Positions 1 through 34,255 of a DNA stretch of 34,255 nt are shown here, piece by piece; positions within the stretch are counted from its first letter, which is position 1; each line of letters begins with the position of its first letter. The stretch comes from a virus: the IMG/VR virus record IMGVR_UViG_3300042261_000361, positions 1-34,255 of that record, one strand, 5' to 3'. A model generated the notes under the pieces. That model was given only the letters and a program-made list of their open reading frames with translations. It searched no databases and was not told the DNA's origin. Made by a program: the position numbers and the translations under genes.

Positions 1-180
1 CGCTGGTCGCTGGCATCGGTGGCGGTCCATCTCTCGTGCCTGAGTACGTCGTTCCTGACCCCGTCTCTCAGGCCGTGGCCGACTTCATGGCGGCCGTATG
101 TCTCCCGACCGACGCCAACCCCGAGACGACACCCCAGGTCGTGTCGAGCCGCCCCAAGCGGAGCCGCTCGCGCTCGGAGG
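1..180. repeat. Terminal direct repeat, left copy
   Basis: Bases 1-180 match bases 34076-34255 at 179 of 180 positions. The only difference is T at 53 against C at 34128, a synonymous GTT/GTC valine change in the gene that crosses the junction. This is what an assembler produces from a circular or circularly permuted genome, and it makes the unique length 34,075 bp. It could also be a real fixed terminal repeat, but it lies inside a reading frame, which favours assembly redundancy. Confidence 0.93.
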
Positions 181-185
181 CATGA
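1..185 (+). CDS. Small head-tail region protein, 3' part (continues from 33967)
   Basis: This is the C-terminal part of a 97-residue protein whose start lies at 33967 at the other end of the window. The first complete codon is at position 3 and the stop TGA is at 183-185. The visible part includes a Gly-rich turn followed by a Pro-rich segment, and ends in an Arg/Ser-rich basic tail (KRSRSRSEA). The stop overlaps the ATG of the next gene at 182 as ATGA. It lies directly after the major capsid gene, where siphophages usually encode a small head-completion or adaptor protein, but no family was recognised. Confidence 0.85.
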   Translation, partial: LVAGIGGGPSLVPEYVVPDPVSQAVADFMAAVCLPTDANPETTPQVVSSRPKRSRSRSEA

Positions 186-1147
186 TGCTCTGGGGCCTCG
201 CCTCGGCCTCCCACGCCTCCACCGGGGCGGGGCCCCAGGGTCATGTATGCACTCGTGGTCCGGTGCTGCTCGCGTCTGAGCCAGTGCCGGCATCCATTAA
301 GGCACTGATCGACCGCCGGTCTGCCATCGCGGACTCGGCCGGTGCTGACGTGGCTGCCTCTCTACGAGCAATCGCTCAGCGTCTAGGACCAGCACTCGAG
401 GATTACGTCGGTGGCGGCTCGCTCGACTCGGTGCGGGCGCGTATCTACGCGCTGCAGGTCAAGGACATCATCGCCATCCTCGGAGACATTACCGACCAGG
501 ACGGAGTCCCGCTCATCGACCTGGCGCAGGAGCAGTGGATCGCGTCCCTGGAGCAGGTCGCAGCCGAGGCGCTCAAGACCGCAGATGCGAGCGGCCTCGA
601 CGTCACTGGAGAGACCTTCGACTCGGAAGGCTATGTGGCAGCCTTGGAGAGCCGGTACGCCAACGCTGCAGACCTCTGGGGGACGGTGGTCGAGCGACCG
701 ACCGCCATGAGGATTCTCCAGTCATTCGACGCCGCACTGTTCGCGGACAACTGGGCCAGCGCGTCGAACATCATGCGGGACTCCATCGAGAGCAGCATAA
801 GCAGCATCGAGACCGATGTGAGGACCGAAACCGCGTCATTCGACCGCTACGTCGCGGCGACGACTGCTCGCAGCGCGGACCCGACTGGCGAAGAGCTGGC
901 ATGGGTCTATGCTGGTCCGGTCGACGGACTTCAGCGGCAGTTCTGCCGGGAGGTCTACGACCTGGCCTGGACCCGGGAGCAGGTTGCACAGCTCAGGAAT
1001 GGCCAGGCCGGGATGCCGCCTATCTTCTTCGGCGGCGGCTATAACTGTCGTCACCAGTGGGTGCAGATGTCGTGGTCTGCGGCGCAGCGACGCGGTATCC
1101 CTCAGGCGACGGCGGCCGATGTCGACCGCGTCAATGCCCTGTACTAG
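182..1147 (+). CDS. F-like minor head / head morphogenesis protein
   Basis: A 321-residue protein. The C-terminal third resembles the phage Mu gpF / SPP1 gp7 head morphogenesis family: a helical body, then 'WVYAGPVDGLQRQFC', and near the end the Cys-Arg-His signature in 'GGGYNCRHQWVQMSW' (around residues 290-305). Proteins of this family sit inside or at the portal vertex and help head assembly or DNA ejection. I chose ATG 182 because it overlaps the previous stop (ATGA). An in-frame ATG at 98 would overlap the previous gene extensively, and a GGAGG at 176-180 sits too close to 182 to be decisive, so ATG 185 is possible. Family members are usually encoded next to the portal; here the gene lies after the capsid gene. 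Confidence 0.78.
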   Translation: MMLWGLASASHASTGAGPQGHVCTRGPVLLASEPVPASIKALIDRRSAIADSAGADVAASLRAIAQRLGPALEDYVGGGSLDSVRARIYALQVKDIIAILGDITDQDGVPLIDLAQEQWIASLEQVAAEALKTADASGLDVTGETFDSEGYVAALESRYANAADLWGTVVERPTAMRILQSFDAALFADNWASASNIMRDSIESSISSIETDVRTETASFDRYVAATTARSADPTGEELAWVYAGPVDGLQRQFCREVYDLAWTREQVAQLRNGQAGMPPIFFGGGYNCRHQWVQMSWSAAQRRGIPQATAADVDRVNALY

Positions 1148-1154
1148 GAGTCAC

Positions 1155-2141
1155 ATGCGTAAGGCGACCATCGGGCATCCGCTCGTCCTCATCTACCAGC
1201 CCAGCGCAGCAGCGATCGTGCCTACTGCGGTGACTGCCACTGTCCACTGGCCAGCTGGTGCCCAGGCATACCCAATGACGCGCCAGCAAGGTGCCACCAT
1301 CTCGGCGATCGACGACAGCCGCACCAGGCTCACGACGACGTGGCTGTCGGGCGAGCCGCTGATGCAGGCTGGCGTGCCTCAGGCCGCGTGGATCGGAGAG
1401 AAATCTTATGGCCAGGTCGCGGTCCGTATCATCAGAGTCGATGCCACGTACACCTATCTCTCTGAGCCGCTGCCGACCGATGTGGATGCTGTCGAGTGTG
1501 GCATCTACCTGCTCACCTGGCAGGCGACGATTCCAGCTCTACACCTCCCTGCGGCCCCGGTCCGTCCAATCCTCGTGCAGTACTCCTACTCCGCGACGGT
1601 CAGCGGCGAGACGACGATCCAGGGCGTCGAGAGCGACTCAATGGCGGTCGTCTGGGCCGAGTTCTCGACGGGCCTGACCGACCAGGAGCTACTCCGAGGG
1701 GCCAACTGGGCGAGGACGCTGTATCAGCCCGGGACCAATGGGTACGCCGATGCCATCGCCACGGCTATGACGTCGCTCATCGGTCGCATCCGGCCTGAGC
1801 TGCCAGATGGAGTCTGGGAGGACCAGCTTGCCGGGGCGCAGTTCCGCCGAGCGCATCTCCTGGCGACGCAGCTCGTGCTCCTCGACGACATGGCCGGACG
1901 TGGCCAGCCTCGGCCAGAGCTGCGGACGACCGTCGCTGCTGAATACGAGGCTGAGGTTGCTCGGTGCTTTGCTCGCCTGGAGCTGCTCGACGCCAATGAC
2001 GACAACATCATCCAGCCCGGTGAGGCGTCATCGATCGGAGTCACGCCGCTATCCCATGTGACGAACCCGTCCCTCGTCGATTTCGCGCGGCAAACGCTCC
2101 CGACTGTCGTGCACCGACCCCGGATGGATGACCCTCGATGA
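1155..2141 (+). CDS. Putative head-tail connector protein
   Basis: A 328-residue protein starting at ATG 1155, with GGAG at 1147-1150 just upstream. The first half is beta-rich and unrecognised. The second half (about residues 200-290) is helical and reminiscent of gp6/gp36-type head-tail adaptors: 'GYADAIATAMTSLIGRI', then a 'FRRAHLLATQLVLLDD' helix and a 'YEAEVARCFARLELL' helix. Right after this comes 'DANDDNIIQPGE', which fits the spacing of an EF-hand calcium loop. Position between the minor head gene and a gp10-like gene supports a connector role, but this is inference. The stop overlaps the next start by four bases. Confidence 0.5.
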   Translation: MRKATIGHPLVLIYQPSAAAIVPTAVTATVHWPAGAQAYPMTRQQGATISAIDDSRTRLTTTWLSGEPLMQAGVPQAAWIGEKSYGQVAVRIIRVDATYTYLSEPLPTDVDAVECGIYLLTWQATIPALHLPAAPVRPILVQYSYSATVSGETTIQGVESDSMAVVWAEFSTGLTDQELLRGANWARTLYQPGTNGYADAIATAMTSLIGRIRPELPDGVWEDQLAGAQFRRAHLLATQLVLLDDMAGRGQPRPELRTTVAAEYEAEVARCFARLELLDANDDNIIQPGEASSIGVTPLSHVTNPSLVDFARQTLPTVVHRPRMDDPR

Positions 2142-2755
2142 GCCTCCAGGTCAAGACCACGGGCAGCATTCCCACGCGCGTCTGGGATGAGCAGGCAATG
2201 CAGCAGCTCGCGGTCCGCATCCGTGGCGACATCGTCTATCGGTCCCAGGTCAAGGGCCTCGACGTGCGTGATGCTCCATTCGCGGCCTACTTGGACAAGC
2301 CGATGACGGTCAGCTTCGGATCTGAGACGGCGCGTCGACTGGCCCCGAAGGGTGGCTCGCCTGCCTACGGTCGAGGCCACCCACGACGCCTCATCCGTAA
2401 AGGTCGAGCGCCAGCTGGTCGAGGCTGGACGATCACCGGTCGGCACTATGCCGACGGATATGGTCAGTACAAGTCGGAGAGCCGTCGAGGCCTGGTGTCT
2501 CGGTCTGGCCGCACTGGCGTGCTGGTCGACCTGACGCTCTCCGGCGACATGTTCCGCTCTTTCCGGGTGCTGCGTCATAGCCGATATTCTGCGGTGATCG
2601 GGCTGACGGGCTTTCCTCGGGTCTACGGTCCGCAGGTCAACTCGCTCCGGGAGTGGTTCGGCTTGTCGCCTGGCAGTCTGGCCCTGGCCCAGGACGAGGC
2701 GTCGTCGCTGGTCGTCGAGGTCATGGAGAGGAGCGCCAGCCGTGTCACTCGCTGA
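2138..2755 (+). CDS. Neck / virion morphogenesis protein candidate
   Basis: A 205-residue basic protein starting at ATG 2138, overlapping the previous TGA as ATGA. The middle is rich in Arg, Gly and Tyr; the C-terminal half has alternating strands ('TGVLVDLTLSGDMFRSFRV', 'YSAVIGLTGF') and ends with a helix. The pattern of a basic loop followed by a strand pair resembles head-tail joining proteins of the HK97 gp10 / Mu gpG kind. Gene order agrees: it follows the connector candidate and precedes the tail terminator candidate. No motif is diagnostic, so the family assignment is tentative. The end overlaps the next gene by 14 bases. Confidence 0.45.
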   Translation: MSLQVKTTGSIPTRVWDEQAMQQLAVRIRGDIVYRSQVKGLDVRDAPFAAYLDKPMTVSFGSETARRLAPKGGSPAYGRGHPRRLIRKGRAPAGRGWTITGRHYADGYGQYKSESRRGLVSRSGRTGVLVDLTLSGDMFRSFRVLRHSRYSAVIGLTGFPRVYGPQVNSLREWFGLSPGSLALAQDEASSLVVEVMERSASRVTR

Positions 2756-3203
2756 TGTGATCTCCACCGTCACCGGCATCATCTCGGGGCTGATCCCGAC
2801 GAGCGAGCCGTCGAGGACGTTCGTTCCCGTCCAGGCCGAGGACTGGATGCCGCTCGAGGACATCGCGGCAGTCAGGAGTCGGGCATTCCGTGTGGACGCC
2901 ATCGGCTCGGTGCTGCAGGACAGGTATGTGGGCCTGACCATGCACTACCCAGCGCACGACCTGGTGGTCAGGATCTGCTACGCCCGGGGCGACTACCGGT
3001 CGCCTCACCTAATGGCGTCCATCATGGCCGAGGACGCAGCCGCCGTCATGTCCGCGCTGATGCCTGCCTCGGCCTGGGGCGCCGCCGCTACCAACCTGTA
3101 TACCCTGCCTCCTGTCGAGCGGCAGGACGTGCCAGCCGCCGATGGTGGTATCCTCGGCACCGTAACCAACATTCGCCTGCGGGCAGAGTGGGAGAGACCA
3201 TGA
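2742..3203 (+). CDS. Tail terminator-like protein
   Basis: A 153-residue protein starting at GTG 2742, preceded by GAGAGGAG. An N-terminal helix ('ADVISTVTGIISGLI') is followed by an alternating beta/alpha layout with a long central helix ('MASIMAEDAAAVMSALM') and a C-terminal strand ending 'IRLRAEWERP'. Size, alpha/beta layout and position immediately before the tail tube fit tail terminator (gpU-like) proteins, which cap the tail and join it to the head. There is no sequence motif that proves it. The stop overlaps the tube start (ATGA at 3200). Confidence 0.5.
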   Translation: MSLADVISTVTGIISGLIPTSEPSRTFVPVQAEDWMPLEDIAAVRSRAFRVDAIGSVLQDRYVGLTMHYPAHDLVVRICYARGDYRSPHLMASIMAEDAAAVMSALMPASAWGAAATNLYTLPPVERQDVPAADGGILGTVTNIRLRAEWERP

Positions 3204-4528
3204 CCGGCATGAACAATGGAGCGACCACGATGGTCGCCGAGGAATCCAGCTACGGCAGCGTCGACCCGACCGATGCCCGTGCTCTGGACACGGCGGCACT
3301 CCAGGCGCTGACCTGGTACAGCCTCCGAGTGACCCAGGACTCGTTTGCGGCCGGCGCCGCGAATCTGAAGATGCCCACTGACGAGCGAGCCGATGTGACG
3401 CTGGCCGGTGGTCGTCAGCCACTCCGGGTCCTGACGGCGGTCGATGCCAGCGGCCCGGTGCGCTCCATCTCGGGTGATGTCCCTCTCTCGATGGAGGCCC
3501 GCGGCATGGGCGGGAATCTGCCCTCGGCGACGGGTCTCGGCGTCCTGCTGGCTTCCGGGTTCGGCGCCATCCAGCAGTCTGCTGGGGCTGCCGTGACCGG
3601 AACCTACGTCACATCCAACACGTTCTCGATCGCGAGTGCTGGTGTCATCTTCCCCGGGGACATCATCGCCATCACGCAGCCGGATGGAACGCTGCGAGCC
3701 GTCAAGGCTTCGGACGTCTCCGGGCTCAACGTGGTCACGACGGTCGAGCCGCATGGCATCCCCGCTGCTGGTACGGCCACGGTCCGGCTCTGTCACCAGT
3801 ACTTCATCACGGCTGATGCCATCCCGGCTGGTGGGAGCGTTGCGGCTCAGTACGCTCCCCGGGACGGGTATGACACGATCCTGGCGGTGGGTGGCCGGAT
3901 CGCGAAGGTCGACATCACCGCCACCGGAACGGGCGCAGTGGACATCGTGGCGACTGTCCGGTTTGCCGATGGCCAGTACCAGATGGCCACGACCATCACG
4001 CCAACTGAGCCGCTGCTCATCGGCGCGGCGGGCTCGACTGCTCTGCGGACCCGGGTCGCTCCTGTCCTGGTCACGGCCGATCACAGCGCCGACTCCGCGC
4101 CCTACAGCGGGACCGCTGCAGCCTTCCCCGTGCGCGAGTGGTCGGTGAGCATCGAGCTCGACCTGGTGCCGGTGTCCGATCAGGGCACTCGGAGCCGGAT
4201 GAGCGATATGCGGGTCAGCTCGGCAACTCTGTCCGGTTCGATGACGGTCGACTCGCCCAACTCGTTTGCGGCGGATCTGCGCGAGTGGCTGCGGAGCAGC
4301 CAGAAGCGAGGAGTCGGCTTCGCTGCCGCTGGCGCCAACGCCGCTGGAAACGGCTGTGGCATCTGGGTCGGCTCGGTCGAGCCGTCGGAGGACCCCGGGT
4401 ACACGTTCGCGGCGAATGACCGGACCCAGGTCGTGCCCTTCCGCGCCGGTGACTACGCTGGCGACGGCAACACGACGACCCCGACCGACGGCGCGAATAC
4501 TCCCTGGGTGCTCTGGTTCGTCGCCTGA
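3200..4528 (+). CDS. Major tail tube protein
   Basis: A 442-residue beta-rich protein. I chose ATG 3200, which forms ATGA with the previous stop; a GTG at 3188 is in frame but lies inside the upstream gene. The N-terminus ('TTMVAEESSYGSV') is like many tail tube subunits that begin with a strand carrying a 'xExxYG' element. It is longer than simple tube proteins (150-250 residues), with repeated Ala/Thr/Gly strands that may be added immunoglobulin-like domains. Its position, between the terminator candidate and the frameshifting tail chaperones ahead of the tape measure, is the strongest argument. Confidence 0.65.
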   Translation: MTGMNNGATTMVAEESSYGSVDPTDARALDTAALQALTWYSLRVTQDSFAAGAANLKMPTDERADVTLAGGRQPLRVLTAVDASGPVRSISGDVPLSMEARGMGGNLPSATGLGVLLASGFGAIQQSAGAAVTGTYVTSNTFSIASAGVIFPGDIIAITQPDGTLRAVKASDVSGLNVVTTVEPHGIPAAGTATVRLCHQYFITADAIPAGGSVAAQYAPRDGYDTILAVGGRIAKVDITATGTGAVDIVATVRFADGQYQMATTITPTEPLLIGAAGSTALRTRVAPVLVTADHSADSAPYSGTAAAFPVREWSVSIELDLVPVSDQGTRSRMSDMRVSSATLSGSMTVDSPNSFAADLREWLRSSQKRGVGFAAAGANAAGNGCGIWVGSVEPSEDPGYTFAANDRTQVVPFRAGDYAGDGNTTTPTDGANTPWVLWFVA

Positions 4529-4538
4529 TATCGGTGTA

Positions 4539-4555
4539 GCCTCCGCCTCGGAGGT
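4539..4555 (+). promoter_or_regulatory. Hairpin covering the chaperone ribosome binding site
   Basis: CCTCC at 4540-4544 can pair with GGAGG at 4550-4554 around a five-base loop, with a flanking G-U pair at 4539/4555. GGAGG is the only Shine-Dalgarno sequence for the ATG at 4560. In the RNA the hairpin would hide the ribosome binding site and could lower chaperone synthesis relative to the abundant tube protein. The pairing is seen in the sequence; the regulatory effect is inferred. Confidence 0.5.
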
Positions 4556-4559
4556 GTGC

Positions 4560-5165
4560 ATGGGATTTGAGCGCGCGACGAGATCCAGCGAGACCCGACG
4601 GCTACCACTACTCTGCGACCCTGCGCTGCGTGACAGGATCGCACGGTACATCCTGAGAGTCGGACCGGAGAGATTGGCCCAGGAGGCTGAGGCCGACAGG
4701 GTTCGGTCCATGTTTCGGCTGTTCGGCGAGACGCTGGACGCGGACGTGCTGCGACAGCAGCTCGGCGACGATGCCCTCGACGGCGTGACGCACATCACGA
4801 TCCGAGGTCTGAGCGGAGAGCAGTTCGCCGCCGCGTCGGATGCTGCGGCTCTGGCGCATGACCGGAATCCGGCGGTGCCACTGCGCACCCTGGTCGAGGC
4901 CGAGTACATCCGAGCCGGCCTGGTGAGCATCGACTCATTCGACGAGACGCGGGGACCGACCGGGTATCCAGTCGAGGTGCTTTATGCGGCTGGTGGCATC
5001 GGTCGGGAATGGCCACAGGTGCGGGCCGAGGTAGCAGCGCGCATCGACACCTGGAGCCACCTGGGAAAACCGGCCGGCTCGTCATCCGCGCCCTCGTCAG
5101 GCGAGCCCATGCCGAGCGACGCGGGGCGCACGTACCTATCTGCGACGGCTCCTGCCGAGGAGTAG
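4560..5165 (+). CDS. Tail assembly chaperone, short form (gpG-like)
   Basis: A 201-residue zero-frame product starting at ATG 4560 with GGAGG at 4550-4554. It is mostly helical and rich in Asp, Glu and Arg ('RYILRVGPERLAQEAEADR', 'EEFAAASD'-like helices), with a Ser/Pro-rich end. Between a tail tube gene and a tape measure gene, siphophages almost always encode a chaperone pair made by programmed frameshifting. Here the last third overlaps a -1 frame that is opened by a slippery heptamer at 5063-5069. The protein likely binds the tape measure and recruits tube subunits. Sequence similarity to lambda gpG itself was not evident. Confidence 0.75.
   Translation: MGFERATRSSETRRLPLLCDPALRDRIARYILRVGPERLAQEAEADRVRSMFRLFGETLDADVLRQQLGDDALDGVTHITIRGLSGEQFAAASDAAALAHDRNPAVPLRTLVEAEYIRAGLVSIDSFDETRGPTGYPVEVLYAAGGIGREWPQVRAEVAARIDTWSHLGKPAGSSSAPSSGEPMPSDAGRTYLSATAPAEE
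5063..5107 (+). promoter_or_regulatory. Programmed -1 ribosomal frameshift signal
   Basis: GGGAAAA at 5063-5069 is in the exact phase required (G GGA AAA in the zero frame), so tandem slippage gives GGG AAA. Six bases later a perfect six-base stem begins: GGCTCG at 5076-5081 pairs with CGAGCC at 5102-5107. Heptamer, phase, spacer and downstream stem together match the classic arrangement of siphophage tail chaperone genes such as lambda G/T, which uses GGGAAAG. Confidence 0.85.
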
Positions 5166-5458
5166 TCAGCGCCCACCCGGCAGACTGGATCACACCAGTG
5201 GACGTAGACCCGGACTCCCAGGCCGGTGAGTGGGTCGATGGCCTATCGTGCTGGCCAGGTGGCGAGCGTGCCCCGTGGTGCCTCGACTGGATGGCCAGGT
5301 CTGCAGCGATCCGTCATATCCTCAGGGCCCGCGACTGGTCCGACGCTGGACAGCCGATCGGCTACATGGGCGACCTACCCCCTGTAGTCGTGGACGGCGT
5401 GCTGACAGTCGGCAAGGAGTGGGATACCATCACGGCCGAGGAGTCACGCCGCCGATGA
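5069..5458 (+). CDS. Tail assembly chaperone frameshift extension (T part of G-T fusion)
   Basis: The -1 frame is read after slippage at 5063-5069 and runs to TGA at 5456-5458, adding 129 residues to the first 170 of the short form for a fusion of about 299 residues. The extension begins 'TGRLVIRALVRRAHAERRG' and contains scattered Cys and Trp ('CDGSC', 'GLSCWPGGERAPWCLDWM'). In lambda the T domain binds tail tube subunits while G binds the tape measure; the same division of labour is inferred here. An ATG at 5009 in this frame has no good ribosome binding site, so independent translation is less likely. The stop overlaps the tape measure ATG as ATGA. Confidence 0.78.
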   Translation, partial: TGRLVIRALVRRAHAERRGAHVPICDGSCRGVVSAHPADWITPVDVDPDSQAGEWVDGLSCWPGGERAPWCLDWMARSAAIRHILRARDWSDAGQPIGYMGDLPPVVVDGVLTVGKEWDTITAEESRRR

Positions 5459-7308
5459 TCGCACGCACTGAGATCGAGGTCAGCATCACCGGGGCGGTCC
5501 AGGCCGAGCAGCAGCTGCAGTCCGTGGCCGATGCGGAGCGAGAGGTCGGCGCTGACGGCGCCAGGGCCTCGGCCGGCGTCGACCAGCTGGCATCGTCGAT
5601 GCGCGCTATCGAGCAGGAGGGGCGCCGGGTCAATGCGGGTCTCGGGTCCGTCAGCTCGGGCCTGGATGGGGCGCGCGACCGGCTGAGCTCGACGTTGTCG
5701 GCCTTTAACGACTTGGGCGATGCGTTCCGGCTCGTCGGCGCCGGGCTGGCTGGTGGTGCACTGTTCGGCGGGTTCGCGGACATCGCTGAGGTCGTCGGCC
5801 TGATGGGCGATAAGTTTGGACTGACAGCGTTGCGCGTCGACCAGATGGCCGCATCTCAGCGCACGCTATCGGCCGAGCTGGTCGCGCGTAAGCTCGAGGT
5901 CGAGGACCTCGGTGATGCGGTAGACCGGTACGCGCGCAGCCTCGGACTGGCGAGCCAGGCGCAGCTGACGTTCCGAGAGCGTCAGGAGGCTCTCCGCAAG
6001 GTTGCGGCCGGCGAGGTCACCTCGATGGAGCTGCAGGATGCCCAGGCAGCAAAGCTGACGGACGCTCTGGCGGCCGCCAACGAGCGGCTAGAGGCGTTCC
6101 GCCGCAACCGAGTCGACTTCGTGGGAGAGATCACAGCCGCTGGAGGCGAGCGCCAGTTTGAGGCGGCGCTGCAGGGGCGGATCGATAGGCTGAAAGCAGA
6201 CCTCGACCGCATCAATCGGACGCAGCTCGGTCTACTCGGCCGGAAGGGTGCAGACCCCTGGATGGACGCGGTCAAGGACTACGGCAGCGCCATTGTGGAG
6301 CGAGCTAAGGTCGCTGTTGCGGTCACAAAGGTAGGGCTGCAGCAGCAGGCGCAGCAGTGGTCCAGGTTCCTGGCCGACACCATGGCCAAGATGCAGCAGC
6401 CCCCCGCTGGTGCAGAGGCCAATGGCGCTCGCAGAGTCGCGGCTAAGCCTGAGCAGACGCTTGGCGACATCATCTCGGGCATCAGCGGTCAGGAGTCGCC
6501 GCTGCGCCAGATGGAGACGGCGGCTCTCGGCGGCATCACCGAGGCAGGCAGCCGAGAGGACATGCTCGCCAGGCTGTTCGGGCCGCCGCAGGAGGAGCAG
6601 GACGTCGTGCGAGAGAGGCTCGTGGGCCCGATACGGACCGCCCTCGAGGAGGGCCGGTACATCGCCGAGACGCTGTACGGCGAGGTCGCGTCCATCCTGG
6701 CGGCAGAGCCTGAGGAGTCGCCGTTCTCGGGCATGCTGGAGGGGATGCGTACGTCGGTCTCTCAGATGGCGGCCGAGGCGCAGAACGTAGGCGGCATCAT
6801 GTCCAGTGTGGTCTCGACGTTCACCTCTGGCGTCGGAACGATGGTCACAAATCTCATCGTGGCCGGAGAAGCTGGAGCGAAGTCGGTCCGTAAGACCATC
6901 GGCCAGGCACTGGCTGGTATCTCGGCTCAGGCGTTCGGGTATGCCACCTTATTGACGGCCCTCGGTACTGCGGCGTCTATCGGTATCGTCGGCCTGCCTG
7001 CAGCTCCTGGCCTGTTCGCCGCTGCCGGTGTCATGGCCGCAGCCGGTACGGCTCTCGCTCTGAGCGCACGAGCCATGGGGGCTGGCGCCGTCGGTGGGTC
7101 TGGTGCCAGCAGGAGCAGCGGAGCTCGAGGTGGCGAGAGCACGCCATCGGCGGCGAGCACAGCTCCCAGGTCTGACCGCCAGGCTGGCCCGCAGCCGGTC
7201 ATCGTTTACATCGGCGAGGACGTGGTGACGAGAGGTGTCACCAGCTCGGCCAGACGGCAGGACATGCGAGGCGGCATCGCCGAGCCTCGCCTAGCGGTGG
7301 TGGGCTAG
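5455..7308 (+). CDS. Tail tape measure protein
   Basis: A 617-residue protein starting at ATG 5455, four bases overlapping the chaperone extension. It is predominantly helical, with long Ala/Glu/Arg/Gln-rich stretches typical of coiled coils through about residue 440, and a hydrophobic Ala/Gly/Leu segment around residues 490-540 that could form membrane helices. It ends in a Ser/Gly/Arg-rich low-complexity linker and a short strand region. Position after the frameshifted chaperones is diagnostic for the tape measure. At 617 residues it would set a tail of roughly 90 nm by the usual 0.15 nm per residue rule, so a short siphovirus tail is inferred. Confidence 0.85.
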   Translation: MIARTEIEVSITGAVQAEQQLQSVADAEREVGADGARASAGVDQLASSMRAIEQEGRRVNAGLGSVSSGLDGARDRLSSTLSAFNDLGDAFRLVGAGLAGGALFGGFADIAEVVGLMGDKFGLTALRVDQMAASQRTLSAELVARKLEVEDLGDAVDRYARSLGLASQAQLTFRERQEALRKVAAGEVTSMELQDAQAAKLTDALAAANERLEAFRRNRVDFVGEITAAGGERQFEAALQGRIDRLKADLDRINRTQLGLLGRKGADPWMDAVKDYGSAIVERAKVAVAVTKVGLQQQAQQWSRFLADTMAKMQQPPAGAEANGARRVAAKPEQTLGDIISGISGQESPLRQMETAALGGITEAGSREDMLARLFGPPQEEQDVVRERLVGPIRTALEEGRYIAETLYGEVASILAAEPEESPFSGMLEGMRTSVSQMAAEAQNVGGIMSSVVSTFTSGVGTMVTNLIVAGEAGAKSVRKTIGQALAGISAQAFGYATLLTALGTAASIGIVGLPAAPGLFAAAGVMAAAGTALALSARAMGAGAVGGSGASRSSGARGGESTPSAASTAPRSDRQAGPQPVIVYIGEDVVTRGVTSSARRQDMRGGIAEPRLAVVG

Positions 7309-7310
7309 AT

Positions 7311-8564
7311 ATGACGGTCGCTGCTCTCCTGGCTGGTGTCGATGCTGCCCGATGGGCTGGCGTCACGCTCCTGACTCGCTCAGGCGACTCGACCGTGATC
7401 CCAGCGGTGGCGGCGATGCATGACGGCGGGCACTACCCCGACGCCGTGTCGTTCCTCAATGGGTGGTCTACGGCTCGGTCGCTAGAGAGCCAGATGACCG
7501 CGCAATGGACTGCAGCCGGTGGGGCTGGCACGCTGACAGCAGGCATCGACACGTCCGGCCGGGTGTATGTCAGCCTCTCTGGAGGCGGTGCCGGTACGTT
7601 CCAGGTTACGCCTGGCACGTCGGACCCGTGGGGATGGGGTGGCGTCGTTACCAGCTCTCCATCGGGCACATCAGAGCGAGCGACCGCCACGGGCCTCTGG
7701 CAGCGCGGAACTGCCTACCTTGACAGCTCGACACGGTTCGTCATCGCAAAGGGCGCCGTGTCCATCCAGGCCGCCATCTACGGTGGCACGCACCAGGGCA
7801 TCCCAACGGTGTTCCTGGCTCCTGGCGAGGCAGACGCGGATGCGGTCACCAGCTGTCTGGAGGACTGGGACAACGACGCACGAGACTCAGTCAGTCGCCG
7901 CATCAGATGGTGCATTGACGGTAATGGTCGCGTCGTGAACTCCTGGCCATCCGCGACCGGATGGACGCCGACCTGGGCCGATGTGGACATGATGCGGTGG
8001 CTCGGGTTCACCGGCTTGGAGCTACCGATTACCGCCAATCAGGTCACCAGCATCACGGCCACGTACTCCGCCCCCTGCAGCCTGGTGATGCGGTCCGGCG
8101 TCGAGGTCGCGGACCGGTCCACGGAGTCGACTGGCTCAGCGCTGGATCTCGCGTCCGGCCGAGTCTCTGGACGGATGGTCTCGACCTGGCGAGAGCTGAC
8201 CATCTCGGCCCAGCTCTCAGGTGGAGTCGGGGTGCGAGAGTCCGAGAGTGGGTACGCCGACGAGGAGATGGTCTATCAGGCCCGCGTCGCTCCGCATCTG
8301 TGGCCTGGTGCGCGGGTGACGCTCTTGCCCCAGTGGGGCGATCCGCGCGTCGGGTATGCCCTGGCCGAGCAGGTCGAGGCAGGCGTGGACCCGATAGCCC
8401 AGAGCGAGCTCATCCGCTCGGATGTGGGTGGCATCATCGGGCGGCAACGCTGCCAGATGGCCACCGGTGCCGATCGACGCACGACCACGGCATATGCGAC
8501 TGGGGCTCCTCGCGTAGTCACCCGGATCGGCGCCGTCCTGCGGAGGCTGCCGCTTGGCCAATAA
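7311..8564 (+). CDS. Tail tip protein, possible distal tail protein
   Basis: A 417-residue beta-rich protein starting at ATG 7311, two bases after the tape measure stop. It is rich in Thr, Ser, Gly and Trp, with many short strands and a conserved-looking 'WPSATGWTPTWADVDMMRWLGF' area (about residues 211-232). The gene after the tape measure normally encodes the distal tail (Dit) or a comparable baseplate ring protein. No known Dit motif could be confirmed by eye, so only the structural location is reasonably supported. The end overlaps the next gene by 11 bases. Confidence 0.5.
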   Translation: MTVAALLAGVDAARWAGVTLLTRSGDSTVIPAVAAMHDGGHYPDAVSFLNGWSTARSLESQMTAQWTAAGGAGTLTAGIDTSGRVYVSLSGGGAGTFQVTPGTSDPWGWGGVVTSSPSGTSERATATGLWQRGTAYLDSSTRFVIAKGAVSIQAAIYGGTHQGIPTVFLAPGEADADAVTSCLEDWDNDARDSVSRRIRWCIDGNGRVVNSWPSATGWTPTWADVDMMRWLGFTGLELPITANQVTSITATYSAPCSLVMRSGVEVADRSTESTGSALDLASGRVSGRMVSTWRELTISAQLSGGVGVRESESGYADEEMVYQARVAPHLWPGARVTLLPQWGDPRVGYALAEQVEAGVDPIAQSELIRSDVGGIIGRQRCQMATGADRRTTTAYATGAPRVVTRIGAVLRRLPLGQ

Positions 8565-9642
8565 CGTCCCTCTCTCGCTGCCAGTGCCTGACGTAGGGCT
8601 GCTCCTGGCCGGTCAGTCGCTCGACTCGCAGTCCATCGAACCGCTCGGCCAGGCCGTCAACTGGCTCGCCGCACATCTCGGCTCAGCGACACCTCGCATC
8701 CTGCAGCTATACCCGGCCGAGGGGACATCGCGGCCAGGGGCCAGCATCTGCCAATACACGTCACTCGCGCAGCAGCAGGTCTCCGAGTGGCGCATCCCGG
8801 CGACTCGCGGCGCATCGTCCGTGGAATGCTACCTCTACTGCGTCTCGACCTCGTCGACCTCGACCGTGCGGTGGGACTCGGTCACGCAGGGCGACTCGGT
8901 GACTACGTTCCTCTCGACGTCCTGGACCCTGGTGCAGGCGACGCTGGACGTCGACACCTCGGCCGGATACGAGACGGTGAGGATGTACCTCGACGCCGGT
9001 GCAGCTCCTGCCACCATCCAGGTTGGAGCGGTAATGGTCATGGTCGAGCCCGCCGCGTCGCTGCCGTCTACCTCCTGGGTCGTTCCATTCGACGAGGACG
9101 AGCTGGCGATCGGCGAGTCGCTCAATGCAGAGCAGGGGCGCCGCATCTGCGACGACCTGGCGACGATGCGGGCCGATGCTCCGCACGTCTACTGGTCCTG
9201 GTCTAGCTTCGCCCACGAGGCCACCACGGACCCGCAGTCTCGCTACATGGTCGCCTGGCCACACTGCATGACCGCCCTGGTCTGGGCGGACACGCAGCGC
9301 GAGGAGTGGGACCTTACGATCCATGCCAGAGTCCAGCAGGGCGCATCCGCTCAGACGGTGACCATCCATGCCCATGTCGGCGCCGCAGGCCCGTATCAGC
9401 GCAGCGTGACTCTGCAGGTGCCAGCTGGTGCGGCTCAGGTATGGGTGACAGGCAGCATCCGACTCCCCAACCATCGGCGCGTCGCGCGCAACATGCCTGC
9501 CGGGTGGGAGACCATCATGCTCACAGTCTGGCCAGAGCCCTCGGCTGCTGACGCCGTGGATGAGTGGACACGACTTCAGGGTGAACCACCGTCTGCTCTG
9601 TCGAGCCGGTCGCTGATGTCCCTCTGCGTCTGGGGCGTGTGA
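8554..9642 (+). CDS. Tail-associated structural protein, unknown
   Basis: A 362-residue protein. The start is a TTG at 8554, chosen because GGAGG at 8542-8546 lies seven bases upstream and no ATG is available nearby. The sequence is rich in Thr, Ser, Val and Trp with predicted beta strands, and the middle contains 'SWVVPFDEDELAIGESLNAE', where a new helical section starts. Two beta halves around this point suggest carbohydrate-binding-like or jelly-roll domains, but no family was recognised. Its place among tail-tip genes supports a virion role. Confidence 0.5.
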   Translation: MANNVPLSLPVPDVGLLLAGQSLDSQSIEPLGQAVNWLAAHLGSATPRILQLYPAEGTSRPGASICQYTSLAQQQVSEWRIPATRGASSVECYLYCVSTSSTSTVRWDSVTQGDSVTTFLSTSWTLVQATLDVDTSAGYETVRMYLDAGAAPATIQVGAVMVMVEPAASLPSTSWVVPFDEDELAIGESLNAEQGRRICDDLATMRADAPHVYWSWSSFAHEATTDPQSRYMVAWPHCMTALVWADTQREEWDLTIHARVQQGASAQTVTIHAHVGAAGPYQRSVTLQVPAGAAQVWVTGSIRLPNHRRVARNMPAGWETIMLTVWPEPSAADAVDEWTRLQGEPPSALSSRSLMSLCVWGV

Positions 9643-10277
9643 TGGGGTCGCCGGTCTCGCCGCTCTGGGCTCCTCCATCTGCGTCGTCGGTCGTCGCATG
9701 GCAGCCAGTGACAGCGCGTCAGCTGGTCACGATGGCCAACGCGCTCAACCATCTGTCAGGTATCCAGGCCCGAGGTTTCGCGCCTGGGTCGGTCTACCAG
9801 CGCGCATCGTACGCAGCTGCGTCGTCTGACGACGTGGGCTATCGACTGTCCGAGCCGCCGAACGTCGTAGATTGCGTCTGCCCATACTGGGTGCCCCCCG
9901 GCGTCGAGCTCCTACACCTGGTCCTCATCGTGCTCTCGGATCCTGACCCTGGCTCGCCTGGCAATACGTCGATCACCGTGACCATCGAGGACCAGAGTGG
10001 GGCCTCGGTCGATGACGGGTGCATCTGGCAATACTCGACAGGCACGCTGCCAGGTAGTGCCGTGCAGGCGACTGACGAGCGCGTACTGCGTCCATACGTC
10101 ATCGAGAGTGGCACTCGGTTCGCCAGCCTCGATCCTACGGCTGGCAGCCCGACGCCGCCCAGGCGGCTCTCTGTGGCCGGCAAGGGATCATCCATCGTGC
10201 TCGTCCGAGTCGCGGGCAATAACGCAGCGCTCGTCGGACTGCACATCATCCCATTGCCGCCGGAGTCCATCGCATGA
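9642..10277 (+). CDS. Tail-associated structural protein, unknown
   Basis: A 211-residue protein. ATG 9642 shares its A with the previous stop (TGATG); a GTG at 9639 would give a GTGA overlap and one extra residue. After a helical N-terminal stretch ('WQPVTARQLVTMANALNHL') the rest is beta-rich with Pro/Ser/Thr loops. No family recognised. The gene forms a tight run with the tail-tip genes on both sides and overlaps the next start as ATGA, so it is probably a tail-tip accessory protein. Confidence 0.5.
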   Translation: MGSPVSPLWAPPSASSVVAWQPVTARQLVTMANALNHLSGIQARGFAPGSVYQRASYAAASSDDVGYRLSEPPNVVDCVCPYWVPPGVELLHLVLIVLSDPDPGSPGNTSITVTIEDQSGASVDDGCIWQYSTGTLPGSAVQATDERVLRPYVIESGTRFASLDPTAGSPTPPRRLSVAGKGSSIVLVRVAGNNAALVGLHIIPLPPESIA

Positions 10278-13261
10278 CCTGGGCATTGCTCGACCGTCGG
10301 CCAGTAGCATGGTGCGTCCAGATCGCAGGGGTCCCGTATCGGTTCTGCTCATCGGCCAGCCCAGGGAATGACGTGCTCTATGGCCGGCTCTATGACTACA
10401 CCGGGGCGGTCGCTCAGTACCCGGTCGACCTGCTGGACGCAGTGCTCGACATCGGACCCATCGACGGGCAGCTGGACGACGTGGCTCCCGTCGCGTCACA
10501 GAGTCCGGTCGAGATCCGGATCATTGCGCGAGACGCTCGCAGAGCTGATACCGGTGCACGTGTGCATCCGCTGGAGTCTCTGCTGCGGGTGGCGGGGCAC
10601 TCCTCCGCTACGCAGTCCGTCCGGCTGCTCGTCCCTGCGGCGCACAGCTCAGCCGGATCGGGTCCTGAGGACATCCAGGTGGATCGAGACGTCTCTTCGT
10701 GGACGACTCCAGGCCCGATCCACATCGGGCAGGAGGTGCTCTGGGCGACTGCGACCAGCTCTGTCGGCGGCTACTGGTTCGTGGGCTGCACTCGGGGTGC
10801 CGACCTCTGGTCGACCCAGGCCCACGACGTCGAGCCGGTCTACGGCGAGCAGCCATGGGTGACGAGCGAGGTCACCACCTGGCGCGGCAGAGCGGCCTCC
10901 ATCTGGGTCTCTGCGCTCGGCAGCGACGGTCAGCCCCTGGGGTGGGTGCAGTACTGGCGCGGCCTAGTCGACTCGGCGCCAGCCTACGATGGCCGCACGA
11001 TCACCCTACGTCTCTCGGCTCTCACTGCGGTGATGAGCTATCGGCTCGGGGTCGGCGCGATGGCGAGGACGACACGTAGCGTGCTCGGGTGCCACCGGCT
11101 GGACCGGGGATGCGCCGATGTGCTCGACTGGCAGGTCTCCACGGACCGACGCATCGTGCTCAGGGTGACCGCAGCCAACGTCGTCACCGGTGCCGTAACG
11201 CTCGACGCCGAGTCTCAGGCATACATGGCCGGCGTGACCGGTGTCCGCCAGACGGTGGTCACCTATGAGGCCGGCCAGCGGACCAATGTGCAGCCGGTCG
11301 GCTACACGGCTCCTGACCTGCTGCTGCCGGTAGGCTCTCAGGTACTCGCTGATATTGCCGCCAACCTGGGCACGGTAGACCAGCTGCAACTCGTCGGAGA
11401 GGTATCGTACCGGTCACCTCTGCGCCTATTCGACCCGTCATCGGATCACGAGGTCGTCGCGTGGCCTGACCGCCTGCTCGACGTCCTTAACGAGCCTCAG
11501 GCATGGCAGGAGGTGGTGGCCTGCTGGGCTGACCCGTCATCCGGTGGCCTGCAGTCACGGCCGTACGAGGCCCGACTGGCTCGGTCAGTCGATGCCTGGG
11601 ACCTGTGGGCGTATGCCCTGGACGACTCCGACCTGCAACGAGCCTGGATCACCTGGGTGCGCGGTGGCCGGTCCTGCCGTGCAGGCTGGCTCATCGGAGA
11701 GACTGCAGACCAGGTGCGCCGAGACCGAGAGCCCCGAGCGCAGCTCATCAGGGAGCCCGACGCATTCACCGTGCGCGGCGTGCGTAATGCCGCGCCAGCA
11801 CAGAACCACTACACCCACGATGGCCCAGCCTGGTGGTGGTACCAGACCGGAGAGCCATACATCGGCCCATTCGAGGCGGACGTCTACAGCGGCAGCGGAA
11901 CCGCGCAGCTGCTGGAGCTGACTGGGAGCGGAGATCCTAAGCGGATCTGGGTCATCGGCTCCACCTCTGCGTTGAACCCCGTCACTGGGGATCTGGTCTA
12001 CTGGTATGAGGTCCGAGACCCGGAGAGTGCGCCTAACATCATCCTCCTCGAGGACGACCCGCCGCTCTCGGCCCAGGTGGTCGCAGCCGCGTATGGTGCC
12101 GATCCGATGGAGTACCTTCTGTCCCTACTCCTGAGCGGCGTCGGCAATGGCGACAACGGCCTCGAAGACACATTGCCCATCGGCGCCAACCTGCCAGGGA
12201 ACGCCATCGACGGCACGTCGTTCCGGTCGCTGACAGCTCCAGCGCCGCTCCTGGGGCAGAGGTACGAGGCGGTCCGGGGCAAGAGCATCACGGACCAGAC
12301 CACCGGCCTGGTGCTCTCATGTGGAGCGCAGGTCGCGCAGGTCTATCACCACACGGACACCTGGCGGGTGGGCCTGGTCACGATGGCGGCGGCAGACGCA
12401 ACCCAGGTCGCGCTCGACATCTCGGACTCGGATATGATCGTGCCTGCTGGCCGAGATCCAGTCCAGACCATCTACGATGGTCGAACCGTCCGGTCGTACG
12501 TCGTGCGGCTCAACTACAGAGCCAACGTGCAGTCGGATGAGCCCGAGGAGATCCAGGTCAACACGAGCACCGAGCGCAACGATTCCGGTGCGGACTCTGG
12601 GCAGCCGCTAGTTCTCGATCTGCCAGGCGTCCAGATCGCCTCAGCAGGCGGCCGAGCAGCAGCGGCGGCCGAGCTCGTCAGCGACATCCGGTCGCGCGTC
12701 GGGGCTCCTCGCCTGCGGTGGGTACTGACCATCCGAGCAGATCTCGACGGCGCCATGACCATTAGCCTCGGATCTACTGTGCGCCTGACGTCCGAGTACG
12801 CGCTCGGTATCGACCCGACGACCACGGCCGCCGATACCCTGTGCCGAGTCGTCGGCATGCGTCGAGACCTGCAGGAGGGCACGCTGAGGCTGGAGCTGCG
12901 TCCCTATCCTGGCGTCGCTGGTGGCTGGGCTCAGTCGGCGACGGTGCTGTCTACTCCGACGCTGACGCAGGTCGTGATCCAGCCTGACGACTACAGCGCA
13001 GCCGACATCGAGCTGTTCTCGATTGGAGACGTGGTCACTGTCTACACCCCCGGCGCCTGGTCGGCACGAACGCAGCTGACCATCACCAGCATGATCGCGG
13101 CGAGCAACATCATCGGATTCAGCGGGCCCCACGGTGCTGCACCTGGGGACATCATCCATGCAGCGAGCTACTCGGCATCGGTGGCGGCGCAGCGAGGGCA
13201 GGCATACCTTGCGGATGATGGCGTGCTAGGGGTCGCCGATGACGGACAGGTCATCGCCTGA
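10274..13261 (+). CDS. Large tail tip / central hub protein
   Basis: A 995-residue protein, the largest in the genome, starting at ATG 10274 (ATGA overlap). The N-terminal 300 residues are beta-rich, with a two-Cys element around residues 274-282 ('GCHRLDRGC') that recalls the C-x(6-10)-C segment of phage BR0599-type tail proteins. The C-terminal part has repeated beta elements ('IGDVVTVYTPGAW' and similar) that look like barrel or fibronectin-like folds. Size and position after the tape measure and smaller tip proteins suit a tail hub or tip attachment protein, which binds the host or opens the tube. Family membership is inferred, not proven. Confidence 0.5.
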   Translation: MTWALLDRRPVAWCVQIAGVPYRFCSSASPGNDVLYGRLYDYTGAVAQYPVDLLDAVLDIGPIDGQLDDVAPVASQSPVEIRIIARDARRADTGARVHPLESLLRVAGHSSATQSVRLLVPAAHSSAGSGPEDIQVDRDVSSWTTPGPIHIGQEVLWATATSSVGGYWFVGCTRGADLWSTQAHDVEPVYGEQPWVTSEVTTWRGRAASIWVSALGSDGQPLGWVQYWRGLVDSAPAYDGRTITLRLSALTAVMSYRLGVGAMARTTRSVLGCHRLDRGCADVLDWQVSTDRRIVLRVTAANVVTGAVTLDAESQAYMAGVTGVRQTVVTYEAGQRTNVQPVGYTAPDLLLPVGSQVLADIAANLGTVDQLQLVGEVSYRSPLRLFDPSSDHEVVAWPDRLLDVLNEPQAWQEVVACWADPSSGGLQSRPYEARLARSVDAWDLWAYALDDSDLQRAWITWVRGGRSCRAGWLIGETADQVRRDREPRAQLIREPDAFTVRGVRNAAPAQNHYTHDGPAWWWYQTGEPYIGPFEADVYSGSGTAQLLELTGSGDPKRIWVIGSTSALNPVTGDLVYWYEVRDPESAPNIILLEDDPPLSAQVVAAAYGADPMEYLLSLLLSGVGNGDNGLEDTLPIGANLPGNAIDGTSFRSLTAPAPLLGQRYEAVRGKSITDQTTGLVLSCGAQVAQVYHHTDTWRVGLVTMAAADATQVALDISDSDMIVPAGRDPVQTIYDGRTVRSYVVRLNYRANVQSDEPEEIQVNTSTERNDSGADSGQPLVLDLPGVQIASAGGRAAAAAELVSDIRSRVGAPRLRWVLTIRADLDGAMTISLGSTVRLTSEYALGIDPTTTAADTLCRVVGMRRDLQEGTLRLELRPYPGVAGGWAQSATVLSTPTLTQVVIQPDDYSAADIELFSIGDVVTVYTPGAWSARTQLTITSMIAASNIIGFSGPHGAAPGDIIHAASYSASVAAQRGQAYLADDGVLGVADDGQVIA

Positions 13262-13294
13262 TGCGTGTGACGGTCTCGCGTGGTACGGTGGGCC

Positions 13295-13501
13295 ATGCAC
13301 ACGGACGCAAGCGCCACCTGGACCGCACTCGGACTGGCCGCACGGCACGCCCTCTGGCGGCTGTATGCGACCCAGGAGCCGCCGGGTCTGCAGGTGTCTG
13401 AGGTGCTCGCTCGCCATGGGTGCATTCGGCCATGCGGGCGCGTCTGGGAGCTGACCCCGTGGGGCCGTGATGTGGTCCTCTATGCCCTGGAGTCGTGCTG
13501 A
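13295..13501 (+). CDS. Small protein of unknown function, possible winged helix
   Basis: A 68-residue protein. I chose ATG 13295; GTG at 13280 is in frame and would add five residues. The sequence is two helices followed by 'VLARHGCIRPCGRVWELTPWGRDVV', where the 'LTPWGRDVV' end resembles the wing of winged-helix domains ('LTPxGRxxx'). It lies between the tail hub and the endolysin, and its stop overlaps the endolysin start (TGATG). Function unknown. Confidence 0.45.
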   Translation: MHTDASATWTALGLAARHALWRLYATQEPPGLQVSEVLARHGCIRPCGRVWELTPWGRDVVLYALESC

Positions 13502-13980
13502 TGCGAGTCTCGCCACACTTCACGGTCCACGAGCTGACTAACGGTCGAGGCTGGTGGAGCGTCGACCCGGCCGGGGAACTGGCCAGGTATGAGCGCCTGG
13601 CGGTGGAGATGCTCGAACCGATCCGGCTGCTGCTCGGCGTGCCGATGGCGGTGCTCTCGGGCGCCCGTCCGGCCGAGCACAACGACGGTGGCCGAGCCTC
13701 GTCGATGCACCTGCCACCGGTCCAGCGGGCGGCCCCCCAGCTGCGCTACATGGCACGACCACCGGCTGATCGAGGAGCCGCGTGCGACTTCGTGGCGGTC
13801 GGGCTGCAGTGCGATGCCGTATTCCGCACCATCGACGCTGCGATGAAGGCTGGCGATCTGCCGCATGGCGGGCTGTTCTGGTATGCCTCGACGCCTGGCC
13901 AGTCGCCTGGCGGTCGATTCGTGCACGTTGACAACCGTGGCACGCTGGCCCGTGAGCGTGCTCTCACTCCTCCGAGGTGA
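13501..13980 (+). CDS. Endolysin, peptidase M15-like (D-Ala-D-Ala carboxypeptidase fold)
   Basis: A 159-residue protein starting at ATG 13501. The N-terminus 'SPHFTVHELT' is typical of phage M15 peptidases. The zinc site can be read as His70 ('SSMH'), Asp96 ('ACDF') and His142 ('FVHVD'), after 'VLSGARPAEHN', which matches the 'SGYR/SGAR' element of the family. It would cut peptide cross-links in host peptidoglycan at lysis, or locally at entry. The gap between the first His and the Asp is 25 residues, whereas family members usually have a His-x6-Asp spacing, so there is an insertion of about 19 residues at the active site. No signal peptide is visible. Confidence 0.78.
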   Translation: MRVSPHFTVHELTNGRGWWSVDPAGELARYERLAVEMLEPIRLLLGVPMAVLSGARPAEHNDGGRASSMHLPPVQRAAPQLRYMARPPADRGAACDFVAVGLQCDAVFRTIDAAMKAGDLPHGGLFWYASTPGQSPGGRFVHVDNRGTLARERALTPPR

Positions 13981-13983
13981 ACC

Positions 13984-14352
13984 ATGCCGTCGTCGATCCC
14001 TGACATCTCAGGCTCGGAGTGCGCTGCGCTCCCGCCGATCACACTCGCCACCACGGACTGGGCGGTGAAGTCGTCATCCGATTTCGCCAGCTTCAGCTCT
14101 GGCGCATCGCTCGTCGCTGGTCGGCATCTCGTGTCCCTGATCGTGCGTAACTCGTCCGCGTCTGGCTCGATCTGGATCTCTGGTCGATCTGACCTCACGA
14201 CGGAGGCGCCTGAGTCCGTCGCTGGTGCCGTCGAGGTGCTGTATGGTGAGGTGCTGACGCTCGGCCTCTACGGAGCCCAGGCGCAGCACATCGCCTATTG
14301 CGGCGACGTCGGTAGTACCATCAGCATCATCGCCACCTTCTTCCCGTACTGA
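13984..14352 (+). CDS. Small beta-rich protein, unknown
   Basis: A 122-residue protein starting at ATG 13984 with GAGGTGA just upstream. It is Ser/Ala-rich with alternating short strands and ends in 'STISIIATFFPY'. Located directly ahead of the tail fibre gene, it may be a small virion protein, for example a fibre anchor or a beta-sandwich decoration. No family was recognised and there are no membrane segments. Confidence 0.5.
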   Translation: MPSSIPDISGSECAALPPITLATTDWAVKSSSDFASFSSGASLVAGRHLVSLIVRNSSASGSIWISGRSDLTTEAPESVAGAVEVLYGEVLTLGLYGAQAQHIAYCGDVGSTISIIATFFPY

Positions 14353-14359
14353 GGCCACC

Positions 14360-16843
14360 ATGAGCGTATACCCAGGATTTTCGCCTCTCCGTGGCGGTGT
14401 CGGTCCTGCTGGTCCTGCTGGGCCTGCCGGGCCTGCCGGGCCTCAGGGCGTCCAGGGTGACCAGGGCGTCCAGGGTATCCAGGGCGTCCAGGGTATCCAG
14501 GGCGTACAGGGTGACCAGGGCGTACAGGGTGACCAGGGCGTCCAGGGTATCCAGGGCGTACAGGGTGACCAGGGGCCACAGGGCACGCCAGGTGCCGACG
14601 GCGACCAGTACGCGACGACGAGCGCTACTGAGCTGACGATCGGAAATGGGACGCAGTCGCTGACCGTAGAGACGAACCTCGACTACACGGTCGCCCAGCC
14701 GATCATCATCGCCTACGACACAGCCCACCACATGCACGGCACTCTGACGAGCTACAGCGCCATCACGGGCGCCATGGTTGTCGAGGTCGAGCATCACACC
14801 GGTGCAGGTACATACTCGGTCTGGAGCGTCAATCTCGAGGGCGTAGCTGGCGTCCAGGGGCCTGCTGGTCCTCAGGGCGAGCAGGGCATCCAGGGCATCC
14901 AGGGTGACCAGGGTATCCAGGGCGAGCAGGGCATCCAGGGCATCCAGGGTGACCAGGGCATCCAGGGCATCCAGGGCATCCAGGGCGTGCAAGGTGACCA
15001 GGGTCCGCAGGGTCCGCAGGGCGACCCAGGCGACCCGGGCGCCACAACCGTGACTGGGCTGACCGACCGATATGAGGAGCTCGCCTGGCAGACGTTCACC
15101 GAGCCGGCGCACGGTGGCCTGCTGGCGGCGTCGCCGATTCGGGACATCCAGACCGCCATTGACGCCACGCCGGTAGGACCTGCGTGTCAGGTCGTGTGCG
15201 GCCCGGGCAGCTACGCCGGCGCCACTGTCACCATCCCGGCCGGGCGAAATAACATCGCGATCATCGGCCCCACGGCGGGGGACTTCGGCGGTACGGTCGT
15301 CTCTCTGTCCTCGGGACGCGGACTGACCATCGGAAACAATGCCGTCCGAGTGCGCGTGTGCAACATCCAGGTCGAGGGGCTGACGACCATCTCGACGACC
15401 GGGGCCGGGGTCCATCGTGTCGAGCGCTGCCAGCTCGTCGGTGGGCTGTCGGTGGGCGCCATCTCGGCGACCATCTACGTCGTCGGCTGCGAGGTCGGAG
15501 CGGTCACGATTGCGGCGGGCTTTACCGGATTGATCTTGTTTGACCGCTGCCAGTTCACGTCGACCTTCACAAATAGCACGCTCCCGACGCGCGTGCTCAT
15601 GTCGGATTGCGCGGGACTCGTGGCGGCTCCATCGACGACCGCGATCCTCAGCGGTCGCTTCCAGCTCGCATCGGGCCTCACGACCTACTACGCCAATGGG
15701 ACAGCGCTCCTCGGGGCGCCGCTGACGGCGGTCAACGGCCTGACGCCAGCGGCCGACCGCATCGCCTACTACACGAGCGCCAGCGCGGCGGCCATGACCG
15801 CGCTGAGTGCCTTCGGCCGGACGCTCATCGATGACGCTGATGCGGCAGCCGCCCGCACGACCCTGGGCCTGGGTACTGCCTCGACCGCCAACACAGGCAC
15901 TAGCCCGGGTAACGTCGTCGTCCTGGACGGGTCGTCTCGGCTGCCTGCTGTCGATGGGTCGCAGCTGACCGGGCTTCTCTCGACGCAGGTCTCGGGCATT
16001 ACGTCCGTCGACGTTCAGACGTTCACGTCGGATGGCGTATGGTCAAAGCCGTCCGGCGCGACGGTCGTGCAGGTCGTGCTGGTTGGCGGCGGCGGCGGCG
16101 GCGGCAGCGGCTATAAAGGCGACCAGTCGGCAGCAAACCTGTACAGCGGCGCGGGCGGTGGCGGTGGCGGTGTGACCGTGCTTACTCTCCGCGCGTCTGA
16201 GTTGAGTGCTACGGTCGCGGTAACTGTCGGTCAGGGCGGCGCTGGCGGGGCATCACGCACCGTCAACGCTGGGGCGGGAAATGCCGGAAGCGCCGGCACG
16301 GCTTCGTCTTTCGGGGTCTACGCGAGAGCCGCGGGCGGTGCGGGCGGTGCAGGCGGCATTGTCGGCGCGGCGGGCGGTGCAGGCGGCCTCGGCAACTTCG
16401 CGACGGGCGGGGATGGTGCTGGCGCGACATCAACCGCAACCGCTGGCGCAAGCGACGCAGTGGACTCCTTCAGTGGCCCGGGCGGCGGCGCTGCCGGTGG
16501 CGGCATTGGACAGAACGCATCCGGCCTGGAGCGGGCTGGCGGAGCGGGTGCCGATACCGGTTTTGACCGCACCTCGTCGGGCGTTGCTGGTGGAACTGCC
16601 GGCCCGACGAGCGGGTCTCCTGACGGTGGTGCCGGCACCGGGCAAAGCGCAGGAAATGCGTATCCTGGCGCGGGAGGTGGCGGCGGAGCAGGCAAAATCA
16701 CCGGAACGACCGCGGGCGCGGGCGGTGACGGTGGCATCTACGGCGGCGGCGGTGGCGGCGGTGGCGCTGGCAAAAATAGCGTCACCCACTCAGGCCCGGG
16801 CGGAAACGGCGCAAACGGCATCGTGCGCGTGGTGTCGTGGTGA
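14360..16843 (+). CDS. Tail fibre with collagen-like, beta-helix and glycine-rich domains
   Basis: An 827-residue protein starting at ATG 14360 (GAGG upstream). Domains in order: a first collagen-like block of 23 Gly-X-Y triplets (residues 15-83), a beta section (84-163), a second block of 22 triplets (164-229), a pectin-lyase-like right-handed beta-helix candidate (about 250-440) with repeated strands, a fibre segment with 'AARTTLGLGTA' and 'LDGSSRLPAVDGSQLTGL' typical of phage fibres, and from about residue 553 a glycine-rich end opening with 'TFTSDGVWSKP'. That last motif and the polyglycine runs resemble receptor-binding tips with stacked polyglycine helices (phage S16 gp38 type). It is the likely receptor-binding protein. 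Codon and Gly use in the tip differ visibly from the rest, suggesting exchange. Confidence 0.82.
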   Translation: MSVYPGFSPLRGGVGPAGPAGPAGPAGPQGVQGDQGVQGIQGVQGIQGVQGDQGVQGDQGVQGIQGVQGDQGPQGTPGADGDQYATTSATELTIGNGTQSLTVETNLDYTVAQPIIIAYDTAHHMHGTLTSYSAITGAMVVEVEHHTGAGTYSVWSVNLEGVAGVQGPAGPQGEQGIQGIQGDQGIQGEQGIQGIQGDQGIQGIQGIQGVQGDQGPQGPQGDPGDPGATTVTGLTDRYEELAWQTFTEPAHGGLLAASPIRDIQTAIDATPVGPACQVVCGPGSYAGATVTIPAGRNNIAIIGPTAGDFGGTVVSLSSGRGLTIGNNAVRVRVCNIQVEGLTTISTTGAGVHRVERCQLVGGLSVGAISATIYVVGCEVGAVTIAAGFTGLILFDRCQFTSTFTNSTLPTRVLMSDCAGLVAAPSTTAILSGRFQLASGLTTYYANGTALLGAPLTAVNGLTPAADRIAYYTSASAAAMTALSAFGRTLIDDADAAAARTTLGLGTASTANTGTSPGNVVVLDGSSRLPAVDGSQLTGLLSTQVSGITSVDVQTFTSDGVWSKPSGATVVQVVLVGGGGGGGSGYKGDQSAANLYSGAGGGGGGVTVLTLRASELSATVAVTVGQGGAGGASRTVNAGAGNAGSAGTASSFGVYARAAGGAGGAGGIVGAAGGAGGLGNFATGGDGAGATSTATAGASDAVDSFSGPGGGAAGGGIGQNASGLERAGGAGADTGFDRTSSGVAGGTAGPTSGSPDGGAGTGQSAGNAYPGAGGGGGAGKITGTTAGAGGDGGIYGGGGGGGGAGKNSVTHSGPGGNGANGIVRVVSW
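14402..14608 (+). repeat. Collagen-like Gly-X-Y repeat block 1
   Basis: 23 uninterrupted Gly-X-Y codon triplets, mostly G-V-Q, G-I-Q and G-D-Q, built on a 9-bp DNA unit of the form CAGGGYRTM and its variants. The near-identical DNA units make this block prone to expansion and contraction. It would form a trimeric collagen-like stalk in the fibre. Confidence 0.9.
14849..15046 (+). repeat. Collagen-like Gly-X-Y repeat block 2
   Basis: 22 uninterrupted Gly-X-Y triplets (G-I-Q, G-D-Q, G-E-Q, G-P-Q) using the same 9-bp DNA unit as block 1. The two blocks are separated by an 80-residue non-repeat beta region. Recombination between the blocks could remove that region. Confidence 0.9.
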
Positions 16844-17070
16844 CCGAACCCGCCGACACTCACCGCCCCGTGCGCATCCTGTCGCGCGAACGCATGTCCC
16901 GCACGGTCCTCGTGGGTCTCGCTGGCATCGCTGGCCTGACCCTGCTCGGCATCGTCGCGCTCGTCGTCGGGAGTGCAGACGGGGCGACCCTGGGCGCCAT
17001 CGTGGCCGGCATCTCTGGCTGTGTCGGCGCCGTCTCCGGTCGGTCCGCCTCGACCAGTGCGTCACCATGA
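16840..17070 (+). CDS. Holin-like small membrane protein
   Basis: A 76-residue protein starting at GTG 16840, which overlaps the previous stop as GTGA. A hydrophilic N-terminus of about 20 residues is followed by two hydrophobic segments (about 22-43 and 49-66) separated by a short Asp-containing turn ('GSADGA'), then a short Ser-rich tail. Two membrane helices in under 100 residues, close to an endolysin gene, fits class II holins. It could instead be an anti-holin or an unrelated membrane protein. Confidence 0.55.
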   Translation: MTEPADTHRPVRILSRERMSRTVLVGLAGIAGLTLLGIVALVVGSADGATLGAIVAGISGCVGAVSGRSASTSASP

Positions 17071-17249
17071 GCCCGCTCGACCTGGCCAGGTCACTCTGGC
17101 TCATCGTCACCGCCGCTGACTCAGAGCACGAGGCTCACCGTCAGCGAGCTGCAGCCGCCGAGCGACGCCTCAATCGTGCGCTGCAAGCTGTCGAGCGCGC
17201 CAGGGAGCGCCTCTCCACCTACGAACAGAGGCGAGGACTCAGCCGATGA
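17067..17249 (+). CDS. Small coiled-coil protein in the lysis region
   Basis: A 60-residue protein starting at ATG 17067 (ATGA overlap). After a short hydrophobic start ('LARSLWLIVTAA') the remainder is a charged Ala/Glu/Arg helix likely to form a coiled coil. A short hydrophobic segment followed by a coil is the general shape of i-spanins (Rz), but at 60 residues it is short and the hydrophobic part is marginal. It overlaps the next gene as ATGA, so it is co-translated with the membrane proteins on both sides. Confidence 0.45.
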   Translation: MSPLDLARSLWLIVTAADSEHEAHRQRAAAAERRLNRALQAVERARERLSTYEQRRGLSR

Positions 17250-17551
17250 CTCTATCGATCCTGCTCGCCTCGGCAGTCTACGCCTGCCCGGCATACGCCC
17301 CCGGAGAGCCGCTCCCCGTGTCCGCCGTGGTCGGGTGTCTGGTCCCAGTGTCGGGACTCATCTACCCAGACTCGCACAGGGACGACGATCAGGATGCCAT
17401 CGAGGCTCTAGCGCTGGCAGGTCGTGAGCTGACTGCGGCCCGGTCTGAGATCGAGTCCATGCGATCAGCTCCTGGGCCGGCAACCTGGGCCACTATCGGC
17501 GCCATCGCAGGCGCACTACTCACCTATGGGATTATCACGGGAGTCGAATGA
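17246..17551 (+). CDS. Secreted or membrane protein in the lysis region (spanin candidate)
   Basis: A 101-residue protein starting at ATG 17246. It begins with a hydrophobic signal-like stretch (residues 1-18, 'LSILLASAVYACPAYA') containing Cys14, has a central charged helix (about 50-72) and ends in a second hydrophobic helix (about 80-100). A Cys at the end of a signal-like segment could be a lipobox, though 'VYAC' is only an approximate match. Such a lipoprotein would suit an outer-membrane spanin, but the C-terminal membrane helix is not expected for one. Function unproven. Confidence 0.45.
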   Translation: MTLSILLASAVYACPAYAPGEPLPVSAVVGCLVPVSGLIYPDSHRDDDQDAIEALALAGRELTAARSEIESMRSAPGPATWATIGAIAGALLTYGIITGVE

Positions 17552-17817
17552 TGGATGCGGCCGAGTTCATCCGCACTGCGTCGGTCGTACTCGGGATGTT
17601 GTCGATCCTGGCAGGGGTGTTCATCTGGGTCATGCGTGTGCAGATCCAATCCGCGCTGAATCCAGTCATGCTCGCTCTTCAGGCAGCGCACCATCGACTC
17701 GAGGACCACGACCGCCGGATCGATGCTGTCGAGAAGAGCGTCAGCGATAAGGCGAGCCGGTCAGACGTCGAGCTGCTGGTGACGGTCGGCCTGGCCAAAC
17801 ACGGGCATCACGAATGA
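17548..17817 (+). CDS. Single-span membrane protein with coiled coil
   Basis: An 89-residue protein starting at ATG 17548 (ATGATG; first ATG overlaps the previous stop as ATGA). One membrane helix (about residues 10-31, 'VLGMLSILAGVFIWVM') is followed by a charged heptad-like helix ('HHRLEDHDRRIDAVEKSV'). This is the shape of an inner-membrane spanin or of small phage proteins near lysis genes. It is the last gene of the rightward unit and its last ten bases overlap the end of the opposing gene. Confidence 0.5.
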   Translation: MMDAAEFIRTASVVLGMLSILAGVFIWVMRVQIQSALNPVMLALQAAHHRLEDHDRRIDAVEKSVSDKASRSDVELLVTVGLAKHGHHE

Positions 17818-18164
17818 CGCTGGCCAGGTTGCCTCCTATCCAGTCGCCCCCAGGAGAGGCCAGGGCCTCGTAACGTCAGAGTCCGATCACGCGGCTCACG
17901 CCGTACATCGATTCGGGCGCGCAGGGCATCGGCGCCGAGCATCGCGGTTCGCTGCTGGATCGCCAGATAGGCCTTAGCGTACTCACTGTCGTCCTCGACG
18001 GTGTCGGCCTCAGCAAGTGCGATGTGCAGCGGATCAGCGTCAGCACACAGCATGCACCATCGCAGAGATACGGCGGACCCTCCAGGCTCAGAGATCCGTA
18101 GCACAAAGACCGATGGGCCGTCGTAGGCCACGGAAGCGCCGCAGTAGAGACAGGCGTGCATCAT
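17808..18164 (-). CDS. Small zinc-ribbon-like protein
   Basis: A 118-residue protein, last gene of the leftward unit. ATG 18164 overlaps the previous stop as ATGA and has GAGGAA upstream. Two Cys pairs (Cys5/Cys8 in 'CLYCG' and Cys37/Cys40 in 'WCMLC') are spaced like a zinc ribbon. The C-terminal half is helical, acidic and then basic. Zinc ribbons often bind nucleic acid or protein; nothing more specific can be said. Its stop lies within the end of the convergent membrane-protein gene. Confidence 0.6.
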   Translation of the reverse strand: MMHACLYCGASVAYDGPSVFVLRISEPGGSAVSLRWCMLCADADPLHIALAEADTVEDDSEYAKAYLAIQQRTAMLGADALRARIDVRREPRDRTLTLRGPGLSWGRLDRRQPGQRHS

Positions 18165-18568
18165 GGTGACGTTCCTCGGATGGCGAGCATGGCCGCGACC
18201 AGGGCGGCGCCGCGGGTCGGACCTGTCGCTGTCGTCTGCCCGCCGTCCTTGAGGTCGACGAGGACCATGAACCGGCGCTCCGAGTCGTGCGGCATGGAGC
18301 ATCGTCGGTCGGACATGGTAACGGCTGATCCGTCCGTCGCCGCTTCGACATGAGCGAGCATGCACCCGACGGTGGCCGGGTCGTCGGTGTCAATGGCGTC
18401 AACCGGGAACACAGAGTGGATGTCTGAGGCGCATTGGCCGTCCTCGTCGTATCCGTAGTCTGCGTCTGCGACGCGGACCCACGCGCCTGCCACATATGCG
18501 CGAGTTCCCGGCGCCGGCGTGAACAGTGTGGCTGCCTTGCGGTCGAGGTCCGTGGGCTTGGCCTTCAT
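18161..18568 (-). CDS. Unknown protein with C-terminal strand-helix module
   Basis: A 135-residue protein, ATG 18568 overlapping the previous stop (ATGA), with GGAG upstream. The N-terminal part has an 'AYVAGAWVRVADADYGYDE' strand pair, and an acidic middle. The end has strand 'RFMVLVDL' followed by 'TGPTRGAALVAAMLAI', a strand-turn-helix module also visible in the two upstream neighbours. No family recognised. Confidence 0.55.
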   Translation of the reverse strand: MKAKPTDLDRKAATLFTPAPGTRAYVAGAWVRVADADYGYDEDGQCASDIHSVFPVDAIDTDDPATVGCMLAHVEAATDGSAVTMSDRRCSMPHDSERRFMVLVDLKDGGQTTATGPTRGAALVAAMLAIRGTSP

Positions 18569-18753
18569 CCAAGAATCTCCACAATCCGCGCCATGGCAGT
18601 TGCCGGGAAAGGCCGGCGCTCGTCGCGCATGATGGATCGCGCGGCGGACACGGCGGCGTCGAGCGAGGTCGCTCGAATGTCGACAGGGCGCATCCCATGG
18701 ATTGCGGACCAGACGTGAAACACGCCGGCCGGGGTATGAATGTTGATGGTCAT
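18565..18753 (-). CDS. Small protein sharing the strand-helix module
   Basis: A 62-residue protein starting at ATG 18753 (ATGA overlap with the preceding gene, GGAGG further upstream). Its first 42 residues read as strand ('VFHVWSAI'), turn, then 'ATSLDAAVSAARSIM', matching the pattern of the C-terminal modules in the genes on both sides. A short basic helix follows. It may be a stand-alone copy of this module. Function unknown. Confidence 0.55.
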   Translation of the reverse strand: MTINIHTPAGVFHVWSAIHGMRPVDIRATSLDAAVSAARSIMRDERRPFPATAMARIVEILG

Positions 18754-19544
18754 TGGGGCGCGGCCTCCAATGCGGCGAGCAGGGCGGCCTCTTCGGTCGG
18801 GCCGTCCCACGCGCGCGCAGTCTTGCTGCTGTTATGCACGAACACGGCGGCAGTCCACCCGCCAGCGCTGTTCGGATAGCAGAAGGCATGTGGGTCATGC
18901 CACGCCCGCCGCACGACCGCGAGCACGCCGATGCGCGTCAGGTCGTCGTCGAGGTCGGGGCCCGACTCGACCACGGCGCGCAGGGCGTCAAGCTCGGCCT
19001 GGAGCCGGTCACGGTCGGCGCGAAGTTCAACCGTTTCATCGGACAGCCGCTTTGCCGAGGCCATGTAGCTATCATGCCGTTCACGCATGAGCCTGACCGC
19101 AGTGTAGACCATCGGCACGTCTCCCTCCGCAGGACTCCCGACGACGATGCGCCACACGTCGCGCAGCTCTCGCGCTCGCATGTCTGCGACCTCACGCAGC
19201 GCGTCCACGTCGGTTCGGGCCTCGCCGTGAATCTGCGCGCCGAACCGCGATTCGAGCCACGGCTTCACCCACTCGGGGGTGATGAAGTCCGTGACCACCT
19301 GATAGAGCGCGCCGAAAGCGAAAACCCTGCACTCCCCACGGCCGCCGCAGACATAAGCGCCCTGGTCGATTCGCGACGCCGCGCCATCTCCGTACAGTGC
19401 TGCGCTCAGAGCACCGGCGACCTCCGCGCACGTGCTGTCATTGGGCGAGCGGCCATCAATGGTGAACTCGATGATCCTCTCCGCGGCGAACTGCGCCTCG
19501 TCGGCTCGCTGCTCGCGGGCCTTCTCCACCAGTTCTTTCGTCAC
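18750..19544 (-). CDS. Unknown coiled-coil protein with C-terminal strand-helix module
   Basis: A 264-residue protein starting at GTG 19544, chosen for the AGGAGG nine bases upstream; the longer frame has no ribosome binding site. Layout: helical N-terminus ('KELVEKAREQRADEAQFAA'), a mixed middle with 'YVCGGRGECRVFAFGALY', a coiled coil (about 150-195), and a final module 'WTAAVFV...WDGPTEEAALLAALEA' (about 230-262) that is shared with the next two genes. Its GGAGGACGAC leader is identical to that of the 67-residue gene upstream. Function unknown. Confidence 0.6.
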   Translation of the reverse strand: MTKELVEKAREQRADEAQFAAERIIEFTIDGRSPNDSTCAEVAGALSAALYGDGAASRIDQGAYVCGGRGECRVFAFGALYQVVTDFITPEWVKPWLESRFGAQIHGEARTDVDALREVADMRARELRDVWRIVVGSPAEGDVPMVYTAVRLMRERHDSYMASAKRLSDETVELRADRDRLQAELDALRAVVESGPDLDDDLTRIGVLAVVRRAWHDPHAFCYPNSAGGWTAAVFVHNSSKTARAWDGPTEEAALLAALEAAPQ

Positions 19545-19576
19545 GTCGTCCTCCTGTTGAGTGGCGGCCGTGGCGC

Positions 19577-19780
19577 CTACCATCGGCGCCGCCGGATGTT
19601 GCCCATGCGGTAGCCGCCGCACGGGCAGTCGTCCGAGTTGCAGCAGGGGCCGTCGTCATCGTCGGTCGCGTCGCCGCCCGCGTCGCAATCGTCGTCGCTG
19701 TCGTCGTCCGGCACGTAGTGGTCCGCCGCGAACTTGGCTGCGTCCTCGACGGTGTTGGTGTAGTGGTCCTCTTTGGCCAT
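19577..19780 (-). CDS. Acidic, Cys-rich small protein with Arg-rich tail
   Basis: A 67-residue protein starting at ATG 19780 with GGAGG upstream. Residues 25-51 hold 14 Asp residues. Residues 46-54 contain Cys46, Cys47, Cys52 and Cys54, with another at Cys32, a plausible metal site. The end is basic ('GNIRRRRW'). A strongly acidic patch can imitate DNA, as in phage anti-restriction proteins, or bind metal or basic partners, but this is conjecture. No family was recognised. Confidence 0.55.
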   Translation of the reverse strand: MAKEDHYTNTVEDAAKFAADHYVPDDDSDDDCDAGGDATDDDDGPCCNSDDCPCGGYRMGNIRRRRW

Positions 19781-19806
19781 GTCGTCCTCCGTGTGTTGCA
19801 TCCCAG

Positions 19807-19837
19807 ACCCTCGCGGGTTTCGCCCGGCGCCCCGGGC
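19807..19837 (-). other. Two adjacent short hairpins in a leftward intergenic gap
   Basis: In the 71-bp gap between two leftward genes, GCCCGG at 19822-19827 and CCGGGC at 19832-19837 form a perfect six-base stem with a four-base loop. ACCC at 19807-19810 and GGGT at 19815-19818 form a second, weaker one. There is no T-run after them on the leftward strand, so a classical intrinsic terminator is not supported. They may be an RNA-processing or attenuation element. Confidence 0.35.
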
Positions 19838-19851
19838 TCAGCACTTCGCCT

Positions 19852-19974
19852 TCACGGTTTCGCCCGCAGCGCAGCCTGTTCGAGTTCGTAGGCCTCGGCC
19901 CGGTGCATGATGTAGCTCGAGACGAATCCCGCGGCGTACAGGACGACCGCCCACATGAACTTCTGTCCGTACAT
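19852..19974 (-). CDS. Forty-residue single-span membrane protein
   Basis: A short frame of 40 residues starting at ATG 19974 and ending in TGA at 19852-19854. AGGAGG lies about seven bases upstream, and the ATG shares a base with the preceding stop (TGATG). The first half is a hydrophobic helix ('FMWAVVLYAAGFVSSYIM', residues 6-23), followed by a short charged helix ('HRAEAYELEQAALRAK'). Strong ribosome binding site, coupling and membrane pattern make it a real gene. Role unknown; such peptides often modulate host membrane proteins. Confidence 0.65.
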   Translation of the reverse strand: MYGQKFMWAVVLYAAGFVSSYIMHRAEAYELEQAALRAKP

Positions 19975-20582
19975 CAGTCGCCTCCTCTCATCTGACGGAA
20001 AATGTCACTCATGTTGCGCTCGATGCACTCTGCCCGCCTGGCCGCAGCTGTGCACTGTTGCTCGACCTCGGCCAGCTGCTCAGACAGCAGCTCGGCCCGC
20101 TCGTCCAGGATGCGGCATTGCTCATGGGCTCGCTTCAGTTCGGCGGACAGGTGATCCAGCATCTGGCCGCTGCTCATCTGGAGCGACAGCTCAGTCTGCG
20201 TGCCATCCAGGCGGGGAGTTACATCGATGGATGCGGCGTCGTCTGCAGCATGGACCTCCGCCAGCGTCCTGACGCCTCGTCGTGCGTACTCGACCAGTTG
20301 CTCTCGCCTGGCGCGCCTCACGTCATCTCGCGCGCTCAGTCCCAGTACCTGGCAAAGCATGCTCGCGATACGGTCCCGGATCTCGTCCATGGTCCTCTGA
20401 GTCGAGTAGGTCAGATCATCCTGCAGGTCCTGCGGCAGTGGTGACCTGCTGCGTCGCTCGCTGGCAAGATTCGCCATGTAGAGAACGCACCGCTCCTCGA
20501 TCAGCGCATCTATGGTCATGCCATGCCGATGCAGGCACTGTTCCATGCTGTGATGCTCGTCCGACGTCCACCTAGTTCCCAT
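19974..20582 (-). CDS. Unknown coiled-coil protein
   Basis: A 202-residue protein starting at ATG 20582 with a strong GAGGAGG upstream. The N-terminal 130 residues are mixed and rich in Arg, His and Met; the last 59 (about 144-202) form a charged coiled coil. No membrane segment and no enzyme motif visible. It is the first gene after the structured gap at 20583-20692 and begins the series of small unknown leftward genes. Confidence 0.6.
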   Translation of the reverse strand: MGTRWTSDEHHSMEQCLHRHGMTIDALIEERCVLYMANLASERRSRSPLPQDLQDDLTYSTQRTMDEIRDRIASMLCQVLGLSARDDVRRARREQLVEYARRGVRTLAEVHAADDAASIDVTPRLDGTQTELSLQMSSGQMLDHLSAELKRAHEQCRILDERAELLSEQLAEVEQQCTAAARRAECIERNMSDIFRQMRGGD

Positions 20583-20602
20583 GCGTTTACCTCCTCGCCG
20601 CT

Positions 20603-20666
20603 GCCCGAGTCGAACGGGCGTATCCCGTGGCGGCATAGTGGTCAGACTGCCGCTGACCGATCGGGC
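20603..20666 (-). ncRNA. Predicted three-way-junction RNA element (tRNA-like, not a tRNA)
   Basis: In the 110-bp gap between the annealing protein gene and the next leftward gene, the leftward RNA can fold so that 20661-20666 pairs with 20603-20608 (six base pairs). Inside it are a hairpin at 20640-20658 (GGTCAG stem, seven-base loop) and one at 20614-20628 (ACGGG stem, five-base loop). An alternative pairing at 20603-20619 gives a tRNA T-arm lookalike, GCCCG-TTCGACT-CGGGC. No canonical cloverleaf forms: the seven-base loop lacks U33 and the acceptor pairs poorly. It could be a leader regulating the next gene, whose ribosome binding site lies just downstream, or a decayed tRNA. Confidence 0.4.
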
Positions 20667-20692
20667 TCGGGTGCCTGGAGGGCGGCACCGGG

Positions 20693-21664
20693 TTAGTCGG
20701 GGAGCAGGTCCACCCGGTCCGGTCCCTGGGAGTGCACCCACTCGACCAGTCGAGCGGCCCAACCGTTGCGCAGCTTCGCGGAGATGTATGAGCACTGCTG
20801 CTCACTCCACTCATCCGGGGGGCCTACATGCCGCCCAAGCTCGTGCTCAGCGAACGACACGAGGTCGAGCACCGTGGCGCCCAGCTCGCGGATGCGCTGC
20901 CGGATGATCCGACGGTCAATGTCGGCCTGGCTCTCCACCGGCTCCTGCGCCTGTTCCACCGGCTCGGACGGAACCGGCTCGGGGTCCACGTCGATCACCG
21001 GGGCCTGGGCCTGAGCCTGGGCCTGGGCCTTGCGGCGCACCTTCGGCTGCTCTGTCGGGCTCGCAGTCGTCACCGGGCTCGCAGAGACCTGGGCCTTGAT
21101 GCCATGCCCCGTCAGTTCGAGACGCTTCGGCTCGCTCGTCTGGGCCTGTACTGGCATCGCCTGCTCGCTCGACGACTCGCGGGCCAGCTCGTCGCCGTCG
21201 TAGACGCCGGCCAGCAAGTCAGGGAACGTGCTCCGGCAGATCATGGTCAGGCAGCGGGCCTTCAGCATGGCGGCCGGGTACTTCTTCCAGTTGTCTCGTG
21301 CCACCAGCCCAGCCCTCTGGGCATCTTCCCAGGTGAACGACATACGGACCTCGGCGGGCCACCCTCGGCGCTTCGCGGCGTACTCGCATCGGGTCGCCGA
21401 GACGGTGATCGGCATCAGGTACTCGCACGCCTGCGAGCGCATGCAGACGGCGGCCATCAGGTCAGCGGACATCGACGGCTTTCCATCGATGACGTGCATG
21501 CTCCAGATGGCCTGGCGCGGGTCGATGCCGAGAACGTCACCCATGTGCATGACCAGCGCCAGGTCGGCCTGGTTCCTGAGGTGACGTGGCATGAGCTGCG
21601 AGCCCTGGAAGTCTCCAGAGAGCTCTGCGATGGAGGTGCGGACCTGAGCGAGAGAGGTGCTCAT
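20693..21664 (-). CDS. recT: RecT-family single-strand annealing protein
   Basis: A 323-residue protein starting at ATG 21664, overlapping the exonuclease stop as ATGA. The core resembles RecT: 'ADLALVMHMGDVLGIDPRQA', then 'KPSMSADLMAAVCMRS', and the telling 'WKKYPAAMLKARCLTMICR' followed by 'FPDLLAGVYDGDEL'. A Pro/Gln/Ala-rich linker with an AQ repeat (about residues 210-225) leads to a C-terminal helical extension. RecT proteins coat and anneal single-stranded DNA in phage recombination and work with a paired exonuclease, here the adjacent YqaJ-type gene. Confidence 0.88.
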   Translation of the reverse strand: MSTSLAQVRTSIAELSGDFQGSQLMPRHLRNQADLALVMHMGDVLGIDPRQAIWSMHVIDGKPSMSADLMAAVCMRSQACEYLMPITVSATRCEYAAKRRGWPAEVRMSFTWEDAQRAGLVARDNWKKYPAAMLKARCLTMICRSTFPDLLAGVYDGDELARESSSEQAMPVQAQTSEPKRLELTGHGIKAQVSASPVTTASPTEQPKVRRKAQAQAQAQAPVIDVDPEPVPSEPVEQAQEPVESQADIDRRIIRQRIRELGATVLDLVSFAEHELGRHVGPPDEWSEQQCSYISAKLRNGWAARLVEWVHSQGPDRVDLLPD

Positions 21665-22563
21665 TTCGTCCCCTTTGCGGTGATGCGGAGGCTCGCGAAC
21701 GATGCCCCGGTCTTGCTGTACTGGCGATACGTGTCCGGCTGCTCGGCCTCCAGGCGCTTCTGGTCCAGGGAGACGCGGCCCTTGCTCACGATGTAGCTGA
21801 TGGTTGCGCCGCCACAGACGCTCTTGGCCGGGTGACCGGCCTGGGCCACCGCTGCCTCGATGCGGGCCTTAGCGGACGCTTTGGCGGCCTCCGCTGCGTC
21901 GAGCGCAGCCGATGCCTGCAGGTACTCGGCGACGGCCTCCTCGACGCCTTCCAGGACCGGCGGCGGGTCGATCTTCACCGGCACCGGGGGCACAGGCTCG
22001 ACGCCTTCCTGGACCGACCGCCAGAATGCGGCCAGCCGCGGCAGCACATCCTGCCGGTACCACGCCAGATCCAGCGGCACGTCGATGATTCGCAGACCAT
22101 CCGGCGTCAGGACGGCAATCTGCCCCAGCGCGCACGTCTTGCCCGTCGTCTCCTCGAGCAGCCAGCCGTAGTGGTGCAGCTGGGCCCACCACTGTCCTGG
22201 GACGGTCCCGACATCCGGGTCAGCGACAGTGCCGTCAGCGCCTAGACCGCGTACCTTGGACCACTTCGCATCGACGACCACGAGCTGCTGGTCTCGCTCG
22301 TAGACCAGGTCGGGTGTTCCGGCCAGGTAGTCGAGCCACGGGTGCACGATGCACCCAGGCTGGTATCCGACGACATCGAGGCGGCGCTGCGTCTCGGCCA
22401 GGATGACCGGTTCCAGCAGCAGCCCCCAGCGCATCCGGTCATTGGCCTCGACCTCTCCGTCCAAGCCGACCTTGCGCCGCCAGACCTCACCGATGGTCGA
22501 GTAGGCATTGAGCCCCAAGATGACGGCCACGTCCGTGCCGCCGATGTAGTCTCTACGCTCCAT
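21661..22563 (-). CDS. YqaJ-type phage exonuclease
   Basis: A 300-residue protein starting at ATG 22563 with GGAGGAC upstream. The N-terminus 'GGTDVAVILGLN' is the YqaJ/lambda-exo family opening. Catalytic residues are readable: Glu51 in 'LLEP', Asp85 in 'GTPDLV', and Asp98/Lys100 in 'VVDAKW', the D-(x)n-D/E-x-K nuclease core. It would degrade one strand of double-stranded ends to make the tails annealed by the neighbouring RecT. A helical Ala-rich stretch and a C-terminal extension follow. It is the first gene of the leftward unit. Confidence 0.88.
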   Translation of the reverse strand: MERRDYIGGTDVAVILGLNAYSTIGEVWRRKVGLDGEVEANDRMRWGLLLEPVILAETQRRLDVVGYQPGCIVHPWLDYLAGTPDLVYERDQQLVVVDAKWSKVRGLGADGTVADPDVGTVPGQWWAQLHHYGWLLEETTGKTCALGQIAVLTPDGLRIIDVPLDLAWYRQDVLPRLAAFWRSVQEGVEPVPPVPVKIDPPPVLEGVEEAVAEYLQASAALDAAEAAKASAKARIEAAVAQAGHPAKSVCGGATISYIVSKGRVSLDQKRLEAEQPDTYRQYSKTGASFASLRITAKGTK

Positions 22564-22604
22564 TTGTCCTCCGCTCGTCGCCGCACCGTGCAGCAACAGG
22601 ACGG

Positions 22605-22633
22605 ACAATACCCGCCGATTTCAGCCGGTGCAA
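22605..22633 (-). promoter_or_regulatory. Candidate leftward promoter
   Basis: On the minus strand TTGCAC (22628-22633) and TATTGT (22605-22610) are separated by 17 bases, like -35 and -10 boxes, with matches of 3/6 and 4/6 to the sigma-70 consensus. A start near 22598 would give a 35-nt leader for the exonuclease gene. The -35 box overlaps the left arm of the inverted repeat at 22629-22662, so repressor binding could block it. The host sigma factor is unknown. Confidence 0.35.
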
Positions 22634-22662
22634 GCAAAAATATCGTTTATCTCGCGCTTGCA
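22629..22662. promoter_or_regulatory. Operator-like inverted repeat in the divergent promoter region
   Basis: TGCAAGC (22629-22635) and GCTTGCA (22656-22662) are perfect inverted copies around a 20-base AT-rich centre, with GCCGG flanking outside both arms. It lies in the only divergent intergenic region, next to the HTH regulator gene. Binding by that regulator is inferred. The AT-rich centre, unusual for this genome, may also hold promoter elements. Confidence 0.5.
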
Positions 22663-22692
22663 TTGCCGGGTCATGTCGCGCACTATGGGCGC

Positions 22693-22917
22693 ATGACCAA
22701 CACCCATCGCCTGAAGCAAGCAGTCCAGATCGCGTGCATGACCCGAGGCGTCAATATGGACACCCTCGCCCGCGAGATCGGAGTACGTCCCACGACCCTA
22801 AGCCAGTGGTGCACAGGCAAGGTGACCCCTCGTCCTCGGCATGTGCCGATCATCGCCGAGGTGCTCGGCATCACCACTGCGGACGTCGTCCGGCTCCTGG
22901 GCCTCGGGGCGCCGTGA
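22693..22917 (+). CDS. Small HTH regulator (Cro/CI-like)
   Basis: A 74-residue protein starting at ATG 22693. A helix-turn-helix of the Cro/C1 type spans residues 23-42 ('DTLAREIGVRPTTLSQWCTG'). There is no dimerisation or cleavage domain, so it is Cro-sized rather than CI-sized. No clear ribosome binding site is visible upstream, which may mean leaderless or weak translation. It probably controls the neighbouring divergent promoters. Its end overlaps the replication gene as GTGA. Confidence 0.75.
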   Translation: MTNTHRLKQAVQIACMTRGVNMDTLAREIGVRPTTLSQWCTGKVTPRPRHVPIIAEVLGITTADVVRLLGLGAP

Positions 22918-23654
22918 CGTTCGGGGCCGACATCGGCCGCATCTGGCGGTCTGAGCTGGACGTGGAGAGCAAGGCGGTCCTCACGGCCATCCGCTATCAC
23001 GGCGATCAGGCCGGGATGTGCCGGTGCACCATCGAGCGCATCACCCAGGTCTCCAGCTGCGCCAGGAGAACGGTCATCCGGCGCATCGACGACCTCATGT
23101 CGGCCGGTTGGTTGTCGCGCCTGGACCGGGGCTGCTACGTCATCGGACTAGGTGTCTCACAGACACCGAAAGGTGTCTCCCAGGCACCATCTGGCCAGGG
23201 TGTGAAGGTGTCCCCCAGGCACCCAAGAGGTGTCCCCCAGGCACCATCCCCCACACCCCCTAATAAGGAGATCCTGATCTCTCCAGTAGTAGCAGTAGTA
23301 GCTCCAGACGACCGGACGACTACCACCACCGCTCCAGGCTCAGAGGGCCAGCTCGGACAGGTCGTCGAGACCTATCGCCTCGCCACCGTCTCGCCCATGG
23401 GAGCACCCTGGTCCGTAGTGCCAGGAGCAATCCGCGAGATGCTGGCCGCTCTGGTCGCAGAATACGGCGGTGCAGAGGTGCTTTGGGCCATCCGGTCCGC
23501 AGTCGAGACGAGGGGCCAGGTGCAGGGCCCGTCGTATCTACGGGCCATCTGTGCACGGCGCCGGGGCGCATCGCCTGAGATGTCGTCCTCGAGGCCACAA
23601 CCGAAACAGGCCGTCAGCTCCGAGGAGCTCGACGAGATTATGGGAGACCTATGA
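22914..23654 (+). CDS. Replication initiator-like protein containing the origin
   Basis: A 246-residue protein starting at GTG 22914 (GTGA overlap). The N-terminal 80 residues look like a winged helix of phage replisome organisers ('SKAVLTAIRYHGDQAGMC', 'SCARRTVIRRIDDLMSAGWL'). A Pro/Gln/Ser-rich linker (about 80-130) is encoded by four iterons, followed by a helical C-terminal domain ending 'SSEELDEIMGDL'. This is the layout of lambda O: DNA-binding part, iteron-encoded linker, and a C-terminal part for the helicase loader or helicase. The DnaB-like helicase follows directly (ATGA overlap), which supports this role. Confidence 0.65.
   Translation: MTFGADIGRIWRSELDVESKAVLTAIRYHGDQAGMCRCTIERITQVSSCARRTVIRRIDDLMSAGWLSRLDRGCYVIGLGVSQTPKGVSQAPSGQGVKVSPRHPRGVPQAPSPTPPNKEILISPVVAVVAPDDRTTTTTAPGSEGQLGQVVETYRLATVSPMGAPWSVVPGAIREMLAALVAEYGGAEVLWAIRSAVETRGQVQGPSYLRAICARRRGASPEMSSSRPQPKQAVSSEELDEIMGDL
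23150..23245 (+). repeat. Four 18-bp iterons, probable replication origin
   Basis: Copies at 23150-23167, 23171-23188, 23206-23223 and 23228-23245 follow the pattern AGGTGTCYCCCAGGCACC; copy 1 is a perfect inverted repeat (GGTGTCT-cac-AGACACC). Starts are 21, 35 and 22 bases apart. Copy 3 is read in another frame from the other three, so the DNA, not the peptide, is conserved. A GAGATC-ct-GATCTC inverted repeat (23268-23281) and a slightly AT-richer stretch follow. An initiator binding array inside its own gene matches the lambda O model. Confidence 0.75.
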
Positions 23655-24988
23655 GCATCGACCGCACCCAGGTCGCAGAGATCGAGGTCATCGCCGCGTG
23701 CCTCGCTGATGGCGCCTCCGCCATCGACGCAGCATCCGACTACTGCGACGAGACCGACTTCGCGCACCCAGACGCAGCCGCCACCATGCGCGCCATGCGC
23801 CAGCTCGTCGCCAGAGGCGAGCCGGTGGACGTCGTCACCGTCTCCTGCGCGGTCGGCGGCGGGACATGGAACCTGGAGTCCGGCATGACGCACCTAGACC
23901 AGCGCATCATGGCGTGGCTGGCCGACCTGCAGTCGTCGGCATGGGGCGCCCGTGATGTGGTGCATCACGCGAAGCGGGTCAGGACTGCGTCGAGGCTGCG
24001 CCGCCTCGCCTCAGCATGCCGGGTCGGTCTGGACAGGTGCCAGGAGGTCGACGACGTACCAGACGCCGCTGACCAGGTCGCAGATACCATCATCGAGGAC
24101 GTGCTCCGAGTCGGAGACGCCGCCAAAGGCGCCACGTCAGTTCCAATCACGAGTGCCGTCCGGTCGATGCTGGACGCATTCAAGCTGCGGAAGTCCACGC
24201 CGGTCGAGCAGCAGTACGCTCGGACCGGTATCGCTGCACTCGACGAGATCATCGAGGGCCTGAGGCCTGGACACCTGTACCTGGTCGGTGGCGCCTCAGG
24301 CCACGGCAAGACGGCGTGGCTGACGTACCTGGCAGCCCAGGCGGCCGATCGTGGCGGGGCTGTGCTCTACGCAACAGCTGAGGTGCCAGCCGAGGCCATC
24401 GCTCAGCGCATCACCGCGTGCCTCGCTGACGTCGATGGTCGCGCGCTCGAGCGGATGGACCTGGACCGAGATGAGACCGTCCGGGTCGTTGCGGTGGCTC
24501 ACCGAATCAAGTCCTGGCAAATGAGCATCCTCGATGCTCCAGCGATCACCATCGGGCTCCTCGATCGAGAGGTCCGCAGACGGCTGAAGCGGGATGATGG
24601 TCAGATCGGGGTTCTGGTCGTGGACTATCTGCAGCTGCTGCGCGCCAGTGGTCGGCACGGCAACCGAGAGCAGGAGGTGGCCGAGGTCGCGGACGGTCTG
24701 CTGGAGCTGAGCAAACGTCATCATATTGCAGTCGTCGTCGGAGCCCAGCTCAACCGCGCCAATGGGCAGCGCAGCGACAAGCGGCCAGTCTCTGCCGACC
24801 TCCGGGAGAGCAGCAGAGCCGAGCACAATGCGAGCGTGGTGATGATGCTGTACCGACCGAGTCTGCACGGAGAGGACAGCCAGCCGGACGATGCTGAGAT
24901 CATCGTGCGCAAGAACCGACTGGGCCCGCTAGGTCTCGCACGCGCGAGCTACCACGCAGCCACCAACACCTGGAGGGATAGAGCATGA
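23651..24988 (+). CDS. DnaB-type replicative helicase
   Basis: A 445-residue protein starting at ATG 23651. N-terminal helical domain, then a RecA-type core: Walker A 'GGASGHGKT' (about residues 213-221), Walker B 'VLVVDYLQLL' (about 321-330), and the DnaB sensor 'GAQLNR' further on. Linker element 'GIAALDEIIEGLRPGHLYLV' is typical of DnaB. It would unwind the phage DNA ahead of the host polymerase after loading at the iteron origin. Length matches DnaB (about 450). Confidence 0.9.
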   Translation: MSIDRTQVAEIEVIAACLADGASAIDAASDYCDETDFAHPDAAATMRAMRQLVARGEPVDVVTVSCAVGGGTWNLESGMTHLDQRIMAWLADLQSSAWGARDVVHHAKRVRTASRLRRLASACRVGLDRCQEVDDVPDAADQVADTIIEDVLRVGDAAKGATSVPITSAVRSMLDAFKLRKSTPVEQQYARTGIAALDEIIEGLRPGHLYLVGGASGHGKTAWLTYLAAQAADRGGAVLYATAEVPAEAIAQRITACLADVDGRALERMDLDRDETVRVVAVAHRIKSWQMSILDAPAITIGLLDREVRRRLKRDDGQIGVLVVDYLQLLRASGRHGNREQEVAEVADGLLELSKRHHIAVVVGAQLNRANGQRSDKRPVSADLRESSRAEHNASVVMMLYRPSLHGEDSQPDDAEIIVRKNRLGPLGLARASYHAATNTWRDRA

Positions 24989-25116
24989 GGATTACCACGA
25001 ACCTGCGGCCGGACGCGGTGCGCGCCCTGGTGGGCGACCGCGTATGGTCGCGACTTGCTGCTGCGGTGCAGCTCCGTGAAATCACCGGCGTTGACCGGCG
25101 AGGAGAGACGAAATGA
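24985..25116 (+). CDS. Small protein of 43 residues, unknown
   Basis: A short frame from ATG 24985 (ATGA overlap with the helicase stop) to TGA 25114-25116, which in turn overlaps the next start as ATGA. The sequence is basic and helical ('RPDAVRALVGDRVWSRLAAAV'-like pattern without Cys). Being coupled at both ends makes translation very likely; function unknown. Confidence 0.6.
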   Translation: MRITTNLRPDAVRALVGDRVWSRLAAAVQLREITGVDRRGETK

Positions 25117-25319
25117 CGATGGCAGAAGCGAAACCGGGCGACGTGCTCGTCGACCGCGACGGGGCGTTGTGGCTGGTCGGCAAGAGGCGTGCGCGCGTCA
25201 TGAACGACCCGACCGAGGGCGCAGACGGAGATGCGCCGTTCGAGTCGTCTCCGGTGCTGCTCGCAAAGGCGGAGCAGTTCGGCCCCTTCGCCCGCATGGT
25301 GCCGGAGCCGACGCCATGA
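25113..25319 (+). CDS. Small SH3-like protein, unknown
   Basis: A 68-residue protein starting at ATG 25113 (a second ATG is two codons on). 'KPGDVLVDRDGALWLVGKRR' suggests a small beta-barrel, as seen in short phage proteins with a 'GDVxxDxDGxxW' element. The remainder is loop and Pro-rich. It is coupled by ATGA to both neighbours. Function unknown. Confidence 0.55.
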   Translation: MTMAEAKPGDVLVDRDGALWLVGKRRARVMNDPTEGADGDAPFESSPVLLAKAEQFGPFARMVPEPTP

Positions 25320-26323
25320 GGAAGAGCCGGCTTTCGGTGACGTGCAACGCCGACGCTCGTCGCGCGCTTGTGGAGCACGCGGTATCGCACGGATTCGGCG
25401 TGTCCGCCGCCGTGAAGCTCGCGGTGGAGTGGCATCAGCGGACGCTCGGCGACCCGATGCCGGTCGACAAGCGCAACGCGCCTCCTGGCCGTGGTGGAGT
25501 TTCCGACGCCAGGGTTCTTGTCGCGTGGCCGGATGAATGGCGATGCCGAGCTGCAACGGATGACGACGTGCGCGCCATGAGCAACGCTGCGGTCGAGGCG
25601 TGGCACGCTGCCGGATGCCCAGAACTGAAGCGAGTCCCGCGCGTGCGAACGAGGAAGCGGTCGAAGCGGGACGACGAAAAGCGGGCGCGCCGGCTGGAGT
25701 TCGCATCGCGGCCCAAGCGGGGCGAGATCAAAATTAGCCTGTACAAAAACGCCCCACTTCTTGCGGGCATCGCGCAGGCACGCGGCGTCAACATCAGCGT
25801 CTGCATCCGTGAAGCGATGCAATGGGCGTATCGGCGCTACGCGGGCGCCGAGCTCGGCGAGAAGTGGTTGTATAGGTTCAGAACGTCGTTTGTGAGCAAC
25901 GACCGGCCGGACTTGTCGAACCGCGCCGTATGCTTCCCCGGCGAGTGGATTGACGCGCTTGAGCAAGAGGCGGGCGGCGAATTGGCGCAGTGGATTCGGG
26001 CCGCCGTGTTCGATTGGCTCGACGCGCAGGGCACGCCCGCACTGCGGCCTCCCGACCGAAACGCCGTGCCCGTGAAGGCGCCGGCCCCGAAGCCGGAAGC
26101 GAAGTCGGTGGCAACCCCGGTGGCGACCCCGGTGGCGACCCCGGTGGCGACCCCGGTGGCGACCCCGGTGGCGACCCCGGTGAAGTCTCGCGAGGTCCGT
26201 CCCTGCGCGCGAACGGCGCAGCTCGCGAAAGAGGCCGAGACCAAAAGCCGATGGCCTGGAGGTCGTAGCCTCATCCGAGGGAACATCACCGGCTGGCAGT
26301 ACGTCAGTGCTGTGCAGCCATGA
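25316..26323 (+). CDS. DNA-binding-like protein with repeated ribbon-helix-helix elements
   Basis: A 335-residue protein starting at ATG 25316. Three strand-helix-helix segments look like ribbon-helix-helix (RHH) folds: residues 1-45 ('KSRLSVTCNADARRALVEHA', then a second helix), about 137-175 ('IKISLYKNAPLLAGIAQARG', then 'SVCIREAMQWAYRRY'), and about 195-235 ('AVCFPGEWIDALEQEAG', then 'LAQWIRAAVFDWL'). Between them are basic Arg/Lys stretches. A six-fold VATP repeat (residues 265-288) and a basic end follow. RHH proteins usually dimerise through the strand; three in one chain is unusual. AAA-rich codons here differ from neighbours, suggesting acquisition. Confidence 0.5.
   Translation: MRKSRLSVTCNADARRALVEHAVSHGFGVSAAVKLAVEWHQRTLGDPMPVDKRNAPPGRGGVSDARVLVAWPDEWRCRAATDDDVRAMSNAAVEAWHAAGCPELKRVPRVRTRKRSKRDDEKRARRLEFASRPKRGEIKISLYKNAPLLAGIAQARGVNISVCIREAMQWAYRRYAGAELGEKWLYRFRTSFVSNDRPDLSNRAVCFPGEWIDALEQEAGGELAQWIRAAVFDWLDAQGTPALRPPDRNAVPVKAPAPKPEAKSVATPVATPVATPVATPVATPVATPVKSREVRPCARTAQLAKEAETKSRWPGGRSLIRGNITGWQYVSAVQP
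26108..26179 (+). repeat. Six copies of a 12-bp tandem repeat (VATP)
   Basis: GTGGCGACCCCG is repeated six times in frame, the first copy with one A for G change, encoding Val-Ala-Thr-Pro. Such perfect units arise by slippage and would vary in copy number. They encode an extended Pro-containing linker near the C-terminus of the RHH-like protein. Confidence 0.93.
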
Positions 26324-26865
26324 GCATCTCGACCAGAGCAGCCGCAGGGAGACAAGCCCGAGCGGATGGCGAGAGTCTCGAGGAGTGGCTCGACAGCTAC
26401 CACATGACGCTAGCCAGGGCCCGAGTGGCCTGGGTGCGCCGGGTCGGGACACCAGTCTCGGTCCTCGGTCCGGTCAGCGTCGACCGGAGAGGCCGGCACA
26501 TCTTCCGCGCGGCCTTCAGCGGGTATCAGGGGGCTGATTTCACGGGCTTCAGCTCGGAAGGGCGGCACATCGTCCTCGAGGCGAAGCACCACGGCGGCGA
26601 TGGGTCCTGGGATTGCGGCATCTCGCCGGACGGTCGAGCCGCAGAGGGCGGGGCGCTGGATGAGCGGCAATGGTCCGAGCTGGTCGGGGCGCATGCGCAG
26701 GAATGCCTGGCGCTGGTCATCTTGCGCGCCTGGGGTTCGTGCTGGGCCCTGGACGTCGAGGCCATCTCGGGGCATGTGCTGCGAGTCCAGCGACGAACCA
26801 TCCAGCCCGGCGAGATCGGGCACATCGGCAGACGCCTGCGTGGCGTCGAGTGGTGGCCGTCATGA
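26320..26865 (+). CDS. RecU-like Holliday junction resolvase
   Basis: A 181-residue protein starting at ATG 26320. The nuclease core reads 'YQGADFTGF' (Asp about residue 72) followed by 'IVLEAKHH' (Glu/Lys about 86-88), the D-(x)n-E-x-K pattern of RecU and related resolvases. The N-terminal 40 residues are a basic helix. It would resolve recombination or replication intermediates before packaging. The N-terminal arm characteristic of bacterial RecU is not obvious, so another PD-(D/E)XK nuclease is possible. Coupled by ATGA to both neighbours. Confidence 0.68.
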   Translation: MSISTRAAAGRQARADGESLEEWLDSYHMTLARARVAWVRRVGTPVSVLGPVSVDRRGRHIFRAAFSGYQGADFTGFSSEGRHIVLEAKHHGGDGSWDCGISPDGRAAEGGALDERQWSELVGAHAQECLALVILRAWGSCWALDVEAISGHVLRVQRRTIQPGEIGHIGRRLRGVEWWPS

Positions 26866-26921
26866 CGGCCATCATCTTCGCCGCTGCAGCCCTGGTGCTG
26901 CTGTACAGGTGGCTATCATGA
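26862..26921 (+). CDS. Nineteen-residue membrane peptide
   Basis: A tiny frame from ATG 26862 to TGA 26919-26921 that encodes one hydrophobic helix with a charged end ('IIFAAAALVLLYRW'). It is joined by ATGA overlaps both to the resolvase before it and to the hydrolase-like gene after it. The double overlap argues that it is translated. It might act as a tiny membrane insertase, pinholin-like or host-modulating peptide; nothing else is visible. Confidence 0.55.
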   Translation: MTAIIFAAAALVLLYRWLS

Positions 26922-27313
26922 CCACGCTCTCAATGGTGCACGGGCTGCTCCTCGTCCTGGGTGCCGCCGACACGGCCTGCGCCGAGTCTGGACGCGACTA
27001 CCGCGACGGCGCGGTCGTGCTCCAGGTCGTGCGCAATCGGGCAGCCCTTCACGGCCTCGGGTGGGCACGCTACGACGGCTCGCTGTGGGGCGCGCTCTGG
27101 TCGCCAGCGCAGCACGCGCACGGCTGCCGCTGGCCGCTGACCCTCGGGCACATCACACTCGGCGTGGCGTTCGTGCTGGACATGCTACCAGCCCCGGACT
27201 GGAGCCGCCGAGCGCTGTGGTACTGTGGGAGATACGATCATCCTGGCTCATGCGTTGCCCGTGGTGGGCGGCGCATCGTGGGCCAGGTACTGCACACCTA
27301 CTGGGGACGATGA
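26918..27313 (+). CDS. Possible cell-wall hydrolase (SleB-like)
   Basis: A 131-residue protein starting at ATG 26918 (ATGA). After a hydrophobic helix (residues 5-17) comes 'CAESGRDYRDGAVVLQVVRNRA', where Glu23 and the 'VLQVVRNR' helix resemble the start of SleB-type lytic domains ('AEA..E.....AVAxVVLNR'). Later 'SPAQHAHGC' occupies the place of the family's 'xQF' element. Four Cys residues are spread along the chain. It is short for SleB and the match is only partial. It sits just before the terminase genes, so it may be a virion or second lysis enzyme. Confidence 0.45.
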   Translation: MTTLSMVHGLLLVLGAADTACAESGRDYRDGAVVLQVVRNRAALHGLGWARYDGSLWGALWSPAQHAHGCRWPLTLGHITLGVAFVLDMLPAPDWSRRALWYCGRYDHPGSCVARGGRRIVGQVLHTYWGR

Positions 27314-27714
27314 TGGCCCGTCCGACCGACTGTACGCCCGAGACCATCGCGAAGGTCTGCGAGGCCCTGGAGCTGGGCGTATCATGGGCGGCAGCGGCAG
27401 CTCATGCCGGTCTCGCTGAGCAGACTCTGATTACGTGGCGGAAACGCGGGCAAACCGGCAAACAGCCGTTTGCCGAGTTTTTAGAGCGCTCGACGCGCGC
27501 TCGTGATGCTGCAGAGACTCGTATGGCGGCAATCGTCATGCAGAGCGCACAGGAGGGCAACGTCGGGGCCGCGATGTGGTGGCTCGAGCGACGACGCCGA
27601 GAGACCTGGGGCAAGACCCAAGACGTCCAGATCCAAACAAGCGCGGATGATGGGGTGAAGCGCCTGCTCGACCGGCTCGCAAGCTCTGGAGGCGGAGACC
27701 ATGGCGGACAGTGA
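27310..27714 (+). CDS. Terminase small subunit
   Basis: A 134-residue protein starting at ATG 27310 (ATGATG; overlaps the previous stop). The N-terminal HTH 'AAAAHAGLAEQTLITWRKRG' (about residues 25-45) is typical of phage small terminases, followed by 'PFAEFLERSTRARDAAETRM' and a helical 'NVGAAMWWLERRRRETWG', both common in this family. It recognises the packaging site and hands DNA to the large subunit encoded two genes on. Confidence 0.85.
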   Translation: MMARPTDCTPETIAKVCEALELGVSWAAAAAHAGLAEQTLITWRKRGQTGKQPFAEFLERSTRARDAAETRMAAIVMQSAQEGNVGAAMWWLERRRRETWGKTQDVQIQTSADDGVKRLLDRLASSGGGDHGGQ

Positions 27715-28066
27715 CGACCTCCGGTCGATGGCGGAGAGGGCATCTCAGTATGAGCCGGCGCCGCAGCCTGGTGCATCCAGCGTCACCGATCAGCTGCTGT
27801 GCTACGTCGATTGCCTGCGGGTGCCAGAAGAGCAGCGGACACAGCTGTGGCGAATGCTGCAGGCTCGACGAGAGATGGGCCGGGCGAAGTACGGATGCGA
27901 GCTGCAGACGTACAACGGCCGCAACGCATGGACCGACTGTCTGCAGGAGCTGCTCGACGCAGCCGTCTACATCACGCAGGCGAGGATGGAGGGTCGCCCA
28001 GTCCCGGGCGAGATTCGGTCAGTGCTGCACCTGGTGTCGAATCTCATCATGGACTTTCCTCGGTGA
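27701..28066 (+). CDS. Conserved-looking phage protein, unknown (MazG-like pattern)
   Basis: A 121-residue helical protein starting at ATG 27701, overlapping the small terminase by 14 bases. The stretch 'REMGRAKYGCELQTYNGRNA' then 'DCLQELLDAAVYITQARM' looks like the 'KYG..L...NGRD...D..QE.LD...YL' pattern common in phage packaging-region and MazG-like proteins. The acidic residues needed for a pyrophosphatase site are incomplete, so enzymatic activity is doubtful. Its stop overlaps the large terminase GTG. Confidence 0.5.
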   Translation: MADSDDLRSMAERASQYEPAPQPGASSVTDQLLCYVDCLRVPEEQRTQLWRMLQARREMGRAKYGCELQTYNGRNAWTDCLQELLDAAVYITQARMEGRPVPGEIRSVLHLVSNLIMDFPR

Positions 28067-29472
28067 GCCTGAGCCTCGCAGAGCTGGAACCGCTCCCATG
28101 GCAGGCCGATGCGCTGCGGGCCATCCTGCGACCAGCGGGCGGGTACTACGCCTGGGCAGGCGGTAAAGGCTCGGGCAAGTCGGTGCTCGTCGGCGCGGCA
28201 GCGTGCATGCTCGCGGCGACCAGGCCCGGTGCCGAGGTCGCACTCGTCATGGACTCATACCCGAGCCTGCGAGACATCCATCTGCCCATCATCTCGGCGC
28301 TGGCCAGGAGCGCAGGAGGCGAGTGGAGAGCTACCGACACGGAATTCCGCTGGCCGTCAGGCTCGGTCATCCGGCTCAGGCACCTCGACACGACCGGCGA
28401 TCCGAGGATCGGCGGCAGCCCGATCGAGGGCATGAACCTGCATGCCATCATCGCGGACGAGTGCCAGCAGATCGACGCCAGGTACTGGTCCGTCTGGGCT
28501 GAGCGTACTCGCGTGGCCGCCGTCGACGTGGCAGGACATACGTGCTCCCCCCTCGTCGTCGCCTCAGGTCTGCCCATTGGGACCTGGTGGTGTACCGAGG
28601 CCGCGAAGGCGGGCGGTCACGTATGGAGACCGCGGACCCGCGACAACACGAACAATGACCCGGGTTACGAGGCCCGCGTCAGGGCCACCATGACCGAGCG
28701 TCACGCACGGGCCATGCTCGACGGCGAGGAGTACCTGCCCGAGGGCGCCATCGTCGAGGAGTACCGCGCCGAGCTTGAACCGGGCGGCGTGCTCGTCGAT
28801 TGGTCGCCCGATTGGGCGACGACTCGAACCGTGCTCGCGATGGACCTCGGCGCCCGCGATCCCCACGCGCTGTTGCTTGCCGAGGATGCGACGCGCGGCC
28901 GGTGGGTCGTCATGCGCGAGTGGTACAGCACCGGCCGGCACATCACGATTGCAGAGTTCTGCGCGCGCATCTCGAAAGACGCCGCGCCCCGTCGCATGGC
29001 CGCAGGCCGCATCCCCATCGACGAGGTAGTCGCAGATCCAGCAGGAGCGGCAACGTCTGCCCAGACTGGACACTCTGACCTCGACCTGATCTCGCTGCAT
29101 CCTCCCGAGGGCATCGGTCTGCGACCCATCGTCGAGACCATCCCAGAGCGCCGGTCCATTGTCGGGTCATTGAACCGGATGCGTCTCGCCATTGAACGAC
29201 GGCGGCTGATGTTCGCCCGCTCGCTGGCGGAGTCTGGCATGGCCGACCAGTCGGAGCGATCGCTGCACCGGTCGCTGCTCGGGTATCGATGGGACCCACG
29301 AGGTCGAGAGGAGCCGCTGAAGGATGGAGTGCATGATCACGCCGTCGACGCGCTGAGGTATGGAGCCAGGCGGGTGCTGTGGCACCTGTCGGACCTGACC
29401 GGAGCTGACATCATCACCCCAACTCGGACGCTACGCAGGACAGCATCGCGCCACGAGCAGGATGCACGATGA
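28063..29472 (+). CDS. terL: Terminase large subunit
   Basis: A 469-residue protein starting at GTG 28063 (GTGA). Walker A is 'GGKGSGKS' (residues 33-40), Walker B 'IIADE' (129-133) with Glu133 catalytic. The RNase H-like nuclease has 'AMDLGARDPHA' (Asp about 262), 'VADPAG' and 'GVHDHAVDALRYG' as the three acidic positions. This is the motor and nuclease for DNA packaging. Terminal redundancy of the assembly would suit headful packaging, but the mechanism cannot be read from the sequence. Confidence 0.93.
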   Translation: MSLSLAELEPLPWQADALRAILRPAGGYYAWAGGKGSGKSVLVGAAACMLAATRPGAEVALVMDSYPSLRDIHLPIISALARSAGGEWRATDTEFRWPSGSVIRLRHLDTTGDPRIGGSPIEGMNLHAIIADECQQIDARYWSVWAERTRVAAVDVAGHTCSPLVVASGLPIGTWWCTEAAKAGGHVWRPRTRDNTNNDPGYEARVRATMTERHARAMLDGEEYLPEGAIVEEYRAELEPGGVLVDWSPDWATTRTVLAMDLGARDPHALLLAEDATRGRWVVMREWYSTGRHITIAEFCARISKDAAPRRMAAGRIPIDEVVADPAGAATSAQTGHSDLDLISLHPPEGIGLRPIVETIPERRSIVGSLNRMRLAIERRRLMFARSLAESGMADQSERSLHRSLLGYRWDPRGREEPLKDGVHDHAVDALRYGARRVLWHLSDLTGADIITPTRTLRRTASRHEQDAR

Positions 29473-29533
29473 TGCTGCCAGTAGACGGATGCTCGTACTT
29501 GTAGCATCGGCGCCGGACGGGTAACGTGCGGGC
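29473..29533 (+). other. Gap with hairpin before the portal gene
   Basis: This 61-bp gap is one of the few places where the head genes are not overlapping. GATGCT (29488-29493) and AGCATC (29503-29508) form a six-base stem with a nine-base loop. There is no T-run to make a terminator. It may be an RNA processing or packaging signal, or chance. Confidence 0.3.
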
Positions 29534-30907
29534 ATGATCGGAGTCGTCAGCAGCGCAGAGTCCGCCCGCCTGAGAGACGCACAGGAGCGTCCCACCTCAG
29601 AGGTCGGCGTCGGCGGTGGTCGCTCGAGTGGCGGCATCTACGGCAGCGCCTACGAGCACAACCGACGGCTACAGGCTAATGCAGAGCGCATCGCGTCGTT
29701 CCGCCAGTGCATGACCCACTGGAGCGTGCAGGCCGGTGTGACTGCCTGGCGCGGTCTCTGTGAGATCGCTACATGGTCGATCGAGCCCGCCGACGACTCG
29801 CCGCAGGCGCTGCAGTACGCCGACCACATCAGGGCCTGTCTCGGCATCGGCACAGTCAGCCCCATCGGGACCGAATGGCAGGTCGTGCTGCGGCAGCTCC
29901 TCCAGGCGCACCTAGAGGGGTTCCAGGTCTGGGAGATGGTCCCGGTCCAGGTGGGTGGCGTGTGGTACACGCCGCTGATGCCGCGTGATGCTGCGTCCGT
30001 GGCCCGGTGGATCGTCGACGAGGACGGGCGCCTGGCTGCCATCGAACAGCGACCGCCCATCGGATACGGGACGTTCCGAGTCATCCCGGCATCCCAGCTG
30101 CTCGTCTACGTCTGCGGCGCAGTCGCACATGACGACTACTCGGGCGAGGGCATGCTGCGCTCGATAGAGCCGCTCTATCGCGACGTCGTCACCCTGCAAC
30201 AGCAGCTCGTCGCCGGCATCCGTCGCTGGGCCACCCCAACCCCTGTCGCCCGCATCATTCCCGAGATCAGCCGCCAGTACGGCAACCCAGAGACCCCGGC
30301 ATTTGTCGCGTCCGAGCTGGCTCGTTACGAGGAGACCCTGCAGCTCTACATCGCACACGATCAGAGCTATCTCATGGTTGCGCCCTGGATCGAGCTCGAC
30401 ACGTTCGGCGGCGAGCTGGCGCACATGGGCGACGTGCAGGCCATCATCGACGCCAGAGACCGCCAGATCCTGAGCATCTCGTCGGCTCAGTGGATGATGC
30501 TAGGGACGACCAACAGCTCCGGGTCCTACTCACTGTCAGAGACGCAGATGGCCGCCGCTCACGATGCGGCCCAGGCCGTGGATGACGACATCTGTCGAGG
30601 GATGCAGAGCTACATCGGTCGAGCCGTGCGATGGCAGTTCGGGCCCGATGTACCTGATGCGCTGCTACCGCGTATGAGAGCCGCTGGCCTGGCCAGTGAG
30701 GCATTCGTGCGTTACCTGTCGGTGCTGCCCAGCCTGGTGGCGGCCGATCTGCTGCGGCCTGATGATGCAGTCCGAGACGCCATCCGAGCTGCTGTCGAGG
30801 TGCCCGCCGAGGACCGCAACGCGCGTCCCAGAGGAGCTCGGGTCCGACCGTCAGCGACTCCGGCAGCTGGAGTCCTGCCGCCTGCTGCAGTCGTGGGGCA
30901 GGGCTGA
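29534..30907 (+). CDS. Portal protein (DUF935 / Mu gp29-like)
   Basis: A 457-residue protein starting at ATG 29534. Portal signatures include 'LEGFQVWEMV', 'PLMPRDAASVARW', 'YDDYSGEGMLRSIEPLYRDV'-like core (about 195-215), a long helix with 'DVQAIIDARDRQILSISSAQ', and 'SYSLSETQMAAAHDAAQAV' as in Mu-like portals. The C-terminus is Pro/Arg-rich. It forms the ring through which DNA is packaged and to which the tail attaches. Its place directly after terL and before the protease confirms it. The stop shares a base with the next start (TGATG). Confidence 0.88.
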   Translation: MIGVVSSAESARLRDAQERPTSEVGVGGGRSSGGIYGSAYEHNRRLQANAERIASFRQCMTHWSVQAGVTAWRGLCEIATWSIEPADDSPQALQYADHIRACLGIGTVSPIGTEWQVVLRQLLQAHLEGFQVWEMVPVQVGGVWYTPLMPRDAASVARWIVDEDGRLAAIEQRPPIGYGTFRVIPASQLLVYVCGAVAHDDYSGEGMLRSIEPLYRDVVTLQQQLVAGIRRWATPTPVARIIPEISRQYGNPETPAFVASELARYEETLQLYIAHDQSYLMVAPWIELDTFGGELAHMGDVQAIIDARDRQILSISSAQWMMLGTTNSSGSYSLSETQMAAAHDAAQAVDDDICRGMQSYIGRAVRWQFGPDVPDALLPRMRAAGLASEAFVRYLSVLPSLVAADLLRPDDAVRDAIRAAVEVPAEDRNARPRGARVRPSATPAAGVLPPAAVVGQG

Positions 30908-32511
30908 TGCCGATCCGTCGGTCACCTCCTCGTGACGTGCGGTCGGCGGTCCGTCGCGGCCTGCGTCTCTACGATGAAGGCAAGGGCGGTGACGGCCTGA
31001 AGCCAGAGACCATCCGCCGGGCCCGCAGCATCGCCGCTGGCGATGAGCAGAGCATCCAGTGGCTCACGGTCGAGGCGCCGGCATGGTTCGCTCGGCACAA
31101 CGCCACACGCCCAGAGGGCGACGTATCCGGTACGCCCTGGGAGGTCGCATGGTTGCTCTGGGGCGGCGACGCTGGCAGAGCCTGGGCACAGAGAGAGCAG
31201 GACAGACGGGCCCGCATGGAGGCCGCAGGAGAGACCATCATGGCCATGACCATTCCCACGTCCGATGGGCAGACCCTCGGCGAATTCCTCGAGGAGCTGC
31301 GCGCAGCAGCTGAGGGGCGACTGCTCGGCATGGCCGGCGAGTCGCCTCTCATCCTGTACATCGAGGACGACAGCGTGACCGAGACCGACGTCATCGTCGA
31401 GGTATGCGGCCTACCCGATGGCGATAAGTACTATCGCCTCGGCTACTCGCGTGACGCGAGTGGGCGCCTGGTCGTGTCCGAGCCCGTCGAGGTTACCGAG
31501 GTGACGACCTATCAGCCCGTCTCGGCGACGCTGGCACGAGGTCTGGTGCTGGAATCGCTGCGAGTTCACGCGCCTCCTGCCGTCGGTCTGACTCGTGGCC
31601 GCCGCGTGCAGCTGCTCCGGGTCGGCCCTCTGTACGATGCGTACACCGGCTCGGCGCTGCTCGACATCACGGACGACCTGTGCTCGGCCATCGCCTCGAG
31701 CGCAGCGGCGCTCGGGTACGGTATCCCCATCGACATGGGGCACAGCCTGTATCACGCAGCCGCCGACGAGGCCCCCATGCTCTACGGGCGGATCGTCGAG
31801 CTGGAGGCGGTCCCCGGGGCTGGCCTCTACGGAGTCCCCGAGTGGACTGACGCGGGCCGGGCCCTGCTGGCCAGTCAGCCAGGCCTGTACTACCTGAGCC
31901 CGACGATGCTCGGCACTCCCCGCGACCCTCGCACCGGTGCCGAGATGCCTGGCCGCATCCTGCACAGCGTCAGCCTGACGGCGACGCCCCGACAGGACTC
32001 CCTTGAATCACTGGCGCTGTCACGCGCCGCAGCCGGGGCCACGGCCCCCAGAGGAGATGCCATCATGGCACAGCCGCAGACCCCCGCCGGGGGTGACGTG
32101 CTGACGCTGACCCGGGAGCGTGACACGCTGCTCGGCCAGGTCGACACCCTGACGCGAGAGCGAGACGCCATCGCACTGGAGCGGGACACGTACCGCGCCC
32201 AGGTCGAGCACGGCGAGCAGCTCACGCACACCCTGTCCACACGGGTCGAGGCCCTCGAGGCCGAGGCCGCTGCCGTGAAGGCCCGAGCCGAGGTCGACGC
32301 CGCCGAGCTGGCCGGCAAGGTCATCAGCCCCGACGCTCGCACGGCCCTGCTCTCGATGGCGCCTGAGCACCGTGCGATGGTCCTGTCGCACATCCCGGTG
32401 ACCCGCCCCGTGCGAGTCATGGGCCATGCCGCCAGCATCGAGCACGATCCCAAGGCGGCCGAGGCCGCCAAGGTCAATGACCAGCTCTCCGCACTGCGAA
32501 AGGTGAAGTGA
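30907..32511 (+). CDS. Capsid maturation protease with scaffold (Mu I-like)
   Basis: A 534-residue protein starting at ATG 30907. An N-terminal module (residues 1-100) has 'KGGDGLKPETIRRARSIAAG' and 'VAWLLWGGDAGRAWA', a unit often fused to phage capsid proteins. The protease part has 'IDMGHSLYH' (His about residue 278), 'GLYGVPEWTDAGRALL', 'YYLSPTM' and 'ILHSVSLTATPRQDSLESL', as in Mu protein I. The end (about 387-534) is a coiled-coil scaffold. It cleaves scaffold and itself during head maturation. An internal start at 32065 probably makes the scaffold alone. Confidence 0.85.
   Translation: MPIRRSPPRDVRSAVRRGLRLYDEGKGGDGLKPETIRRARSIAAGDEQSIQWLTVEAPAWFARHNATRPEGDVSGTPWEVAWLLWGGDAGRAWAQREQDRRARMEAAGETIMAMTIPTSDGQTLGEFLEELRAAAEGRLLGMAGESPLILYIEDDSVTETDVIVEVCGLPDGDKYYRLGYSRDASGRLVVSEPVEVTEVTTYQPVSATLARGLVLESLRVHAPPAVGLTRGRRVQLLRVGPLYDAYTGSALLDITDDLCSAIASSAAALGYGIPIDMGHSLYHAAADEAPMLYGRIVELEAVPGAGLYGVPEWTDAGRALLASQPGLYYLSPTMLGTPRDPRTGAEMPGRILHSVSLTATPRQDSLESLALSRAAAGATAPRGDAIMAQPQTPAGGDVLTLTRERDTLLGQVDTLTRERDAIALERDTYRAQVEHGEQLTHTLSTRVEALEAEAAAVKARAEVDAAELAGKVISPDARTALLSMAPEHRAMVLSHIPVTRPVRVMGHAASIEHDPKAAEAAKVNDQLSALRKVK
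32065..32511 (+). CDS. Scaffolding protein from internal start
   Basis: In frame with the protease gene, ATG 32065 is preceded by AGGAG (32052-32056) at eight bases, a stronger site than that of the parent gene. It would yield a 148-residue protein: a charged coiled coil ('LTRERDTLLGQVDTLTRERD' and following) and a short C-terminal helical end. Mu protein Z and lambda Nu3 are made in the same way inside their protease genes. Expression is inferred from the ribosome binding site and domain boundary. Confidence 0.7.
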   Translation: MAQPQTPAGGDVLTLTRERDTLLGQVDTLTRERDAIALERDTYRAQVEHGEQLTHTLSTRVEALEAEAAAVKARAEVDAAELAGKVISPDARTALLSMAPEHRAMVLSHIPVTRPVRVMGHAASIEHDPKAAEAAKVNDQLSALRKVK

Positions 32512-32512
32512 T

Positions 32513-32917
32513 ATGAGCAGCATCAAGGGCAACAACCCGAGCTTCCTGGCCTCCGGTTCTGTGACTGCTGGCCTCTCGGTCAAGATCACCGGCATCTCCG
32601 GCGGCCTGACCCAGGTGGCGCAGTCGGATGACGGCACGACCGCCACGGGCGACGCCAACATCGGCACGGCGCTCGAGAGCGTCTCCGCTGGCGAGCTGGT
32701 GGCCGTGCAGGTCGACGGCGTCGTCGACTTCGCGATCGCCGGTGGCATCATCCCCCCGGGGTCGCGGGTGACCTGCAATGCCTCCGGCCAGTACGTGGCG
32801 GCGGCGTCCGGCGACCGGTCGGTCGGCTATCTTCTCGGTGGCAAGAGCTCGACGGGCGCCACGGCGGCCGGGGCTCAGTGCACCATCCTCCTCGACGGCC
32901 CTCTGGACATCGCGTAA
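32513..32917 (+). CDS. Head decoration protein (DUF2190-like)
   Basis: A 134-residue beta-rich protein starting at ATG 32513, one base after the protease stop, with AAAGGTG upstream. 'AGELVAVQVDGVVDFAIAG', 'PGSRVTCNASGQYV' and 'SVGYLLGGKSSTGATAAG' match the DUF2190 style of small capsid decoration or fibre-base proteins ('V..G..V.v..dG....a'). It lies directly before the major capsid gene, where such proteins stabilise the shell. Confidence 0.72.
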   Translation: MSSIKGNNPSFLASGSVTAGLSVKITGISGGLTQVAQSDDGTTATGDANIGTALESVSAGELVAVQVDGVVDFAIAGGIIPPGSRVTCNASGQYVAAASGDRSVGYLLGGKSSTGATAAGAQCTILLDGPLDIA

Positions 32918-32926
32918 GGAGATCCC

Positions 32927-33967
32927 ATGCCCTCCCTCAATAGCGTCAACGTCGTCTCCCCGCTGCTGTCCGGTGCTGCCATCGGCGCCGCTCAGCAGCT
33001 CTCCCTCGTGGCGTCGGGCCTCCCGCAGGCCCGCGTCCCGGCTCAGAGCTACCACGGCCAGGTGTTCGTCGAGGCCTCGGGGTCCTACATGGGGTCCCCG
33101 CAGAACCTGAAGACGAGTCTCTCGGCCGACTACCCGCTGACCCAGGCGGGTGACCCGACGGTCGTCAGCTTCTCCTGTGAGGAGTACAAGCTCGCGAGTG
33201 CCATCGTCCCTGACAAGCTCCTGGAGCGCTCCCAGTTCCCGGCCGACCTCCTGTCTCGTGAGGCTGCGGCCATCGGCCGGAAGCTGGCTCTCGACATGGA
33301 GAGCCGTGTTGCCAGCCTGTTTTTTGACGCCGGGAACTGGCCTGACTCGACGCTGGCCGCCCTCGGTGGCGGCGGCATCCAGTGGAACAACTACACCACG
33401 GCAAAGCCGGACCTGGACATCGACGTGGCGATGGTCCTCGCTCGGGAGAGCGCCTATGGCCGCAACCCCGACACCATCATCCTGGGTCAGCAGGTCATCG
33501 ACGCCTATCGTCGGTGTCTCCAGGCTCAGGGCGTCGCGGTGGTCGGAAGTGGTGCGGCTCGCGCCGACCTCCTGACCGAGGCTGACGCGATCTCGCGCAT
33601 CGAGAGCCTGTTCGGCATCAAAGTCCTGATCGGCTCGGCCCGCGCCAACACGGCCGCTCCGGGGTTGGCTGTCTCTGGCAGCTACATCTGGGGCAAGTCG
33701 TTCTGGGTCGGCTGTCTGCAGGACACCGACGCCGCCGTCGCCGGCTCTGACGTGATGGTCCGTCCGGTCGCCGGGCTCCTGATCGTCGAGGACCGAGTCG
33801 GCGCGGTCGGCATCAGCATGGATGGTCTCACCCTGCCGATCGCCGTCAGCGAGCACATCTCCGAGCCCCCCAAGGCCAAGGGCAAGCTCGTGGCGGGTGA
33901 GTGCTACACGGACGAGATCGTCTGTGACACCAATCTCGGCTATCTCGTGACCTCCGTGGCTGCCTGA
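32927..33967 (+). CDS. Major capsid protein (HK97-fold, Mu T/GpE-like)
   Basis: A 346-residue protein starting at ATG 32927 with AAGGAG upstream, the best ribosome binding site in the structural module. 'SFSCEEYKLASAIVPDKLLE' and later 'ALDMESRVASLFFD' form the spine region, and 'YIWGKSFWVGCLQD' (about residues 254-267) is a characteristic strand of this capsid group ('VWGK'). It is the main shell subunit. Five Cys residues, high for a capsid protein, could reflect disulphide or metal stabilisation but this is speculation. The stop shares a base with the next ATG. Confidence 0.85.
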   Translation: MPSLNSVNVVSPLLSGAAIGAAQQLSLVASGLPQARVPAQSYHGQVFVEASGSYMGSPQNLKTSLSADYPLTQAGDPTVVSFSCEEYKLASAIVPDKLLERSQFPADLLSREAAAIGRKLALDMESRVASLFFDAGNWPDSTLAALGGGGIQWNNYTTAKPDLDIDVAMVLARESAYGRNPDTIILGQQVIDAYRRCLQAQGVAVVGSGAARADLLTEADAISRIESLFGIKVLIGSARANTAAPGLAVSGSYIWGKSFWVGCLQDTDAAVAGSDVMVRPVAGLLIVEDRVGAVGISMDGLTLPIAVSEHISEPPKAKGKLVAGECYTDEIVCDTNLGYLVTSVAA

Positions 33968-34255
33968 TGCTCTACCGCTACCAGCCACTCAACCCCAGGG
34001 AGGTCATCCCCGTCCTGGGCATCTTCGGCCCTGGGGTCTACGACCTCAGCGTCGAGGACGCAACGCGCTTCGGCGCGCTGGTCGCTGGCATCGGTGGCGG
34101 TCCATCTCTCGTGCCTGAGTACGTCGTCCCTGACCCCGTCTCTCAGGCCGTGGCCGACTTCATGGCGGCCGTATGTCTCCCGACCGACGCCAACCCCGAG
34201 ACGACACCCCAGGTCGTGTCGAGCCGCCCCAAGCGGAGCCGCTCGCGCTCGGAGG
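33967..34255 (+). CDS. Small head-tail region protein, 5' part (continues at 1-185)
   Basis: The reading frame starting at ATG 33967 runs off the window end and continues at base 181, giving a 97-residue protein: 'YQPLNPREVIPVLGIFGPGVYD' at the start, an alpha/beta core, then a Pro/Ser/Arg-rich basic tail. The start uses TGATG coupling to the capsid gene. Head-completion or adaptor roles are typical here, though the sequence matched no family. In Mu a small protein (gp35) sits at the same point, but similarity could not be shown. Confidence 0.8.
   Translation, partial: MLYRYQPLNPREVIPVLGIFGPGVYDLSVEDATRFGALVAGIGGGPSLVPEYVVPDPVSQAVADFMAAVCLPTDANPETTPQVVSSRPKRSRSRSE
34076..34255. repeat. Terminal direct repeat, right copy
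   Basis: Second copy of the 180-bp end repeat. The reading frame that starts at 33967 runs off this end and continues without interruption at base 181 of the window, ending at 185. That continuity supports joining the ends into a circle. The single mismatch with the left copy may be a population polymorphism or a sequencing error. Confidence 0.93.

Follow-up and report, generated by a model that had tools for sequence, protein, structure and literature searches.

The virus record IMGVR_UViG_3300042261_000361 very probably carries a programmed -1 ribosomal frameshift of the lambda G/T type at a GGGAAAA heptamer in its putative tail chaperone gene, as judged from the sequence. The record was analysed over its full length (the window, an IMG/VR virus record of 34,255 bases with 66.8% G+C). 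A first-pass annotation had proposed a -1 frameshift joining two chaperone frames into a complete G/T device, and this proposal is supported by the conservation of the parts among relatives, by the switch of coding frame at the heptamer and by the adjacency of the tape-measure gene. The features of the region are listed in Table 1.

Table 1. Features of the tail chaperone region of the window.
Feature	Position	Strand	Remark
Shine-Dalgarno-like GGAGGTG	4550..4556	+	ahead of chaperone gene; from sequence
G-like ORF, 201 aa, 0 frame	4560..5165	+	kept in four relatives, 89-49% identity
TGGAG, Shine-Dalgarno-like	5052..5056	+	6 nt 5' of heptamer; invariant across the five members
Slippery heptamer G GGA AAA	5063..5069	+	in phase, in all five members
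T-like extension, -1 frame	5069..5458	+	129 codons plus stop
Six-base spacer	5070..5075	+	from sequence
Dual-coded overlap	5070..5165	+	from slip site to 0-frame stop
Downstream hairpin	5076..5107	+	stem 5076-5083/5100-5107; altered pairing in L003 group
Possible second stem, H-type pseudoknot	5086..5125	+	hairpin loop with 5113-5125; candidate
Shine-Dalgarno-like GAGGAG for tape-measure gene	5438..5443	+	within T frame
Tape-measure gene, 617 aa	5455..7308	+	Tape_meas_lam_C at residues 428-494

Two overlapping frames lie directly 5' of the tape-measure gene, the arrangement by which a lambda G/T-type frameshift is recognised. The 617-residue ORF matches the Pfam profile Tape_meas_lam_C with 24.8 bits, for a cut-off of 23. 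The -1 frame ends at a TGA (5456-5458) that belongs to an ATGA (5455-5458) overlapping the tape-measure start. When the sequence and frames were rechecked, the -1 frame was indeed open for 129 codons after the slip and coupled to the tape measure through ATGA, as had been annotated. In the L003 group of relatives (L003 5840-5900), the -1 frame overruns the tape-measure ATG and does not end at ATGA, so that the coupling overlap differs.

According to the proposed mechanism, most ribosomes would read 4560-5165 and produce the 201-residue G-like chaperone. A smaller share, holding tRNA-Gly on GGA and tRNA-Lys on AAA, would slip back by one base at G GGA AAA, presumably aided by the downstream structure, and stay in the -1 frame as far as 5458. 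The predicted fusion combines residues 1-170 of the G-like ORF with the T-like extension, yielding a GT-like protein of 299 residues. By analogy with lambda, its G part may bind the tape-measure protein and its T part may recruit tail-tube subunits.

The position and phase of the heptamer match a programmed -1 frameshift site within the overlap. The 0 frame reads ..CTG GGA AAA CCG, which is the X XXY YYZ phase, and the -1 frame reads GGG AAA ACC; the coordinates, the phase and the six-base spacer given in the first-pass annotation were all right. GGGAAAA is the sole canonical X XXY YYZ site of the 201-codon ORF and occurs once in the whole 34-kb window, both strands considered. Across 16 genes checked in the window, it was also the only in-phase GGGAAAR. 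When the codons of the ORF were shuffled, an in-phase GGGAAAR or AAAAAAR fell inside the overlap in 0.25% of the trials, and canonical in-phase heptamers of any kind occurred at 0.021 per trial. Both codons of the slip site are minor ones in the window, AAA accounting for 12 of 68 Lys codons and GGA for 93 of 768 Gly codons.

Four relatives from IMG/VR were compared, L002 and the trio L003, L008 and L009, making five members with the window but only three well-separated lineages. The G part is 89% identical to that of the window in L002 and about 49% identical in the trio. All five members keep the heptamer in phase with both frames open, and in each a stem begins 6 nt beyond it. In each of the four relatives, GGGAAAA is the only canonical heptamer and is in phase, and the fusion would be 298 residues long, compared to 299 in the window. 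Loss of the heptamer or of its phase in relatives had been set beforehand as the observation that would speak against the frameshift; neither was lost in the four IMG/VR relatives, where both frames are open. Retention of the heptamer is not fully independent evidence, since dual coding (Leu-Gly-Lys in one frame, Gly-Lys-Thr in the other) largely forces its bases.

Searches outside this group found no DNA relatives among cultured phages, and no sequence relation to any of 50,697 phage records. Protein queries against cultured phages with the chaperones, the tape measure, a tail-tube candidate, the major head protein and another ORF gave no significant match, and a plasmid search gave no match. 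Two candidates were rejected. L010, a Hyphomicrobiales MAG matching the T part with an E-value of 5e-5, is a false match: the ORF hit resembles a short-chain dehydrogenase and lacks the two-frame arrangement. A match in KimJongPhill (E-value 0.02, 42% of the query) lies under an annotated tape-measure gene and not a chaperone gene, and is presumably due to chance. When the head and portal proteins served as queries, two further short contigs were retrieved, L011 and L012, which by coordinate reckoning both end before the chaperone gene.

Downstream of the spacer, the perfect six-base stem that had been annotated (5076-5081/5102-5107, GGCTCG/CGAGCC) is present and extends to eight pairs, including one G-U. 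Perfect 6-bp stems at comparable spacing are carried by 5.8% of the window positions, and the 32-nt hairpin outscores 97-99% of shuffles, which in GC-rich DNA is modest support. In the trio, several bases of the hairpin differ and it re-pairs around a bulge, with a more favourable energy than in the window (-16.9 vs -13.5 kcal/mol). It is possible that the hairpin loop also pairs with 5113-5125 to form a pseudoknot. This candidate second stem contains one compensatory pair (C-G to G-C), and 2.5% of shuffles in the window, against 10-18% in the relatives, pair the loop with the downstream segment equally well. A more elaborate reading, in which the slip would be driven by such an H-type pseudoknot, with 5076-5083/5100-5107 as stem 1 and about 5086-5096/5113-5125 as stem 2, nearly all of it within the 100-nt dual-coded stretch of an unrecognised chaperone family, with a T part carrying three invariant, possibly metal-binding cysteines, is rather improbable as a whole. 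The fold that RNAalifold prefers for the slip region buries the heptamer; it was set aside, as it would be melted by a ribosome during elongation. An Rfam search gave no match. Upstream of the heptamer, the conserved TGGAG is a speculative candidate for a stimulator of the slip, by analogy with dnaX, where an internal Shine-Dalgarno sequence stimulates frameshifting.

Judged from the substitution patterns, the coding signal moves from frame 0 to the -1 frame at the heptamer. Over the 26 codons 5' of the heptamer, the window and L002 share 24 identical residues in frame 0 and 13 in the -1 frame, whereas past the 0-frame stop they share 83 of 96 in the -1 frame and 49 of 96 in frame 0, with silent changes in 36 of 74 scorable -1 codons. 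Beyond that stop, the -1 frame is devoid of stop codons in all five members, while the other two frames contain one to four each. Silent changes between the window and L002 affect 54 of 145 codons in the G-only part, 3 of 32 in the overlap and 36 of 75 in the T-only part, with Fisher P values of 0.0016 and 0.00013 for the dip in the overlap. Translation of the overlap in both frames would be expected to produce such a dip. The comparison with L003 goes in the same direction with a smaller drop (36/73, 9/25 and 26/56, respectively). Within the L003/L008/L009 group, the changes in the overlap are all at third positions and all silent in the -1 frame, and several of them alter the 0-frame tail (SSGEPMPSD/SSGEPMLSD, AMLSAAAS/ATLSVAAS). 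On these substitutions, the overlap is under tighter constraint in the T frame than in frame 0, at any rate in this group.

The -1 ORF could instead be a separate gene that is translated without a slip from a start codon of its own within the G-like gene, but the likelihood of this is very small. An in-frame ATG is found 12 nt 5' of the heptamer in L002 and the L003 group (MEPPGK or MEPLGK), and the window has an in-frame -1 ATG at 5009. However, CTG stands in place of the former in the window, and the latter is not shared by the other members, so that no start codon close to the heptamer is common to all five. In L002, a stop of the -1 frame occurs 18 nt before the heptamer, and no clear Shine-Dalgarno sequence is seen ahead of the ATG at -12. 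Just 5' of the heptamer, the L003 group has TTG in place of CTG, a change that is silent in frame 0 and replaces Pro with Leu in the -1 frame. From the heptamer to +135, the -1 frame has no start codon in any of the five members, although it is under selection there. On these sequence comparisons, the second ORF is unlikely to be initiated independently, and slippage from frame 0 is the one entry route open to all five members.

Reinitiation downstream after termination at the 0-frame stop, for example at an ATG 228 nt past the heptamer that is common to all five members, is a very remote prospect: selection at the protein level acts on the -1 frame from the heptamer on, well ahead of that ATG, which the 0-frame stop precedes by about 125 nt. 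That the break arose through faulty assembly or decay of a single gene is hardly credible and is contradicted by the relatives, since the window shares it with four contigs from four other metagenome data sets, diverged ones included; selection on both frames also counts against it. Transcriptional slippage on the four-A run of the heptamer has next to no likelihood, as polymerase slippage usually requires about eight or more A, for which four is short, and it would have no need of a tandem-slip heptamer in exact phase.

Ribosomal frameshifting at GGGAAAA would join two proteins that match no profile. Neither the G-like nor the T-like protein has a match in Pfam, PHROGs or NCBIfam, known chaperone profiles included, and the AlphaFold models of both have mean pLDDT values of 40 and 46, too low for fold comparison. 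Their putative chaperone role is drawn from gene order, position and architecture. The T part (-1 frame, 5063-5455) has three cysteines invariant in the five members (C27, C31 and C73 of the alignment) and a conserved GGERAPWCLD segment. Metal binding by these cysteines is possible.

Some other features of the window were recorded. Its ends (1-180 and 34076-34255) form a terminal direct repeat with 179 of 180 bases identical, which makes it probable that the record represents an entire genome, some 34,075 bp long. An ORF at 33967 spans the terminal junction. The head genes (27799-33967) encode a terminase large subunit, a Mu-like portal (PF06074), a Mu-like protease (PF10123) and a major head protein (phrog_1005), so that Mu-like head genes are joined with a lambda-type tape measure. 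An 827-residue tail protein (14360-16843) contains collagen-like repeats, in 9-base units, and a Gly_rich_2 domain. Tandem 12-base repeats (CCGGTGGCGACC) occupy 26093-26176 within the ORF 25055-26323, and an imperfect 32-nt palindrome with arms 81% complementary is found at 17061-17110.

The proposed frameshift is an ordinary instance that leaves knowledge of frameshifting itself unchanged. It would extend the frameshift device of long-tailed phage tail assembly to a group of uncultivated phages whose head genes are Mu-like, and would give an assignable role to two otherwise unidentifiable proteins. The primary source on the tail-chaperone frameshift arrangement is reportedly the work of Xu, Hendrix and Duda in 2004. 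The heptamer of lambda gpG/gpGT is GGGAAAG. The window resembles lambda in the -1 slip, in a GGGAAAR heptamer located late in the gene directly 5' of the tape-measure gene, and in a downstream frame without its own start. Unlike in lambda, the window slip occurs 100 nt before the 0-frame stop and every member has a stem beyond the heptamer; the first-pass annotation was also correct in describing the proteins as unlike those of lambda, with which no protein similarity is detectable. The head genes are Mu-like (Portal_Mu, Mu-like_Pro), but the tail-chaperone frameshift of phage Mu is a -2 shift, in contrast to the -1 shift of the window. The tail-chaperone frameshift arrangement is conserved across long-tailed phages despite low sequence similarity (PMC5009743). 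A GGGAAAA tail-chaperone frameshift has been reported for phage Bush (PMC11749239), and the same heptamer is cited for TM4 (PMC4626039); the window shares with these actinobacteriophages the identical heptamer, the -1 direction and the location in the tail-chaperone gene. The 100 nt from slip to stop in the window is longer than the mean of 26 nt in the annotated SEA-PHAGES set (PRFect, PMC10885494), which is a modest difference. Compared to these systems, the mechanism and the heptamer are already documented, and only the protein family and the rather long 100-nt overlap are new.
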